Positions 1 to 64,000 of a DNA stretch of 64,000 nt are shown one piece after another. A program made the translations under genes and the position numbers. Source of the stretch: an uncultured Victivallaceae bacterium (GTDB lineage Bacteria; Verrucomicrobiota; Lentisphaeria; Victivallales; Victivallaceae). The stretch lies in NCBI GenBank assembly GCA_944392655.1, contig CALXXL010000003.1, positions 1 to 64,000 of the forward strand. The letters are read 5' to 3'. Numbering within the stretch: position 1 is the stretch's first letter; the number at the start of each line of letters is the position of its first letter. The notes beneath the pieces are model-generated. The model was not told where the DNA came from. It made no database searches and was given only the letters and a program-made list of their open reading frames with translations.

Positions 1-35
1 TTATATCGCCTTTAAGCTGAAGCTATTCGGCTACA

Positions 36-60
36 TACCGGCGCAGCCGGTAGTTTTTTT
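36..60 (+). terminator. Rho-independent terminator, left edge
   Basis: A 7-bp GC-rich stem (36-42 with 46-52) and a 3-nt loop are followed directly by a run of seven T. It would end a rightward gene lying left of the window. Confidence 0.7.
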
Positions 61-80
61 GCGCTTAAGCTATATAATAA

Positions 81-116
81 AAAGCCGTGGAGTTTTTCTC
101 CACGGCTTTTTTATTT
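81..116. terminator. Symmetric (bidirectional) terminator hairpin
   Basis: A 12-bp perfect stem (81-92 with 98-109) with a five-T loop has T-rich tails on both strands, so it can stop transcription from either side. Confidence 0.75.
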
Positions 117-200
117 TATACTGTATCAATGTAAAACCAACTGCCAGTTTCCGTGTAAAAAGCAAAATATTCTGTCAGCAAATTTACTCCAGTTCTTCCA

Positions 201-235
201 AAAACAAAAAAGCTGCCCGATAATCCTGGACAGCT
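201..235 (-). terminator. Leftward terminator, distal copy
   Basis: Read on the minus strand, an 8-bp stem with one G-T pair (211-218 with 228-235) is followed by an interrupted T run (complement of 201-210). It acts as a second stop behind the hairpin at 243-282. Confidence 0.55.
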
Positions 236-242
236 ATGAGTC

Positions 243-282
243 AAAACAAAAAAACCGCCAATACAATAAAAATATTGTGCGG
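243..282 (-). terminator. Leftward terminator after tRNA-Arg
   Basis: The minus strand shows an inner stem (263-268 with 273-278) and an outer 4-bp GC stem (255-258 with 279-282), then a T-rich tail (complement of 243-254). It lies about 25 nt beyond the tRNA-Arg 3' end. Confidence 0.55.
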
Positions 283-305
283 CAGTACATCTAACGGTGA
301 AAAGT

Positions 306-382
306 GGTACGCCCGAAGGGACTCGAACCCCAAACCTTCTGGTCCGTAGCCAGACGCTCTATCCAATTGAGCTACGGGCGCA
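306..382 (-). tRNA. tRNA-Arg (anticodon ACG)
   Basis: The minus strand folds as a cloverleaf. The 7-bp acceptor stem starts GCGCCCG, the D arm has AGCTCAATTGG, the anticodon stem closes a CTACGGA loop giving anticodon ACG (CGN Arg codons after A34-to-I deamination), and the T arm has GGTTCGAGTCC. The 3' CCA is encoded (306-308). Acceptor pair 1-72 is G-U. Confidence 0.95.
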
Positions 383-498
383 CATCATCGCTTGCAATGC
401 TTTTAATTTATACTGTAATTAATAAAAATCAAACTATCAAGCGTAAAAAAAACGATTTTTTATCGGGGAAATGAATATATTCGCCAGGGAATGCTCCT

Positions 499-1146
499 TT
501 AAGCCCCCAATAGACCTTTCAAATACGTCTCCAGATCAGCGACACGCTCAAAAGCTCTCCCCGGATTCAATTGAAGCAACATTTTTACATCCACACAATC
601 AGCCCATGCAGCAGAGAGACATACCACGCCGGCCTTACAACATGCCTCAAAATCCGATACAGCATCGCCTATGTATATAAACTCTTCGGGGCTGATCTGA
701 TATTTATCCAACAATGCTGGAATAGATTCAGCTTTATTAATATGATCCTCCGCCCCCGGCATAATATCGTCAAAATAGCCGTCCAAGCCAAGTTTGGCTA
801 AAGTTATTTCACAACCATGTGCGCCTTTGCCAGTCACCAACGCTACTTTTACTGGTTTAGTCTTCAGATAATTTAAAATATCTCTGATCCCTGGAAACGG
901 CTCTGAGCATTGAGTATGCAATTCACTGTAATTATGATAAAACGCGGTAATAGCGGCATCATAATCCTCCGGCTCTACCACCGCTTTGATCATACCTATC
1001 TCATTAATACCAAAACGCCCGACAATCTCTTCCTCGCTGAGAGTTCTACCGGCAAACGGCTCAACTGCACGCCTGAACGCTTCCACACACATGGACATGG
1101 AATCGCATATGGTGCTATCCATATCCCAAGCAACCATTTTTATCAT
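499..1146 (-). CDS. HAD-family hydrolase (phosphoglycolate phosphatase-like)
   Basis: Predicted cytoplasmic phosphatase of the haloacid dehalogenase superfamily, about 215 aa. Motif I is WDMDST with nucleophile D8 and acid D10. The cap region follows, then motif II (ALVTGKG), a motif III Lys and motif IV (YIGDAVSDFEA) with the metal-binding Asp residues. I start at the ATG at 1146 because AAGGGA lies a few bases upstream; an in-frame GTG at 1167 would add seven residues and lies just past the upstream nitroreductase stop. The Gph/PgmB-like subfamily is likely, but the substrate (phosphoglycolate, sugar phosphate or nucleotide) cannot be told from sequence. It is the last gene of the leftward ptsH operon. 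Confidence 0.85.
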   Translation of the reverse strand: MIKMVAWDMDSTICDSMSMCVEAFRRAVEPFAGRTLSEEEIVGRFGINEIGMIKAVVEPEDYDAAITAFYHNYSELHTQCSEPFPGIRDILNYLKTKPVKVALVTGKGAHGCEITLAKLGLDGYFDDIMPGAEDHINKAESIPALLDKYQISPEEFIYIGDAVSDFEACCKAGVVCLSAAWADCVDVKMLLQLNPGRAFERVADLETYLKGLLGA

Positions 1147-1171
1147 CGTTTGTCCCTTCGCCGACACCCAG

Positions 1172-1696
1172 TCACTTTACATATATGCAGTAATCAGCTT
1201 TGCGCGGCTTTGGTTCAGGTGCAGGAACAGCCGGATATCCGATCGCCAATGCAGAGATGCCTCTCATAGAGTCAGCCATACCCCATTTCCGCATTAATGC
1301 CCGCCCTTGGGCGCTGTCAAACATCTGCCGTTCACGATTAATCCAGCAGCTTCCGAGTCCGACAGAATGAGCAGCAATCATCATATTACATGTAACGCAA
1401 CAGCCATCTTCAATCCAGGTTGCGGCATTACTGTCAGCAAAGACCAATAGAATTAATGGTGCATTATAGTAGGGATCGCCATCAAATCCCATAATTGCGG
1501 CATTCATCTGCCGCAGTTCAGCAATAGTTTCCGGATTACTGACCGCCACGATCTGTGCCGATTGTTTGCCATGTCCGCTGGCAGCATATGTGCCGGCTTC
1601 AGTTATAGCCTTAACCAGTTCTTCCGGAACCGGGGTATCTTTAAATCCGCGGATACTGCGTCTGGATTTGAGACATTTCAAAATTTCATTTTCCAT
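1172..1696 (-). CDS. Nitroreductase-family FMN oxidoreductase
   Basis: A 174-aa NAD(P)H-dependent flavin reductase-like protein. The N-terminal SRRSIRGF is the usual FMN phosphate-binding motif of the family, the middle holds the dimer helix (CCVTCNMMIAAHSVGLGSCWI), and the C-terminus contains an ALAIGYP motif. The length matches short single-domain nitroreductases of anaerobes. It sits between ptsI and the HAD gene in one leftward operon, about 60 nt after ptsI. The natural substrate is unknown; members reduce nitroaromatics, quinones or flavins. No strong ribosome site is seen before the ATG. Confidence 0.85.
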   Translation of the reverse strand: MENEILKCLKSRRSIRGFKDTPVPEELVKAITEAGTYAASGHGKQSAQIVAVSNPETIAELRQMNAAIMGFDGDPYYNAPLILLVFADSNAATWIEDGCCVTCNMMIAAHSVGLGSCWINRERQMFDSAQGRALMRKWGMADSMRGISALAIGYPAVPAPEPKPRKADYCIYVK

Positions 1697-1755
1697 AATA
1701 TTATTCCACTATCGTTAGGACTCACAATTCAAGGATAAAGGCGAAACTTCATGAA

Positions 1756-3573
1756 TCAGCCATCGTTACCGTCTTCCACCAAAGCGACCACCTCAGGAGC
1801 CACCTTTGCCAGTACATTGCCGGCAATTTTCATAACCTCTGCGGCGGTTGAACACTGCAAAGCCATCTGCCCGGCCTGCTCCGCCTCGAACATCGTCATT
1901 TGCCGGATAACCCGGCGTACAGCTCCTATATTGGCAGGAACCATGGAAAGTTCATGAACTCCGAGCCCGGCAAACAATATCGCAAGCCGTGGATCAGCTG
2001 CCGCCTGCCCGCATACACTGACATATATATTATGTCTTCTCGCCACCGAAACGCAACTGTTTATCAACTTAAGTACAACAGGATGTCCCGGCTGATAAAG
2101 ATATGCCACCCGCTCATTTCCCCGGTCAATTGCCATGGTATATTGAATAAGATCGTTGGTTCCTATACTGAAAAAGTCGACATGGTGTGCCAATTTCTCC
2201 GCCATCAATGCAGCGGCAGGAGTTTCAACCATTGCTCCTAATTCAAGGTGCTGAACAAAATCTTTACGCTCGCGTTTCAATTCAAGCTGTAGCTCCTGAA
2301 TAATCTGCTTAACCTCCACCACCTCTTCAATACATGACACCATAGGAATCATCACCCGGAGGTTTCCGTAGACTCCGGCCCGCAGAAGTGCACGCAACTG
2401 GGTGCGCAAAAGATCCTGTCTTTCCCGCAAGCTCAGTCTTATTCCTCGCAATCCCAGAAACGGATTATCTTCAGCATAACGTCTAAGCTGGTTATTCAAC
2501 TTATCGCCGCCAACATCCAGAGTGCGCACAATCAGAGGCTCGTCACCAAGTTCTTTGAGAATAGAACGGTAAGTATTCAGCTGCGACTCTTCATCTGGTG
2601 GTGTGGAACTGGTAAGGAACATATATTCCGAGCGGAAAAGTCCGACCCCGCATGAACCGAATTTTTTAACCTGCGGTAAATCATCAAGAGACTCAATATT
2701 ACTGGAGAGCTGAACCATAAAGCCATCAAGTGTTTCCGGACGGAGTTTTGCCTCTTGAGTCAATGAAGAGAGGAAGCGGTTCATATCGTCAGCTTTACGG
2801 GCGTACTGTTCTTTAGAGGCAGCAGAAGGATTGATGATCAGAAATCCGGAAAAACCGTCGATTATCACCTCATCCCCATTATCCACCATATCGGCGACCC
2901 CTTCGCCAAGGCCAACCAGCGCCGGCAATTGCATTGATCTTGCAAGCACAGCTGAATGAGAGGTCTTACTACCGCTTTCCGTAGCAAATCCGAGCACCAT
3001 TCCCCTATCCAGTGCGGCCGTATCGGATGGAGTGAGATCGTGAGCGATAACAATATACGGTTCATCACTCTTCTTGGTACCGTTTTCATCTTTCGGCAGA
3101 TTCTGTAAATTACGCAAAACTCTTGCGCCGACATCGCGGATATCCGCCGCCCTCTCCTGAATATAGGCATCCGGCATTGCGGCAATAGCGGCGGCATAGC
3201 GGTTTATCACCGTATAGTAGCTGAAATCAGCAGCCAATAGAGAATCTTCTATCATCTGCATGACCTCGTCATACAGCATCCGATCCTCAACAATCATCAA
3301 ATGAGCGTCAAAAATTTCAGCATCTTTGCTGTTCAGTTCGCTAGAAATTTTATTGCGCAGCTTCAGGAGTTCATCTCTGGTGCGATCCAGCGCCAATGTA
3401 AAACGCCCCTGCTCTTCTTTAATTTCTTCCGGAGTTATTGTCCGTCGTTCAGGAGATTCAACATTCAACGCAGAGGAAGAGAGCTTATATACTTTCCCAA
3501 TAGCGATACCCGGTGCAGCTGCGATACCTTTCAGCTGCTGTTCTCTGCTCTTTTCCCCTCCGCGTCCGGACAT
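1756..3573 (-). CDS. ptsI: Phosphoenolpyruvate-protein phosphotransferase (PTS enzyme I)
   Basis: Enzyme I takes phosphate from PEP and passes it to HPr; it is cytoplasmic. The 605 aa are slightly longer than the usual 570-580 because of an N-terminal extension. The phospho-His is H206 in KTSHSAVLAR, the PEP-binding barrel follows (GLFRSEYMFL near 311, GAMVETPAA near 446, FFSIGTNDLIQYTMA near 467), and the catalytic acid Cys is C521 in VSVCGQAAADP. All key residues are present. It starts 8 nt after the ptsH stop, and its GAGGAG ribosome site is made by the last codons of ptsH. No sugar-specific EII gene is in the window, so a regulatory PTS is possible. Confidence 0.97.
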   Translation of the reverse strand: MSGRGGEKSREQQLKGIAAAPGIAIGKVYKLSSSALNVESPERRTITPEEIKEEQGRFTLALDRTRDELLKLRNKISSELNSKDAEIFDAHLMIVEDRMLYDEVMQMIEDSLLAADFSYYTVINRYAAAIAAMPDAYIQERAADIRDVGARVLRNLQNLPKDENGTKKSDEPYIVIAHDLTPSDTAALDRGMVLGFATESGSKTSHSAVLARSMQLPALVGLGEGVADMVDNGDEVIIDGFSGFLIINPSAASKEQYARKADDMNRFLSSLTQEAKLRPETLDGFMVQLSSNIESLDDLPQVKKFGSCGVGLFRSEYMFLTSSTPPDEESQLNTYRSILKELGDEPLIVRTLDVGGDKLNNQLRRYAEDNPFLGLRGIRLSLRERQDLLRTQLRALLRAGVYGNLRVMIPMVSCIEEVVEVKQIIQELQLELKRERKDFVQHLELGAMVETPAAALMAEKLAHHVDFFSIGTNDLIQYTMAIDRGNERVAYLYQPGHPVVLKLINSCVSVARRHNIYVSVCGQAAADPRLAILFAGLGVHELSMVPANIGAVRRVIRQMTMFEAEQAGQMALQCSTAAEVMKIAGNVLAKVAPEVVALVEDGNDG

Positions 3574-3581
3574 TTTGCAGG

Positions 3582-3863
3582 TTACTCCTCGCCGAATTTG
3601 GTATTAAAGAGCTCCACTACTGCGTTTACAGCAGCCTCCGCATCATCACCTTCGCCGCGAATAATAAGTTTTCTCCCTTTAGCTGCGGCCAGCATAAGAA
3701 TGCTCATCATGCTGGAAAGGTCGGCTTTATCGCCATCGCTTAGAATAAAAAGGCGGCAGGAAAACTCCTTGGCCTTTTTAGCCAGGATTGACGCCGGTCT
3801 GGCATGAATTCCCAACTCGTTTAAAACCTCTGCTTCCCGCTCAACCACGAATGTTTCCGCCAT
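3582..3863 (-). CDS. ptsH: Phosphocarrier protein HPr
   Basis: HPr relays phosphate from enzyme I. I start at the internal ATG (3863), giving a 93-aa protein, since the longer reading frame adds 20 residues with no homology and GGAG lies about 10 nt upstream of 3863. The active His is H20 in GIHARPAS. A Ser sits 31 residues later (S51, in LSSMMSI), as for the regulatory Ser46 of classical HPr, so kinase control is possible. No classical hprK is in the window; the HPrK-like gene at 62781 belongs to another context. First gene of the leftward operon. Confidence 0.95.
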   Translation of the reverse strand: MAETFVVEREAEVLNELGIHARPASILAKKAKEFSCRLFILSDGDKADLSSMMSILMLAAAKGRKLIIRGEGDDAEAAVNAVVELFNTKFGEE

Positions 3864-3933
3864 CAGAATCCGCTCTCCAGCTGCTATAAACACTTTTCTA
3901 TTTACACAAAAATGCCGATACAACGATAGTTAT

Positions 3934-3961
3934 AATATAGTTGTTTTTTTATTTTTTTCAA
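3934..3961 (-). promoter_or_regulatory. Candidate sigma70 promoter for ptsH
   Basis: On the minus strand, TTGAAA (3961-3956) and TATATT (3939-3934) are separated by 16 nt within a strongly A-tracted region. A second TTGACA lies further upstream. The divergent metY gene starts 120-150 nt away. Confidence 0.45.
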
Positions 3962-4085
3962 CCTGTAAAAAAAATGTCAATCGTTATTATTATTCATAAA
4001 AGAGTTTTTTTGCATTAGGCAACACGTAAAAACAGGGGTATATTAGTAAAAAAACTGCAATCCTGTAAATCATGGAGGGAAAATT

Positions 4086-5360
4086 ATGTCTGATTCCTGG
4101 AAAATCGAAACAAAAACCGTGCAGTGCGGATACAATCCGGCCAATGGCGAACCGCGTGTAACCCCGATATGCCAAAGTACAACCTACAAATACGACAACG
4201 CGCAAAGCGTAGCGGACTGGTTTGACCTCAAGGCACCCGGTCATATTTACACACGGCTTACCAATCCGACAGTTTCAGTCTTTGAGGCAAAAATGGCTAA
4301 ACTGGAAAAAGGCGTGGCTGCAATCGCCACCAGTTCAGGGCAGACGGCTAATATGCTGGCGATATTGAATGTAGCGCCGTCCGGCTCACATGTTGTTGCA
4401 TCAAGCGCTCTTTACGGTGGAACGTTCAATCTTTTCAAACACACCATGAAACAGATGAACATTGACTTCACTTTTGTCCGTCCGGATGCTCCGATTGAAG
4501 AGATCGCCGCGGCAGTCCGTCCGAATACCAAAGCAATCTTTGGCGAAACGCTGGCCAACCCGGTGCTTTCGGTACTGGATTTTGACAAATTTTCCGCGGT
4601 GGCGAAAAAGAACGGTATTCCGTTTATTGTAGATAACACTTTCCCGACGCCGTACCTATGCAACCCGTTTGACTTCGGCGTTGACATTGTAACTCATTCG
4701 TCTACAAAATATATCGACGGTCATGCAACCAGCGTTGGCGGAGTAATTGTGGAAAAAGGAGGCTTTGATTGGTCGAACGGTAAATTCCCGATGTTCACAG
4801 AACCGGATGAAAGTTATCATGGATTGGTATACACCAAACAGTTTGCCAGTCATCCATACATAGCCCGTCTCTTGGCGGTCTGGATTCGCGATCTTGGCAC
4901 GCCAATGGCTCCATTCAATGCGTTTCTCTCCAATATGGGTTTGGAAACACTGCACCTGCGCATGGAACGTCATTCATCCAATGCGCTTAAATTGGCTGAA
5001 TATCTGAAAAATCACCCGAAAGTCAGCTGGGTAAATTATCCTTTCCTGCCGGACTCTCCGGAATATGAACGGGCCAAGAAATATCTGCGCGGCGGTTCCG
5101 GTGTGCTCTCGTTCGGAATCAAAGGAGGAGCCAAGGCCGGGGAAAAAGTTATGAATGCTTTGAAACTGGCAGCGATTGTGGTTCATGTGGCGGATGTCCG
5201 CACCTGCGTACTGCATCCGGCGAGCATGACTCACCGCCAGCTCAATGATGAAGAGCTGAAAGCGGCCGGAGTTGCGCCGGATCTGATCCGTGTTTCAGTA
5301 GGTATTGAACATATCGACGATATTATTGCCGATTTTGAACAGGCCATGGCGCAGATATGA
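4086..5360 (+). CDS. metY: O-acetylhomoserine (thiol)-lyase, Cys/Met metabolism PLP enzyme
   Basis: Catalyses sulfhydrylation of O-acetylhomoserine to homocysteine, or a close gamma-replacement reaction, with PLP in the cytoplasm. The 424 aa fit the MetY length class rather than shorter cystathionine lyases. Landmarks are TVQCGYNPANGEPRVTPI at the N-terminus, YTRLTNPT, the PLP-ring stacking region SSALYGGT, and the Schiff-base lysine K208 in THSSTKYIDGH. The C-terminus has the VGIEHIDDII segment of the family. A GGAGG ribosome site precedes the ATG. It overlaps the next gene by four bases (ATGA). No SAM riboswitch or S-box is visible in the short leader. Confidence 0.93.
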   Translation: MSDSWKIETKTVQCGYNPANGEPRVTPICQSTTYKYDNAQSVADWFDLKAPGHIYTRLTNPTVSVFEAKMAKLEKGVAAIATSSGQTANMLAILNVAPSGSHVVASSALYGGTFNLFKHTMKQMNIDFTFVRPDAPIEEIAAAVRPNTKAIFGETLANPVLSVLDFDKFSAVAKKNGIPFIVDNTFPTPYLCNPFDFGVDIVTHSSTKYIDGHATSVGGVIVEKGGFDWSNGKFPMFTEPDESYHGLVYTKQFASHPYIARLLAVWIRDLGTPMAPFNAFLSNMGLETLHLRMERHSSNALKLAEYLKNHPKVSWVNYPFLPDSPEYERAKKYLRGGSGVLSFGIKGGAKAGEKVMNALKLAAIVVHVADVRTCVLHPASMTHRQLNDEELKAAGVAPDLIRVSVGIEHIDDIIADFEQAMAQI

Positions 5361-6472
5361 GTAAACCGTCAATAGCTTCATCCGACCGTAATATGGCAAC
5401 CGGAGCCATATCGGATAACGGATTAAAATATTATAATATTGCCGAACCGCCATTTAAAGTAGCGGGGTTGCCGTTTTTCTATATTGATGGAGTTTTCCGC
5501 CGGCTTCCGGCCAATCCGGTTCCGGCGGCGCCTAATGAAGGGGTGGAGCATCTCTCCTGGCATACGGCCGGAGCGCAGTTGCGTTTCCGCAGTAACAGCT
5601 CCCGGGTTACGGTAAAAGTTGAGTCGAGATTCGACGAACTTATGGATCACATGCCGCAAACCGGTATATGCGGTTGTGATCTGTACTATGCCCTGCCCGG
5701 TGAACCGCTGCGTTTTTGGGGTGTAAGCCGGTATGGAGTTGGAGAACTGAAGTACGAGACGGAGTTGTTCAACTGCATGAATACCGCCCCTGTTATGCGG
5801 GAATTTGTGATTCATTTTCCGCTTTACAACGGAGTAAAATCATTTGAGGTCGGATTGGATGAAAATGCGGAGATAGAGCCACCTTCAGCCTGGAGCAAAA
5901 CCGGTGCGATTATCTGGTACGGCACCAGTATTCAACAGGGTGGTTGTGCCAACCGTCCCGGTATGGCCTCCACCAATATATTGAGCAGGAAGCTCAATAT
6001 GGAGATAGTAAATCTTGGTTTTTCAGGTTCCGGGAAAGGAGAAAAAGAGATTGCCGAACTGATGTGCCAGATTCCTGATCCGGCAATGTTCATATTGGAT
6101 TACGAAGCCAATGCCATGACGTTGGAAAATCTCTCCGCCACCCTTCCGGTACTGATTGATATTCTGAGGGAAAAATATCCGGATTTGCCTATAGTGGTAA
6201 TAAGCCGGATAAAATTCTCTCATGATCAGCTTGCTGACCTGGAACACGATACCAGTCGCAACTCCCGTTTGGGCGGAGCGGAAATTCAGCGTAAAGAGGT
6301 TGAACGCCGCCGGCAAAATGGTGATGCCAACATCTACTTTATCGATGGTGGCACGCTCCTGGGAGAAGATTACGAAGAGTGTACAGTTGACGGCATACAT
6401 CCAACCGATCTCGGGTTTTACCGGATTGCGGAAAACCTGGAAGCGCCGTTGAAGAAAATTCTCGGATTATAA
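5357..6472 (+). CDS. SGNH/GDSL-family hydrolase with N-terminal GxDLY-type domain
   Basis: A predicted esterase or deacetylase of 371 aa with no signal peptide. The N-terminal beta-sandwich region contains GCDLYY (the GxDLY motif common before this subfamily). The hydrolase domain begins near residue 185 with YGTSIQQG (nucleophile S191), then NLGFSGSG, YEAN (block III Asn) and DGIHPTDLGF (D345 and H348). The complete Ser-Asp-His set argues for an active enzyme. Related proteins in gut bacteria remove acyl groups from carbohydrates. Translational coupling to metY through the ATGA overlap is odd, because a role in methionine synthesis is not obvious. Confidence 0.85.
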   Translation: MSKPSIASSDRNMATGAISDNGLKYYNIAEPPFKVAGLPFFYIDGVFRRLPANPVPAAPNEGVEHLSWHTAGAQLRFRSNSSRVTVKVESRFDELMDHMPQTGICGCDLYYALPGEPLRFWGVSRYGVGELKYETELFNCMNTAPVMREFVIHFPLYNGVKSFEVGLDENAEIEPPSAWSKTGAIIWYGTSIQQGGCANRPGMASTNILSRKLNMEIVNLGFSGSGKGEKEIAELMCQIPDPAMFILDYEANAMTLENLSATLPVLIDILREKYPDLPIVVISRIKFSHDQLADLEHDTSRNSRLGGAEIQRKEVERRRQNGDANIYFIDGGTLLGEDYEECTVDGIHPTDLGFYRIAENLEAPLKKILGL

Positions 6473-6483
6473 AATTATAAATA

Positions 6484-6756
6484 TCATCGACGCGGTGTAT
6501 CTGGCGGAGTATCTCCCGAATCGGAGAACTCCCGCCATTCACTGCTCTCTCCATCATCTTTTACCAGGACTTCAATCCGTTTTTCCAGCGAATCGAGTTT
6601 TTTCCGGCAGTATTGACTTAAAGCGTTGCCGCGTTCAAAACGATTGATCAACTCTTCCAGCGGTAAATTGCCGCTTTCCATCTCTTTCAATAAAGTTTCC
6701 AACTCCTGCAGCGCCGCCTCAAATGTGGTTTCCGGGGCAATTTCTATTTTGGCCAT
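6484..6756 (-). CDS. xseB: Exodeoxyribonuclease VII small subunit
   Basis: The small helical subunit that binds XseA to form the single-strand exonuclease Exo VII. The core ETTFEAALQELETLLKEMES followed by LPLEELINRFERG is diagnostic. I start at the ATG at 6756 (90 aa) because the in-frame ATG further upstream lies inside the GAGGAG ribosome site. The acidic, proline-rich tail after residue 70 is unremarkable. It is 29 nt downstream of the antiporter gene and far from xseA (46822), so the two subunits are expressed from separate operons. Confidence 0.93.
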   Translation of the reverse strand: MAKIEIAPETTFEAALQELETLLKEMESGNLPLEELINRFERGNALSQYCRKKLDSLEKRIEVLVKDDGESSEWREFSDSGDTPPDTPRR

Positions 6757-6785
6757 AATATAACAACTCCTCATTCAGCAGATAT

Positions 6786-8150
6786 TTACAAATATTCATC
6801 ATTTTCCGGTGGCGGCAGAGTAAAATTCCTGTCATCCAACGGTTCGAACGGAGTTTTAATCCGTTCGATAATCAATCTCACCAGTGTTGGTATTGGTAAA
6901 GTTGTAACGATGGAAAGAATAATGACAGCATTAAAGAAATTGGCATCCAGCATTCCCAGCTCTTTCCCAATTGATGCCGCTGCCAGAGTAGCTGAAAGTT
7001 GCGGTACAGTCATAAGGCCGGCGCAGAAAGCCTGACTTCCCGGATATTTGCAAATCCGCAAAGCAGAATATCCGGATATAATCTTACTGCCGATCAAACC
7101 GAGAACAGTAAGTACAATAATCGTCATATTACCGGCAAAATTATCTGCGGCAAAGAGAATGCTGAAATCGGTCTCCATCCCGATTGATACAAACAGAAAC
7201 GGGATTAAAAAACCATATCCTATGCCTTCAAATTTATGAAAAAGCATAATTCGCTCACGCCGCTGAATAAATGGTGCAAGCGAAAGTCCTGCGACGAATG
7301 CGCCAACCACCAGATTGATTCCCAGCACCTCTCCGGCCAATACTGTTCCAGCGATAATCATCAGCAAAGTAGTCACGAGTCCGTCTTCAGAGTCTCCGAC
7401 CAGCCGGGTGAAAAAGCGTGCCAGTCGCGGCACCAGAAGCCATGCGCCGATAAGATACAATATAACCACGATCAAAAAACCAAGCATAAAATTATTGCCG
7501 AAAACCCCCGGATACGAATCAAACACAGAGAGAGTTCTTTGGCTCAGTTCAACGCCGTCGCCCAGATTCTGACGGTGCATCTGCACCGCTACAGCAAGCA
7601 GAATAATACTGGCGATATCGGTAATAACGGTAGAGATAAGTACTGCGGCGCCAAATTTGGTCTTCCCCAATTTCAGTTCACGAATCACAGGGAATACAAT
7701 CCCTACTGAATGTGATGCAAACAGAGAAGCATAAAGAAGTTTTCCCGGCAGATCATCCGGCCGGAAATAGTAATAGACAAAATATCCGGTCATTGCCGGA
7801 ATAATAAAAGTCATGACACTGAGCATTGCAGTCGGCAGTTTTACTGAACCTAAAGATTTGAAATCTGCCTCCATACCGGCAAGAGACATCAGAAATACCA
7901 ATCCTAAAGCTCCCAGTGAGGTAATAAGGTTATTCGTATGATCTGCAATAACCGCCGGAGATGCAACACTTAGAAAGCTGAGTCCTTCAGATAATTTTCC
8001 GACTAAATCGATTCCACTGGGGCCGATCAACATCCCGACAAGCAGCAAGGCAATTACCCCCGGAATTTTCAGCCGGCGCAATAAAAGCGGAGCTATTGTC
8101 ATAGCGATCATAAACACCAGAAAAATTATCAGAAAAAGGTCATTGGTCAT
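6786..8150 (-). CDS. Kef-type cation:proton antiporter (CPA2 family)
   Basis: A 454-aa integral inner-membrane protein with about 12 hydrophobic segments along its whole length and no C-terminal RCK or TrkA-N domain. PGVIALLLVGMLIGPSGIDL near residue 30, FLMSLAGMEADF near 82 and NLVVGAFVAGLSLAP in the second half are typical of Na+/H+ or K+/H+ exchangers of the CPA2 group. The ion is not determined by sequence. First gene of a leftward pair with xseB. It has no obvious functional tie to xseB. Confidence 0.88.
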   Translation of the reverse strand: MTNDLFLIIFLVFMIAMTIAPLLLRRLKIPGVIALLLVGMLIGPSGIDLVGKLSEGLSFLSVASPAVIADHTNNLITSLGALGLVFLMSLAGMEADFKSLGSVKLPTAMLSVMTFIIPAMTGYFVYYYFRPDDLPGKLLYASLFASHSVGIVFPVIRELKLGKTKFGAAVLISTVITDIASIILLAVAVQMHRQNLGDGVELSQRTLSVFDSYPGVFGNNFMLGFLIVVILYLIGAWLLVPRLARFFTRLVGDSEDGLVTTLLMIIAGTVLAGEVLGINLVVGAFVAGLSLAPFIQRRERIMLFHKFEGIGYGFLIPFLFVSIGMETDFSILFAADNFAGNMTIIVLTVLGLIGSKIISGYSALRICKYPGSQAFCAGLMTVPQLSATLAAASIGKELGMLDANFFNAVIILSIVTTLPIPTLVRLIIERIKTPFEPLDDRNFTLPPPENDEYL

Positions 8151-8263
8151 TGCCCACCTGCTTCAACATATTTTATATTTTATGCAATAATATAATCCGG
8201 TGAACCTTATTACGTCAAGAATTTTCCCGTAAAAAATGTTTTTTCCTGCCCAAAACAATTGAT

Positions 8264-8293
8264 TTGACGTTAAAAAAATTATATATTTATAGT
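8264..8293 (+). promoter_or_regulatory. Candidate sigma70 promoter for the GNAT gene
   Basis: TTGACG (8264-8269) and TATAGT (8288-8293) are separated by 18 nt. The predicted start would leave a leader of about 17 nt that includes AAGGAG just before the ATG. Confidence 0.55.
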
Positions 8294-8316
8294 AAAATCA
8301 AATAAGGAGCGCAATA

Positions 8317-8826
8317 ATGAAAGGGAAAAAAATAGAGTTCAAACAAGCGGAATCAACCAAAGAACTCGCCACCATAAGAAGTCTTGCCAAGGAGATATGG
8401 CCGCCGGTATACAGTCCGATACTCTCAGAAGAGCAGCTTGATTATATGATGGAAATGATGTATTCCATGCCAGTGCTGCACCGGGAAACAGAAGAGGAAG
8501 GGATAAAATATTATATCGTCATGAAAGATAATCTTCCGATTGGATTTACCTCATTCGGCCCTTATGAAGATGGAGTAGCCAAGCTGCACAAACTCTATCT
8601 GGATGAAAAGTTCCGTGGTAATGGGTTCGGCAGGCAGATGATAGAATTCATTGCAGATAAAGCACGCGAAGAAGGATACAGCAGATTGATCTTAAATGTC
8701 AATCGTGAAAATGCGCCGAGCATTGCGGTTTATCACGCCTGCGGCTTAAAAGAGCTTGGCGAAGTTGATGCCCCCATCGGCAACGGCTTTTATATGAATG
8801 ACTACATTATGGGAATGGATCTGTAA
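8317..8826 (+). CDS. GNAT-family N-acetyltransferase
   Basis: A 169-aa acetyl-CoA-dependent acyltransferase, single GNAT domain, cytoplasmic. Motif A appears as LYLDEKFRGNGFGRQMIEFI (acetyl-CoA pyrophosphate loop RGNGFG), followed by LILNVNRENAPSIAVYHACGL (motif B, including the conserved Asn and Tyr). The start is supported by AAGGAG about 9 nt upstream. The substrate is unknown. It is monocistronic, between its own promoter and a shared terminator. Confidence 0.88.
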   Translation: MKGKKIEFKQAESTKELATIRSLAKEIWPPVYSPILSEEQLDYMMEMMYSMPVLHRETEEEGIKYYIVMKDNLPIGFTSFGPYEDGVAKLHKLYLDEKFRGNGFGRQMIEFIADKAREEGYSRLILNVNRENAPSIAVYHACGLKELGEVDAPIGNGFYMNDYIMGMDL

Positions 8827-8842
8827 TAATTAAAGATACACA

Positions 8843-8876
8843 AAAAGAGCGCCGGGATTTTCCGGCGCTCTTTTTA
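8843..8876. terminator. Bidirectional terminator between GNAT and GH20 genes
   Basis: A 9-bp GC-rich perfect stem (8847-8855 with 8862-8870) is flanked by A and T runs, so it serves both converging genes. Confidence 0.85.
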
Positions 8877-8883
8877 TATTTAT

Positions 8884-11505
8884 TCAACGATAATCTCTGA
8901 AATTCAAGCCTTTATATTTCAACCGGCGATAGAATTCATTCATGCGCCGTTCAAAATCTGACCAGTTTTTCAGTTTTCCTGGAGTCCAGAGGCACTCAGC
9001 CACGGCTATTCCGCGCGGATATAGCTGATATCCGGCCTGGCGTTCATCCTGAATATATTCCGTCCACAGTGCGGTCTGCCCTCCAAGAACCTGATCATGA
9101 TACTCTTCCGGCACACTCTCAAGAGGATCAAAGGTATAACTCTTACGCAATCCAGTTATCCCGCTGGTTATGGCCAATGGTTCTTTTTCCGGTACGTCCT
9201 GATAATAGTCCAGATAGTTGGTTGACGCATTATTATTAATAATCTTATGTCCGTGGGCCAACGCTTTCAGCATCACCTCTGGTCCGAGATAAGCCTGAAT
9301 TAGCGTATTTTTAGAGAGATCAACCGTCATAATCTGTTCCCATCCCATCATATGGCGTCCGTGCTTTTCCGCGATCGCCTCAACTCTCCGGGTAAAATAT
9401 GCCTGCAAGCCATAGGCATCCCAGCCATTTTCTTTCATAAAAGCGCTGCACTTCGGACAGGCATTCCATAAATCAGCCGGTAACTCGTCGCCACCCAAAT
9501 GAAGATATTCCGAGTCCGGAAACAACTTGATGTTCTCAACGATCAATTTCTCAATAAACTCATATGTCTCCTCCTGGGCGGCACAGTATGTGCGACCATA
9601 ATATGGCCGGATGAAATGTTCCGGAGTATTTATTCTTCCTTCAAACGGAATATCTCTCTGACATGAAAATTCCGGATATGCCGCCAACGCGGCATTTGCA
9701 TGAGTTGGCATTTCGATTTCCGGAATAACCGTAATAAACCGTTTTCTGGCGTAATCGACGATTTCCCGCACATCTTCAGCAGTATAATATCCTCCGGCTT
9801 CGCCACCGCGCCACGCACCAATTTCAATCAATTTTGGCAACGCATCAATCTCTATCGACCACGAAACGCCATCATTGTAGTGCCACTGAAAACGATTCAT
9901 TTTCATCTCCGCGAGCATGTCGATAAAGCGGAATATAAAATCTTTGGACATAAAATGCCGTGCGGTATCCAGATGCATTCCGCGCCACTCAAATGCAGGA
10001 TTGTCCACTATTGTCAAAACCGGCAAGCGCCAGACACGGCTGTTAAATATCCCTCTTTCGATCTCTGGAGGGAACAACTGCCGCAGAGATTGAATACCGT
10101 AGAAGATTCCGCGCTCGGTGATCGCGGAAATCTCAATTTGCTCAGGAGTTATATTCAGCTTATATCCTTCTTCTCCGACCCCGTCAATCTCCGGCTTGAT
10201 ATCAAGTACAATCGGAGTTGAAAATTCTGCTGCCCCGGCGGGGGAGATTATCGGCAGCGTATATCCGGTTGCCGGAGTCAGGAGTTGCCGCAAGTATTCA
10301 GCCTGACGATTCTCCGCTTCATCTTCAGCTACAATCGCAGCTTTTCTGCTCAAAATAAACTGCCCGCGGCCGAACTCCATCTTTTCCGGACGCGGAATTA
10401 TGTTAACCGTTTCATCTGGAGTTAATATCTGCAAATCGGTTATCGCGACCCTTACCGGATAGCCAAGCGTGGTGCTTACTGCTTTGCCTCCATAAATATC
10501 AAACAACTCTTTACTGACATTATACTCTTCACGGTCGCAGCTGAAAGTACTGAATACGACAACAAACTCATCCATATCCGCCAACTCAGGACAATATAGT
10601 GTATATGTATCCAGCTGCCGGTCATAATTGTCGATTTTCAAAACCGCAAGATCGTCTGAGTCGATCTTTTCACGCAATGAAATATATACCACGCCGCTGC
10701 GTGGCTGAATATTTATATCCGCCAACGATAAACTTATTCCTCCGGCCTTGCCTTTTCCGGCACTGTTTTTTACCATGCGCCAGGCTGCTGATTCCATTTT
10801 TCCATGGCACGAAGATAATTCAAGCACCTTTTTACCGTCATATTCTCCCAATGCTACACCGGCAGGAGCTATTTCTCCCAATCCGGTGTTATATACCTTC
10901 TTCAGCTCTTCACTGCTGTTATAAGTTGAAAAGTCATCCACCAAACGATTCTTAAAATCTTCAATCATTGCTGCTTTCTCCGACACATCCCATTCCAACT
11001 CATCAACATCAAGTTTACCTGGTTTGCCCGGCTCAGTAAACCATGAAATCAATAATACACATGAATCAAAATTCAACAGTTCCGGACAATCGAGTTTTAC
11101 CTCGCACCACTCATTAACCGGCAGTAAAAAACGCTGTTCCGCAATATTATCGCCAACTTTTTCCGGACGTAATGTAACTATTGCAGTAATTGGGTCGCAC
11201 TCTCCGGCGCATCCGCGCAATTTCAATTTAAGTGCAGAGTTTCTATGGCCGGGCGGAAATTTTATTTCCCGCATAAACACCGCATAAGTCTGCTCTATAG
11301 CCCCAAAAGAGGCGAACTGGTTCCCCTCCTCTCTTGTCAGAGAACAGAGCTCCGGGAATGGATTATTGGCGTCAAATACAACATAATTCTTCTTAAGAGT
11401 CTCGACTCCGGTATAATTTTCGAAATCATCAAATCCATTCGCCAAAGGACATATTGCGGTCATACCCGACAACATAAAGAAACTGATCAATTTATATTTT
11501 ATCAT
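8884..11505 (-). CDS. Secreted beta-N-acetylhexosaminidase (GH20)
   Basis: Removes terminal GlcNAc or GalNAc from glycans such as mucin or chitobiose. An N-terminal signal peptide (about 24 residues, to LANG) is followed by about 340 residues of beta-rich accessory domains. A GH20b domain comes next (GYKLNITPEQIEI, GIFYGIQSLRQLFP), then the TIM barrel from about 500 (WRGMHLDTARHFM). The catalytic pair is D673-E674 in HLGGDELP. The 873-aa size is large for the family owing to the accessory N-terminus. It is divergent from the GH35 gene, so the two may share control. The exact linkage is not predictable. Confidence 0.93.
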   Translation of the reverse strand: MIKYKLISFFMLSGMTAICPLANGFDDFENYTGVETLKKNYVVFDANNPFPELCSLTREEGNQFASFGAIEQTYAVFMREIKFPPGHRNSALKLKLRGCAGECDPITAIVTLRPEKVGDNIAEQRFLLPVNEWCEVKLDCPELLNFDSCVLLISWFTEPGKPGKLDVDELEWDVSEKAAMIEDFKNRLVDDFSTYNSSEELKKVYNTGLGEIAPAGVALGEYDGKKVLELSSCHGKMESAAWRMVKNSAGKGKAGGISLSLADINIQPRSGVVYISLREKIDSDDLAVLKIDNYDRQLDTYTLYCPELADMDEFVVVFSTFSCDREEYNVSKELFDIYGGKAVSTTLGYPVRVAITDLQILTPDETVNIIPRPEKMEFGRGQFILSRKAAIVAEDEAENRQAEYLRQLLTPATGYTLPIISPAGAAEFSTPIVLDIKPEIDGVGEEGYKLNITPEQIEISAITERGIFYGIQSLRQLFPPEIERGIFNSRVWRLPVLTIVDNPAFEWRGMHLDTARHFMSKDFIFRFIDMLAEMKMNRFQWHYNDGVSWSIEIDALPKLIEIGAWRGGEAGGYYTAEDVREIVDYARKRFITVIPEIEMPTHANAALAAYPEFSCQRDIPFEGRINTPEHFIRPYYGRTYCAAQEETYEFIEKLIVENIKLFPDSEYLHLGGDELPADLWNACPKCSAFMKENGWDAYGLQAYFTRRVEAIAEKHGRHMMGWEQIMTVDLSKNTLIQAYLGPEVMLKALAHGHKIINNNASTNYLDYYQDVPEKEPLAITSGITGLRKSYTFDPLESVPEEYHDQVLGGQTALWTEYIQDERQAGYQLYPRGIAVAECLWTPGKLKNWSDFERRMNEFYRRLKYKGLNFRDYR

Positions 11506-11746
11506 TCCATCTCCTTATTTTCACCTCAATCTATCTCTGAGGATAAAAATTTTATAAACTACCAGTATTTCCGCTCTTTTTCAAGTAGGAAAATGTTTTT
11601 GAAACGATTAAAAGAAAAAATATCACTATTTTACCGTTTTTGAGCTTATAACTTAGATTGAATTTGTTATAGAAAGTGCTATTTTGACAAAACATAAAAA
11701 TTATCTTTTTCCAGATAGAGAAATATTATATTTTCAGGAGAATAAA

Positions 11747-13504
11747 ATGAACAATGTCGAGATGACTTCAGGCAAACTGTATATAGATGGCCGGGAGACC
11801 AGGATTTTATCCGGTGCGATCCACTATTTCAGAATACGTCCAGAGCAATGGCGTGACCGTATTTTAAAAGCTAAGCAGATGGGTTTAAATACTATTGAAA
11901 CCTATTTTGCCCATAACCTTCATGAACAGCAGCAGGGCAAGTTCAACTTCTCTGGAGATCTTGATATTGAGCGTTTTCTTGAGGAGATCAAAGCTGCCGG
12001 AATGTACGCGATAGTCCGTCCCGGACCGTATATTTGCGCGGAGTGGGACAACGGTGGTCTGCCGCCATGGCTGATGAACATTCCAGGCATTGAGTTCCGG
12101 GTTATGAACCGTCAGTTTCTTGCAGCAGTAAAATGTTATCTCGATCAATTGCTGCCACGTTTGAAAAAATATCTGTACACTAATGGCGGTCCGATAATTA
12201 TGGCGCAAATAGAAAACGAATACGGCAGCTTTGCCTGTGATCATAATTATATGGAAGAGGTACGTAAAATTTTCCTGAACAATGGAATTGACGTACCTCT
12301 ATTTACCGCCGACGGTCCGGGAGACGGTTCTATTCAAGGCGGTACTATTCCAGGTGTATGGCAGACGTTGAATTTTGGGAGCAATGCCAAAACCGCTTTT
12401 GCCAAAGGTCTGGAATACCGGCCGGATGATCACCTTTTCTGCATGGAATTCTGGAATGGCTGGTTTGACCACTGGGGCGAACAGCATCATACCCGCACCC
12501 CGGAAGACGCGGCGGCAGCTCTGGATGAAATACTCTCCTGCGGTGGGTCGGTAAATTTCTATATGTTTTGCGGCGGAACTAACTTCGGCTTCATGGCTGG
12601 AGCGAACGGCTTGGGGGAAAAACCGGACGATTATGCGCCTACCGTAACCAGCTACGATTACGACTCTCCGCTCTCTGAATGTGGCGATCCCACCCCGAAA
12701 TATTTTGCCTTCCAACAGGTAATAAAGAAACATTTTCCGGAGGCATTTACGGGAACGCCAGAACCGTCGCCCAAACAAAGTTTCGGGAAAATAAAACTGA
12801 CTCAAAGCGCCAAACTGTTTGACGAACTGGATAATCTTGCGACTCCGTCAGAATCGATTTTTCCTCCAACGATGGAAGAGTGCGGCCAAAATTACGGTTT
12901 TATTCACTATCGCACAACTATTTCCGGACCACGAGATGAATTTCTGTATTTTCCGGAAGTTCGTGACCGGGTATGCGCCTACCTCGACGGTAAATATTTA
13001 GGCACTGTTTTCCGTAATGACCAGGATCGCAAAATCAACTTTTCTCTTAAAGAGAAACGCGAGGCGACGCTGGATCTGCTGGTTGAGAATACCGGCCGGA
13101 TCAATTACGGTCCGCAAACCGGGCGTGATGTAAAAGGTCTGCCGAAAGGAGTCTGCTCATGTTGGCAGAAGTTATGTGGTTTTAAGACCTGGAATCTCGA
13201 ATTGACCAATTTGAATGATATCAAATTCAAACCGTTGAAGATGGAAGATAATCAACCGTCATTTTACCGCGGCATATTTTACGCGGAAACTCTTGCAGAT
13301 ACCTTCCTGCGTTTTCCGGGAACAAAAGGGGTTGTCTGGATTAACGGATTCAACATTGGCCGCTATTGGAATATCGGTCCGGGAAACACCTTGTATATAC
13401 CGTGGCCTCTGCTGAAAAAAGGGGAAAATGAGATTATCGTATTTGAACTTCATCATTTAAATTCAGATGACGTGGAATTCTGCGATACGCCTGAGTTAAA
13501 TTAA
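11747..13504 (+). CDS. Beta-galactosidase (GH35)
   Basis: Hydrolyses terminal beta-galactosides. The 585-aa form starts at the ATG at 11747, six bases after AGGAG; an upstream TTG (11684) lacks such a site. No signal peptide is seen, so the enzyme is probably cytoplasmic. The barrel contains GAIHYFRI, VRPGPYICAEWDNGG, the acid/base E158 in IENEYGSF and the nucleophile E234 in CMEFWNGWFDHWG. The C-terminal beta domains carry VWINGFNIGRYWNIGP. It is divergent from the GH20 gene and 25 nt upstream of a second hydrolase, suggesting joint glycan breakdown. Confidence 0.94.
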   Translation: MNNVEMTSGKLYIDGRETRILSGAIHYFRIRPEQWRDRILKAKQMGLNTIETYFAHNLHEQQQGKFNFSGDLDIERFLEEIKAAGMYAIVRPGPYICAEWDNGGLPPWLMNIPGIEFRVMNRQFLAAVKCYLDQLLPRLKKYLYTNGGPIIMAQIENEYGSFACDHNYMEEVRKIFLNNGIDVPLFTADGPGDGSIQGGTIPGVWQTLNFGSNAKTAFAKGLEYRPDDHLFCMEFWNGWFDHWGEQHHTRTPEDAAAALDEILSCGGSVNFYMFCGGTNFGFMAGANGLGEKPDDYAPTVTSYDYDSPLSECGDPTPKYFAFQQVIKKHFPEAFTGTPEPSPKQSFGKIKLTQSAKLFDELDNLATPSESIFPPTMEECGQNYGFIHYRTTISGPRDEFLYFPEVRDRVCAYLDGKYLGTVFRNDQDRKINFSLKEKREATLDLLVENTGRINYGPQTGRDVKGLPKGVCSCWQKLCGFKTWNLELTNLNDIKFKPLKMEDNQPSFYRGIFYAETLADTFLRFPGTKGVVWINGFNIGRYWNIGPGNTLYIPWPLLKKGENEIIVFELHHLNSDDVEFCDTPELN

Positions 13505-13529
13505 TTAAATTTATTGAAAGGATTCATAG

Positions 13530-16367
13530 ATGAAATTATTTTCGATGATTGGCTCAATGGCGCTAAGCGTCTTACTGGTTGCCGCGTCAGAAAATGAATT
13601 TGACGACTCAAAAGTCTCGTACAAAGACAATCTGATGCGCTATTCTGAATACGGTCATTTGCTGGATAAAGTCTATTACGATACCGGCTCAAAACTGGAC
13701 ATAGAGTGTTACGATCTGCAGGAGGCAACAGCGCAAGGCAGAGATATTCCTGGCGAACTGTTAAAAGATGGTCTGGAGTTGCAGGAGGAATTACGGCAGG
13801 ATTATGCAAAACTCGATTCTGTGCGTAAAAATCTGCGTTATGAATTGCATCTGGCATATCCGTTTGACAGTTATTTTCTGGCGGTTGAGAATCTGGTTGA
13901 TGCCCCGGCAACCTATTATGACTGGGCCGGCTTCTGTAAATTCGTAATCAGCTGGAGTAACGGCACCACTATTGAAATTCCGCTCAACTCATTTACCGGA
14001 GCCAGACCGATACAGGGCTATGATAATGGCGGCGGTCCGGTGGACTGCTTCGTCGTGTACGGGCGGAAATCTGCCTCTTATATTGCAGTATCACGCTTCC
14101 AACTGCCAGATCCGCTTCCTCCCGGAGATGCGGTATTGACCATCACCGGATTTGACCATGACAAAGGTGGAGCTGCCGCCCCGGTCAAAATTTCTGTTTT
14201 CGGACATCAAATCTTCTCCGGTGCCAATCCGTTCCCCAAGGTCGGCACATCCAACTTTACGTTAAAGATTCCGGAATCCTACCTTCAGAACGTTCCGGCC
14301 GCCAGCGATGAAAATCCTGCGCTCGCCCAACGTCTTGACCAGCTGCACCGCGATATCCTGCAATTTGAATCAAGCGCAAATGAGAAGATAGACTCATTTA
14401 TCAATCAGACAGCTCCATATACAGAAAATCTGGAATACCGCTCTGCGGAAAAGCCGGTAAATCCGGCGGACACAGACCAATTTATCCGTGCAATTGACAT
14501 AACTGATATTCTCTGGGGTGTGGACAGATTGAAACATCCGGGACAATATTACGATTATGAACATCTCGGCAAAATGGCTGCCGAAGCCCACGCGAATCTA
14601 TACTCCATTGTGATCGGACGTCCCGGTGGATATGCGGATGAAGTTGAACAGATCAGAACGTTTGACCGGTATACCGGAGTTCCATTTTTAGTGTGGGCAG
14701 ATGGGGATAAATTTGATAATGGTGACATTATTTCCACCACCTATTACGGCAATTCAGAAAAGGTCATTGAAGATTACCGTGACTTTGTTTCCGAATACGC
14801 CAAGATGCACAATTTCATCGGCATTCAGATAGACGAACCGATTATACCTGACAATGAAAAAGGTTATGAACCTCTGGCCAATAATGCCGGCTATATGGCA
14901 GCTTACCGTGAATTTGCCGCACAGCGCAACACAGAGCTGGAACAACTCTCCTTGCCTCTGCTTGACACAACGCCTTTTCCAGCTGGTAAAGTTCCTGAAA
15001 CTGCAACCGACTGGGTTCAATACATCGAATACCAGCAATTCAAAGCCGACCTAATGGCAAAGCATTTCCGCAACTTATATAACACAGTAAAACAGGATGG
15101 GTTACTGGCTTCCATTGTCTGCATGGATATGATGGCGCGTAATGTTATGGATGCCAGTTATATCTCCATGGGCAAAGCCATGCCATATATGGGAACGGAC
15201 TTATATGACAATGGCTCAATTCGGGAATCAATATCGCTGCAACTGCTGAAAAGCGCCTCGTCCGGCAAAGTTATAATGTGGCCGGGAGCTGGTTATTCCT
15301 GTAAAACCCCGCGCAATTTTGAACGTTCAATGATAAATGGGCTGGTATGGGCTGACGGCATTCACATCTGGACGCTGCTTTATTGTGCAAAATATCGTGA
15401 TCCCAACTTTTTCTGGGCTTTAAACGACGGGCAGATCGGCAAGACCGACAACGGTATGGAAATAGCCGAGACCTGGGACTTGGCCTACTGGCCAATTGTG
15501 TGCGATATTTTTGGCAAAATTGAATCAATCGAACCGGAACTCGCCGGACGTCAGTCGGCAAATCCGGTGGCGCTGTTGCTTTCGGAGCGTACAATATCCA
15601 CGCTTGTTCCGCAAAACCGTTCCAACAGCAAATACTACATTGACTTTTCCGGAACCTACTCCGGTATTGCCGGGTTCGGGATACCGACAGATGTACGCTA
15701 TCTGGAAACCTTGCGTGACATGGATGAAATCCCCTACAAAGCGATGATTCTTACCGATGCCTTCGCCATTTCCGACAAAGATGCCGCTGTGCTGAAAAAA
15801 TATGTTGAAAACGGCGGCACTCTGTTCATTACCGGCAATACCGGCAGCCGTGACGAATGGAATCAGCCGCGTGACAAATGGGCTTTAGCTGATATAAGCG
15901 GACGCAACGGCGCCGACTCAACTATGGCTCCGGCGGAGATCATCGATGTAAACGGAGTCAAGCTCGGCTGTAATCCTTATGGTAAAGGCGTATGTTACAG
16001 CACTGAGGAAGCTGATTTCGGTCAGGTTATAACCGCAATTCCTGAAAACGGCTTATCCGGGTTGTTAAAACCGCAGCATGAAGAGATTATAAGAATAGTC
16101 ACTGAAAAAGCACTGACAGAAAATGCCCCGGTAAAAGTAGCCGTGCCTTTCGGTACAGTTGTGAATATTCAGAAGAATAAACTTGGTCATTATCTGGTAT
16201 CACTGGTAAATTACGACAATAAATCCAATGGACAAACTGCCGTAATCACCATGCCGTACCAGGCGGAGTTGTCGGCGATTGGCGGAACATTATCATCCGG
16301 AGAAGGAGATGAATTCACTGTAACTTATGATGGTTACGCAATAATAGTTATAAAACCGGAAAAATAA
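13530..16367 (+). CDS. Large secreted TIM-barrel glycoside hydrolase-like protein, family unassigned
   Basis: A 945-aa protein with a signal peptide (MKLFSMIGSMALSVLLVAAS). Residues about 25-260 form a beta-rich region. A barrel-like domain begins near 325 (IDITDILWGVDRL) and carries GIQIDEP with D435 and E436 at a strand end, a plausible catalytic acid. From about 720 there is a flavodoxin/GATase-like domain (AAVLKKYVENGGTLFITG) like the trimerisation domain of GH42 beta-galactosidases. I cannot assign a known GH family. An AAGG site precedes the ATG, 25 nt after the GH35 stop, so it is co-transcribed. Confidence 0.7.
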   Translation: MKLFSMIGSMALSVLLVAASENEFDDSKVSYKDNLMRYSEYGHLLDKVYYDTGSKLDIECYDLQEATAQGRDIPGELLKDGLELQEELRQDYAKLDSVRKNLRYELHLAYPFDSYFLAVENLVDAPATYYDWAGFCKFVISWSNGTTIEIPLNSFTGARPIQGYDNGGGPVDCFVVYGRKSASYIAVSRFQLPDPLPPGDAVLTITGFDHDKGGAAAPVKISVFGHQIFSGANPFPKVGTSNFTLKIPESYLQNVPAASDENPALAQRLDQLHRDILQFESSANEKIDSFINQTAPYTENLEYRSAEKPVNPADTDQFIRAIDITDILWGVDRLKHPGQYYDYEHLGKMAAEAHANLYSIVIGRPGGYADEVEQIRTFDRYTGVPFLVWADGDKFDNGDIISTTYYGNSEKVIEDYRDFVSEYAKMHNFIGIQIDEPIIPDNEKGYEPLANNAGYMAAYREFAAQRNTELEQLSLPLLDTTPFPAGKVPETATDWVQYIEYQQFKADLMAKHFRNLYNTVKQDGLLASIVCMDMMARNVMDASYISMGKAMPYMGTDLYDNGSIRESISLQLLKSASSGKVIMWPGAGYSCKTPRNFERSMINGLVWADGIHIWTLLYCAKYRDPNFFWALNDGQIGKTDNGMEIAETWDLAYWPIVCDIFGKIESIEPELAGRQSANPVALLLSERTISTLVPQNRSNSKYYIDFSGTYSGIAGFGIPTDVRYLETLRDMDEIPYKAMILTDAFAISDKDAAVLKKYVENGGTLFITGNTGSRDEWNQPRDKWALADISGRNGADSTMAPAEIIDVNGVKLGCNPYGKGVCYSTEEADFGQVITAIPENGLSGLLKPQHEEIIRIVTEKALTENAPVKVAVPFGTVVNIQKNKLGHYLVSLVNYDNKSNGQTAVITMPYQAELSAIGGTLSSGEGDEFTVTYDGYAIIVIKPEK

Positions 16368-16378
16368 ATTATTACGGT

Positions 16379-16412
16379 AAAAAAAACGGCGGTATATCCG
16401 CCGTTTTTTTTA
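16379..16412. terminator. Bidirectional terminator between the hydrolase and priA
   Basis: A 7-bp GC stem (16386-16392 with 16398-16404) extended by A/T pairing has eight-base A and T tracts on either side. It serves both converging genes. Confidence 0.9.
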
Positions 16413-16413
16413 C

Positions 16414-18645
16414 CTACATCAAATTCTGCGGATCAGCATCCACATAAATTTCAGCTCCGGGATAACGGGTCAATGCCAGACTCCGCAACTTTTCCCGCAA
16501 TCTTTTCAAACGTTCACCGCGAATTACAATTTGATAACGGAACTTCCCTTTTATTCTCTCCACCGGTGACGGCAGAGGATCGGTGACAATTACCGAGTCA
16601 TTCAACACACTCTCCAGTTCATGCCGGCAATAAAGAGCGCATTCCCGGCATACAGCTTCGTCCTCACTGCGAATATGAAGAATTATCATGTGCCCGAACG
16701 GAGGGTAATTCAACAACTGCCGTACTGCGGTATCATACTGATAAAATCCGCGATAATCGTTTTTCAGAGCCAGAGTTATCGCATCATTGCCCGGCGAAAA
16801 TGTCTGTATAATCACCTCTCCCGGCAAATCACCGCGTCCGGCACGTCCAGCCACCTGGGTAAGCAGCTGAAATGTTCTTTCCGCCGCCCGGAAATCCTCA
16901 ATATAAAGTCCCTGATCAGCGTTAATTACACCGACCAGAGTTATATTGGGTATATGGATCCCTTTGGCGATCATCTGAGTTCCGATAAGAATATCTATCT
17001 CGCCTCGCTGCATCCGGTTCAGCATCGTTTCATGAGCATCAACCCCTCGCATGGAGTCTGAATCCATACGTCCTATTCTGGCATTCGGAAAGAGCAAATG
17101 CGCCATCGCTTCAATCTTTTCAGTTCCGCTGCCGGGATAACGGATTCCCTCCGCGCCGCATTGCGGACAACGCTCGGGAGCAGGCATGGTGTTGCCGCAC
17201 ATATGACAGATCAGCACCCCTTCACGCCTATGATAAGCATACGAAACGGAGCAGTCCGGACATCCTGGCACAAAACCGCATGCTTCGCATCTCATTTCGC
17301 GTGAGAAGCCGCGCATATTGCGAAAAAGAATGGTCTGTTCTCTGGCGGCAAGCCGTTCATGTATTGCATTTACAAGCATGGGGGAAAAGAGTTTTGAATG
17401 CGGCCCGGCAGGATCGCCGTCTTCTTTTTTTTCACTATTTCCGGCGTATTCCTCCGCCCCCATGCGCAGATCAACCACCGTCATTACCGGTGGAACGGCC
17501 GACCCGGCGGTGGACTTCATCTCGCACAGCAGGTATTTTCCGGATTCAGCGTTGTAAAATGATTCTATAGATGGAGTTGCCGAACCAAGTATTACTATGG
17601 CATTCTCCATTTTTCCCCGTACAACAGCCACATCTCTTGCGTTATATCTGGGAGACTCGGATTGTTTATAACTGCCTTCATGCTCCTCGTCTACAATTAT
17701 GAGTCCCAGGTTGTCAAATGGAGCAAAAAGAGCCGATCTTGCACCTATGGCAATTTTCACCTCTCCTCTGCGCATTCTTGTCCACTGATCAAAGCGTTCT
17801 GCCTCGCTCAAACGGCTGTGCATAACGCTGACTTCATCGCCGAAACGGGCGCGAAACCGGCGTACCGTCTGCGGAGTGAGAGCTATCTCCGGCACCAGCA
17901 CGATCGCAGCTTTCCCCTGAGCGATAACTTTTGCAATCGCCTGTAAATAAACTTCAGTTTTTCCGCTGTTAGTTGCGCCGAAGAGCAGCATGACGCGGCG
18001 CTTTTCCTCGCCTGAAAGCATACGGTCGAACTGGTTCAGTGCGGCCTGCTGTTCGCCGGTAGGCGTCAGTGGTTGATCGGGCATAACCTCTTCGGTAAAC
18101 GGATTGCGGAAACTGCGTTCTTCGCTGACAGCAAGAAATCCATCTGCCACCAAGCGTGTTACCACCGATGCGCCGCATCCGGTCATAGTCATAATCATCT
18201 TTAACGCAGCTGATTTTTCATCTTTCAAAAATTGAATAACCCGGCGTTGCTTTTCGGTTTTCAGAGCTTTTTCCGGCTGAGGCTCCGCTAAAGAAAAAAC
18301 TTTAATCATTTTCTCTTTTATGCTGGCTTTCCGTACAGCTCCTGGCAGCAGAGTTTTCACTGCACATTCCATAGAAGTGCAGTAATAATGTGCCATCCAT
18401 TCGCTCAGGCGGAGCAGTTTTTCCGGAATAGACGTTTTATTGGGCGGCAGTGCGGCAATCTGTTTCAACTTATTTGCGGTGTCCGGCGTTTCGACCAGAG
18501 CTGTCACGAATCCCAACCGTCTGCTGTGTCCGAATGGAACCAGCACTTGAGACCCCGGCTTGATTTCGGCAATCAATTCTTCCGGAATAATATAATCAAA
18601 GTATCGATCCAAAGAGAGATCAACAATCACTCTGGCGATATTCAT
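16414..18645 (-). CDS. priA: Primosomal protein N' (replication restart helicase PriA)
   Basis: A 3'-to-5' helicase that reloads the replisome at stalled forks. In its 743 aa an N-terminal 3'-DNA-binding domain (FDYIIPEELIAEIKPGSQVLVPFG) is followed by Walker A (FGATNSGKTEVY), the DEEHE box, GSATPS, then a zinc region with eight cysteines (CEACGFVPGCPDC, CHMCG, CPQCG). Helicase motifs V and VI (GTQMIAKGIHIPN, QVAGRAGRG) follow. All features are intact. It is a single leftward gene; HU is divergently transcribed 270 nt away. Confidence 0.96.
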   Translation of the reverse strand: MNIARVIVDLSLDRYFDYIIPEELIAEIKPGSQVLVPFGHSRRLGFVTALVETPDTANKLKQIAALPPNKTSIPEKLLRLSEWMAHYYCTSMECAVKTLLPGAVRKASIKEKMIKVFSLAEPQPEKALKTEKQRRVIQFLKDEKSAALKMIMTMTGCGASVVTRLVADGFLAVSEERSFRNPFTEEVMPDQPLTPTGEQQAALNQFDRMLSGEEKRRVMLLFGATNSGKTEVYLQAIAKVIAQGKAAIVLVPEIALTPQTVRRFRARFGDEVSVMHSRLSEAERFDQWTRMRRGEVKIAIGARSALFAPFDNLGLIIVDEEHEGSYKQSESPRYNARDVAVVRGKMENAIVILGSATPSIESFYNAESGKYLLCEMKSTAGSAVPPVMTVVDLRMGAEEYAGNSEKKEDGDPAGPHSKLFSPMLVNAIHERLAAREQTILFRNMRGFSREMRCEACGFVPGCPDCSVSYAYHRREGVLICHMCGNTMPAPERCPQCGAEGIRYPGSGTEKIEAMAHLLFPNARIGRMDSDSMRGVDAHETMLNRMQRGEIDILIGTQMIAKGIHIPNITLVGVINADQGLYIEDFRAAERTFQLLTQVAGRAGRGDLPGEVIIQTFSPGNDAITLALKNDYRGFYQYDTAVRQLLNYPPFGHMIILHIRSEDEAVCRECALYCRHELESVLNDSVIVTDPLPSPVERIKGKFRYQIVIRGERLKRLREKLRSLALTRYPGAEIYVDADPQNLM

Positions 18646-18811
18646 CAGCAGTAAGGTTCCGTTCTGTTTTTTTTGGGTTTATATTTTATTTTACAATATA
18701 CAGCTTTTTTTGACATAATCCAATTTTTTCACTTCGGACTAACGCGAAACACCATGATGATTGCAGTGGTGTTTACCTTAACAAAAATAGTAAAAAAATG
18801 GCAATTCTTCT

Positions 18812-18839
18812 TTGACAATTTTCAATTTGAAAGTATTTT
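18812..18839 (+). promoter_or_regulatory. Promoter of the HU-like gene
   Basis: A consensus TTGACA (18812-18817) and TATTTT (18834-18839) with 16 nt between them. The leader to the ATG is about 68 nt and ends in a GAGG ribosome site. Confidence 0.55.
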
Positions 18840-18913
18840 ATATAAATCAGGATATGAAAATCCCACGCATGATGCTGAACATTTAACATTTTCAATATAA
18901 CGAGGTAAAAAAG

Positions 18914-19213
18914 ATGACAAAAAGAGATTTGGTAGTTAAAATTGCCAAAGAAGTGGATCTGATTCAAAGTGATGTTGCCAAAGTCGTGCAGAAGACCCTT
19001 GACTATATCGCAGACGAACTGGTAAATGGTAACACCATAGAACTCCGCAACTTCGGCGTTTTTGAAATAAAAGTCCGCAAGAGCCGCAAAGGCCGCAACC
19101 CCAACCAGCCGCAGAATGAAGTCATCATCCCGGAACGTGCAGTGGTAAAATTCCGTGCCGGCAAAGAGCTCAAAGAAGAAGTAGAAAAGCTCAACCCGAA
19201 ACGTTTCCAGTAA
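18914..19213 (+). CDS. HU/IHF-family nucleoid DNA-binding protein
   Basis: A 99-aa histone-like dimer subunit that bends DNA. The helical N-terminus (MTKRDLVVKIAKEVDLIQSD) and the family signature near residues 46-70 (LRNFGVFEIKVRKSRKGRNPNQP, with the intercalating Asn-Pro in the arm) are typical; the tail is rich in Lys and Glu. It has its own promoter and terminator. HU and IHF subunits cannot be separated by sight; the lone gene suggests a homodimer. Confidence 0.93.
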   Translation: MTKRDLVVKIAKEVDLIQSDVAKVVQKTLDYIADELVNGNTIELRNFGVFEIKVRKSRKGRNPNQPQNEVIIPERAVVKFRAGKELKEEVEKLNPKRFQ

Positions 19214-19260
19214 GAAACAGGTTTCATTGTGTTGCAGGCAGTAAAAAAATAGAGTGACAC

Positions 19261-19298
19261 ATTGCGTCAAGTGGTATCGCTTGGCGCAATTTTGTTTT
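19261..19298 (+). terminator. Terminator after the HU-like gene
   Basis: An 11-bp stem with one G-T pair (19261-19271 with 19280-19290) and an 8-nt loop is followed by TTTGTTTT. It separates the HU gene from the hisS operon. Confidence 0.85.
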
Positions 19299-19357
19299 CA
19301 TAATGAGACATCTGCAGTGAAAAAAGTTTTAATAGTTTTAGATTAAAGAGGTTATAA

Positions 19358-20620
19358 ATGGCAAAATTCGCACCGCCGCCCGGAACCAGCGATATTTTTC
19401 CGGAAGAAGCGCCGAAATGGAGAAACATTGAACGTACGGCGCAGAAAGTTTTTTCCAGTTACAACTTCGGCGAACTGCGTACTCCGATATTTGAATATAC
19501 CGAGATATTCCATCGCGGTCTGGGAGAGGAAACCGAGGTTGTGCGCAAGGAGATGTACACCTTTGAGGATCGCGGCGGGCGCAGTCTTACTCTCCGTCCG
19601 GAAGGGACGGCAGGAGTTATGCGTGCACTATTAAATACCGATGTGCTCAATGGAGTTGAACAACGGGTTTATTATTATGGACCGATGTTCCGCGGAGAGC
19701 GTCCTGCGGCAGGCAGAAGGCGCCAGTTTCACCAGATAGGGGTGGAAAATGTAGGCAGAATTGCTCCGGAGCTGGATGCTGAATGTATTGCGATGCTGAT
19801 GGATCTGTTAAATTCGCTTGGCATAACCGATGCAAAGCTGTCAATCAACACCCGCGGAGTAGCGGCGGATCGGGTTGATGCAGCAAAAGCGCTGAAAGAA
19901 TATTTCGTCAACCATATTGGTGAAATGTGTGAAGACTGCGCCAACCGTTTAAGCGGCAATATATGGCGTATACTGGACTGCAAACAGGAAAAATGCCGTC
20001 AAATTATTGCCAAAGCACCGGATTATCTTGATTTCTTTACTGAAGAATCCAAGAATTACTTTAAACGGGTATGCACGGCACTGGATGCACTTGGTATAGA
20101 ATATGTGCATGATCCGCTTCTGGTACGTGGTCTGGATTACTATGTTCACACGGTATTTGAAGTCAGTCACTGGGGGCTTGGCGGCCAGAGTGCGATTGCC
20201 GGAGGCGGTCGTTATGAATTGTATCTGCCGGAGCAGAACCGTCCGGTTATCGGGGTAGGTTTTGCGGCCGGCATGGAACGGCTGCTGATGGCTCAGGAAG
20301 CGCTGAAAGTTGATGTTCCGTCGGACAAAGGCAAGGTGGTATATCTTGTCAGCCTTGGCGAAGAGACCGTTCCGGCCAATCTCAAATTGGCAGCGGCGCT
20401 GCGAAAAGCCGGTTTAGTGGCAGTTACTGAGGTTGAAGCGAAGTCGATGAAGTCGCAAATGCGTACAGCCGACCGGCTAAAAGCAGATATTGCATTGATA
20501 ACCGGCAGCAATGAACTTGCCTCCGGCAGTGTAGTACTTAAGAATATGTCTGACGGTACTCAAGTGGAAATTCCGCGTGATAAAGCAGTTGAAGAGTGTT
20601 TAAAAATATTGGTTAAATAA
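19358..20620 (+). CDS. hisS: Histidine-tRNA ligase
   Basis: Charges tRNA-His. A class II synthetase of 420 aa, the usual length. Motif 1 lies in the N-terminal region (PPGTSDIFPEE, then FGELRTPIFEYTEIF), motif 2 in GPMFRGERPAAGRRRQFHQ, and the two histidine-specific motifs are LVRGLDYYVHTVFEV near 253 and AGGGRYELY near 281. The C-terminal anticodon-binding domain is present (residues about 325-420). AGAGG precedes the ATG. It heads a rightward run with adk, map, infA, ackA and pta. Confidence 0.96.
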   Translation: MAKFAPPPGTSDIFPEEAPKWRNIERTAQKVFSSYNFGELRTPIFEYTEIFHRGLGEETEVVRKEMYTFEDRGGRSLTLRPEGTAGVMRALLNTDVLNGVEQRVYYYGPMFRGERPAAGRRRQFHQIGVENVGRIAPELDAECIAMLMDLLNSLGITDAKLSINTRGVAADRVDAAKALKEYFVNHIGEMCEDCANRLSGNIWRILDCKQEKCRQIIAKAPDYLDFFTEESKNYFKRVCTALDALGIEYVHDPLLVRGLDYYVHTVFEVSHWGLGGQSAIAGGGRYELYLPEQNRPVIGVGFAAGMERLLMAQEALKVDVPSDKGKVVYLVSLGEETVPANLKLAAALRKAGLVAVTEVEAKSMKSQMRTADRLKADIALITGSNELASGSVVLKNMSDGTQVEIPRDKAVEECLKILVK

Positions 20621-20652
20621 CCGTAATTTTATTTTTAAGGAGAAACATAACT

Positions 20653-21306
20653 ATGGCGATCAGCAAAAGAAATCTCATTTTCCTTGGGGCGCCGGGTTCC
20701 GGCAAAGGAACCATGGCGGCAGCATTGCGTGAAGTTGAACCTTTGGCACACATCTCTACCGGCGATCTGCTGCGGGATGAAATCAAGCGCGACACTGCGT
20801 TGGGTCGTGAAGCAGCCGGCATTATGAAAGCCGGTGGTCTGGTCTCTGACGACATTGTCTGCGGCATGGTTCGCAATCGTCTTGCCCAGCCTGACTGTGC
20901 GAATGGTTTTATTCTTGACGGCTTTCCGCGCACAATTGCTCAGGCGGAAAAACTTACTGAAGTACTGGCCGAATTGAATAAAAAACTTGATGCTGTAGTA
21001 AACATTGTGGTTGAAGATGAAGTAATCCTCACCCGTCTTACCAGCCGTCTTTCCTGCCGCGGCTGCAGTGAAATTTACAATAAGATCAGCAAGAAGCCGA
21101 AAGTTGAAGGCGTATGCGATGTCTGCGGCGGTGAACTTTATCAGCGTCCGGATGATTCGCTGGAAACTGCGCAGCAGCGTTTGGCGGTATTTTACAAGAA
21201 CACGCAGCCTTTGATCGACTACTATCGTGAACGCGGACTTCTGGTTGATATTGACAAAGAAGAAGTTCCGGAAAAACTGGAGCAGCTGCTTGCCGCATTG
21301 GCATAA
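20653..21306 (+). CDS. adk: Adenylate kinase
   Basis: Interconverts ATP plus AMP with two ADP. A 217-aa long-type enzyme. The P-loop is GAPGSGKGT (residues 12-20), the AMP site includes STGDLLRDEI, and DGFPRT is present at 89-94. The LID carries a zinc site with C135, C138, C155 and C158 (CxxC pairs). AAGGAG lies upstream. It is 32 nt after hisS and followed closely by map, an order (adk-map-infA) usually seen inside the spc ribosomal protein operon but here without ribosomal genes. Confidence 0.97.
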   Translation: MAISKRNLIFLGAPGSGKGTMAAALREVEPLAHISTGDLLRDEIKRDTALGREAAGIMKAGGLVSDDIVCGMVRNRLAQPDCANGFILDGFPRTIAQAEKLTEVLAELNKKLDAVVNIVVEDEVILTRLTSRLSCRGCSEIYNKISKKPKVEGVCDVCGGELYQRPDDSLETAQQRLAVFYKNTQPLIDYYRERGLLVDIDKEEVPEKLEQLLAALA

Positions 21307-21324
21307 CAGTTGAATCGGCTTGAT

Positions 21325-22098
21325 ATGGTCAGTGCAAGAGATGTAATCATCCACACGCCGGAAGAGATATCCCGTATCCGTATTGCGGCGCAGGCCACAG
21401 CAGTGGTACGGGATGAGCTGGCAAAGCTCATTGAACCCGGTATGACGACCAAGGATGTGGATATTCTGGCCGGGCGCCTGATAGCCCAGACCGGTGGCAG
21501 AAGCAGTTTCTTAGGCTATGCCGGTTATCCCGGTAATGTGTGTATTTCGGTAAACGACGAAGTTGTTCACGGGATTGGTGTTGACAGCAGAGTTCTTCGT
21601 GAGGGTGACATTGTCAGTCTTGACGTGGGGGTGGAGATCAACGGTGCAACCGGAGATACTGCCAGAACAGTACCTTTAGGGCATGTATCCAGTCAGGTTG
21701 AGCATCTGCTGGCCACCACAGAAGAAGCGTTGATGAATGGTATAAAGCAGGCGTTGGCGGGCAATCATATTGGTGACATATCACGGGCGGTGGAGCAGAC
21801 GGCAATCAAGGCCAAGCTCGGAGTAGTGCGTGATTATGTTGGTCACGGTTGTGGAATAAAGCTGCATGAACCGCCGGAAGTGCCAAACTTCCAGAGCCGG
21901 TTCAAAGGGCCGCAGCTGGTACCTGGAATGGTACTGGCGATTGAACCGATGTTCAATCTTGGAACTTGGAAAGTAAAGACCGAACGTGACGGTTGGACAG
22001 TTCGCACCTGCGATGGCAAATGGTCTGCTCACTTTGAGCATTTGGTATTAATAACAGAAGAAACTCCGGAGATTTTAACGTGGCCAAAGACGATGTAA
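21325..22098 (+). CDS. map: Methionine aminopeptidase, type I
   Basis: Removes the initiator Met from nascent proteins. I start at ATG 21325 (257 aa; [19 protein letters not shown] fits the family start); a TTG at 21310 would add five residues, and neither has a clear ribosome site. The dimetal ligands are all visible: Asp in SLDVGVEI, Asp in TGDTART, His in [12 protein letters not shown], Glu in LAIEPMF and Glu in [10 protein letters not shown]. The gene lies 18 nt after adk and overlaps the infA start by 19 nt, implying coupled translation. Confidence 0.95.
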
Positions 22099-22298
22099 TC
22101 AGGGTTGACGGCGTAGTCAAAGAGTTGCTGCCGAACACCATGTTCAAGGTGGAGATACCCGGCGGACACATTATCATGTCCCATATCAGCGGCAAAATGC
22201 GGTTGAACTTTATCAGAATACTTCCAGGGGATACGGTTACTCTGGAAATGTCTCCTTACGATCTGACCAAAGGCCGGATTGTATTCCGTAAGAAGTAG
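22080..22298 (+). CDS. infA: Translation initiation factor IF-1
   Basis: Binds the ribosomal A site during initiation. The 72 aa are exactly canonical: [19 protein letters not shown], then [30 protein letters not shown] in the OB fold. The start is a GTG embedded in the last codons of map; no downstream ATG would preserve the conserved N-terminus, so the 19-nt overlap is real. The C-terminus ([10 protein letters not shown]) is normal for the family. It precedes ackA by 18 nt. Confidence 0.95.
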
Positions 22299-22316
22299 AG
22301 CAGTAAGGAAAATAAA

Positions 22317-23558
22317 ATGAAAGTATTAGTATTGAATGCCGGGAGTTCCTCGGTAAAATTTACTCTGTACAGCATGGCGCATGAGATGGTTCTGGCCAAA
22401 GGGCAGGTTGAACGGCTTGGCTTGGAAAATCCGAACCTCATCTACAAGCGAGATGACAAGAAATACGAAGAAGTGCGTCGTGATATCAAAACTATTGCTG
22501 ATGCGATCAAGGCAATTCTGAATAAACTGGTTGATCCGGAAATTGGAGTAATTAAAAGCACGAGTGAGATTGAAGCTGTGGGACACCGTGTTGTACATGG
22601 CGGGGAACGTGCCAACCGTCCGGTATTGGTAAATGACGAAGTAAAATCCATTATTACCGACTGTATTGCTTTGGCTCCTTTGCACAATCCTGCCAACCTG
22701 GCCGGTATAACCGCGTGCGAAGAGATCTTCCCCGGAGTGCCGAATGTAGCGGTATTCGATACAGCGTTTCATCAGACAATGCCTCCGGCAGCATTTCTCT
22801 ATGCGGTGCCTTATGAACTTTATACAAAATACGGTATTCGCCGTTACGGTTTCCACGGTACCAGTCACAACTTTGTAGCCAAGGCTACCGGAGCCTATCT
22901 TGACCGTCCGTTTGAAACGTTGAAGATGATCACCTGCCATCTTGGCAACGGTTGCAGTATTGCGGCGATCAATAACGGGGTTGTCGTTGACACCTCAATG
23001 GGGCTCACCCCATTGGAAGGGCTGGTAATGGGAACCCGTTGTGGCGATATAGATCCGGCAGTAGTTCTGCGGCTGGTTGAATTGGGTCACTCCACCAAAG
23101 AGATCGACGTATTGCTGAACAAGAAGAGCGGTCTGCTCGGAGTTGGTGGTATTGGATCGAGTGACATGCGTGACATTATAGCGGCGGAAATGAATGGCGA
23201 CCAGCAGGCTCTGCGTGCGCGCCGGATGTTCACCCGTCGTCTGGTAAAATATATTGGGGCCTACTTTACGCTTCTTGGCGGAGCGGATGTAATCGTCTTC
23301 ACTGGTGGCGTTGGCGAATGGAGCAACTATGTTCGCCGCAAAGTTGTGGAAAAGCTTGCCTGTCTCGGTGTGATGCTGGATGTTGAAGCTAATGAAACAA
23401 CTTTGGGCAAAATCGGCACAATCTCCACTCCGGAAAGCAAAACCAAAGTTGTTGTTATGCCGACGGATGAGGAATTGATGATCGCCCGCAGTGTAGTTGA
23501 TACACTGAAACTTGAAGATGTTCATTTGAACCCGAAAAAAGCACAGAAAGCGAATTAA
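22317..23558 (+). CDS. ackA: Acetate kinase
   Basis: Makes ATP from acetyl phosphate and ADP, giving acetate. A 413-aa ASKHA-fold enzyme starting [19 protein letters not shown]. Further marks are [47 protein letters not shown] with the following [10 protein letters not shown], and FTGGVGEWS near the C-terminus. TAAGGA precedes the start. It is followed after 4 nt by pta, together forming the classical acetate pathway. The C-terminal tail is Lys-rich and slightly extended. Confidence 0.96.
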
Positions 23559-23562
23559 TATC

Positions 23563-24579
23563 ATGAGTGCGTTGGATCTTTTTATTGCCAAAGCCAAACA
23601 GGGCGGCAAGAAGCTGGTACTCCCGGAAGGCCAGGATCCCAGAGTAGTAGCTGCGGCCAATATGATTATAGAACAGAATGTGGCCCGCGAAGTGGTAGTA
23701 CTTGGCAGTGATGCCGAATTGAATGCCGCCTGTGCGGCTGCTGGCATAACGGAACGAAAATTCATTGCTTTGGATTATTTAAAATCAGCGCAGTTTGAAG
23801 AATTTGCGCAAAAGTTTGCAGACAAGCGTGCGGCAAAAGGCGCTACGCTTGAAACCGGACGCAAAGCTATGGAAAACCGGATTTATTTCGGTGCCATGAT
23901 GACCAGCTCCAATATGGTGGATGGTTTGGTTGCCGGAAGTATTTCCAGCACTGCGGATATGCTGCGTGCAGCCTTTCAGTGCATTGGCACTGCTCCCGGC
24001 ATCAAGATTGGCAGCAGTTGCTTTGTAATGGATTTGAAACAGCCAACACCGTCGGGAGACAATGTATTGCTTTTCGCCGACTGTGGCGTTAATCCGAATC
24101 CGACAGCTGAACAGCTGGTAGATATTGCTACTGCCACCAGCGAAACTTACCGTGCGCTGCTTGGCAGAACTCCGAAAGTGGCGTTCCTCTCTTTCTCCAC
24201 CAAAGGCAGTGCCAAGCATGAGCTGCTGGACAAGGTTATTGCCGCAACGGAAATGTTCAAAGAAAAAATTCAGAAGGAAAATCTGGATATCATTACCGAC
24301 GGCGAACTTCAAGGCGATGCAGCGTTAATACCCAAAGTAGCCGCCAGCAAAGCGCCGGGTTCACCGCTGAACGGCGGAGCCAATGTACTGATATTCCCGG
24401 ATCTGAATGCCGGCAATATCTGCTACAAACTGGTACAGCGTCTGGCGGGAGCCGGAGCTTACGGCCCGATTCTGCAAGGGTTGGCCAAGCCGTTGAACGA
24501 CCTGTCGCGCGGCTGCGTGGCGGAAGATATTTTCGGCGTAGCGGCGATTACCGTCTGCCAGGCGATGAATCAGAAATAA
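23563..24579 (+). CDS. pta: Phosphate acetyltransferase
   Basis: Converts acetyl-CoA and phosphate to acetyl phosphate. The 338-aa short form lacks the N-terminal P-loop and DRTGG domains found in long Pta proteins. [20 protein letters not shown] opens the protein; [28 protein letters not shown] and [20 protein letters not shown] are conserved. A butyryltransferase (Ptb) is less likely, given the neighbouring ackA and the close match to Pta motifs. It ends the hisS-to-pta run; the next gene is 20 nt on. Confidence 0.95.
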
Positions 24580-24599
24580 AATAAAAAAAATACGATAAA

Positions 24600-25172
24600 A
24601 TGACGGCAGTTTCCGGCACAGAAAAGAACAGTTGTCCAGGAAAAAGTTGGGTAATCCGGCAAATCCGCCGGATTGCCAACAGTTGCCGTACATTTCTCTA
24701 CTTTCACCTCCGTTGCCGGTGGGTGAAGCGGTGCGGAATGATCAGGATTCCCTGGAGTGTCAGGCTCTGGTCGCCGCACCGCCATATTATTTTAGGCAAC
24801 CGTGTACAGTTCGGCCCCGGCTGTGTAATAGAGTGCGACGCAGAGATAGGAGACTCGGTTCTTCTCGCGCGTAATGTTGCATTGGTGGGTCGTGACGATC
24901 ACAGATTCAACATTCCAGGGGAGACTATATGGGACTCCGGGCGTGGAGATAAATTCATCACCCACATCGGCAATGATGTCTGGATCGGGCATGGAGCGAT
25001 AATTCTCTCCGGCGTAACGATTGGCAATGGGGCAATAATTGCGGCTGGTGCGGTAGTAACCTGTGATGTGCCGGAATATGCGATTTTCGGCGGCAATCCG
25101 GCTAAATTGCTCAAAATGCGTTTTTCTGAAGCGGAATTACGCGAACATAAAAGATTGTTGAAGCTCAATTAA
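24600..25172 (+). CDS. Left-handed beta-helix O-acetyltransferase
   Basis: A 190-aa hexapeptide-repeat acetyltransferase of the LacA/WbbJ/CysE-like superfamily. The N-terminal 55 residues are basic and hydrophobic, then hexad repeats ([36 protein letters not shown]) build the helix; the catalytic His is in [11 protein letters not shown]. The C-terminal [17 protein letters not shown] is typical of sugar acetyltransferases. No ribosome site is seen before the ATG. The acceptor sugar is unknown. It overlaps the end of sbcC on the other strand by 8 nt. Confidence 0.87.
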
Positions 25173-28100
25173 AGTTCCGGCATCCCGGGCCTGAAATCCT
25201 GCTGCGTCCGCTGCCCACGGGAATAACCGATATAATGGTGGACAATCTTTCCTGCAATCCGCCGACATGAGAAATCACGCCTATAAGTTTATTCTCGCCA
25301 GCCAGAACGGTCAAAGCGGTCAGAGCTGAATCAAGTGTTTCCCCGTCTAATGAACCGAATCCCTCATCGAGAAACAGGGAGTCGATTCTAGTATTTTTCC
25401 CTGCCATATCCGACAATCCAAGTGCCAATGCCAGACTAACCAGAAAAGTTTCTCCGCCAGAAAGGCTTTTTACAGTTCTAATCTCTCCTGCCTGTTCGCT
25501 GTCTATCACATTCAACTCCAATATTGCGTCTGGCGCCCGCTGTAAAAGATAACGCGGCGCAATCCGCAACAGATTGCGGTTGGCATGTTTTATCAACAAA
25601 TCAAATGTCAATCCCTGAACGAAATTGCGGAATTTTTTAGCATCCGATCCACCTATAAGTTCATCCAAAAGCCGCCATTTCTCAAAATTATCTCTGGCGT
25701 TCTGCAATTTTTCGCATTCGTTTTTAAATCGGACTTTTGCGGTCTCATTATCTGCCAACTTCTGAGTTAACGCGCCAGAATGTGCCAATGCCCGGTTGAG
25801 TGCATCGCGTTCGAGCTGAAGTTTTCCGGCAATTTCCTCCTTTGAAGGTCGCTCAGAATATTGAGTAACACATTCCCGGTAGGATGCCTCAACGCTCTTA
25901 CGTTGTCCTTTAAGTTCAAGCCCTGTTTTATCGAGGTCGGCTTTGCGGATTGATAACAATTCAAACTCCTCATTATCAAGCAGACAATGAGAAAAATCCT
26001 CTTCAGAATGGAACCCGGCCGACTGCAAGCTCTCACTCCATTCCGCCTCCAACTGTGGCAACTCCGCTATATCTTCAGTCAACGTGCGTTCAAGCTCCCT
26101 GATCCTGCCGGTTAGAATATTTACCCTTTCTGTGATTTTATTCTCCGCCGCCGCCATATTTTCACAACATTCCCTCGCATCAATCATAATAGCGGAAAAT
26201 CTTGCCCCTTCGGCATCAGGAGATTTAGCTCCATACAGATTACTGCGCAGCGAACGCTGTTCTTCCAGCTTAGCGGCGACTTCCTGCATTGAGTCAACCA
26301 GAGACTTGCGGCTGCGTTTTTTTTCCTCTATCAATACAGTCAAAGCGGCAATCCGGGTATTGGTTTCGCCAAGCATAGCCGAATACTTCTTCTGACATTC
26401 CTGCTGATAAAAAAGTTGCTCTCGTAACCCCATAAGCGCAGTAGTTATCTGCTCCGGACAGGCAATATCCATATCAATATCAGCAGACAAGGCAAAGAGA
26501 TTATCAGTTATCTCTTTCATCCCATTTTTCAATTTTTCTATTGACGCAATGTTCGCATTGTACTCTTTTTTCCGGACAGCGATATCATTCTCCAACCGCT
26601 GTATATTTGAATCTATGCCATTGAGTTTCTGTCCGGTAACTGCCAATTCCGATTGATTTTTATCAATATTTCGGTGACATTCTTTTATCAGTGTGATTTT
26701 TGCCTCAAGAGAGGCGATCTTCTGCTGAACCGGTTCCAACTCCGGTATATTTCCATCTGCAAATGGGTGATGGATGGCGCCACACAATGGGCATGGCTGA
26801 TTATCGGCCAGACGTTTGCGTTCGGCTTCAAAATTAACGATTTTAGCGGTCAACAGCAACTCTTTACGCAAATATTCAAGTTCATTTTCATACTCCCGCT
26901 CCAGACGACCGGCCAGCGTGTTTTTCAACGCATTTTCACTGCGTTCAATCTCAAGTTTGAAGTTGGCTGATTGTTTAGAAACACTCTCTGCTTCTCTAAT
27001 TAATTGCTCATATTCCCGTTCTCTGGCGGCAATTGTCAAACTAAGTTCATGCTGTGTCCGCTCTAAAACGGCAAGTTGATTTTGAGCATTTTCAAACTTG
27101 GAATCAAACAGTTTTGCCTGAGTTATTTTCTCGGTTAAATCTGTTTCGGAGATATGTTTCTCCAGAAACTTTTCCGCATACGTCAATTTTTTCCGCCATT
27201 CAGCAGTTGCGGCTTGGATGTTATTGAGTTCTCTATCGCAATCTTTTAATTCGGAATCCAGCCCGGCAAGTTTGTCTCGCCTGCTTTTTTCCTGTTCCAG
27301 CGATGCGGAGATCTCCTGATCAAGAGTCCTCACCCGGGCAATTAATTCACTCTCCTGCCGCCATGCCGCTTCAAGCTCATCATATTTCATACGGGTTCCG
27401 GCGGTTTCCTTCCGTTGTAAAGTGAGTTCCTTTTCTGCGCCAGCCAATTCAATTCTGGAAGATTCCAAACTTTTCCCGGTCGCTTCGATTCTGTGCCTGA
27501 TATTGGAAATTCTCACATATTTTGTCTCAAGATTTCTGGCAGAGCACCCTCTTTCCAGCCGCAGAGCATCAGGCATAAAAAGTTCTTTACGCTCATTCAG
27601 TTCACGTTCTGCGGAATCAAGCATTGTCAATTTACGTTCCAGATTATCCAGTTCCTCCAGCCATGCAAATATTTTCTGATTGGCGTTTATCTGTCTGGTC
27701 AGATTTTCTGATTCAGCGCGAACAGCATTCAGCTCTTCACTTAATACGCGCTCTTCTTCCTGGGAAAGAATATTAATAGCCCGGGTATTCTGTTCAATTG
27801 CGGCCAATTGCTCCGCCTCGGATTTCTTACGTTCGTAAGTAAGGCGGGATATTTCGGAATATATTTCAGTACCGGAAAGCTCTTCCAGAAGTTCAGCACG
27901 CTCTTCGCCGTTCATACCTAAAAAAGCATTGAATCTCCCCTGGGCAAGCAGCATAGTCTTGGTAAACTGTTCAAAATTCAGCCCGGTAATTTCCACAATT
28001 TTACGCCGGTAATCTGCCGGTTTGGCGGTTATAATCATGCCGTTATCAAGATTGATCAACTCCTGTTTATACATGGAAAATGATCTTTTTGCGCCTGATC

Positions 28101-28407
28101 TGGTTGAACGCTTCTGGCTGAAACTTGCACGGAATCGACCATATTTACATGAAAACTCTACCTCGGCCAGACATTCGTTACTGCCGCGGGAAATAACATC
28201 GTTCCGTTCGCCGGTAACTGCTCCAAGCCGCGGAGTCTGACCGTAAAGAGCGAGAGTTATCGCATCGAGTATCGTGCTTTTCCCTGCGCCGGTACGGCCT
28301 ACAATAGCAAATATCCCGTCGGAACAAAATCTGTCATTGGTAAAATCGATCTCATATCCGCCGTAAATAGAGTTAAGATTTTTCAATCTGAGCTTTTCGA
28401 TCTTCAT
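25165..28407 (-). CDS. sbcC: Nuclease SbcCD subunit C (SMC-like ATPase)
   Basis: A 1080-aa ATPase arm of the SbcCD double-strand nuclease, which opens hairpins and processes ends. Walker A is GRTGAGKST (residues 37-45). Long coiled coils flank the zinc hook CPLC (C539 and C542), where two molecules join. The C-terminal half has the ABC signature [19 protein letters not shown] and Walker [14 protein letters not shown]. Full length, no lesion. Its ATG overlaps the sbcD stop by four bases, so the subunits are coupled. Confidence 0.96.
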
Positions 28408-29657
28408 GATTTCAGCTCTCCATCACTGCCGGCATTGTGATATTCATACAGGATCTCACTATAAGCCTCTCTCAGCATATTCCGCTGCTCATCCGGTATT
28501 GCCCGGAGTTCCAGAAAGCGCTCAAAAACCTCATTGGGGTTCAGTTCAGCCGGATCTTCATAATTTTGACAGGCAAAATCATGGAAAGTCTGTGCTACGG
28601 AGTTTCTGATCCGTAAAACCTCAAACGGCGCGTCTTCACACATGGCATTGACTTTATCCCGCAGACCTGCGATCAGTTCATCTCCAGTATATTCAACGCT
28701 GACCCAGGCATGACTGTTCTTCAAACGCAGTTCCGTCAGCCCCGCCTCTATTTCCGCCATATTGCCTGATACGGTGCATAATTCCCTGAACACCGGCACC
28801 TCATGCGGTATAATTTTACAACTGCCGGATTCGAATTCAACGACATTCACATATTTCTGCCGTTTGCACTCATTAAAACCTACCGGTACAGGAGAACCTG
28901 AGTATCGTATATAATCGCTTCCGCCGACTTTCTGTGCCGCATGCAAATGCCCCAGAGCCACATAATCAGCGAAGGCAGGGAAAGCGTTTCCGGGGAAAGC
29001 AGCCAAACCACCGACATACAAATCCCGGACGCCCTCGTCGTTATTTCCAGATGCTCCGGCCGCAAACAGATGTCCGGTAACCACAACCGGAGTTCCGGAG
29101 TCAAGGCGCCGTTTTTCCAACTCACAACCTATTATGGAATAGTGGTTAACAAGACCATTAAGCAGATTCTGCTCTTTATCGGCAAACGCCTCACCTTCAG
29201 CAGAAGAACGCAAATCGCGATCGCGCAGATACGGCACCGCCCCGACCAGCATTTCAACTCTGCCCGACCGGTTGCACAGTTCTATTACCTCATCAGTCAA
29301 ATGTTCAGATGCTTCACCAGTAACATAGACATTAAGCCGTTCAAGCAGTGCAGCCGGAGCCTCTAGGAGCGAAGGCGAATCATGATTCCCCCCTATGACA
29401 ACAATATGCCGGCAATCAGGAAGCGCCGACGCCTCCGCCAGGAATCGGTAATATATCTCCTGGGCAGCATTGCCCGGCATAACCGAATCAAACACATCTC
29501 CGGCGATGATCACGATATTGATCTGCTCTTTTTCAAGCAGCTGCAACAACCAGCGGACAAACGCCTCAGCCTCATCCAACCGTCTGCGTCCGCACAGAGT
29601 TGCACCAAGATGCCAGTCAGAAGTATGAAGCAGTTTTAATTTTTCATATTCGCTCAT
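28404..29657 (-). CDS. sbcD: Nuclease SbcCD subunit D (Mre11-like)
   Basis: The 417-aa metallophosphoesterase nuclease of SbcCD. Phosphoesterase motifs run in order: DWHLG near residue 14, GDVFD near 53, GGNHD near 88, and GHLH near 230, supplying the Mn ligands. The C-terminal capping region (about 270-417) is typical of SbcD. It lies between xerC, 12 nt upstream, and sbcC, which it overlaps, in a leftward DNA repair and recombination operon. Confidence 0.96.
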   Translation of the reverse strand: MSEYEKLKLLHTSDWHLGATLCGRRRLDEAEAFVRWLLQLLEKEQINIVIIAGDVFDSVMPGNAAQEIYYRFLAEASALPDCRHIVVIGGNHDSPSLLEAPAALLERLNVYVTGEASEHLTDEVIELCNRSGRVEMLVGAVPYLRDRDLRSSAEGEAFADKEQNLLNGLVNHYSIIGCELEKRRLDSGTPVVVTGHLFAAGASGNNDEGVRDLYVGGLAAFPGNAFPAFADYVALGHLHAAQKVGGSDYIRYSGSPVPVGFNECKRQKYVNVVEFESGSCKIIPHEVPVFRELCTVSGNMAEIEAGLTELRLKNSHAWVSVEYTGDELIAGLRDKVNAMCEDAPFEVLRIRNSVAQTFHDFACQNYEDPAELNPNEVFERFLELRAIPDEQRNMLREAYSEILYEYHNAGSDGELKS

Positions 29658-29669
29658 ATATCATCCGTT

Positions 29670-30620
29670 TCACATCTTTTTACGCCGTGCCCGCGGATGG
29701 GCTTCCGAGTAAACCTCTTTCAGCCGTTTAATGCTTACATGAGTGTAGATCTGGGTTGATGAAAGCGAACTGTGTCCCAGCATCTCCTGAACGCTGCGCA
29801 AATCAGCTCCGGCATCCAGCATGTGAGTAGCAAAAGAGTGCCGCAGCTTATGCGGTGTAAGATCAGGCGGCAGCCCGGCAGTAAGCAAATAATGCTTCAA
29901 GTTGCGCTGATAACTCCTGGCGGTCAACCGTTCGCCGTCCATATTGATAAAAACAGCCCCATCCCCGCGCCGACCTTTGACATAATGCGCCCGGAGTTTA
30001 AGATAGCGCCGCAACGCCCTGCCTGCCGGTCCCCCTAAAGCGGAAAGCCGCTCTTTTGCCCCTTTTCCGCGTACTTTTATGGTCATACCTATCATATCGA
30101 GATCAGGATAATCCAATCCCAAAGCTTCACTTATACGCAATCCTCCGGAATATATAACCTCTGTAATTGCCTGATCCCGGCATTCGGCGAACTCAGCAGC
30201 GGCCTGATTTTTGATCCGGTTGTCCGCGACAGCCTGCCCGTAATATAAAGGAATAGCCCGGATAAGAGAATCCACCGCATTTACGGCCAGAACCTTTGGC
30301 AATTCGCTGCTTTTTTTGGGAGATGAGAGCTCTTTAAACGGGTTGCGTTTTACTGCTTCTTCACGCTGCATAAAACGCCACATTGCCCGCAAACTGGCCA
30401 GTTTTCTCCGGACGCTTGCCGGAGCCAATCCCATACCGCGCAGATGATAGAGATACTCTCTTGCTTCGTCCAATCCGATATCCTGCCATGCGGTGTAATT
30501 TTCCAGATCAATTCCGATAATACCGGTAAACTGTTCTATATCTCTTGTATAGCTTGCCACTGTATGGACACTTGCCTGTTTTTCCAGCTCCAGATACCTT
30601 ATAAAATCCCGAAAAAGCAC
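29670..30620 (-). CDS. xerC: Tyrosine recombinase XerC/XerD-like
   Basis: A site-specific recombinase that resolves chromosome dimers at dif. In its 316 aa an N-terminal SAM-like core-binding domain (residues 1-90) precedes the catalytic domain with R162 (SGGLRISEALGL), a Lys in KVRGKGAKER, H257 and R260 (HKLRHSFATHML), H283 (LGHSSLSSTQIYTH) and nucleophile Y292. All catalytic residues are present. Length and lack of mobile-element neighbours favour the housekeeping Xer over an integrase. XerC versus XerD is not settled by eye. First gene before sbcD. Confidence 0.92.
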   Translation of the reverse strand: MLFRDFIRYLELEKQASVHTVASYTRDIEQFTGIIGIDLENYTAWQDIGLDEAREYLYHLRGMGLAPASVRRKLASLRAMWRFMQREEAVKRNPFKELSSPKKSSELPKVLAVNAVDSLIRAIPLYYGQAVADNRIKNQAAAEFAECRDQAITEVIYSGGLRISEALGLDYPDLDMIGMTIKVRGKGAKERLSALGGPAGRALRRYLKLRAHYVKGRRGDGAVFINMDGERLTARSYQRNLKHYLLTAGLPPDLTPHKLRHSFATHMLDAGADLRSVQEMLGHSSLSSTQIYTHVSIKRLKEVYSEAHPRARRKKM

Positions 30621-30664
30621 CTTGTACTCCTATCAAAAAAAAGTCATTTTTAACATAACACAAT

Positions 30665-30693
30665 TTGATAAAAAAGTAAAACCAGAGTATAGT
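30665..30693 (+). promoter_or_regulatory. Sigma70 promoter of the SH3 protein gene
   Basis: TTGATA (30665-30670) and TATAGT (30688-30693) are exactly 17 nt apart. A perfect TATAAT follows 11 nt on. The ATG at 30733 has AAGGAG upstream. Confidence 0.65.
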
Positions 30694-30732
30694 CTGTATG
30701 TCATATAATTTGTTTAAAAAGGAGAATAAAAA

Positions 30733-31623
30733 ATGCGGAAAATGTTAACAGCGATTGTTGCTTTATGCGCAACATTCGTGCTGACAGCAGCGGAGCCTCC
30801 GCAGCAGCCGTCAGCCTCTATTGTGGTAAAAGGACAGACTCGTCCTCAAATGTTAAATGTACGTATCTCTCCGGCAGCCAATGCCGGGGTTGTAGACAAA
30901 TTAAAGCGTGGAACAGAGGTGGAAATAGTTGGGGAAGAAGGATCATGGTTTAAAATAAAGCTGCCTAAAAGTGCTGATTCCTATTTATCTTCGGAATACA
31001 TAAAAGATGGTAAAACCATTACGCGTGTACAGTTGCGTTACGGTCCCGGGATAAATTATCAAAGTTACGGAGTGGTTCCATCTGGAACCGCAGTTAAAGT
31101 TGTTAGCACCAAACATCCGCAATGGACCCAGATAACTCCGCCGGATGGTTTCTATGCTTATGTAAACAGTGCTTATGTTGCTGTTTCCGATGACGACTAT
31201 AAAAAGATTAACGGCAACAGCAATGCAGTTCCTCCATATAAGAGGAATCAGGAGGAGCTTCCCAAGGTAAACCCTGCCTCTGCAACGGATATGGCGAAGA
31301 GCTTTGAGCGGATGCGGGCATTCTTTAACAGTGATCCTGAAGATGTAACCTTGTCGGGTGAAATTCTGAAAACGGATTCCGCTGCCACTGGTGCCGCCTA
31401 TGCACTGGTAACGCGGGAAAATTCCAAACTTGTTACGCTGGCAGTGCTCTATACAGGAAAAGTTGACTGGAGCAAATGGTCGGATCACAATACCCAGGCG
31501 GCCACGGGAGAAAATGGTGTTGATTTAAGTAAATATATCAGCAAAAAAATAACGATTACCGGCAAAAAGCTCTCCGTACCCGGCTGGAGTTACCCCTATA
31601 TTGTGGTTGAATCAGTAAAATAA
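30733..31623 (+). CDS. Secreted protein with two bacterial SH3 domains
   Basis: A 296-aa exported protein with a signal peptide (MRKMLTAIVALCATFVLTAAE). Two SH3b repeats follow: about 28-85 (LNVRISPAANAGVVDKLKRG, WFKIKLP) and about 86-150 (VQLRYGPGINYQSYGVVPSGT, WTQITPP). Such domains often bind peptidoglycan or other surface ligands. The C-terminal 100 residues, after a Pro/Asn linker, are unrecognised. No catalytic domain is visible. It is monocistronic with its own promoter and a strong terminator. Confidence 0.8.
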   Translation: MRKMLTAIVALCATFVLTAAEPPQQPSASIVVKGQTRPQMLNVRISPAANAGVVDKLKRGTEVEIVGEEGSWFKIKLPKSADSYLSSEYIKDGKTITRVQLRYGPGINYQSYGVVPSGTAVKVVSTKHPQWTQITPPDGFYAYVNSAYVAVSDDDYKKINGNSNAVPPYKRNQEELPKVNPASATDMAKSFERMRAFFNSDPEDVTLSGEILKTDSAATGAAYALVTRENSKLVTLAVLYTGKVDWSKWSDHNTQAATGENGVDLSKYISKKITITGKKLSVPGWSYPYIVVESVK

Positions 31624-31647
31624 AGCTGAAAAGAGTTGCCGATAATA

Positions 31648-31685
31648 TGCGGTTGACTTTACGGAGTCAGCCGCACATTTTTTTT
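31648..31685 (+). terminator. Terminator of the SH3 gene, overlapping a convergent gene end
   Basis: A perfect-length 11-bp stem with one G-T pair (31648-31658 with 31665-31675) and a 6-nt loop is followed by CATTTTTTTT. The loop begins with the stop codon (complement of 31659-31661) of the leftward gene, so the right arm doubles as coding sequence. Confidence 0.9.
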
Positions 31686-31976
31686 CAGTTCAGTAATCTC
31701 GCGGGCAAAATGGATAAAAAGTGAAAAACAGTATTCGCGTCCGGCAACGGGACGGAAGATTTTCACTTTTGGCATTCTGCACTGCGGAGTGTCCGAAGAA
31801 AAGTTCAATTTGGCGCTTGGAACAAGTTCGATGGCATCAACTTCAAGCGAAGCAATGATCATAGTTGATTCCGGATTCAGCATAGTAAGACAGGCGGTAA
31901 CTTCGGCGCATGGTCCGGATGGGGTATCAGTCATTTCAATATGATAATCGACATTAAAAACTTCAGCAGCACTCAT
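31659..31976 (-). CDS. Conserved-looking hypothetical protein, 105 aa
   Basis: Not recognised. The 105-aa product has alternating hydrophobic residues suggesting a small beta-sheet fold (VDYHIEMTDTPSGPCAEVTACL, IASLEVDAIELVPSAKL), three cysteines, no signal peptide and no membrane segment. A Shine-Dalgarno site is not obvious. Its stop codon falls in the loop of the terminator of the converging SH3 gene, and its last residues are encoded by the terminator stem. Upstream lies 214 nt of AT-rich DNA before rpmH. Confidence 0.6.
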   Translation of the reverse strand: MSAAEVFNVDYHIEMTDTPSGPCAEVTACLTMLNPESTMIIASLEVDAIELVPSAKLNFSSDTPQCRMPKVKIFRPVAGREYCFSLFIHFAREITELKKNVRLTP

Positions 31977-32190
31977 TTTAACTCCGTGATTTTTTATTCA
32001 ATATACTCTTCTATTCTGCGGCAGTCAAGACAAAAATATAACTTTTTACTTTTTAGTGCTTGAATAATTTAATTAAAGGTATAGATTATTTAGCTCATGG
32101 CGTGGCTGTATTTTATACGTCAGAGTGTGATTGATAAAAAAAATGCAAGTTGCAATAAGATAGATACTTTATAAAGGGATGTGAAAGAAA

Positions 32191-32325
32191 ATGAAAAGAA
32201 CATTTCAACCTTCAAACCGCCGCAGAAAACGCAGAATCGGCTTTATGGCGAGAATGGCAACCAAAAACGGACGACTGGTGCTGAAGCGCCGCCGTCAAAA
32301 AGGCCGGGCCAAGCTGTCGGCTTAA
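32191..32325 (+). CDS. rpmH: 50S ribosomal protein L34
   Basis: A 44-aa, highly basic ribosomal protein. It begins [18 protein letters not shown], continues [18 protein letters not shown] and ends KGRAKLSA, an exact match to the L34 pattern. It is short enough to be missed by size-filtered gene finders, which would call a different frame here (32181-32378). It heads the rpmH-rnpA-yidD-yidC-khpB set, common next to replication origins. GTGAAAG lies just upstream. Confidence 0.97.
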
Positions 32326-32338
32326 CTTCGGTGAAGAC

Positions 32339-32375
32339 AACTCCTCTGTCTTTCCAATGGAAAAATGGAGGGGTT
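32339..32375 (+). other. Intergenic hairpin between rpmH and rnpA
   Basis: A 7-bp stem (32339-32345 with 32369-32375, one G-T pair) encloses an inner TTTCC/GGAAA hairpin. No T run follows, so it is more likely a processing or attenuating structure than a terminator, tuning L34 output against RnpA. Confidence 0.35.
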
Positions 32376-32399
32376 TGATTTATTTTAAGGTGATTGGTT

Positions 32400-32750
32400 A
32401 TGACGTCCTGCGAACATTTGCGTTTGCGCAGTGAATTTAATTATCTGCGGGAATCCGGGCGTAAAACGGTCACCAAATCGATGATTTTCATCACCGCGCC
32501 GGGTTTGGATAACCGTTTGCGCTGCGGGGTTATCTGTTCCCGTAAGTTCAGTAAGCTGGCGGTCAGACGCAATCGGGCCCGGAGGTTGCTTTATGAGAGC
32601 TTCCGTTTGTTACAGCCGGAACTGCGGAACGGGTGGATTCTTATGATTCCCCGTTATGCAATAATGAGCATGAAATGTCAGGATGTGCTGGAAGAGATGA
32701 GAGTAGCGGCAGGGAAAGCCGATTTGTTGGCGGGAAATGGGCGTTTCTGA
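32400..32750 (+). CDS. rnpA: Ribonuclease P protein component
   Basis: The protein cofactor of RNase P, which binds the pre-tRNA leader. I start at ATG 32400 (116 aa), six bases after AAGGTGA; an in-frame TTG two codons earlier is less likely. The N-terminal LRLRSEFNYLRESGRK (family form RLrkxxdFxxvxxxGrr) and the RNR motif region KLAVRRNRARRLLYESFR are present. The basic protein ends just where yidD begins. Its RNA partner rnpB is not in the window. Confidence 0.95.
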   Translation: MTSCEHLRLRSEFNYLRESGRKTVTKSMIFITAPGLDNRLRCGVICSRKFSKLAVRRNRARRLLYESFRLLQPELRNGWILMIPRYAIMSMKCQDVLEEMRVAAGKADLLAGNGRF

Positions 32751-33043
32751 GGATTGAAAACCTCCTGATCCTGTTGATATTGGCTTACCGCAAGTTTATA
32801 AGTCCTCTATTGCCGCCGTGTTGTCGTTTTTATCCGACCTGTTCCAGCTATGCATTGGAAGCGTTGAAAAAACGTGGGTTGATTATCGGAAGCAGTTTGA
32901 TAATCTGGCGACTGTTGCGCTGTCAACCGTTCTGCCGCGGCGGCTACGATCCGGTACCGGAAAAATCATCCGGCAGGAGGTGCTGTAATAAACGCGATGA
33001 TGGCTTGAAGCGACAGAAAAACGCCAGCTGCAGTAAACAGTAA
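32675..33043 (+). CDS. yidD: Membrane protein insertion efficiency factor YidD
   Basis: A small inner-face membrane-associated protein that aids YidC-dependent insertion. The conserved core is ILAYRKFISPLLPPCCRFYPTCSSYA, then KKRGLIIGSSLIIWRLLRCQPFCRGGYDPVP, with the typical cysteines. The core starts only near base 32760, so the beginning is uncertain: ATG 32675, GTG 32633 or a non-canonical CTG at 32747 beside the rnpA stop. All but the last overlap rnpA out of frame. The C-terminal tail after KSSGR is basic and not conserved. Confidence 0.9.
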   Translation: MSGCAGRDESSGRESRFVGGKWAFLRIENLLILLILAYRKFISPLLPPCCRFYPTCSSYALEALKKRGLIIGSSLIIWRLLRCQPFCRGGYDPVPEKSSGRRCCNKRDDGLKRQKNASCSKQ

Positions 33044-33161
33044 ATGCTCCGGAAACAAACTGTCGGTAAACAAATAATGTATGCCGGCGGTACAGGTGGG
33101 AAAGACCGAAATTTGAGCGGTCATCTGGAGATAAGAAGAATATTTTTTGAGGTTATTCAGA

Positions 33162-34922
33162 GTGAAATTCAATAAAGACATTGTTATGGCGGTCGTCATA
33201 AGTGGGTTAATTCTGCTTTGCTGGCCGTTTATCAGTTCCTATTTTGGTTGGACACCCAAACCGCAGCAGACGACTCAGGCGGTTACATCGGAAGCTCCTG
33301 TCAACAATGTAGTCCCGGCAACGCCGGCCGAATTACCCAAACCGGCCGCAACGGTAAACAACAGTGCATCCGCCGCAATAAACAGCATTAATAATGGCAT
33401 GACAATATCCGGAGCAGTTCCAGTATTATCAGCAGGCGTAACTCCAGCGGCGCAAACTCTTGAAAACGAAAATATATCTATAAAATTCAGTGTTCCTGAA
33501 CTTGCCATGATAGAGAGTATCACCATGGAGAAGTTCGAGGATTTTGACCGTAAGAACAAGATCGTCATCACCAGCAACAACGGCAACACAGTTCAGCCGT
33601 TGCTGCAACCGGGAATTTTATCAGTCAATGGAGCAACGCAATGGCAGGTAAAGAGTCTTGTTGACCATCGTCTGGGCAAGGACTCCAACAGCTATACGGT
33701 TGAACGTCTTATGATTGATGCTTCCGGACAGGAGTTCAAACTGGAACAGACCTGGACTTTAATGCCGGATTCTTATATCATCAATTATGCGGTGAAATTC
33801 TCTGCCGCAGCTGTTCCGGTAAATCTTGGTAAAGTAATGATATCCGGTGGGGATCTGCAATCCTGGCCAATGCTGTCGGGCGACAAGACCAGATACAAGA
33901 GCCACAAGGTTGATTACTTCACTGCACAGGACAAATTCATCTCTATTTCAGCGGATGATGACGAAAGCGACTTTCTGTCAGTCAGCAAAGACTCTATGAA
34001 ATGGGTTGGCATTTCAAACAAATATTTTGCCACAGTTCTACAATCGGAAACGCCTTTCATGCCGACTTTCGGCCGCACATTGCTGGCAAATAAAGAGTAT
34101 CTTGTAGCAGTAGGAGCTGAGTTGGGCAATCTTGTAATTCCGGCGAACAGCAGTATATCGTATAATTTCTCCTACTATGCCGGTCCCAAGATGGTTGACC
34201 AGCTTGAAGCCTTTGCGCCGTCAGCAACCAATCTGATGCACCTGGCGTGGGGCCCGATTGACTATCTTGCCCGTTTTATGATGGTAATCCTTGATTGGCT
34301 CTATTCCATCTGCGGCAGTTACGGTTGGAGCATTATAATAATCACCATTATAATCCGTGTCCTGCTCTTCCCTCTAACTCGCAAGGCCAACCTTTCGATG
34401 AAAAAGATGGCGGAGATCCAGCCGCAGATAAAAGCGATCCGGGATGAATACAAAGATCGTCCCCAGATTATGAATCAGAAGACGATGGAGCTGTACCGGG
34501 AAAAACAGATTAATCCTCTTGGCGGCTGTCTTCCTTTGCTGCTGCAATTTCCGATATTCATTGCGCTGTATTCAGCGTTAATAGGCGCGGTGCAGCTGCG
34601 ACAGGTACCGTTCTGGTGGTCGCCTGACCTGGCCGGACCGGACACGGTTGGACATCTTTTCGGAGTAGCGATCAATCCTCTTATTCTGGTCATGACACTT
34701 TTAATGGTATTGCAGCAGCACATGACGCCGTCGGCAATGGAACCGATGCAGAAGAGGATGATGTACCTGATGCCGTTGGTGATGTTATTTATGTTCTACA
34801 GTCTGCCGTCCGGTCTTACGTTGTACTGGACGGTAAGTCAGATATGCAGTATTCTGCAAATGTATATACAGCGCAAGTGGGATAATGGAGAAGCAACGCC
34901 GAAGATGAAGAAAGCGGCGTAA
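33162..34922 (+). CDS. yidC: Membrane protein insertase YidC
   Basis: Inserts and folds inner-membrane proteins with or without Sec. I start at GTG 33162 (MKFNKDIVMAVVISGLILLCW), with GAGG about 10 nt upstream; a TTG at 33147 is possible. In 586 aa an N-terminal membrane anchor is followed by an Ala/Pro/Asn-rich linker, a large periplasmic beta domain (about 80-355) and the conserved five-helix insertase core (YGWSIIIITIIIRVLLFPLT, GGCLPLLLQFPIFIALY). The large periplasmic domain marks the Gram-negative type. It ends near khpB. Confidence 0.96.
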   Translation: MKFNKDIVMAVVISGLILLCWPFISSYFGWTPKPQQTTQAVTSEAPVNNVVPATPAELPKPAATVNNSASAAINSINNGMTISGAVPVLSAGVTPAAQTLENENISIKFSVPELAMIESITMEKFEDFDRKNKIVITSNNGNTVQPLLQPGILSVNGATQWQVKSLVDHRLGKDSNSYTVERLMIDASGQEFKLEQTWTLMPDSYIINYAVKFSAAAVPVNLGKVMISGGDLQSWPMLSGDKTRYKSHKVDYFTAQDKFISISADDDESDFLSVSKDSMKWVGISNKYFATVLQSETPFMPTFGRTLLANKEYLVAVGAELGNLVIPANSSISYNFSYYAGPKMVDQLEAFAPSATNLMHLAWGPIDYLARFMMVILDWLYSICGSYGWSIIIITIIIRVLLFPLTRKANLSMKKMAEIQPQIKAIRDEYKDRPQIMNQKTMELYREKQINPLGGCLPLLLQFPIFIALYSALIGAVQLRQVPFWWSPDLAGPDTVGHLFGVAINPLILVMTLLMVLQQHMTPSAMEPMQKRMMYLMPLVMLFMFYSLPSGLTLYWTVSQICSILQMYIQRKWDNGEATPKMKKAA

Positions 34923-34968
34923 ACCTGGCGGCGACGTGATAGAGACCGCACAAAGGAGATTTTCAGAA

Positions 34969-35553
34969 ATGACGGAAAAGAGCAAAATCGACGATCTGAA
35001 GCAGAAAGCACAACTGGTGCTGGGTACCATGCTGGACTATCTGGGGTTGGAAGCCGACCTCTCCAGCGAAGAAAAAGGCAATAAACTTATTATTAAAATC
35101 ACGAGCAATGATGCTGGCCGGATAATTGGGCGCCGCGGAACGACGCTGGAAAGTCTCCAGTTACTGGTAAACCGTATTGTTTTCAAGGGTGAAGAAGATT
35201 CTCCGATGATCGCATTGGATATAGATGGTTACTCCCGTGGTACGGTAGTAGTTGGCGATGAACGTCGTGAACGCCGCAGTGGAGACCGCCGTGACCGCCG
35301 CGGCTCACGCCGTAATGGCGATCGTTCGCGGCGTGAAGACTCTGTGCCGGAAGAACAGTTGCGTCAGCTGGCTCTGGATAAAGCCAAAGAGGTAAAACGG
35401 TGGGGTCAGCCGGTGGAACTGGCAAAGATGAACGCCCATGATCGCCGCATTATTCACATCAATCTTCAGGATGATCCGGAAATAGAAACCCGCAGTGAAG
35501 GCGAAGGTGCATTGAAATCGGTAATTATTTCGCTTAAAAAAAGTGAAAATTGA
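34969..35553 (+). CDS. khpB: KH/R3H RNA-binding protein (KhpB/Jag-like)
   Basis: A 194-aa RNA-binding protein of the Jag/KhpB family, linked in other bacteria to cell elongation and division. I choose ATG 34969 with AAAGGAG upstream over the GTG at 34936. Residues about 35-95 form the KH domain (GRIIGRRGTTLESLQLLVNRIV). An Arg/Asp/Glu-rich linker follows (RRERRSGDRRDRRGSRRNGD), then an R3H domain (MNAHDRRIIHINLQDD). The N-terminal Jag_N domain of Firmicutes proteins is absent. It is linked to yidC as in many phyla. Confidence 0.93.
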   Translation: MTEKSKIDDLKQKAQLVLGTMLDYLGLEADLSSEEKGNKLIIKITSNDAGRIIGRRGTTLESLQLLVNRIVFKGEEDSPMIALDIDGYSRGTVVVGDERRERRSGDRRDRRGSRRNGDRSRREDSVPEEQLRQLALDKAKEVKRWGQPVELAKMNAHDRRIIHINLQDDPEIETRSEGEGALKSVIISLKKSEN

Positions 35554-35554
35554 T

Positions 35555-35582
35555 TTGATTTTATCAGGAAACATGATACATT
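35555..35582 (+). promoter_or_regulatory. Candidate promoter of tRNA-Pro
   Basis: TTGATT (35555-35560) and TACATT (35577-35582) with a 16-nt gap, about 29 nt upstream of the tRNA 5' end. Read-through from khpB is also possible, as no terminator intervenes. Confidence 0.4.
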
Positions 35583-35610
35583 AATAGGTATTCCGAACAG
35601 GGATACATTT

Positions 35611-35688
35611 CGGAGTGTGGCTCAGCCTGGCTAGAGCGCTGCGTTCGGGACGCAGAAGTCGGAGGTTCAAATCCTCTCACTCCGACCA
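35611..35688 (+). tRNA. tRNA-Pro (anticodon CGG)
   Basis: A cloverleaf with acceptor stem CGGAGTG/CACTCCG, a D arm containing GGCTCAGCCTGGCTAGAGC, an anticodon stem CTGCG/CGCAG closing the loop TTCGGGA (anticodon CGG, codon CCG), a T arm with GGTTCAAATCC, and an encoded CCA at 35686-35688. Confidence 0.95.
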
Positions 35689-35699
35689 TTTTAAAATTC

Positions 35700-35731
35700 A
35701 ACGCACCACATTATGTCGGTGCGTTTTTTGT
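35700..35731 (+). terminator. Terminator after tRNA-Pro
   Basis: A 7-bp stem (35701-35707 with 35718-35724), extended by an A-T pair, is followed by a run of six T. Confidence 0.85.
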
Positions 35732-35754
35732 TTTTCGGAGGAAATAAGTAAAAG

Positions 35755-36207
35755 ATGTTTAATATTGTACTGGTAGCGCCGGAGATACCTCAAAACACCG
35801 GCAATATAGGTCGTCTGTGTGTTTCTACTGATACGCGGCTGCATCTTATCAAACCTCTGGGATTTTCACTGGAAGACAAATATCTTAAGCGTTCCGGAAT
35901 GGACTACTGGCAGCATTTGGATTTGCATATTTATGAAGATTGGAGTAATTTCATTACGGAAGCGAAACCAGAGAGAATGTATTTTCTTTCAACCAAAGGC
36001 AGCAAATGTTTTTGGGATGTTCACTATGAGGATGGTGACTTTCTGGTATTCGGCAATGAGGGACACGGGTTGCCGGTGGAGTTTTACCAGCGTTATGCCG
36101 ACCAGCTTATAACCATCCCGATGCCGGGGAAATTCCACCGTAGTTTCAATCTGGCCAACTCTGCGGCAATTGCGTTATTTGAAGCGTTGCGTCAGACTGG
36201 AGTTTAA
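35755..36207 (+). CDS. trmL: tRNA (cytidine/uridine-34) 2'-O-methyltransferase TrmL
   Basis: Methylates the wobble ribose of certain Leu tRNAs. A 150-aa minimal SPOUT enzyme. Motif 1 is PEIPQNTGNIGRLC, motif 2 FGNEGHGLPVEF and motif 3 IPMPGKFHRSFNLANSAAIALFEALR (the SAM-binding knot). The lack of an RNA-binding extension supports TrmL over TrmH or TrmJ. A GGAGG ribosome site precedes the ATG. It follows tRNA-Pro and its terminator, so it needs its own promoter, which I cannot place. Confidence 0.93.
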   Translation: MFNIVLVAPEIPQNTGNIGRLCVSTDTRLHLIKPLGFSLEDKYLKRSGMDYWQHLDLHIYEDWSNFITEAKPERMYFLSTKGSKCFWDVHYEDGDFLVFGNEGHGLPVEFYQRYADQLITIPMPGKFHRSFNLANSAAIALFEALRQTGV

Positions 36208-36233
36208 TTATATTGGTGAGGAGAAAAGATTTT

Positions 36234-36485
36234 ATGCGTATACAATACTCAAATTTAAACATGCCTGGTGATGGCGGCTGTGGTTGCGGATGTCTGTCTC
36301 TGTTGTTTATTATTCTGCTTTTGCCGATAATATTCATTATGCAGCTTTTCGGATTAAAATCGCCGAAGTGGAATAAGAATATCCGTACAACAAAGTCTAA
36401 ACAGGAATTGCAGAACGACGATAATAAACCGCATCCCAAGGCGGCGGATGACATCATTGATGTAACGGCAAAAGAGGTTGATTAA
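36234..36485 (+). CDS. Small single-pass membrane protein, Cys/Gly-rich
   Basis: Not recognised. The 83-aa product starts at ATG 36234, ten bases after GAGGAG. The N-terminus carries GDGGCGCGC, immediately before one hydrophobic segment (LSLLFIILLLPIIFIMQLFG, residues about 26-45), and the rest is a charged cytoplasmic-type tail. Three Cys in CxCxC next to the membrane could bind metal or be acylated, but no lipobox or signal peptidase II context is present. It converges with the Sel1 gene, overlapping it by 4 nt. Confidence 0.6.
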   Translation: MRIQYSNLNMPGDGGCGCGCLSLLFIILLLPIIFIMQLFGLKSPKWNKNIRTTKSKQELQNDDNKPHPKAADDIIDVTAKEVD

Positions 36486-37774
36486 AGAGTTCCGCTGCCG
36501 GCAGGTTCCAGCGGTTTTTCCTGCATTTCCATTAATATTTGCGCCTGTTCATCACCTGCGGCGGCAGCCCGTTTAAGGCAGAACAATCCTGCCTCCGGAT
36601 CTGCTTTGGTCCCGATCCCGCTGTAATAACAGCGTGCCAGTTCCCGCAATGCGCGGGCGTCGTTCTGTTTAGCTGCGGAACTGAAATAATAAAATGCGCC
36701 TTCCGGATCAGGTTTCACTCCGGCTCCGGTCAACAGTGCGCGTCCGAGCTGATATTGTGCGTTGACTTCGCCGGCATCTGCAGCTTTTTTGTAGTAATAT
36801 ATGGCTCCGGTCTGATTGGCCTCCACGCCGATACCATCGGCATAACAACGTCCCAGTTTATAAAGTCCGTATGGATTTTCAAGTTCCGCCGAACGCTTAA
36901 ATAATGCAATCGCCTTTGCCAGATCGAATTCAACCAGATCACCTTCGAGTAAAAAATCACCGTATTTAGCCATGGCAAAAGCGGATTCCCCAGAAGCGTT
37001 GCGATAATGCTCAAGCGCCTGTTTTCTATCCTCCGGCACGCCATAACCGTTCTCATACATAAATCCCAATCTTGCCTCGGCTTCATAATCATTCAGTTCA
37101 AACGCCCGGCGCAGAATAGAAATCATCTCCGGATAATTCTTGGGAGTACCATTACCGGTAAAATAGCAATCTGCCAACATCCGCATAGCAGGAACGTCGT
37201 TTTTAACGACCGCTTTACGCAACAACGCGACAGCTTCAACTGCTGATGCCGGATCGCCGGATGCAAGTTTGATTTCCGCCAGCCGCCGGCAGGCGACCGG
37301 ATATTCTTTTTCTGCCAATTCAGTAAGATATTGAACTGCCAAACCGGGATTGGATTTTATTTCCGGAGTGGGATCATCCCGGTTCAATTCCGGTTTTATC
37401 CCCCATAAAAAATATTCAGCCAGTTCAAGTTTGGCCTCGTCAACACCGGCTTCAGCGGCTTTTTGAAAAACATTGAAGGCATCATAATCGCTTTGTGGCG
37501 CACCGTATCCGTGTTGAATACACACACCAAGGTTATAGAGAGCTTCAGGAACGCCCTGCTCTGCCGCCCGGCGGAACCACAGAACCGCCAGATCGTGATT
37601 AACCATCCGGTTGTGTCCGTGAAAAAACTCCAAAGCCAACTGCAATTGACTTTGCGGATCGCCTGCCAGAGCCTTTTCGCGAAGCGGATCTGCCGGGAGC
37701 TCAGCTTCCTGAGCTGAAAGAGCAAAAACAGCAACTCCCAGACAGATGCAAGCGATTATCCTGCCGAAACTCAT
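36482..37774 (-). CDS. Secreted Sel1-repeat (tetratricopeptide-like) protein
   Basis: A 430-aa exported protein with a signal peptide (MSFGRIIACICLGVAVFALSAQ). The body is about ten Sel1 repeats of some 36 residues with the usual A-x-x-x-LG-x-x-Y-x-x-G-x-G pattern, such as LGVCIQHGYGAPQSDYDA, LADCYFTGNGTPKNYPEM and LGRCYADGIGVEANQTGA. Such solenoids scaffold protein contacts. The periplasmic location and the position directly after ompH and lpxD suggest envelope assembly, which is inference. Its C-terminus overlaps the converging gene. Confidence 0.88.
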   Translation of the reverse strand: MSFGRIIACICLGVAVFALSAQEAELPADPLREKALAGDPQSQLQLALEFFHGHNRMVNHDLAVLWFRRAAEQGVPEALYNLGVCIQHGYGAPQSDYDAFNVFQKAAEAGVDEAKLELAEYFLWGIKPELNRDDPTPEIKSNPGLAVQYLTELAEKEYPVACRRLAEIKLASGDPASAVEAVALLRKAVVKNDVPAMRMLADCYFTGNGTPKNYPEMISILRRAFELNDYEAEARLGFMYENGYGVPEDRKQALEHYRNASGESAFAMAKYGDFLLEGDLVEFDLAKAIALFKRSAELENPYGLYKLGRCYADGIGVEANQTGAIYYYKKAADAGEVNAQYQLGRALLTGAGVKPDPEGAFYYFSSAAKQNDARALRELARCYYSGIGTKADPEAGLFCLKRAAAAGDEQAQILMEMQEKPLEPAGSGTL

Positions 37775-37794
37775 AACCTGCAGTATTGCTAAAA

Positions 37795-38832
37795 TTATTT
37801 CTTTTCGAGTTCAGCAATACGTTTTTCGAGTTCAGCGATCTGACTCTTCAGTTTTTCGACCTTCTTAGGCAGAGTATGGCGTGCCATAAATTCGCGCTGA
37901 GTTTCCGCCGGAGTACCCAACATAATCGCTCCGGCCGGTGCACTCTTGGCCAGACTGCTGGTTCCGGCAAGCTGAACGCCATCGCCAACGGTTATATGAC
38001 CGTTTACGCCCGATTTTGCGGCGAGAATCACACCGCGGCCGATTTCGGCACTGCCGGCAATTCCGCACTGGGCGATAAGAATGGAACTTTCACCGATAAC
38101 CACATTATGCGCAATCATAACCAGGTTATCCACCTTCACATTGCTTTTAATCCAGGTTTTGCCGAAGCGTGCGCGGTCAACCGTGGTATTTGCGCCGATC
38201 TCCACATCGTCATCAATCTGCACAATTCCGGTCTGCGGCACCTTAACCAGCCCCTGCGGGGTAGGCAGGAAACCGAATCCATCGCATCCGATCACCACTC
38301 CGGAGTTGAGAATAACTTTATTGCCGATACGGCAGCGGAAGCTGACGGTAACATTGGCTAAGAACTTGCAATCCTTACCTACGGTAGTAAAGTGGCCGAT
38401 ATAACATCCGGCTCCGATCACGGTACCGTCGCCGATCTCCACGCCCTCTTCAATTACCGCGCATGGTCCGATATAGACATTTTTACCGATCTTTGCCGTT
38501 GGATGCACTACGGCGCTGGGATGAATACCCGGTTCGAATACTATAGGCGGAGGAGCAAAACATCCGGCGGCCTGAGTAAAGGCGTAGTCACAATCATCAC
38601 AGACAATGAACGTTCTGCCGTTAAGCGGGGCATTGGCAAGATCTTTACAAACCAGGACAACACCGGCTTTGGTAGATTCAAGCAGGTGTTCATATTTGCT
38701 TTTGGCGACAAACGAAACACTGTTTTCATCCGCATCTTTCAATGATGCCGCCCGGCATACCTTACGGTCGCCGTCGCCGATAAGTTTGCCGTTTACGAGT
38801 TTGGCAAGTTCTGCCGCATTTATCTCTTTCAT
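37795..38832 (-). CDS. lpxD: UDP-3-O-acylglucosamine N-acyltransferase
   Basis: Third step of lipid A synthesis: N-acylation of UDP-3-O-acyl-glucosamine by acyl-ACP. In 345 aa an N-terminal uridine-binding domain (residues 1-100) precedes a left-handed beta helix (GIHPSAVVHPTAKIGKNVYI and following hexads) with the catalytic His in VMIAHNVVIG, then a C-terminal helix (LKSQIAELEKRIAELEKK). It indicates lipopolysaccharide. It is 5 nt after ompH, and the usual fabZ and lpxA partners are not beside it. Confidence 0.95.
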   Translation of the reverse strand: MKEINAAELAKLVNGKLIGDGDRKVCRAASLKDADENSVSFVAKSKYEHLLESTKAGVVLVCKDLANAPLNGRTFIVCDDCDYAFTQAAGCFAPPPIVFEPGIHPSAVVHPTAKIGKNVYIGPCAVIEEGVEIGDGTVIGAGCYIGHFTTVGKDCKFLANVTVSFRCRIGNKVILNSGVVIGCDGFGFLPTPQGLVKVPQTGIVQIDDDVEIGANTTVDRARFGKTWIKSNVKVDNLVMIAHNVVIGESSILIAQCGIAGSAEIGRGVILAAKSGVNGHITVGDGVQLAGTSSLAKSAPAGAIMLGTPAETQREFMARHTLPKKVEKLKSQIAELEKRIAELEKK

Positions 38833-38837
38833 AGGTA

Positions 38838-39437
38838 TTAATCCTTTTTATTTTGATTTATTACGGCGTTATTGCCGCGGTTCAACTCTTCCAGCACCGC
38901 ATCGGTGATGTCAAGATTCGGCTTAAAGAAAACTACGCTAGCCAGACTGCTGGTGGTCTTTCCTGAATAATCCAGAACAATATCATAACCGTCAACAGTT
39001 GCCCGCCGCTGAACCTCACCCAGAATTTCAGCGGTAATCTCGGTACGTTTAGTATCCTCAAGTTCTTTAAACTGACGGCTTTTTTCCGTCAGATACTGAT
39101 TTATATCCCGTTCTTTCTGCTTGACTTCAGCCAGTTTTTTTGAAGCCTCAGCTGCTTTTTCCTGCCGTTCTGCCTCTTTAAGGGTAATATTCTGAGCCGC
39201 ATCCAGCAATACTTTATATTCCTCCTGTAATTTATTGTACTCTTCGTTCATCGCGGTAACATGAGTACGGTAAACCGACTGCTGCTCTTCCAGCTGGCTC
39301 TGAACTATTCTGGTCTTATAATAGTCATCAAAAATTCTGGCCATATCAACAACGGCTATTTTCAATGACTCTGCTGCACTCAAAGTGGCGGCGGCAAAGA
39401 TCATTATAAATATGCCGATCCATTTTTTTATAGACAT
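38838..39437 (-). CDS. OmpH/Skp-family periplasmic chaperone
   Basis: A 199-aa exported protein. The signal peptide (MSIKKWIGIFIMIFAAATLSAA) is followed by KIAVVDMARIFDDYYKTRIVQ, the OmpH start, then a long charged helical stretch (about 45-135) able to form the tentacle coiled coils. The C-terminal strands contain VDGYDIVLDYSGKTT. Skp holds unfolded outer-membrane proteins. It is next to lpxD, as in many Gram-negative genomes. Confidence 0.88.
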   Translation of the reverse strand: MSIKKWIGIFIMIFAAATLSAAESLKIAVVDMARIFDDYYKTRIVQSQLEEQQSVYRTHVTAMNEEYNKLQEEYKVLLDAAQNITLKEAERQEKAAEASKKLAEVKQKERDINQYLTEKSRQFKELEDTKRTEITAEILGEVQRRATVDGYDIVLDYSGKTTSSLASVVFFKPNLDITDAVLEELNRGNNAVINQNKKD

Positions 39438-39462
39438 AACACACTCTCCCGGCAGTAAATTT

Positions 39463-39858
39463 TTATTTATTTCCGGCCAGAATCGATCTGGCCAATTCGG
39501 TCATTTCCAGGAGTTTTTTCTGCTGTAAATCTGCTGGCAGATCATTAAATGCGTCAAGCAGAATCTTCTCATCGCTGGTTAGACTGGCCAAATCCGGATG
39601 CATTCTGGCGTGAGACGGCGGTTCCGGCAATTCCGGAGGATCACTTTTTTCCGCCTCATTTTTTTCCGGCGGCATATACGGTTTTATCAGAGGATAAAGT
39701 TTATCCCATGTCTCTTTTCTGATGGAGTTTGTGCTGCGGTTGAGAAATTGGCTGAGTGTCTCAGTTTTAACATTGGTGGATTTTGCCGCCGCATCCACCG
39801 ACCCTTTATTATTTATAGCTTTCTGCAAAGCCCGTACGATTTCATCGGTTATTTTCAT
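39463..39858 (-). CDS. Small helix-turn-helix-like protein
   Basis: A 131-aa protein with an N-terminal Cro/XRE-like fold (residues about 5-60: AINNKGSVDAAAKSTNVKTE, then LSQFLNRSTNSIRKETWDKL), a proline/acid-rich linker (PPEKNEAEKSDPPELPEPP) and a C-terminal helical patch (LDAFNDLPADLQQKKLLEMT). No enzymatic domain is visible. AAGGAG precedes the start. It lies between the helicase gene and ompH in the same direction and could regulate the envelope genes, which is inference. Confidence 0.65.
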   Translation of the reverse strand: MKITDEIVRALQKAINNKGSVDAAAKSTNVKTETLSQFLNRSTNSIRKETWDKLYPLIKPYMPPEKNEAEKSDPPELPEPPSHARMHPDLASLTSDEKILLDAFNDLPADLQQKKLLEMTELARSILAGNK

Positions 39859-39921
39859 ATAAATATTACTCCTTCAGATGACTGTGTGTAACAATTACTT
39901 TTAATATACAACCAATTTCCT

Positions 39922-41949
39922 CTATTTCAACAGATTAAAGATATTTTCAAACGCGCGGGTCAAATCGTCGCCTTCCAGTCTTTTTATCAATTCGTCGGAG
40001 TTTGCAACCTCATACAGCTCCTCCGGCAACCGCAAAAGGAACCGGGAAGCGCGCTGATTGCGGAATACCCCTCGTTGCATCCGCCGCATGGCAGCTGTGA
40101 TAATGAGTTTTCTTTTCGCCCGGGTTATCGCCACATAAAAGAGCCGCAGTTCTTCGTCGAGATTGCCCTCTTCCACTGCCCGTTCATGCGGGAACACATT
40201 ATCTTCCAAGGCCATCAGGAATACTACCGGATACTCCAGGCCTTTTGCGGCATGAATGGTGGACAATGTCACACATCCGTCCGGATTCTGCGGCTCTTCA
40301 GTACGGTCATTTTCCTCCAACAGGGCAAAATTTTCCAGAAAACCGGCCAGTGTAGCCGGCTCAGACGATTTCATCTCATACTGGGCGATAGCATTGATAA
40401 ATTCATCCACATTTTCGCGACGCTTTCTGGCATCCTCCAGATCGCGGTAAATTGCCTGCAATCCGTCAAGATAACCTGATTCGCGCAGATAACCGGTAAC
40501 CTTGGCTGCCAGATTGCCGGGAGTTTCAAACTCGGTAGTGTATTTATCCATTACAGCGGCCAGCTCTCTGGCTGCGGCTGCGCCTTTAGGCGGCAGTTTT
40601 CCTGCAACGGCATCGGAATTAAGTATCTGCCGCATAGAGTGCCCGGCGCCGGAGTTTTCCTTCAGGAGATTAACGGCTTTCTCCGCCAATCCGCGTGGGG
40701 GCAGCGGCAGGATGCGCAGCAGGCTCTGGTTATCGCGTGGATTGACCAGTACCTTCAAATATGCGGCAGCGTCTTTAATCTCTTTGCGCTGATAAAACTC
40801 CTGTCCGCCTACCAGCCGGTACGGCACACCGAGATTTCTGAAACTTATCTCCAGCTGACGCGACAGATGGTTGGAGCGGTACAACACAGCGAAATCGCCA
40901 GGCTTCAGGGATGAATTTTCCGTCATCATCTGATTGATATACCCGGCAATAAAATCGGCTTCGCATTCTCCGTCATCAGTTTTAACCAGCAAAAGAGGCT
41001 CTCCTTTACCATTATCCGACCACAACTGCTTGCCGAAACGCTCTCCGCCGCCGCCGATTACCGCATTGGCGGCCTGTAAAATGGTATTGGTTGAGCGATA
41101 ATTCTGTTCCAGTTTTACCGCTTTGGTTCCGGGATAAAGGCTGGGAAAATCCAGGATATTGCGGATATTTGCACCGCGCCATGAATAGATACTTTGATCA
41201 TCATCCCCGACTACGCACAGATTATGATGATTTTCGCACAGCATTCTCACAATCTCGAACTGTACGTCGTTGGTATCCTGATACTCATCGATCAAGAGAT
41301 AGCGGTAACGCTCCTGATATTTTGCCAGAATCTCCGGAAACTCAGAAAAAATCTTATAGGTCAACAGCAGTAAATCATCAAAATCCACAGAATTCTGCAA
41401 CTCCAGCAGCTCCTGATATTGGCGGTAAACTGCGGCGCATGATGCCTCAAAATTATTTCTTGCGGCATTGGCGGCATCAACGGGGAATCTGAGTTGATTT
41501 TTCTGTGCGCTGATATACGCAGCCACAGCAGATACGGAAATATCATCTTTCCCGTAACCGCATTGTGCAATTGCCTGTTTAACCAACCCCTGCTGATCAG
41601 AGTCATCGGCAATGGTGAAATTGCCGAGATAGTTCAATGCACTTATCTCCCGGCGAAGAATCCGCACGCAGAAGCTGTGAAAAGTTCCCAATGTAACCTT
41701 ATCAGCTCCGCCGCCCGGAACCAGCTGAGCCAGACGCTCCCGCATCTCTCTGGCGGCCTTGTTGGTAAAGGTCATACCCAGAATCCGTTCCGGAGGGATA
41801 CCGGTTGCGAGCATATATGCCATGCGTACAGTAATAACCCGGGTTTTTCCGGTTCCGGCGCCGGCCAGTACCAGCACCGGACCGTCAATGGTGGTAACTG
41901 CGTCGCGCTGTTCCGGGTTCAATCCCCGCAACAACTCATTTAACTCCAT
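39922..41949 (-). CDS. UvrD/PcrA/Rep-family superfamily 1A DNA helicase
   Basis: An ATP-driven 3'-to-5' helicase for repair and replication restart. In 675 aa: Walker A GAGTGKT (residues 30-36), TFTNKAAREMRERL, the DEYQDTN box, QSIYSWRGA, LEQNYRSTNTIL, STIHAAKGLEYPVVFL and LFYVAITRAK. The length is at the short, Rep/PcrA-like end because it lacks the UvrD tail. PcrA, UvrD and Rep cannot be separated by eye. It begins one base after the purO stop, so translation is coupled. Confidence 0.95.
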   Translation of the reverse strand: MELNELLRGLNPEQRDAVTTIDGPVLVLAGAGTGKTRVITVRMAYMLATGIPPERILGMTFTNKAAREMRERLAQLVPGGGADKVTLGTFHSFCVRILRREISALNYLGNFTIADDSDQQGLVKQAIAQCGYGKDDISVSAVAAYISAQKNQLRFPVDAANAARNNFEASCAAVYRQYQELLELQNSVDFDDLLLLTYKIFSEFPEILAKYQERYRYLLIDEYQDTNDVQFEIVRMLCENHHNLCVVGDDDQSIYSWRGANIRNILDFPSLYPGTKAVKLEQNYRSTNTILQAANAVIGGGGERFGKQLWSDNGKGEPLLLVKTDDGECEADFIAGYINQMMTENSSLKPGDFAVLYRSNHLSRQLEISFRNLGVPYRLVGGQEFYQRKEIKDAAAYLKVLVNPRDNQSLLRILPLPPRGLAEKAVNLLKENSGAGHSMRQILNSDAVAGKLPPKGAAAARELAAVMDKYTTEFETPGNLAAKVTGYLRESGYLDGLQAIYRDLEDARKRRENVDEFINAIAQYEMKSSEPATLAGFLENFALLEENDRTEEPQNPDGCVTLSTIHAAKGLEYPVVFLMALEDNVFPHERAVEEGNLDEELRLFYVAITRAKRKLIITAAMRRMQRGVFRNQRASRFLLRLPEELYEVANSDELIKRLEGDDLTRAFENIFNLLK

Positions 41950-41950
41950 A

Positions 41951-42589
41951 TCAGTCGACCCTGGTTACCGCCAGTTCAAAGCCGTTGCCGGAAGCGAGAG
42001 CGGCGGCAGCTGTAACCGGATTGGTAAAATCGGCAAAAACGCCCTTCCCTGTGATATAATCTGCGGCTTCAAGCGCATTTTGTACATTGAAATTACCGTC
42101 ATTGAAATCCGGACAGGTATAGTTCTTTTCATAAGTAGATATATAAAAAAGTTCGCCGTTTTCCGGAGTAAATCTGCGCACCATAACCGCATCTTTACGG
42201 ATAATACCCAGATAAGCCTCTTCGCCGTCCTGACTGATCACACCGACAATTCTCGGGGTATCAAGCTGATCTTTTTCATAATCCATCGCGAGCAGCCCCA
42301 TGGTAATTGCATCGCGTACCGGAACATTGATACCGATTTTTTCAGCAATAGGATCAGTCTGAGAGCCATTGCTCACCACCATATAGCGTCCTGCCGGGCG
42401 GGCGCAGTTGTATGCGATATAGGGATTTTTATGAAGATCGGCCTCATGACCGTGCCGCGGCACCACCGCTATATTACTGCCATTGATAACCGCCTCGCGA
42501 TTGGGGAAAGAGCGGGAAGATACCCGGTAAAGTGCTGCCGCCTTGCCATCCGCATTTTTACCCACTGCCACGATTCTGCCGATATACAT
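41951..42589 (-). CDS. purO: IMP cyclohydrolase, archaeal PurO type
   Basis: Closes the FAICAR ring to IMP, the last step of purine synthesis. The 212-aa protein follows the PurO pattern: MYIGRIVAVG, AALYRVSSRSFPNREA, a mid-protein NGSQTDPI, TPRIVGVISQDGEEAYLGII and a C-terminal NPVTAAAALASGNGFELAV. This family was first known from archaea and is unrelated to the usual bacterial PurH. Either the organism lacks the PurH cyclohydrolase domain or the two coexist. First gene before the helicase. The function is inferred from motif recall, not a search. Confidence 0.85.
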   Translation of the reverse strand: MYIGRIVAVGKNADGKAAALYRVSSRSFPNREAVINGSNIAVVPRHGHEADLHKNPYIAYNCARPAGRYMVVSNGSQTDPIAEKIGINVPVRDAITMGLLAMDYEKDQLDTPRIVGVISQDGEEAYLGIIRKDAVMVRRFTPENGELFYISTYEKNYTCPDFNDGNFNVQNALEAADYITGKGVFADFTNPVTAAAALASGNGFELAVTRVD

Positions 42590-42683
42590 AGTTTCACTCC
42601 TTGTTAAATGATCAATCCAATATTCTGTCGATAAAATAATATACTCCGCAATCTGCCCGCGTTCAATCAGCCTGATATTATAT

Positions 42684-42718
42684 ATAATAAAAAAGCCGCC
42701 CTCACCGGGGCGGCTTTT
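42684..42718 (-). terminator. Terminator of the symporter gene
   Basis: On the minus strand an 11-bp stem (42691-42701 with 42708-42718) is followed by TTTTTTATTAT. It lies just beyond the symporter stop at 42732. Confidence 0.85.
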
Positions 42719-42731
42719 CGCTTAAGAACCC

Positions 42732-44474
42732 TCAGAACGGCTCCACTGTTTCCGGCACCACCTGTTCCGCTACAGTGGCAATATCAGGAGTATCACCACT
42801 TGAACGAAGAACGCTGGTATCAGCGAGGAACACATATATTGAGAGAACGATCAAAACCAGTATTGCGCCGATATACTTGGCACCCTTCCATGGAGTCATA
42901 TCTATAGCATGGGCGTCTTCCTGAACAAAATCGGTCGTCCGCGGGTTGATTTTACCGATTACAATCATCACAATAACCAGGAACAGGAATACGAGTGCGC
43001 TGAAGTGATAATTGTTCATCTTCACAATTTCCGTAGTAAAATTGGGAATCATCTGGGCAATACCCAGAATAATCACTCCGCCAACCAGAGCCGTATTGGC
43101 GGCGACTGCCGGAATACGTTTGCTGAGCATACCGACCAGAACAACCGCGAGAATCGGAATAAAATATATAGCGTTCATATTCTGCAAATAGTTGAATATG
43201 CTGGATGTATTGGACAGAAGCGGCGCGATTATCACCGTAATTATGACGAAAATCAATCCGAATATCTGCCCGGATTTAACCACCTGCATTTCGGTAGCCG
43301 ACTTTTTAAAGTGTTTATAAATCCCCAGGCTGTACATAGTGCATATACTATTCAAACAAGAGTTGAAACTGGAAAGAATAGCGCCGAGAAGTGTTGCGGC
43401 GAAAAAGCCGCGCCATGCATCCGGCAGAACGGCGTTTACTAATGTCCCGTAAGCGGCGGCGCTGTTAAGTTCTCCGTTGCTTTTAATCGGAATATCCAAC
43501 ATACCGTTTTTATACATAGCATAAGCCACTATACCTGGAATAACGAGATAAAGCGGTCCGATAAGTTTTAGCAATCCGCACAGCAGTACCCCTTTCTGGC
43601 CCTCGGCAAGTGAGCTGGCAGCCAGAGTCCGCTGAATAATCTGCTGATTGGTACACCAGTAAAAGACGTTTATCAGCAATACTCCGGTAAGAATAGTAGC
43701 GGCTGGCACTTCGCTGTCGGCAGCGCCGAGGGAGTTGAATCTGCCCGGTACGGTCTCCGGCAGTGTTTTTACGCCTTCAACAAAACTTCCGCCGCCGAAC
43801 ACCTTATAAGCGAAATATACAATAAGGAAACCGCCGACCAGCAATCCTATCCCGTTAAGGGTATCGGATACCGCGACAGTTTTCAAACCGCCCCACAAAG
43901 CATAAATACCGCCGATAATGGCAATCAATACGATAATAGTCTGCAAAAGCAGCCAGTCTCCAATATTGGAAGCGTAAGCGTTGGCGATAAAATCTATAGG
44001 AATGCTTACTGCGACCTTCTTAAGCCCGAATATATCTATCATTGCCTGAGCTCCGGTATAGAGCAGAATCGGCATAAGAATGATCATATAGAAGCTGAGG
44101 AAGATGATATTGGTAATCATGCGGGTTGACGCTGCATACCGTATTTCGAGAAACTGAGGCACAGTAGCGATTCCGCTTTTAAGGAATCTTGGCAGAAAGA
44201 ACAACGCCATCAGCACCAGAGCAATTACAGCAATCACCTCCCATGCGAAAACGCTGAATCCGCACGAGAATGCCGAACCGTTAAGCCCGACCATCTGCTC
44301 GGTGGAAAGGTTGGTCAGCAGGAGAGAACCTGCGATAAACGGGAAAGTCAGGGATCTTCCGGCAAGAAAGAATCCGCTTTCGGTGGATACATTGGATTTT
44401 CGGGTGGTGAAATAGGTAATTAACGCCACACCTCCGGTAAAAGCAAGAAACGTAAGAACGGTCCAAAAAGCCAT
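42732..44474 (-). CDS. Sodium:solute symporter (SSS/SLC5 family)
   Basis: A 580-aa inner-membrane transporter with about 14 hydrophobic segments. FFLAGRSLTFPFIAGSLLLTN near residue 35 and EIRYAASTRMI near 105 match the family; LLGAILSSFNSCLNSICTMY near 360 is the conserved Na-coupled region (the SGLT form has S-S-x-x-S). The size and C-terminal extra helices point to SGLT-like sugar or myo-inositol carriers, but the substrate is not settled. AAGGAG lies before the ATG. It is monocistronic, with its own terminator. Confidence 0.9.
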   Translation of the reverse strand: MAFWTVLTFLAFTGGVALITYFTTRKSNVSTESGFFLAGRSLTFPFIAGSLLLTNLSTEQMVGLNGSAFSCGFSVFAWEVIAVIALVLMALFFLPRFLKSGIATVPQFLEIRYAASTRMITNIIFLSFYMIILMPILLYTGAQAMIDIFGLKKVAVSIPIDFIANAYASNIGDWLLLQTIIVLIAIIGGIYALWGGLKTVAVSDTLNGIGLLVGGFLIVYFAYKVFGGGSFVEGVKTLPETVPGRFNSLGAADSEVPAATILTGVLLINVFYWCTNQQIIQRTLAASSLAEGQKGVLLCGLLKLIGPLYLVIPGIVAYAMYKNGMLDIPIKSNGELNSAAAYGTLVNAVLPDAWRGFFAATLLGAILSSFNSCLNSICTMYSLGIYKHFKKSATEMQVVKSGQIFGLIFVIITVIIAPLLSNTSSIFNYLQNMNAIYFIPILAVVLVGMLSKRIPAVAANTALVGGVIILGIAQMIPNFTTEIVKMNNYHFSALVFLFLVIVMIVIGKINPRTTDFVQEDAHAIDMTPWKGAKYIGAILVLIVLSIYVFLADTSVLRSSGDTPDIATVAEQVVPETVEPF

Positions 44475-44718
44475 GGTTCATTCTCCTTATTAGTTATGTT
44501 GCCATATTGTACCAATTTGAAATTAACATAAAAATAACATATACCGGATAAAATACAAATTAAGAAATAGTATCGAATCTCAAATTTGATAAAAAAATAT
44601 CTTGCCTTGAAAACAGTTAATATGGATAAAACCTTCTCTTTTGATTTGAATAATTATCCGGATGCGTGATATTATTCTTAAAAATATGTCATAAACATTT
44701 AATCTGACAGATATGATC

Positions 44719-45699
44719 ATGAAAAAATTAATCTTATTTATATGGCTTTTCACACCTTTATTTGTAATATTGGCTGACGCCGATTTAGCTGACGATTCTG
44801 ACAGACCGGTTGCGCGGGCGCAAAAATTAGGCAATACAATAATTTACACTGATGAAAAAGGCAATCTGATCGGCAAAGAAGAACATCGCGATGATACCAT
44901 TATATATACCGACAATACGGGAAAGATCACCGGACGTTCAGAAAAGGTTGGAGATACAATGGTCTATACCAATCTTGACGGGCGGCTGATCAGCCGGGCG
45001 GAAGATAGCGGTTCCATCACCACCTATACCGATGAAAACGGCAATGTAACCGGTTATGCGGAAAAATCCGGCGACCATACTTATACTGATGAAAACGGCA
45101 ACACCAGAGTTTTCCGCAACAGTTTTCCCTCGAGTTATGATGAGATTACCACACCGCCCGAGGATCTCCGTCCCGGGAAAAAAACTTCTGCAAATAACCA
45201 GACAAATGATAAAAATTCTACCGAACAAACCAAAAAACCGGCTTCCGACTCAAATAAAACCACTGTTCCGTCAACCCATAAACCATTTTACGGATCTGAT
45301 GGCGAACTGCTCGGTTCTATTGCGATAAATAACAATATCTCCAGTTATTATGATCTTGACGGCAACCTGCTTTTTACCGCGACTAAAAACCGCAATGTAT
45401 GCACTTATCGCGATGCGGATGACAATGTACTCAGTATGGCGGTAACTACGGGGAATACGGTAAGCTATTATTATCCGGATGGCAGAATTGTCACAGTCAC
45501 CACCATGCCGGATGGCACGGTAAACTATATCGAAAACCGGTTAACCGGGCTTGCTCCGGCAAAAGCCCCGGCGACAGAACAAAACCTGTCGCAGCCGTCA
45601 ACCCCTCAAGCTCCAGCCCGGGAAACTCCGCAGCGAGATAAATTAATTCCGGAGAAGAGCTTTGATATGACGCTTGACCCCCCGGTTCCCCGTCAATAG
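44719..45699 (+). CDS. Secreted protein with about eight YTDENGN-type repeats
   Basis: Not recognised as a known family. A 326-aa exported protein (signal peptide MKKLILFIWLFTPLFVILAD; an ATG two codons earlier is possible). Residues about 30-135 are tandem 20-22-residue units built on Y-T-D-x-x-G-(N/K) (IIYTDEKGNLIG, IIYTDNTGKITG, MVYTNLDGRLIS, TTYTDENGNVTG). An Asn/Lys/Thr-rich linker follows, then degenerate units (YYDLDGNLLFT, TYRDADDNVLS, YYYPDGRIVT) and a Pro/Ala-rich tail. The pattern resembles YD/RHS-type or MORN-like beta repeats, without a toxin or enzyme domain. A clear terminator follows. Confidence 0.7.
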   Translation: MKKLILFIWLFTPLFVILADADLADDSDRPVARAQKLGNTIIYTDEKGNLIGKEEHRDDTIIYTDNTGKITGRSEKVGDTMVYTNLDGRLISRAEDSGSITTYTDENGNVTGYAEKSGDHTYTDENGNTRVFRNSFPSSYDEITTPPEDLRPGKKTSANNQTNDKNSTEQTKKPASDSNKTTVPSTHKPFYGSDGELLGSIAINNNISSYYDLDGNLLFTATKNRNVCTYRDADDNVLSMAVTTGNTVSYYYPDGRIVTVTTMPDGTVNYIENRLTGLAPAKAPATEQNLSQPSTPQAPARETPQRDKLIPEKSFDMTLDPPVPRQ

Positions 45700-45738
45700 A
45701 CATCCGAGTGCCAGTAGCAACAATTCAGCATCATCATT

Positions 45739-45789
45739 ACCTGCTGTCTCTATCGTCATGTATAACTATTGCAGACAGCAGGTTTTTTA
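45739..45789 (+). terminator. Terminator of the repeat-protein gene
   Basis: An 11-bp perfect stem (45739-45749 with 45773-45783) with a long loop is followed by six T. Confidence 0.75.
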
Positions 45790-45823
45790 TCTGGTTTAAT
45801 GAGATTGGTATTTTCTTTGCAGA

Positions 45824-45855
45824 CAAAAAAGCGGATCAGCTGCTGACTGACCCGC
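45824..45855 (-). terminator. Leftward terminator of tRNA-Lys
   Basis: A 9-bp stem with one G-T pair (45831-45839 with 45847-45855) and a 7-nt loop, read leftward, ends in TTTTTTG. It lies 20 nt past the tRNA 3' end. Confidence 0.85.
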
Positions 45856-45874
45856 GATATAGCCCCAAAAAAAA

Positions 45875-45950
45875 TGGTGCGCCCGCAGGGACTCGAACCC
45901 TGGACCCAATGATTAAGAGTCATTTGCTCTACCAACTGAGCTACGAGCAC
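45875..45950 (-). tRNA. tRNA-Lys (anticodon CTT)
   Basis: The minus-strand cloverleaf starts GTGCTCGTAGCTCAGTTGG. The anticodon stem AATGA/TCATT closes the loop CTCTTAA (anticodon CTT, codon AAG). The T arm has GGTTCGAGTCC and the 3' CCA is encoded (45875-45877). Two acceptor pairs are G-U. Confidence 0.95.
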
Positions 45951-46174
45951 ACTTGAAATTCATTATGTAATTACAATATCATAATATGGCGAAATGTCAA
46001 TAAAAAATCGGTGAAAAGGTGAAAAAAAGTAAAAAAGTGTCATAAACATAATAAATCAGCCCAATTATTCAATGTGTAAAAGATGGGAATAAAATCGTTT
46101 ATATATTTATAGAATAGTATTGTAATTGCCATTAAAATATGTTAAATTAAATTTAACGGTTCAGAGGAGGGAAA

Positions 46175-46807
46175 GTGAACAATCTCTTTTTGTATAAAAT
46201 ATTCGAAAACCCGCAGCTTTACGGTTCATGGGCGGTACTGATAGTTTTTTCGGTATGCTGCCACGAGCTATCTCACGCTCTGGCAGCAAAATGGCTGGGT
46301 GATTCAACTGCGGCGGATGCCGGTCATATAACGTTAAATCCGCTTAAACAGATGGGATGGACCGCCCTGATACTGTTGTTGCTGCTTGGTATAACCTGGG
46401 GGCAGGTTCCGGTAAATCCCCGTCGTCTAACCAGAAAGGGTTTCCGGGTAACAGTATCGCTGGCCGGGGTATTGGCCAACTTTCTTCTGGCAGTAATTTT
46501 TGCCATATTTGCGGCCATTGCCATACGGGCAGATTCTCACTTGCTTGCCAATTTTTTTACTTTGGGAACGCTGTTGAACCTCATACTGGCGCTGTTCAAT
46601 CTGCTGCCGGTTCCGCCGCTGGACGGTTTTGCGGCGCTGCGTGAAATATTCCCCCATCTGGATCGCTTCAACACCACGGAATTCGGCAAGGGTACGATGC
46701 TGTTTCTATTTTTTGCAGTATTCTATTTCGGGGTGAATTTTATTTATAATGTAGGTTTGGCAGCCGCCGAATCACTGATAACATTTATCATGGTTTTATT
46801 TGCATAG
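46175..46807 (+). CDS. Site-2-protease-like M50 zinc metallopeptidase
   Basis: A 210-aa intramembrane protease with about five hydrophobic segments. The zinc motif is H30-E31-L-S-H34 in the first segment and the third ligand is D150 in LLPVPPLDGF. A GTG start follows AGGAGGG closely. Small S2P-like proteins without PDZ domains are widespread; the substrate (an anti-sigma factor or leader peptide) is unknown. It starts the rightward run into xseA 14 nt later, and nearby regulatory genes at 48104 and 49071 are possible partners (inference). Confidence 0.9.
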   Translation: MNNLFLYKIFENPQLYGSWAVLIVFSVCCHELSHALAAKWLGDSTAADAGHITLNPLKQMGWTALILLLLLGITWGQVPVNPRRLTRKGFRVTVSLAGVLANFLLAVIFAIFAAIAIRADSHLLANFFTLGTLLNLILALFNLLPVPPLDGFAALREIFPHLDRFNTTEFGKGTMLFLFFAVFYFGVNFIYNVGLAAAESLITFIMVLFA

Positions 46808-46821
46808 GGAGCTTAATTTTA

Positions 46822-48027
46822 ATGGATGAACCGGTATGGAGCATAAGTGAAGTAAATGCAGCGGTGCGGGATCTTCTTGAAGAGTCGCTGACGCCATTCT
46901 GGCTGACTGGTGAAATCGGCACTATGGTCATCCACCGCTCCGGGCACGTTTATTTAACGCTGAAAGATGCTCAATGCCAACTGAAGGCTGCCTGGTTCAA
47001 TGGAGGAAAAGAAGCCGTAAATCTCGGATTGGAAACCGGAGTAAAAATCGAAGCCTACGGGAAACTTACCGCCTATCCTCCGCGTGGTGAGTATCAGTTC
47101 TCGATCCGGTCGGTACGCCTGGCTGGTCATGGATCACTGCTGATGCAGTTTGAAAAGATCCGGAACAAGCTGGAAAAGGAGGGTCTTTTTGCGCCGGAAC
47201 GTAAACGTCCCATTCCCCGTTATCCGCGCAAAGTCGGGATAATTACCGCGGCGGAAGGCGCAGCAGTACGCGACTTTATCAAAGTTGGCAGTGCGCTTTT
47301 TCCTGCACTTAAGGCAGGGATATATCCGGCGGCGGTACAGGGGGTCAATGCGGTAAAGGAGGTGTGTGCCGGACTTGACTTTTTCAACCGGCGCAGAGAC
47401 TTTGACTTGATCGTCATAACCCGTGGCGGCGGGAGCATGGAAGACCTCTGGCCGTTCAATGATGAACTTCTGGCGCGTAAGATTGCCGGCAGCCGCCTGC
47501 CGGTAGTAAGTGCGGTCGGGCATGAAATTGATTTTACCATTGCCGACTTTGCCGCGGATCTCCGTGCACCTACGCCGAGTGCGGCGGCGAGTATAATTTT
47601 TGCCGGCTATGGTGAACTTTATGACCGCCTCAAGCGTGACGGCGAACAGCTGCGCAATCTGACGGCAATTCGAATGCGGGATGCCCGGCATCGTGTGGAA
47701 CGTGCGGCTGAACATTATATTCTCCGTGAACCGGTTTATGCGTTAAAAGTAAAACAGCAGCAGCTTGACGAATTGGAGCACCGTTCATTTACGCTGATAA
47801 ATGCGGCAGTTAAGGATCGCCGGCGGATAATAGAGATGCTCAACCGGCAGTTGAATGCATTAAATCCGTTTCAGGTGTTGCAGAGAGGTTACGCGATAGT
47901 ACGGGACAGTTCCGGTAATGCGTTAACTTCCGGCAAGCCTGAACTTATCGGCAGTAAAATCACTGTAAAGCTGGCGGAAGGCGGTTTGGAAGGTGTGGTA
48001 TCAGGGGTAATTGAAGATAAAAATTAA
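46822..48027 (+). CDS. xseA: Exodeoxyribonuclease VII large subunit
   Basis: The catalytic subunit of Exo VII. In 401 aa an N-terminal OB fold (WSISEVNAAVRDLLEESL, TGEIGTM, HVYLTLKD) is followed by the nuclease region KVGIITAAEGAAVRDFI, VITRGGGSMEDLWPFNDELL, VSAVGHEIDFTIADFAADLR and APTPSAAA, then a long helical stretch and the terminal NPFQVLQRGYAIV. Complete. It follows the M50 gene by 14 nt. Its partner xseB is about 40 kb away in this window. Confidence 0.95.
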   Translation: MDEPVWSISEVNAAVRDLLEESLTPFWLTGEIGTMVIHRSGHVYLTLKDAQCQLKAAWFNGGKEAVNLGLETGVKIEAYGKLTAYPPRGEYQFSIRSVRLAGHGSLLMQFEKIRNKLEKEGLFAPERKRPIPRYPRKVGIITAAEGAAVRDFIKVGSALFPALKAGIYPAAVQGVNAVKEVCAGLDFFNRRRDFDLIVITRGGGSMEDLWPFNDELLARKIAGSRLPVVSAVGHEIDFTIADFAADLRAPTPSAAASIIFAGYGELYDRLKRDGEQLRNLTAIRMRDARHRVERAAEHYILREPVYALKVKQQQLDELEHRSFTLINAAVKDRRRIIEMLNRQLNALNPFQVLQRGYAIVRDSSGNALTSGKPELIGSKITVKLAEGGLEGVVSGVIEDKN

Positions 48028-48103
48028 CGTTTCTTTATTTTGCAATTTATATTATTAAGGTTTATATTAACTTCAAAATAATCAATAATCTAAGAGGATC
48101 AAC

Positions 48104-49078
48104 ATGATAAAAAACACATTGCGGGAAAAACTTGCCCGGCTGTTGCGGCATGAGTTGATCCGTAACCGCTGCAAACAGAATCATCTGGCGGAAGAGTTGG
48201 CTATAACGCCGTCGGCGGTATCGCAAATGCTGCAAGGCAAGATCATGCCGAGCATGATTCAACTGGATAAGATCTGCGAAGTACTCGGTCTGCCGAGACA
48301 GCGTGCATTTGAACTGCGCTGTCTGCTGTCAAGAATACGTTGCGGTTCTGGATGTATGCAGTCGCCGTTGGGAGAACTGATCTCCCGCTTGCGCAGTGAA
48401 AAAGGTATGACAATGCGTGAGCTGGGCGAGGCCAGTCATCTTCCTGAACATATAATTGAGTTATTGGAAATGACTCCGGACATCGTCCCGGAACTAAGTG
48501 ATCTGCAAAAGGTTGCCGGTGCATTAAAGATAGATGCTGGCGAGTTGTATGAAGCTGCTGGCTTAAACTGGCGCACCAACGGTGCTCCGGTTTCTCCGAT
48601 CAGGAATCTGGATGGCTTGGCGTTGCGGGAACCGGAGGCGGAATACACGCCAATGGAACCGGAGAGTGCCAATGAGGCGGTTGTACTTACTTTAAGCGAA
48701 GTACGGGAAAAACTTTCCTCGCTGCGCACTGGTATTTTCGGGAAAAAGACGGCAAAAGCGCTGGGGATAGCGCCGGGGCAGAGACTGGAAATAACCGCCA
48801 ACGGCAGGGAACTGGATTTAGCCGGCTGTTCCAGCTGGAAACTTACGGTAACCAGTTTTGAAGAGCTTTGTCCCGGCGAGCTGGCGTTGATTCGGGAAAA
48901 GAAGCAGAGTGATTTTGCAATAGTTGCGGTAGACAATGCAAGGAGTGCCCTTGTCGGCCGCAAACTCTTCCGCAAATCGAACAAAGCGATTCAATTGTCT
49001 TCGGAGAATCTGAATCTGATAATTCCGGTTGCCAAGATAGAATCGTTGCATTTTTCCAAGGTAAAGAAGAATGGCTAA
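48104..49078 (+). CDS. Transcriptional regulator with two HTH_XRE domains and a LexA/CI-like C-terminal half
   Basis: A 324-aa predicted repressor. The first HTH (residues about 10-62: QNHLAEELAITPSAVSQMLQ) and the second (about 88-140: MTMRELGEASHLPEHIIELL) are both XRE-like. After a linker, residues about 195-320 form a beta-rich region recalling S24/CI C-terminal domains, but I see no Ser-Lys cleavage pair. Sensing by degradation or ligand is therefore open. Its last 8 nt overlap the start of the next membrane-protein gene. Confidence 0.75.
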   Translation: MIKNTLREKLARLLRHELIRNRCKQNHLAEELAITPSAVSQMLQGKIMPSMIQLDKICEVLGLPRQRAFELRCLLSRIRCGSGCMQSPLGELISRLRSEKGMTMRELGEASHLPEHIIELLEMTPDIVPELSDLQKVAGALKIDAGELYEAAGLNWRTNGAPVSPIRNLDGLALREPEAEYTPMEPESANEAVVLTLSEVREKLSSLRTGIFGKKTAKALGIAPGQRLEITANGRELDLAGCSSWKLTVTSFEELCPGELALIREKKQSDFAIVAVDNARSALVGRKLFRKSNKAIQLSSENLNLIIPVAKIESLHFSKVKKNG

Positions 49079-49382
49079 AGCGTCACCCAAGCGTTCATTC
49101 GGTCAAATCATCGGAGCATTACTGATGGTATTGGCAGTTATTTTTCTGCTGGTATATTTTGTTCTCCGGAGTGAACTGGAAAAGCGCGATATTGATTTAG
49201 AAACAGAAGTTAGGGAAAAAGTTGAACTGGTTCGTGATACCGGTTCAGCGGTAAAAGATAAGCTGACGGCGGTAACGGCGGACAGTGCGGAAAGCCTGGA
49301 AGAGAGTGCGGATGATATTCTGCCGGATGTGGATGATTTTTCCGGAGCAAATGATGAAGCTGCGGAATATTTTCTGGATTAA
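49071..49382 (+). CDS. Small single-pass membrane protein with acidic tail
   Basis: Not recognised. A 103-aa protein with a basic N-terminus, one membrane segment (IIGALLMVLAVIFLLVYFVL, residues about 13-32) and a charged helical then acidic C-terminus. It starts inside the stop region of the double-HTH gene (8-nt overlap), so the two proteins are made together and may act as a pair, for example with the regulator tethered to the membrane. This is inference. It is 32 nt before uppP. Confidence 0.65.
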   Translation: MAKASPKRSFGQIIGALLMVLAVIFLLVYFVLRSELEKRDIDLETEVREKVELVRDTGSAVKDKLTAVTADSAESLEESADDILPDVDDFSGANDEAAEYFLD

Positions 49383-49414
49383 GTGCGTATAAAACTACGG
49401 GATATTGATAAAAA

Positions 49415-50239
49415 ATGGATTGGCTTGAACTATTCAAAGTTGGTATTTTAGCGGTGTTTCAGGGGGTGGCAGAATTTCTGCCGATCAGTTCATCCGGACA
49501 CTTGCAGGTATTGCAGTTTCTGTTGGGTTTTGCCCCGGAGTCGAACATCTTTTTAAGCGTCGTTCTTCATGCGGGAACGCTTTTAGCGATTGTGGTGTTC
49601 TACTTTTTAACCCTCTGGGAAATTCTGGTCAAGCGTCAATTCAAACTTATTCTGGCGATTATCATTGGTACGATTCCGGCTGGGCTGGCAGGAGTGGGAA
49701 TCAAGTTATCTGGGTTGGATGATATTATATTCACCTCACTGCTGGTTCCGGCGATTGGCTTTCTTTTTACAGCGTTCTTATTGCTGTACGCGTTAAAAGG
49801 ACGGACGGAGGAAGAAGAAAATTCAGCGTTGCCGCTGGCTGAAATACCGCTTACCAAGGCTCTGCTTATCGGAATTGCGCAGGCGGTGGCGATAACGCCG
49901 GGGATATCCCGTTCAGGTTCGACAATTGCGGCCGGGTTAAAGGTGAATTTAAAAAAGGCGGACTGTGCCCGTTTCTCATTTCTGCTGGCGATTCCGGCGA
50001 TTGGCGGAGCGATGGTACTGGAGTTAAAGGATCTTTTCAGCGCCCCGGGTGACATCACTTCCGGCGACATAATGGTCTGGCTTTTCGGTTTTATTATTGC
50101 AGCAGTGGTGGGTTATTTCTCATTGAAACTGCTTTTAGGGATACTGCAAAAGGGCAAGCTGCAATATTTTGCCTGGTATCTCCTGGGGGCCAGTATATTT
50201 ACATTCGGGTTATGGGTAGGCAGTTTAGTCTGCCGTTAA
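49415..50239 (+). CDS. uppP: Undecaprenyl-diphosphate phosphatase (UppP/BacA)
   Basis: Recycles the C55 lipid carrier for wall synthesis. A 274-aa polytopic inner-membrane protein. The catalytic signatures are GVAEFLPISSSGHLQVLQ near residue 20 and ITPGISRSGSTIAAGL near 165, with the conserved Glu, Ser, His and Arg. It starts MDWLELFKVGILAVFQG, typical of the family. It could confer bacitracin tolerance when overexpressed, as known for the family. It is followed immediately by proC. Confidence 0.95.
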   Translation: MDWLELFKVGILAVFQGVAEFLPISSSGHLQVLQFLLGFAPESNIFLSVVLHAGTLLAIVVFYFLTLWEILVKRQFKLILAIIIGTIPAGLAGVGIKLSGLDDIIFTSLLVPAIGFLFTAFLLLYALKGRTEEEENSALPLAEIPLTKALLIGIAQAVAITPGISRSGSTIAAGLKVNLKKADCARFSFLLAIPAIGGAMVLELKDLFSAPGDITSGDIMVWLFGFIIAAVVGYFSLKLLLGILQKGKLQYFAWYLLGASIFTFGLWVGSLVCR

Positions 50240-50252
50240 AGGTATGGATATT

Positions 50253-51059
50253 ATGAAAGAACGGATTTTATTTATTGGAGCCGGCAAGATGGCCGGTGCG
50301 ATTGCAGGTGGATTGGTTCGCCGTGATGCGGCTATGGCGCGGGTTATAACCGCGTTTGACCCGAACCCGGCGGCGGTTGAAACATTCAAAGAGAACACGC
50401 AGGCCAATGCGGTAAGTTCCGACGTAGTCGGCCTGGCGGACAAAGCGCAGGTGATATTGATTGCGGTAAAGCCGCAGATGATAAACGAAGCTCTGGCGCC
50501 GCTGACCGGCAAATTAAAAGACAAGCTGATAATCTCGATTGCCGCCGGCATTACGCTGGAGAGGTTGTATGAGCTTACCCAGTCGGAACGGATTGTACGG
50601 GTAATGCCGAACACTCCGGCATTGGTAGGTGCTGGAATCAGTGTTTTCACCGACTCCGGCAAATTATCGGAAAACGATGCCAAGATCACGCTGGAAATAC
50701 TCAGTTCAATAGGCAAAGCGCTTCCGGTCGCTGAACGGATGCTGGATGCGGTTACAGGTTTGTCCGGTTGCGGGCCGGCGTATGTATTTGATTTTCTGAT
50801 TGCACTGGCGGCTGGTGGAGTACAGCAGGGGTTGCCCTATGCTACGGCGATGGAGCTGGCGGTGCAGACGGTGATTGGTTCGGCGCGGCTGGTGGCAGAA
50901 ACCGGTGAACATCCGGCGGTATTGCGGGATCAGGTAATTTCGCCCGGAGGAGCTACGGCAGTGGGCTGTGCGGTATTGGAGAAGAATGCCTTCCGTGGAA
51001 TTGTTGCACAGGCGGTGGTTGAAGCGGCCAAACGTTCGGAAGAACTGGGGAAGAAATAG
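50253..51059 (+). CDS. proC: Pyrroline-5-carboxylate reductase
   Basis: Last step of proline synthesis, NAD(P)H reduction of P5C. A 268-aa Rossmann protein starting at ATG 50253 (MKERILFIGAGKMAGAIAGG); a start three codons earlier is possible. Conserved regions are VILIAVKPQM, ISIAAGIT, RVMPNTPALVGAGIS and the C-terminal signature ISPGGATAVGCAVLE. Nothing else of the proline pathway is nearby. The stop codon abuts the ATG of the next gene with no gap. Confidence 0.95.
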   Translation: MKERILFIGAGKMAGAIAGGLVRRDAAMARVITAFDPNPAAVETFKENTQANAVSSDVVGLADKAQVILIAVKPQMINEALAPLTGKLKDKLIISIAAGITLERLYELTQSERIVRVMPNTPALVGAGISVFTDSGKLSENDAKITLEILSSIGKALPVAERMLDAVTGLSGCGPAYVFDFLIALAAGGVQQGLPYATAMELAVQTVIGSARLVAETGEHPAVLRDQVISPGGATAVGCAVLEKNAFRGIVAQAVVEAAKRSEELGKK

Positions 51060-51827
51060 ATGAGCTGTGATCTTACCGGTTCAACCTCGATAATAATACC
51101 GGTTTATAATGAAGAAAAGACGATAATCCGCTTAGTAAACAGTGTGCTTGATCGTCCTGAGGTTGGTGAAGTTATTATAGTAAATGACGCCAGCACCGAC
51201 TCCAGTTGGCAGGAATTACAGACTTTTGCGGATAATCCGCGGGTAAAACTGTTTCAGCATGAATACAATAAAGGCAAGGGAGCAGCGCTTATTTTCGGAT
51301 TTGCGCAGGCGAGTTGCCGGTTTGTACTGGTGCAGGATGCGGACTTTGAATATTCGCCCAGTGAATATCCCCTGGTATTGCAGCCGCTGGCCGATGATTT
51401 GGCGGATGTAGTTTACGGTTCACGTTTTATGGGAACGCCGGGGATGGTGCGTTTTTTCCGGCATGAGATGGGGAACAAATTTCTGACGTTCTGGTCGAAT
51501 GTTTTCAGCGACATCAATCTTTCAGACATGGAGACCTGTTACAAAGGGTTCAAGCGGGAAGTGATACAGAACCTGAATCTTTGCAGTGAACGCTTTGGGA
51601 TTGAGGTTGAACTTACGGCCAAAGTAGCTGCGGCGCGGATACTGCGCATCTGGCAGGTGCCGATCTCCTATCGTCCGCGGCGTTACAATCAGGGGAAGAA
51701 GATCACATGGCGGGATGGAATTGCCGCGATGTGGCATATTTTCCGGTTCAATGTTCTGGAATCGAAGAGTAAATTCTATAAAAAACCGTGGAGTGAAGTA
51801 TTGCCGCCTCCGCCGGACTTTCAGTAA
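51060..51827 (+). CDS. Family 2 glycosyltransferase (dolichol-phosphate-mannose-synthase-like)
   Basis: A 255-aa GT-A fold transferase, soluble or membrane-associated. STSIIIPVYNEEKTIIRLV starts the domain; D43 in VNDAST binds the nucleotide and D93-x-D95 (QDADFEYSP) the metal. Later marks are YGSRFMG and METCYKGFKREV. The similarity is to polyprenyl-phosphate sugar synthases, but no C-terminal membrane helices are present. The neighbouring uppP makes a lipid-carrier acceptor plausible, as inference. Donor sugar unknown. Confidence 0.87.
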   Translation: MSCDLTGSTSIIIPVYNEEKTIIRLVNSVLDRPEVGEVIIVNDASTDSSWQELQTFADNPRVKLFQHEYNKGKGAALIFGFAQASCRFVLVQDADFEYSPSEYPLVLQPLADDLADVVYGSRFMGTPGMVRFFRHEMGNKFLTFWSNVFSDINLSDMETCYKGFKREVIQNLNLCSERFGIEVELTAKVAAARILRIWQVPISYRPRRYNQGKKITWRDGIAAMWHIFRFNVLESKSKFYKKPWSEVLPPPPDFQ

Positions 51828-51832
51828 CAATC

Positions 51833-52825
51833 ATGCTCTGGTTTGGAATTACGTCTGCAACAGTCTGTTTTGTGCTGCTTGGAGTGTTATTCATTCAGTA
51901 CAAAAGGTTTTCGGCGCTGCTGAACGAGCAGGAGAATGAGCTGGACAAGTTGCGGACTCTGGCATCGAAATCAACGGCGGCAATAACCAGAATAACTCAG
52001 GAAAAGGAGACCTTGCAGGCGAGTGAAGCCAAGCTGACGGAAGAGAAGTTTCACATGGCTGAAGCCAATCTAGATCTTCTGGCGATGCAGGAAAAATTTG
52101 CGGAAAAGACCGGAATACTTGAAGCAGACAAGTTCAAGCTGGCGGAAGCCAACATAAAACTGATGGAGATAACCGAAGATCTCCAGCGTGAACAGGAAAA
52201 ATCGAACCGTCTGCTGCGCAACATATTGCCTGAGCGGGTAATCAAAGATTTGAGTGATAAAGGCGAGAGTACGCCGGAAATATTTGAAAATGTTACGGTA
52301 TTTTTCTCTGACATTGTAGGCTTCACCTATCTGTCGAGCATACTTGACCCGGCCTTTCTCATCAGTGAACTCAATGATATTTTTACGAATTTCGACCATA
52401 TTTTCACCCGTAACGGCTGTGAACGGATCAAGACAATCGGCGATGCTTATTTAAGCGTCTCAGGAATGCCGGATGCCGATCCGCGCCATTACGCCAATAT
52501 TCTCAATTCGGCGTTGGAGGCGCGTGATTATCTGCACCGGCGCAACCATACGTCGGTGCAGCAGTGGCAGATGCGTATGGGGGTACATTCCGGCCGGGTA
52601 ATTGGAGGCATAGTCGGGGTGGAAAAGTACATCTACGATGTCTTTGGCGACACAATAAACACGGCAGCCAGGATGGAGACGCACTCCTCTCCGGACAAAA
52701 TAAATGTCTCTGCCGTGACCAGTGCTCTGGCTGGCGATGAATTTATTTTCACTGCCCGTGAAATTACAGATGTCAAAGGCAAAGGTCCGATGCAGATGTA
52801 CTTTCTGGAAGGACGCCGCACTTAA
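51833..52825 (+). CDS. Membrane-anchored class III adenylate cyclase
   Basis: Makes cyclic AMP. In 330 aa one N-terminal membrane segment (residues 4-22) is followed by a coiled coil (about 27-130) and a cyclase homology domain (about 150-328). The metal residues D160 and D204 are 44 apart, the adenine-selecting residues are K200 and D269, and the transition-state pair is N276 and R280. All six key residues are present in one chain, so an active homodimer is expected, and K plus D indicates ATP rather than GTP. It has no sensor domain other than the coil. Its 3' end overlaps a converging gene by 4 nt. Confidence 0.92.
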   Translation: MLWFGITSATVCFVLLGVLFIQYKRFSALLNEQENELDKLRTLASKSTAAITRITQEKETLQASEAKLTEEKFHMAEANLDLLAMQEKFAEKTGILEADKFKLAEANIKLMEITEDLQREQEKSNRLLRNILPERVIKDLSDKGESTPEIFENVTVFFSDIVGFTYLSSILDPAFLISELNDIFTNFDHIFTRNGCERIKTIGDAYLSVSGMPDADPRHYANILNSALEARDYLHRRNHTSVQQWQMRMGVHSGRVIGGIVGVEKYIYDVFGDTINTAARMETHSSPDKINVSAVTSALAGDEFIFTAREITDVKGKGPMQMYFLEGRRT

Positions 52826-53661
52826 TTCCATGCAGGCAGTCTGACACGAATCCGGACATTACCATTAAAAAACGGCGTACAGTATTTACTCTGTTCCGCC
52901 TCAATCAAATCCAGTCTCATCTCTTCATTCTGAAATGGCATCATGCCGGTAATTGCTGAAACGGCATCGTTAAAACTTTTCAGGGAATAAAAATTGAGTG
53001 AAACGACCGCCTCAAACTCCCGCCATAGAGGATTTTTTACCGCAAATTCGCGTATTATTTCAACGCCTGCACCTGGTGCAGTTATTGTTCCCGGACTTCG
53101 CCATTGATATCCTGACGGAAGAGTAATACCGGTATTGAAAACATTGTAAAGGACAATTGCTGATTCGTCCCACAAAATTGTTCTTTGATTCGGCATCTTG
53201 TTCCATGCGGATGCTTTTTCCAATACACTACCATTACTGGAGGCAAATAAGATGAAATCCACACTCCAATATGCACTGTCTCCATCATTGGCAAAATGAT
53301 AGGAAAAATTCCAATCCGGCAACGCCATGGGAGCCGAAAAACCGCTGCTGCCATCCATTGGCAGCAACAAAAGCTCCGCCATATGCTCAATTGCATTAAA
53401 AGCATGTTCGGGAATATTAATTGTATTATTTTCAGAGAAAAATGGAAGAGAAAATTTATCCATTCCGGCGAATTTTATCCGGCAAATCATCTTTGCCTGC
53501 TTAAGATTGATCCATGCGGCATATTCCGGAGTACGGCAATCGGCATATTTTTTCAAATCGCCGTCCGCCATGAGTTCCCCGGGAGCGACAGATATCCCAA
53601 GTATATTGCCGTCAAACACAATCAGATAATTGGTAAAATCAATATTTCTAAAATCATCCAT
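52822..53661 (-). CDS. Hypothetical protein, 279 aa
   Basis: Not recognised. The protein looks wholly beta-rich, without signal peptide, membrane segments or known catalytic motifs. The start is MDDFRNIDFTNYLIVFDGN; aromatic and Asp/Asn-rich strands continue to the end (CTPFFNGNVRIRVRLPAWN). The base composition is slightly more AT-rich than its neighbours. It is divergently paired with another unrecognised beta-rich gene (53785). A structural or surface role is possible but unsupported. Its end overlaps the cyclase gene by 4 nt. Confidence 0.6.
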   Translation of the reverse strand: MDDFRNIDFTNYLIVFDGNILGISVAPGELMADGDLKKYADCRTPEYAAWINLKQAKMICRIKFAGMDKFSLPFFSENNTINIPEHAFNAIEHMAELLLLPMDGSSGFSAPMALPDWNFSYHFANDGDSAYWSVDFILFASSNGSVLEKASAWNKMPNQRTILWDESAIVLYNVFNTGITLPSGYQWRSPGTITAPGAGVEIIREFAVKNPLWREFEAVVSLNFYSLKSFNDAVSAITGMMPFQNEEMRLDLIEAEQSKYCTPFFNGNVRIRVRLPAWN

Positions 53662-53784
53662 GATCTATAACTCCTTTGCTGAAATCAATCTATGTTCATC
53701 CGTCAACCGCATTTAATAATAGAGTTGACAAGATATCCATATCTGACCGACAACATCAAATTCAATAGAGAAAGGAGTGCGTTC

Positions 53785-54327
53785 ATGTCTGCCAGCGATT
53801 ATCTCAACAATCTTTTTGTTCCCGGGGTAAACACCGGATTTTCGCCTGAGTTCACCTGGGGGAAACCGGAATCACCGGTACAGGATGAATGGGAGTTATT
53901 TTCATCCTGGATGAATCTTGACCCGGCGGATATAGAACGGGCGGCAGTACTTACAGTAGGCTGTCTGGCCGGCTTGGAAGTAGACAACGAGATATTTCGC
54001 GGAGAACTGCCAGGCAGAAACAGCGATGGTTTTCTGGTTCGCATTATCTCGGAAAATGCGTTCAGTGATTTACGTTTCAGGGACTTCACCCTGCTTTGCC
54101 GCGGACGTTTCCGGCAGCGGGCGCTGGTATTGACTGCGGCTACCAGGCTCATTGGCAAACTTCCGCTCAAATCATTTCTCACAGTATCCGGAACCAATAT
54201 TGCCAATCCGGTAACATTTGCCGGGTTGACAGCTGAAAACGCTGCTGATCTGGATATAGTAAGCGATGATGGAGTGGCAAAAAGCGTCGTTTCAATCAAA
54301 CTGAAAGCACGAATACTGATTAAATAA
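53785..54327 (+). CDS. Hypothetical protein, 180 aa
   Basis: Not recognised. I start at ATG 53785, seven bases after AAGGAG; the frame stays open upstream to 53692 without a better site. There is no signal peptide or transmembrane segment. The N-terminal 45 residues are rich in aromatic and acidic residues (FTWGKPESPVQDEWELFSSW). The middle has a paired-strand look (LRFRDFTLLCRGRFRQRALV), and the end is KSVVSIKLKARILIK. It overlaps the MATE gene end by 8 nt on the opposite strand. Confidence 0.6.
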   Translation: MSASDYLNNLFVPGVNTGFSPEFTWGKPESPVQDEWELFSSWMNLDPADIERAAVLTVGCLAGLEVDNEIFRGELPGRNSDGFLVRIISENAFSDLRFRDFTLLCRGRFRQRALVLTAATRLIGKLPLKSFLTVSGTNIANPVTFAGLTAENAADLDIVSDDGVAKSVVSIKLKARILIK

Positions 54328-55663
54328 CTCCGGTACAGTTCCGGCAATATCTCCGCCACATAGCGATACCGGCAACATCTGCCAGCAGCCATCCAATCGG
54401 CACAGCCCACCATATACCGTGAACTCCGATAGAGTCAAACGAAGATAGTATATATGCCAGAGCTACTCTGGTTCCGAGAGAGATAATGGTTAAAACCAGC
54501 GATATCCCCGGCCGGTTAACCGCACGGAAAAGTCCATACAGGATAAACAGTCCGCCGATCAAAGCCAGAAATGGACCGACAATCCGCAGATACTCCACGC
54601 CTGCATTCATAATCTCCTTTTCTTCCGGCCGGATAAAAATCAGCAGCAGCTCTTCCGCAAAGAACACCACCGCCACCGCCACCGGCAAGCTGAAGCACAA
54701 CATTATTCTGGTCGCAGAACTGATACCTTTCCGTATACGCTCCCACTTTCCTGCGCCATAATTCTGAGCAGCAAATGTAGCAAAAGCGTTCCCCATATCC
54801 TGAAGCGGCATATAGGCGAAAGATTCTATTTTGACTGCCACGGCGAACGCCGCCATAACCGTTGCGCCGAAACTGTTTACCAGTCCCTGCACCATTAATA
54901 TTCCGAAATTCATAACTGACTGCTGCATACATGTAAGTCCCGATTCGGCAAACACATCTTTCACCGATTTCAGATTAAATCTGACTTCGCCCGGTTTTAT
55001 TCTCAGTTCCGGCTTTTTCCAGAACATAAAAAGAGCTATACCGGCTGCCGCCATCCATTGTGCGATGACAGTGGCCCATGCCGCACCGGCCACCCCCCAT
55101 TCCAGACCGACCACGAACCAGAGATCGAGTACAATATTCACTGCGGCGGCGACTCCCAGAAAAATCAGAGGCGACAGTGAATCTCCCACTGCCCGCAGAA
55201 GAGACGCGAAGAAATTATAAATAAATACCGCGCCTATTCCCCAGAATATTCCGGAGAGATAAGTACGCATGAGAGGCCTTACCGTTTCCGGAACAATCAT
55301 CAATGTCAGGATAAGTTCGATCGCCGCAAATACAACGATATTCATAATCACTGTAATTACAGCAATAAGTACAAATGCGGCCACTGCGTCATTTTTCAAT
55401 TTAGTCCAGTTCTGTTCGCCGAACCGCATTGAAAAAACTGCGCCGCTGCCAAGAGACAATCCCAGCAGTATGGATGTGATAAAGGTCATAAGCGCATATG
55501 CCGATCCTACAGCCGCCAATGCGTTAGCCCCCAGATATTTACCTACGATAACAGTATCGGTGACATTGTATAGCTGCTGAAGAAAATTCCCGGCAATCAT
55601 CGGCCATGCAAACATCACCATTTTCCCGGTAATGCCGCCATGGGTAAAATTGATTTCCTTCAC
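54320..55663 (-). CDS. MATE-family multidrug/cation efflux transporter
   Basis: A 447-aa inner-membrane exporter with about 12 helices in two related halves. FAWPMIAGNFLQQLYNVTDTVIVGKYLGANALAAVG is the family's first repeat, and ESGLTCMQQSVMNFGILMVQ with YMPLQDMGNAFATFAAQNYGAG is the second. It probably exports drugs or metabolites using Na+ or H+. The GGAG before its ATG is weak. It stands alone, between the hypothetical gene and the terminator of tRNA-Val. Confidence 0.93.
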   Translation of the reverse strand: MKEINFTHGGITGKMVMFAWPMIAGNFLQQLYNVTDTVIVGKYLGANALAAVGSAYALMTFITSILLGLSLGSGAVFSMRFGEQNWTKLKNDAVAAFVLIAVITVIMNIVVFAAIELILTLMIVPETVRPLMRTYLSGIFWGIGAVFIYNFFASLLRAVGDSLSPLIFLGVAAAVNIVLDLWFVVGLEWGVAGAAWATVIAQWMAAAGIALFMFWKKPELRIKPGEVRFNLKSVKDVFAESGLTCMQQSVMNFGILMVQGLVNSFGATVMAAFAVAVKIESFAYMPLQDMGNAFATFAAQNYGAGKWERIRKGISSATRIMLCFSLPVAVAVVFFAEELLLIFIRPEEKEIMNAGVEYLRIVGPFLALIGGLFILYGLFRAVNRPGISLVLTIISLGTRVALAYILSSFDSIGVHGIWWAVPIGWLLADVAGIAMWRRYCRNCTGVI

Positions 55664-55719
55664 TTATCTCCCCACAGGTGAATAAATACCACGGCATCTA
55701 TTTCTGCCGTTGCTCCATA

Positions 55720-55750
55720 CAAAAAAACCGGCCTGAATAATCAAGCCGGC
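55720..55750 (-). terminator. Leftward terminator of tRNA-Val
   Basis: A 9-bp stem with two G-T pairs (55727-55735 with 55742-55750) and a 6-nt loop, read leftward, ends in seven T. It sits 13 nt past the tRNA 3' end. Confidence 0.85.
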
Positions 55751-55762
55751 AGAACCTCAAAA

Positions 55763-55840
55763 ATGGTGGGCGTGATAGGACTCGAACCTACGACTTCAAC
55801 GATGTGAACGTTGCGCTCTAACCAGCTGAGCTACACGCCC
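55763..55840 (-). tRNA. tRNA-Val (anticodon CAC)
   Basis: The minus-strand cloverleaf has acceptor GGGCGTG/CACGCCC, a D arm with AGCTCAGCTGGTTAGAGC, the anticodon stem CAACG/CGTTG closing loop TTCACAT (anticodon CAC, codon GTG), a T arm with GGTTCGAGTCC, and an encoded CCA. Confidence 0.95.
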
Positions 55841-56010
55841 GATGCAATTAAGATACATCAGAGTAAAAAATTTTCAAGCCGGCGTGAAAATAATAAGCCG
55901 TTTTTAAATTTATACCGCTGTAGCCCATCGCAGTAACCTCATGCCGCAAACCTCATGCCGTCAACAGGAATTTTCTCCTTTTTTTATATATAAAACTTGC
56001 AATTTTGTTT

Positions 56011-56060
56011 TTACAGGGTAAAATAGGTGTATATAGGTTCATTAAGGTGAATAAAGGCAT
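56011..56060 (+). promoter_or_regulatory. MraZ-type operator: five AGG boxes at exact 10-bp spacing
   Basis: The bases AGG recur at 56015, 56025, 56035, 56045 and 56055, each in an AT-rich decamer of consensus (A/T)(A/T)(A/T)AAGGTg. In other bacteria MraZ binds repeats of a short G-rich core separated by 5 nt upstream of its own gene. The array ends about 30 nt before the mraZ start, so it should overlap or adjoin the promoter. Autoregulation is inferred. Confidence 0.8.
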
Positions 56061-56088
56061 AAACTTCATTTAATTGTTTTCCGCGGCT

Positions 56089-56574
56089 ATGAATGAGATA
56101 TATTTAGGCAGATTTGAGCACAGTCTGGACAGCCAGGGTCGTGTTGCCATTCCGAGTGAATGGCGCGAACCGGTGGCTGAGTCCACAGGTTTTGTGCTGT
56201 TTCATGGTCGAGGGGATACGCTTTTGCTGTTTCCGGTATCTGTATTCATGCAGTTTGTGGAGAAGGTTCGCGGCGGAGCATTTGCCAGTGTGGAATTGCA
56301 GGAGCTGTTGAGCTGGGTTGGAGAGCGCACCCGTCGCTGTCAGTGCGACAAACAAGGTCGGGTAAAACTGGATAAAGCGATGCTGGATTCTTGTGGAATA
56401 GCCAATCAGCTGGAGATGGTCGGTGCGGTGACTCACATCAAGTTACGGGTACCGGCAAAGAAAGAAGATTCCGGCAACCGGGATGAAGAATTCTTTGCCA
56501 GATTGCAGGAGTTTGCGGACAACGGCAGCTCGGATTTTCTCAAGCTGCTGTCAGGTGCGATAGGAGGCAAATAG
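56089..56574 (+). CDS. mraZ: Transcriptional regulator MraZ
   Basis: A 161-aa regulator of the division/wall cluster. Two SpoVT-AbrB-type repeats are visible: YLGRFEHSLDSQGRVAIPSEWRE at the start and CQCDKQGRVKLDKAMLDSCGI near residue 90. I start at ATG 56089; an in-frame TTG at 56074 would add five residues, and no ribosome site is clear. The C-terminal 40 residues, charged and unusual, exceed the 140-150 aa norm. It lies directly after its operator array and before rsmH. Confidence 0.93.
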   Translation: MNEIYLGRFEHSLDSQGRVAIPSEWREPVAESTGFVLFHGRGDTLLLFPVSVFMQFVEKVRGGAFASVELQELLSWVGERTRRCQCDKQGRVKLDKAMLDSCGIANQLEMVGAVTHIKLRVPAKKEDSGNRDEEFFARLQEFADNGSSDFLKLLSGAIGGK

Positions 56575-56575
56575 A

Positions 56576-57541
56576 GTGGATCCGGAAGCCGGGCACAGTA
56601 CCGCAGAAGCCGATTTCACCCACATTCCGGTATTGCCGCGTGAGGTAACCACTTACCTGTCATTTGGAGATCGTCCGGTAAAGCTGATCGATGGGACACT
56701 TGGTTGCGGCGGACATTCCGGTTTGTTGTTGAAAGCCGCCCCTAATGCCCGGCTTCTCGGGATAGACCGGGATGAAGCGGCTCTGAACAGGGCAACAAAG
56801 CGCCTCGATTTTGCGCGTGACAGAATAACTTTAGTTCACGGTGAATTCCGTGACATTTACGATATAGCGCGAGCGAATGGATTTACAGAAGCCGATGGGA
56901 TACTTCTGGACATCGGTGTCTCTTCGCCGCAGATAGACGATCCGGAACGCGGTTTTTCATGGCGTTTTGATGGTCCGTTGGATATGCGTATGGACCGAAG
57001 TTGCAGCCGTACGGCGGCAGATATTCTGGCTGAAGCCGGAGAACAGGAGTTGACGCATATATTCCGTGATTACGGAGAACTGCATTCAGCGGCGAAACTG
57101 GCCAGAGCGGTGATATCCCACCGCAAAAACGGCCGTTTTGAACGGACAGCGGAATTTGCCGGATTCTGCGAGGAGGTACTTGGGCGTACCGCTCCCGGCA
57201 AACTGCCTTTGCCGACGCTGATATTTCAGGCGCTGCGCATTGCGGTAAATGATGAATTGAAGCAGCTTGAGGACGGGTTAAATGGAGCGTTGAAAACGCT
57301 TGCCTCCGGTGGCAGACTGGCGGTGATCACATTTCATTCGCTGGAGGATCGGACGGTAAAAAATTTCTTCCGGCTGGCGGCGAGCAGTTGTGTCTGTCCT
57401 CCCGGACTGCCGGTGTGCATCTGCGGGAAGCGTGCTGAGGTAAAGATTTTAACCCGTAAAGTGGTAACGGCGCAGGAGGATGAGCTGGCGGAGAACCGCA
57501 GATCAGCGCCGGCAAAACTGCGGGTGGTGGAAAAGTTATAA
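56576..57541 (+). CDS. rsmH: 16S rRNA (cytosine1402-N4)-methyltransferase
   Basis: Methylates C1402 in the ribosomal P site. A 321-aa SAM enzyme. HIPVLPREVTTYLSF starts the conserved part, then DGTLGCGGHSGLLL (SAM loop), LGIDRDEAAL, GILLDIGVSSPQIDDPERGFSW, DMRMDRS, FQALRIAVNDELKQLEDGL and FHSLEDRTVKNFF. The start is GTG, one base after the mraZ stop. The RSAPAKLRV end is normal. Standard second gene of the cluster. Confidence 0.96.
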   Translation: MDPEAGHSTAEADFTHIPVLPREVTTYLSFGDRPVKLIDGTLGCGGHSGLLLKAAPNARLLGIDRDEAALNRATKRLDFARDRITLVHGEFRDIYDIARANGFTEADGILLDIGVSSPQIDDPERGFSWRFDGPLDMRMDRSCSRTAADILAEAGEQELTHIFRDYGELHSAAKLARAVISHRKNGRFERTAEFAGFCEEVLGRTAPGKLPLPTLIFQALRIAVNDELKQLEDGLNGALKTLASGGRLAVITFHSLEDRTVKNFFRLAASSCVCPPGLPVCICGKRAEVKILTRKVVTAQEDELAENRRSAPAKLRVVEKL

Positions 57542-57590
57542 AAGTTACGTCGGGAACATAAAAAATATTAACAGTCGGGTGGAGAAGAAA

Positions 57591-57992
57591 ATGGCAACAA
57601 TAAAAGCCAGAAGTGTCGGGACGCAAAGGCGCCGTTCGGGAGCGGCGGAGTCGGCCGTAGTAGGATTTTGGGTAAGACTTGGTGTGCTGGTGCAAATAAT
57701 TGCACTGCTTGCCGGAGTGTTCTGTCTTTTCAGCTATCGTGTATCGCTGGGGGATAAACTTACCCAGACGGCCAGAGAAACCGCACGGGTCAAACAGTCC
57801 ATCCATGAACTCGACCGTGAGATAGAAGCTCTCCGGATAAAAAAGGAGGTCTATTCCGACTGGGAGTATATCAGCCGTCAAATTGAGCATTATAATCTCG
57901 GGTTGCGTCCGGCAGGTCCAACTCAGCGTTATTCTCTGATTCTCAAAAATCCCTCTCCCCGGCTTCACCGGGTGGAAACAGCTGCCCGTTAA
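57591..57992 (+). CDS. ftsL: FtsL-like cell division protein
   Basis: A 133-aa bitopic membrane protein that would link FtsQB to the FtsWI synthase. I start at ATG 57591 with GGAG upstream; a longer open frame back to 57480 overlaps rsmH and is not needed. A basic N-terminus precedes one membrane helix (VRLGVLVQIIALLAGVFCLF, about 28-47) and a heptad-like coiled coil (LTQTARETARVKQSIHELDR and on, about 57-90). Identity rests mostly on topology and position between rsmH and ftsI, as FtsL sequences diverge quickly. Confidence 0.75.
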   Translation: MATIKARSVGTQRRRSGAAESAVVGFWVRLGVLVQIIALLAGVFCLFSYRVSLGDKLTQTARETARVKQSIHELDREIEALRIKKEVYSDWEYISRQIEHYNLGLRPAGPTQRYSLILKNPSPRLHRVETAAR

Positions 57993-58031
57993 TAGCCATT
58001 TGAAACCACCTGACGAAAAGTTTCAGTTATC

Positions 58032-59846
58032 ATGCACAGCAACCGCAACTTAATTCTTTCCAGAGTCGGTTTAGTAGCGCTGTTTGCGGTGATATTTGCC
58101 ATACTTTTAGCTATCCGGCTGTATCATGTGCAGATAGTTGATCATGCTGAATATCTGAGCAAAGCGCAAAAGCGCTACACGGCGGAAAAGACCACCCGCG
58201 GCAAACGTGGTGGTGTTTATGACTGCAATGGTCACATGCTGGTCGGCAATAAACCGTGCGAGACTTTGATTGTCGATCCGGCGTTGATAACCACGCCTGA
58301 ACAGGCCGCAGCGATTGCCGACATTATCTGCCGTGAGCTTAGCGTCTCCCGCGAACATGTTGACCGCCAGATCAACACCAAGACCCGCACCCGTACCAAT
58401 AAAGATGGCTCGACCCGTACAGTAAATATCCGTTACGCGGTAATCGCGCGTCATGTAGATACAGACATTGCCAAAAAGATCAAGCAATCGGTGCGTGAAA
58501 TCAAACCGCGTGTTCCGCTGGCGGCGGTTTATGGAGAAGAGGATTATCTGCGTTATTATCCCAAAGGGCATCTTCTGGCGAATGTTCTTGGCTTCACCAG
58601 TTTTTCCCAGGGTGAAGATGTCGCGGTTTCCGGGGTGGAAAGTTCGTTCAACCGGCAAATGATGCCGGAGACAGGTAAAGTCCGTTATGAACGTGCCCGC
58701 GATGGTGGCCAGCTTCCTTATGGGATGCGGGAGATAACCCAGGAGGAGAAAGATGGCTTCAACATTTATCTTACTATAGATGAGGTATTGCAGTCGATTG
58801 TTGAAGAAGAGCTGGATAAAATGATGGCGGAATATCATCCGAAGGGAGCCTATGCCATTATGGCAGATCCGAAAACCGGCAATATTCTGGCTTTGGCGCA
58901 ACGCCCCACCTTCAATCCCAACGATCGTTCGGTTGAGGCGATGCGCAATAAGGAGGCATGGCGGTTACTTTTTATTGAAGACGCCTTTGAACCTGGTTCC
59001 ATTATGAAAGCATTGTCTATTTCCATAGCTTTGGACGAAGGTGTGGTGACTCCGGAATCTAAATTTGACGCCGAGGGCGGTACCTGGTTTTACCGTGGCA
59101 AGCCGTTGTCCGACTCATCGCGCCGTGATGTAATAACGGTAGCCACAGCGATACAGAAATCGAGCAATATTGTCACCGCCAAGATCGGACTTCTGATGGG
59201 CGAAGAGATGCTCTACAACGGTTTGAAAAAATTTGGCATTGGCGAAAAGACCGGTATTCCTTTAAAGCCGGAATCCCGTGGCATTTTTCCGGCAATAAGC
59301 AAATGGGATGGATTATCAATAACCCGTGTTCCTATCGGCTATTCTGTGGCAGTAACTCCGATGCAGATGGTGCGAGCCTATTGCGCATTGGCAGATAACG
59401 GCAATCTGCGTAAACTGCGGTTATTTGACCGTGCAGAGAATCCGGAAACCGGCGAATGGATTGAAAATCCGCTGGAACCTCCGGTACAGATATTCAAACG
59501 TCCGACCACTTCGCAGGAGATGAAGACAATGCTGAAAGCGGTAACCAAAGAAGGCGGTACCGCCCGTCAGGCTGGCATTCCCGGATACGATGTAGCTGGC
59601 AAAACCGGAACCAGCCGTAAAGTAGTAAAGGGCAGATACGCGCCGGGGAAATATTACTCCAGTTTTATCGGATTTGTACCGGCTGATGATCCGGCGTTTG
59701 TACTTATGGTAACGTTGGATGAGCCGCCGTCCGGACGTATTTACGGTGGTTTGATTGCCGGACCTACTTTCCGGAAAATAGGGGAACGGGCATTGAGTTA
59801 TCTGGATATCAAACCGGATCCGGAACTGATGGAAAAGAGGAAATAA
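58032..59846 (+). CDS. ftsI: Division peptidoglycan transpeptidase (FtsI/PBP3-like)
   Basis: A monofunctional class B penicillin-binding protein of 604 aa. An N-terminal membrane anchor (residues 13-33) is followed by the dimerisation and linker region (GKRGGVYDCNGHML) and the transpeptidase domain. The active-site motif is S323-I-M-K326 in FEPGSIMK, the second motif is S377-S-N379, and the third is K524-T-G526 in AGKTGTSRK. All three motifs are intact. It follows ftsL and precedes the Mur ligase by 4 nt, so a septal role is more likely than elongation. Confidence 0.94.
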   Translation: MHSNRNLILSRVGLVALFAVIFAILLAIRLYHVQIVDHAEYLSKAQKRYTAEKTTRGKRGGVYDCNGHMLVGNKPCETLIVDPALITTPEQAAAIADIICRELSVSREHVDRQINTKTRTRTNKDGSTRTVNIRYAVIARHVDTDIAKKIKQSVREIKPRVPLAAVYGEEDYLRYYPKGHLLANVLGFTSFSQGEDVAVSGVESSFNRQMMPETGKVRYERARDGGQLPYGMREITQEEKDGFNIYLTIDEVLQSIVEEELDKMMAEYHPKGAYAIMADPKTGNILALAQRPTFNPNDRSVEAMRNKEAWRLLFIEDAFEPGSIMKALSISIALDEGVVTPESKFDAEGGTWFYRGKPLSDSSRRDVITVATAIQKSSNIVTAKIGLLMGEEMLYNGLKKFGIGEKTGIPLKPESRGIFPAISKWDGLSITRVPIGYSVAVTPMQMVRAYCALADNGNLRKLRLFDRAENPETGEWIENPLEPPVQIFKRPTTSQEMKTMLKAVTKEGGTARQAGIPGYDVAGKTGTSRKVVKGRYAPGKYYSSFIGFVPADDPAFVLMVTLDEPPSGRIYGGLIAGPTFRKIGERALSYLDIKPDPELMEKRK

Positions 59847-59850
59847 CACT

Positions 59851-61257
59851 ATGTTTGACGATAAATTATGGGCACATTTTGTCGGTATAGGCGGAATAGG
59901 GATGAGCGGTCTTGCGCAACTTCTGCGTGAAATGGGCTGCCGGGTATCCGGGAGTGACCGTGACTCAGAGAAACCTGAAAACCGTGTACTTTTTGATTCG
60001 CTGAGACAATTTGGAATTGAAATATATCCGCAGGACGGCTCATACGCCCAAAACGGCACACCCGATATTGTCATATACTCCACTGCGGTGGAGTCCGGCA
60101 ATCCCGATTTTGTCGCGGCGGGAGAAGCCAGACTGCTGCACCGTTCTCAGGCATTGGCAATGGCGATGACGGAATACGCCGGAAACGGCGTCAGTATTGC
60201 GGTAACCGGCAGTGCCGGAAAAACCAGTGTTACAGCCTACCTGGCTGAATTGCTGGATATAATTACCGGGGATGTTGGCTGTCTGGATGGTGGAATGGTA
60301 AAGCGTTTTGCCCGCAATGGTCGTCCCGGCAACTTCAATCCCGGCCGCCGTTACTGGGTATTTGAAGCCGATGAGAGTGATAAAAGTCTACTCAACTATC
60401 AGATTGACTATGCTATAATATTGAATATAGGCTGTGATCATTACAGTGAAGACGAGTTGGTGCATGTATTTGGAGAATTCAGCACGCATATCCGTAAAGG
60501 GCTGATAACCTCGCCGGCAGTTTTCAAAAAACTGAAATTCCTCATTCCGGCCTCTTTAAAAGTTGTCCTGGTGGATGATCCCAACAATCCGGAATCCGCT
60601 GCTACTGCCGATATCACAGTAACAGATTACGGTTTTGCCAATGGAAAAATTACAGCCAAGTTCAACAATAATGTGGTTGAACTTCCGCAGCCCGGCTTAC
60701 ACACAGCGGTAAATATTGCCATGGTTGCCGGTATGTGTAACATGCTTGGTTTTGAGTGGAGTGAAATCATTCCGGCAATCAAAGAACTTAGAGGAGTTGC
60801 CCGCCGTTTTGACTTTGCCGGAGAGAAGAATGGGATACGGATTTATGACGATTATGCCCACAATCCGCAAAAGCTCTGCTGCTGCCTGAAGACAGCACAG
60901 AGCATTGCAGAAGGTAAAGTGATAATGATCTGGCAGCCGCACGGTTACGGTCCACTAGGCTTCATGCGTGATGAACTTGCGCGTGAATTAAGTTCAGTAT
61001 TACGTTCAAATGATATATTCATTCTGCTTGAACCGTTCTATGCCGGTGGTACGAGTTCATTCAAACCCCATGCGGCAGAAGTCATAACTCAATGGCATAA
61101 CTCAGGCATATTGAAGAATGCGACAACTGTTCCTGACAGGAAGGAAGTTGAGCATCTCCTTAAAGAGCAGGTGAATCCAGGAGACATTGTACTGGTTTGC
61201 GGAGCCCGTGACAATTCCATTCCCGGCTGGGCCGAGAGTCTTGTGGCTAAGATTTGA
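59851..61257 (+). CDS. murC: Mur ligase, UDP-N-acetylmuramate-L-alanine ligase-like
   Basis: Adds L-Ala to UDP-MurNAc using ATP. The 468-aa protein starts with the MurC-type Rossmann motif HFVGIGGIGMSGLAQLLREM, then the ATP loop TGSAGKTSV (residues about 119-127; GTHGKTT in most MurC, here A for H), FEADESDKS, ILNIGCDHYSEDE and DDYAHNPQKL (usually DDYAHHP). The C-terminal domain has WQPHGYGPLGFMRDELA. These changes leave open a Mpl-like or other amide ligase, but MurC fits best. It ends the cluster; no murE, murF, mraY or ftsW follows. Confidence 0.85.
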   Translation: MFDDKLWAHFVGIGGIGMSGLAQLLREMGCRVSGSDRDSEKPENRVLFDSLRQFGIEIYPQDGSYAQNGTPDIVIYSTAVESGNPDFVAAGEARLLHRSQALAMAMTEYAGNGVSIAVTGSAGKTSVTAYLAELLDIITGDVGCLDGGMVKRFARNGRPGNFNPGRRYWVFEADESDKSLLNYQIDYAIILNIGCDHYSEDELVHVFGEFSTHIRKGLITSPAVFKKLKFLIPASLKVVLVDDPNNPESAATADITVTDYGFANGKITAKFNNNVVELPQPGLHTAVNIAMVAGMCNMLGFEWSEIIPAIKELRGVARRFDFAGEKNGIRIYDDYAHNPQKLCCCLKTAQSIAEGKVIMIWQPHGYGPLGFMRDELARELSSVLRSNDIFILLEPFYAGGTSSFKPHAAEVITQWHNSGILKNATTVPDRKEVEHLLKEQVNPGDIVLVCGARDNSIPGWAESLVAKI

Positions 61258-61396
61258 CATTCCTGTATTTAAATGGTATTATAAGGTAATGAAAATGTAA
61301 AAATCGATTCTTTGGTCAAAAATTGTTATTTGAACGTTTTATTATAAATTTTCATTAAAAAAATCAAAAGAGTTGAAATTTTTTCATAAAAACACC

Positions 61397-61425
61397 TTGC
61401 ATAAAACTCAAATATCGTGTATAAT
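61397..61425 (+). promoter_or_regulatory. Strong sigma70 promoter of the pseudopilin-like gene
   Basis: TTGCAT (61397-61402) and a perfect TATAAT (61420-61425) are exactly 17 nt apart. The leader would be about 90 nt, unusually long for this window. The ribosome site is AAAGG, about 10 nt before the ATG. Confidence 0.75.
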
Positions 61426-61522
61426 GTATCTGTGACAGTCTTATACAGGGATTGTGTAGTTTTTTACAATAATAATGTTTAAAGAAATACGATCAACAAA
61501 AACGACTTGAAAGGATTCGGGA

Positions 61523-62443
61523 ATGAAGAAAAAGTTTACATTGATTGAACTTCTGGTGGTAATTGCCATCATCGCCATTCTGGCCGCGATGCTGTTACCG
61601 GCTCTTGGCAAAGCCAAAGACCTTGCCCAGAAAGCCAGCTGCAGCGGCAACCTGAAACAGGGCACACAGGCGTTCACGCTGTACAGCAACAGCAATAACG
61701 GCTGGATTGTAACCAATCCGCATGGTTGGGCCTGGTATCAGTATGGCACCATGCCGAGTGAACTGAGCCTTGAAATGGATCCGATCAACCTTGAAAATGA
61801 AGATGGCAACTATCCAACTGTTTCTTCGGATGAAGATGATGATTACACCAAGATGACCAACTTTGAACGCCGTAAAGTTACCGGTTGCCCGGCTAACGTA
61901 GACAGTATCACCTCTCCGGAAAACTGGTGGGCAGCAGCTTACGGTACTCCGTATGCTGATTCAAGGGATGACAATTTTGATGACGAATACTCCTATCGTA
62001 AAAAACGCTTTGAATTCAACATTACCAATGAAGATCTTGGTGGTGATGTAGACAGTTGGGCAAATGGCAGTGTTGGTGACATGGCTGTTGGTTGCTATGT
62101 CCGTATCGACCTCTGCCCGTCCCCGACCTCTTACATTCTGTTGGCTGACACTGGCATTCTCAATGGCAGTACAGCTTCCAGCAACTACTATAGTAGCGAA
62201 AGCCAGTCTGCAGGTAACCAGGTTCCGGTATTCGTACGTTCAGCCAGCGGTCGTTGGGGGGACTACGGTGCAATGATCGCCCGTCGTCATGGCGATGTTG
62301 CCAACGTTGGTTATGGCGATGGTCACGTTGCTGACACCAAAGACAAGACCCAGATTCTTGACGTTTCCAAGATCGGCAGACTTGCCAACAAGGGCGGCAC
62401 GACCTATTATGATATTGACGAAGGCGAAGAAGTTGATTATTGA
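61523..62443 (+). CDS. Type II secretion pseudopilin-like protein (prepilin N-terminal, H-x9-DG)
   Basis: A 306-aa exported protein. The class III prepilin signal is [20 protein letters not shown]: charged leader, then F and E at the +1 and +5 positions after cleavage, and a hydrophobic helix. A beta-rich domain follows and the end has [20 protein letters not shown], the H-x9-DG pattern common in PVC bacteria (DUF1559-like). Many such paralogs per genome are normal in Lentisphaerae and Planctomycetes, and their roles are largely unknown. Isolated between its own promoter and terminator, it is probably abundantly expressed. Confidence 0.85.
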
Positions 62444-62473
62444 TATCACATCGCTAAATATCTTGAACGATCA

Positions 62474-62504
62474 AGCACCGGAAAAATCCGGTGCTTTTTT
62501 TATT
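62474..62504 (+). terminator. Terminator of the pseudopilin-like gene
   Basis: A 9-bp stem (62474-62482 with 62487-62495) with a 4-nt loop is followed by a run of T. It insulates the peptide cassette downstream. Confidence 0.9.
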
Positions 62505-62567
62505 TTCCGATAAAATTTTCATAGGCTCAATAAAAGCTATAATTTTTTATAGCAATAATTAAAATGC

Positions 62568-62595
62568 TTGTATTTGATAAAAATGATGATATATT
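62568..62595 (+). promoter_or_regulatory. Candidate promoter of the peptide cassette
   Basis: TTGTAT (62568-62573) and TATATT (62590-62595) with a 16-nt gap, about 63 nt before the precursor start. A 7-bp inverted repeat with a 4-nt centre (62536-62553, GCTATAA/TTATAGC) lies 14 nt upstream of the -35 box and could be an operator or a DNA hairpin. Confidence 0.4.
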
Positions 62596-62657
62596 AGCTC
62601 CATTGCGTATAAAAGTTAATTTTTGAAAAACTAATAATATGTGGAGTATGAGGCTAT

Positions 62658-62771
62658 ATGGAATACAAATCACCTCAAATCAGCGAATTGGAAACTCAGC
62701 TTTATTGTGATTCAGAAATTGGTTCATCGGTAGATCAGCCGATTGATCCAGGCGATCAGCCCTGGAGCTGA
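62658..62771 (+). CDS. Candidate RiPP precursor peptide, 37 aa
   Basis: A short reading frame too small for ordinary gene callers. The leader-like half MEYKSPQISELETQ contains YxxP followed by I and L, the motif bound by PqqD-like RiPP recognition elements in lasso and related systems. The C-terminal half holds one Cys, a Gly-Ser-Ser and a duplicated DQP motif (VDQPIDPGDQPWS), ending in Ser. AGG lies six bases upstream of ATG 62658. Ten bases separate its stop from the kinase-like gene. It has no homolog I recognise. Function as a precursor is inferred from size, leader motif and neighbours. Confidence 0.75.
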   Translation: MEYKSPQISELETQLYCDSEIGSSVDQPIDPGDQPWS

Positions 62772-62780
62772 GTTACGTTG

Positions 62781-63641
62781 ATGAACGACCTGATACTTGC
62801 AATCGGCCGCAATAATATAATTCTGCGATTGTCTCAAGACAGTGGAGTTAAATTATCTGAATTAGCTGAATTGTTGGGTTTATCGGTAACCCCGGCTGCA
62901 TCCACAGTTTGTGCTGATGTGCTGGCGGATACAGGAAATGATTCTGTATGTAGCGATGAATCTCCCATTTTTACAACCGGGCCATTAGCGGTATTTTTCA
63001 ACCGTAAAGAACAGAATTTCAGATTAAATTTTCTTTATCCGTTACCTGAATTGAAACTGGTACATAAAATATATATTTATCAGGTAATGATAACATTTGG
63101 CGTACTTTCAGCTATGCTTCGCGGAATAAAGTTAATTCCGGTTCATGGTGCGTTACTGGACAACGGTTCTGAAGCGTTATTATTATGCGGCGAAAGCGGA
63201 GTAGGCAAGAGTACCACGGCCCGCCGTTGGCGGGAATCCGGTGGTCAATGTTATGCAGACGATCTTATTTTGATCGATTACAGTGGTAAAGAGTTTTTTG
63301 CCCACCCATTACCGACCTGGAGTATATGTAAAGAGTCGCTTAAAGGTCAATTTTATCCATTCAACCGCAAGCTGCCTTTAAAATCGGTATTTGGCTTATC
63401 CAGAGGAGAAGTCAGGGAATATATTGCCCCGATTCCTGAAGATGATTTTCTTGCCCAGCTTTACCGTTCGGCTTTCTTCCACATTCTGGCTATTGGCGGC
63501 TGTCTGCCGGAAAAGGAGCAGAAGCGACTTGGAAATACAGTTTGGTCTGGGGTAGAAAACCTGGCGGCAAAATTTCCACCTTGCGGACTGTTTGCTCATC
63601 TTAAGGGCGACCTGAAATCAACACTCGGGGGTTATTTATGA
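62781..63641 (+). CDS. HPr-kinase-like P-loop protein of a peptide-modification cassette
   Basis: A 286-aa protein. An N-terminal region (about 1-115) has no known domain. The second half matches the HPrK catalytic core: VHGALLDNG with H122, the P-loop GESGVGKST (about 137-145), and YADDLILI with the Asp pair (about 160-161). The HPrK-type N-terminal domain and HPr-contact motifs are not seen, so a peptide or another small molecule is a likelier target than HPr. Similar proteins occur as ScmC in SynChlorMet cassettes and as the kinases of some lasso clusters. ATG 62781 is chosen over a TTG just before. Its stop overlaps the next start (ATGA). Confidence 0.85.
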   Translation: MNDLILAIGRNNIILRLSQDSGVKLSELAELLGLSVTPAASTVCADVLADTGNDSVCSDESPIFTTGPLAVFFNRKEQNFRLNFLYPLPELKLVHKIYIYQVMITFGVLSAMLRGIKLIPVHGALLDNGSEALLLCGESGVGKSTTARRWRESGGQCYADDLILIDYSGKEFFAHPLPTWSICKESLKGQFYPFNRKLPLKSVFGLSRGEVREYIAPIPEDDFLAQLYRSAFFHILAIGGCLPEKEQKRLGNTVWSGVENLAAKFPPCGLFAHLKGDLKSTLGGYL

Positions 63642-63895
63642 AATTAAACCCGTTTGCAGTAATGCGTAAATCTCCGGACGGCAGCGGCACACTGTTTGAT
63701 CCATCCAGCAATAAAGCGCTGAAGCTTAATGTTACCGGAGTGATACTGTGGGAAGCGGTAGCTAATGGAGCGAATGAGGCCGAAGTTACAGAAATGTTAT
63801 TGAAAAAATTTCCCGGTCTCACTCTTGAGCAGGCAAAATCCGACGTAAACTATTTTATCGGGCAGTTGGAAAAAAAATCCTTATTACAAAGATAA
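63638..63895 (+). CDS. PqqD-like RiPP recognition element protein
   Basis: An 85-aa small protein of the PqqD family, which binds precursor leaders and presents them to modifying enzymes. The typical elements are LKLNVTGVILWEAVANGANE (strand, turn and helix), EMLLKKFPG, and the helical EQAKSDVNYFIGQLEKKSLL ending. It is translationally coupled to the kinase-like gene through ATGA. No radical SAM enzyme, transglutaminase-like protease or Asn-synthase-like cyclase is present before the window ends 105 nt later. Confidence 0.9.
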   Translation: MKLNPFAVMRKSPDGSGTLFDPSSNKALKLNVTGVILWEAVANGANEAEVTEMLLKKFPGLTLEQAKSDVNYFIGQLEKKSLLQR

Positions 63896-64000
63896 AGCTA
63901 CTTGTATTGCATCCATTTGTCTAACTAAGCGGCAAACCTTTGAAATGGACATCTAATCAGAATTTACTTTATCTCCGCCTTATAACCTGCTGCCTCAATT

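Follow-up and report, generated by a model that had tools for sequence, protein, structure and literature searches.

A three-gene cassette at the end of the window

Three genes lie on the forward strand close to the end of the window, by which we mean the whole 64,000-nt stretch of DNA that was analysed. They encode a 37-aa peptide with a YxxP motif, a kinase of the HPrK fold and a discrete recognition element (RRE) of the PqqD fold, and the features of the locus are collected in Table 1. A previous sequence-only reading of this DNA had placed three open reading frames here, the last two coupled by ATGA, and both points were confirmed in the sequence; the kinase motifs that it named (H122, GESGVGKST at residues 137–145 and D160-D161) are exact when counted from the ATG at 62,781.

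Table 1 Features of the cassette and of the related locus on contig C9.
Feature	Position	Strand	Remarks
Pseudopilin-like protein, weak H-X9-DG end	61523–62443 of window		Upstream of cassette
Intrinsic terminator of the upstream pseudopilin-like gene	62473..62506	+	10-bp stem, 6 GC pairs, T tract
Weak sigma-70-like promoter candidate, TTTTCA-16-TATAAT	62516..62543	+	10/12 matches
Precursor peptide, LppA-like, 37 aa, MEYKSPQISELETQLYCDSEIGSSVDQPIDPGDQPWS	62658..62771	+	Homologous YxxP small ORFs before kinase in relatives; C9 paralogue
Leader RRE-binding motif, Y3-x-x-P6-x-I8	62664..62681	+	Both Y and P unchanged across an alignment of 15 precursors
Presumed core from Gly22, G-S-S-V-D-QPIDPGDQPW-S	62721..62768	+	Tail QPIxPGDQPW common to C9 paralogue; cleavage site inferred
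HPrK-fold kinase, LppK-like	62781..63641	+	ATG 62781; alternative start TTG 62778
Invariant His122 of kinase	63144..63146	+	H116 in aligned fragment
P-loop GESGVGKST	63189..63215	+	Aligned with HPrK 1ko7 and 1jb1
Invariant Asp160-Asp161	63258..63263	+	Homologue alignment
Invariant PTWS motif of kinase family	63312..63323	+	Homologue alignment
Discrete RRE, PqqD fold, LppB-like	63638..63895	+	ATGA overlap with kinase stop; PF05402 41 bits
3811-aa giant protein ending ...SKLA	C9 (L131) 6314–17749; with precursor to 17888		Domain profile search; no kinase beside

The cassette had also been described as following a terminator and a candidate promoter. The terminator stands, and sets the cassette apart from the upstream pseudopilin-like gene. 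The promoter is weak: eight sigma-70-like sites of this kind were found against 4.6 expected, so the candidate is no evidence by itself, and no perfect sigma-70 pattern occurs in the window. The contig (200,759 bases) extends past the window, and the genes downstream of the cassette, named by eye from sequence, are convergent and encode a copper-type P-ATPase, a SpoIIE-like phosphatase and CarB. As the contig stretch read beyond the window holds no further cassette gene, the locus consists of three genes and no more.

We compared the cassette with other contigs of the same Victivallaceae genome (G000, 2.3 Mb; contigs C1, C2, C3, C6, C9, C10, C14, C15, C16 and C20 are mentioned below) and with relatives; L-numbers such as L038 denote stretches around loci in relatives or, for G000, in the own genome. 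Statements about the genome as a whole are based on targeted profile searches and on selected stretches.

Kinase, recognition element and precursor

The kinase scores below every curated cut-off, reaching 23.6 of 33.3 bits for Hpr_kinase_C, 22.4 of 240 for TIGR00679 and 59.3 of 125 for ScmC. Nevertheless, its structural model (pLDDT 77, with the first 52 residues poorly modelled) matches the HPrK and PEPCK folds, and the histidine, the GK of the P-loop and the DD pair are invariant across 11 homologues. Searching the genome contigs with the single window kinase returned nothing; a search with a kinase alignment found the family, which 47 of 137 Victivallales genomes carry. The named records with kinase loci are Lentisphaeria and Victivallales metagenome-assembled genomes, several of them from sheep, goat or deer gut. 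The own genome also holds a lone kinase nearer to ScmC (101.9 of 125 bits; contig C16, L005 8421–9311, minus strand), which lies beside methyltransferase-like genes and near which neither a precursor nor an RRE was seen.

The PqqD-like protein is recognised by PF05402 with 41 bits (cut-off 23.4). It has no match in the PDB by sequence; its fold does match despite that, the model (pLDDT 85) agreeing best with leader-bound TbiB1 (TM 0.90, 1.2 Å) and also with a FusB1-type B1 with leader. The ATGA overlap between kinase and RRE is preserved in L038–L041.

The leader of the window precursor, YKSPQISELETQLYCDS, contains the YxxPxI motif and a Pro separated by nine residues from an aromatic one, and has neither the HQ nor the FET of the leader consensus described below. 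Small ORFs with the pattern [YW]xxPx[LVIAFY], starting between 300 bp before and 120 bp after the start of the kinase ORF, occur in 16 of 42 kinase loci against 1.25 expected (Poisson p ~5e-13), so that the gene set exceeds chance. Looser rules for the small ORF give more precursor-like loci than these 16; L040 and L041 have no precursor before the kinase. Homologous precursors are thus conserved in related genomes and the P-loop protein is far from a true HPr kinase by TIGR00679, and there is good support for taking the precursor, HPrK-like kinase and RRE as a RiPP-type set, as the sequence-only reading did. In one relative (L119, G096:C539), four near-identical small precursors (MKYVAPKMVVVSRRVVNT...GSG) are arrayed upstream of a single kinase and RRE.

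Among 41 precursors, 37 have a Gly 10–18 residues past the Pro, which in 25 is part of G-x-[ST], and 38 have a Ser within the presumed core, the remaining three having none. A C-terminal Ser, which the sequence-only reading had taken as a clue to the class, does end the window precursor (Ser37), but only five of the 41 precursors share it and the paralogue on C9 has Ala there; it is a weak clue, and a phosphorylation site at a C-terminal Ser would not be conserved across the precursors. The potential phospho-acceptors differ between the window and C9 precursors, and our best guess for the window peptide is Ser23 or Ser24, after Gly22, rather than Ser37. Precursors in L044, L045 and L068 end in Ser after a short core that is otherwise Ser-free (for example ...AEAAVIPTPVS) and are candidates for true C-terminal Ser phosphorylation. 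A neighbouring gene in L045 fuses an S24/S26-like domain to NTP_transf_5, and a neighbour in L044 looks alike.

Dispersed parts of the pathway

The window locus has no SpI-like leader peptidase, NTP transferase or MsbA-like transporter, and we therefore only assume that the cassette uses these three functions in trans. Candidates for each are scattered over the own genome. The single SpI-like peptidase candidate is on C15 (50.7 bits to TIGR02228), NTP_transf_5 (PF14907) is found on C1, within a run of polysaccharide genes, and on C20, and C10 carries another RRE together with an MsbA-like ABC transporter. A second precursor-kinase-RRE set is located on C14. In the closest relative loci, the precursor, kinase and RRE are followed by a SpI-like peptidase, NTP_transf_5 and an ABC exporter in varying subsets. 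The SpI-like peptidase of the relatives preserves Ser, His and Asp and matches SEC11-type signal peptidases and sigpep_I_arch.

Precursors behind giant repeat proteins

In many relatives the precursor-kinase-RRE set comes directly after a very large repeat protein, and many of these giants have a common C-terminal domain ending in ...LA. A profile of this domain matched 28 of the 137 genomes, 27 of which also hold the kinase family (47/137 overall); leaving out the ten genomes used to build the profile, the co-occurrence was 17 of 18 (p 4e-10, a statistic that ignores shared ancestry). Pairing with a precursor also extends to giants away from any kinase, 13 of 23 of which (C9 counted) have a precursor starting between −4 and +29 bp from their stop codon. 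We found no earlier report of a link between such peptides and giant proteins in the literature.

The only protein with this C-terminal domain found in the own genome is the giant on C9 (Table 1), and 22 bp behind it lies a paralogous precursor, MLEYEAPAIIEENSTLAHALEPGGVISQPITPGDQPWA. Its profile match is weak alone (E 0.06), but an ungapped alignment with the window precursor gives 17 of 37 identical residues, a value to be set against 100,000 shuffles of which none exceeded 11, and both peptides carry the QPIxPGDQPW tail. For two giants of another genus, the tails read PGDNPW and PGENPW. Since no kinase lies close to the C9 precursor and its core tail is that of the window peptide, the kinase-RRE pair of the window plausibly acts on both. 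An ORF of 204 aa upstream of the C9 giant (L131, 3960–4574), in which the stretch YNAPKIYEI occurs, was rejected as a precursor, as it is long and lies among phage-like genes; the stretch may be chance.

Further precursors were found on C1 (two), C2, C3 (at 181 kb), C6 and C14, which brings the number of precursor genes in this 2.3-Mb genome to eight or more. Those on C1, C2 and C14 come after giants, and three sets accompany ScmE-like radical SAM genes. On C1 (L143, 1856–11903) one ScmE-like radical SAM gene separates two giants, behind each of which comes a near-identical precursor (MIDYKKPELKGFNGWGEFVEGSTGTPPPF[N/D]CQNAPLDED). On C2 (L152, ~8328–8417, minus strand) the precursor MVKKICYEKPELSVFPGWDVEFIEGATKDPMPEGCLLGAPEDLI lies behind a 2016-aa giant, and no enzyme gene was seen near it.

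Proposed mechanism and alternative readings

We read the window locus, with a probability of about 0.7, as a phospho-RiPP cassette (A-K-B) of the Linear Polyphosphorylated Peptide (LPP) type in Victivallales that is separated from the other pathway genes and tied to a giant protein. Gene content, precursor conservation, the two folds, the dispersed parts and the pairing of precursors with giants come directly from sequence and statistics; the chemistry is drawn from what is known of the family. The RRE would capture the YxxP leader through Y3, P6 and I8 and present the 37-aa precursor to the kinase, and one or more Ser residues of the core, which is short and acidic, would be phosphorylated by that kinase. 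Removal of the leader would follow in trans, probably by the SpI-like peptidase of C15, and the product would probably be exported by the MsbA-like transporter on C10, beside another RRE, and probably be decorated further by the NTP_transf_5 enzyme of C1 or C20. The mature peptide would belong with a giant repeat protein.

A wider proposal, which we hold tentatively and at somewhat less than even odds, is that in Victivallales a whole class of modified small peptides, both phosphorylated and radical-SAM-modified, are dedicated partners of giant secreted repeat proteins rather than free natural products. Every giant would have a leader-core peptide gene of its own directly behind it, and the peptides would be matured by a shared and dispersed kinase, RRE, peptidase and transporter and would help to assemble, anchor or display the giant.

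It is unlikely that the peptide is instead a small regulatory or chaperone-like partner which is not exported and whose phosphorylation state controls the synthesis or secretion of the giant. Such a role would suit the HPrK type of the kinase, since HPrK is a regulatory kinase, the adjacency of giants and precursors independently of a kinase, and a window locus with neither protease nor exporter. However, relatives encode a leader peptidase and an exporter within the same gene run, most precursors have the cleavable-looking Gly past the Pro, and the cores are variable.

The sequence-only reading had considered a SynChlorMet-type radical SAM RiPP, and the cassette could be imagined to lend its kinase and RRE to ScmE-like enzymes encoded elsewhere. 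The genome does hold ScmE-like radical SAM genes, three in number and with a separate YxxP precursor next to each, the window kinase weakly matches the HPrK-like ScmC and its RRE resembles the PqqD-like ScmD of these systems (TIGR04248 to TIGR04251), and relatives in L050, L054 and L055 combine precursor, radical SAM enzyme and kinase. We nevertheless regard this as improbable, because the scores stay under the curated cut-offs (59 of 125 for ScmC, 27 of 100 for ScmD and at most 327 of 400 for the ScmE-like proteins), because no radical SAM gene is present at the window locus, follows it or occurs in the A-K-B-S loci closest to it (L038, L039 and L058), and because the precursors beside radical SAM genes differ from that of the window and form a type of their own (YxKPEL..F.GW...G-x-S/T, in which Cys is frequent). 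Two of these genes form stand-alone pairs with a precursor (L141 4383–5672 and L142 5040–6329, on C3 at 181 kb and on C6); the precursors of these two pairs share the pattern YxxPxL..F.GW...EG-x-[ST], and neither is recognised by an NCBIfam model.

Lasso peptides of the paeninodin type (K, B1, NTP transferase) had been suggested as the other possible class, and a degenerate locus of this kind, in which a threaded peptide would be phosphorylated by the kinase on its C-terminal Ser and the cyclase would be encoded elsewhere, appears highly improbable. The leader and RRE seen here are of the lasso type, the window precursor does end in Ser, and the kinase is related: the nearest Bacillota match found is a paeninodin-type lasso kinase (25.8% identity), and among the closest plasmid matches are lasso clusters from Paenibacillus and Butyrivibrio. 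On the other hand, the window locus has neither cyclase nor B2, no lasso gene follows it, and no Asn-synthetase-like macrolactam cyclase was found within ~16 kb downstream or in the flanking upstream genes that were read. The best match in the genome to PF13471, the model for the transglutaminase-like B2 peptidase, reaches 11 bits against a cut-off of 26, the leader motif is YxxP and not the WxxP of Bacillota, the terminal Ser is not conserved in the family, and relatives hold SpI, NTP transferase and ABC genes instead of cyclase and B2.

Finally, the P-loop and DD of HPrK could suggest a normal HPr kinase/phosphorylase region in which the small ORF is spurious, a reading refuted by the TIGR00679 score and by a small ORF that is conserved across genera and paralogous within the genome.

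If the preferred LPP-type reading is correct, this is a reduced and dispersed pathway in a new phylum which would be tied to giant proteins. LPP-like machinery outside Bacillota, repeatedly associated with giants that share one C-terminal domain, gives these peptides a concrete and testable partner and role. Moreover, the reduction of the locus to A-K-B, together with a further precursor that lies behind a giant on a different contig, offers a compact system for studying kinase specificity and maturation in trans.

Comparison with known systems

The RRE is like the lasso RREs TbiB1 and FusB1 (5v1u, 6jx3) in its fold and, to judge from the YxxP motif, would be expected to bind its leader in the same mode, but it has only ~19–20% identity to them and no lasso pathway beside it. 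A YxxPx-type RRE-binding motif is found in LPP and lasso leaders alike (PMC13381572).

The best match to the cassette is provided by the LPP RiPPs (lppA-K-B-S-D-N; Popov et al. 2026, PMC13381572), an assignment made on gene order, precursor and folds. Since that published class has A-K-B as its core, the word "undescribed" in the sequence-only reading holds only in part; we found no literature on such systems in Lentisphaeria. In LPPs, one core Ser is phosphorylated multiple times in an LppK-dependent manner and the leader is removed by the SpI-like LppS; the role of LPPs and paeninodins is stated as unknown (PMC13381572). The window locus shares with them the order A-K-B, an HPrK-like kinase, a discrete RRE and the lack of a cyclase, as well as a short precursor with an N-terminal YxxPx[V/I/L] RRE-binding motif and a variable C-terminus. 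The P-x9-aromatic spacing of the window precursor recalls the Px9Fx[T/A] motif of LPPs (PMC13381572), relatives of the locus have the SpI-like peptidase, NTP_transf_5 and MsbA-like transporter, and one NTP transferase of the own genome, that on C1, is inside a polysaccharide gene run. The differences are equally clear. LPPs are stated to be restricted to Bacillota (PMC13381572), whereas the host here belongs to Victivallales, and the window locus comprises A-K-B only, with the other parts dispersed. The full LPP leader consensus, YxxPxVLxHQxIxFETxxS (PMC13381572), is absent from the window leader, and the window precursor has Asp at the LPP −1 position. Lastly, and unlike those of LPPs, the Victivallales precursors are associated with giant repeat proteins.
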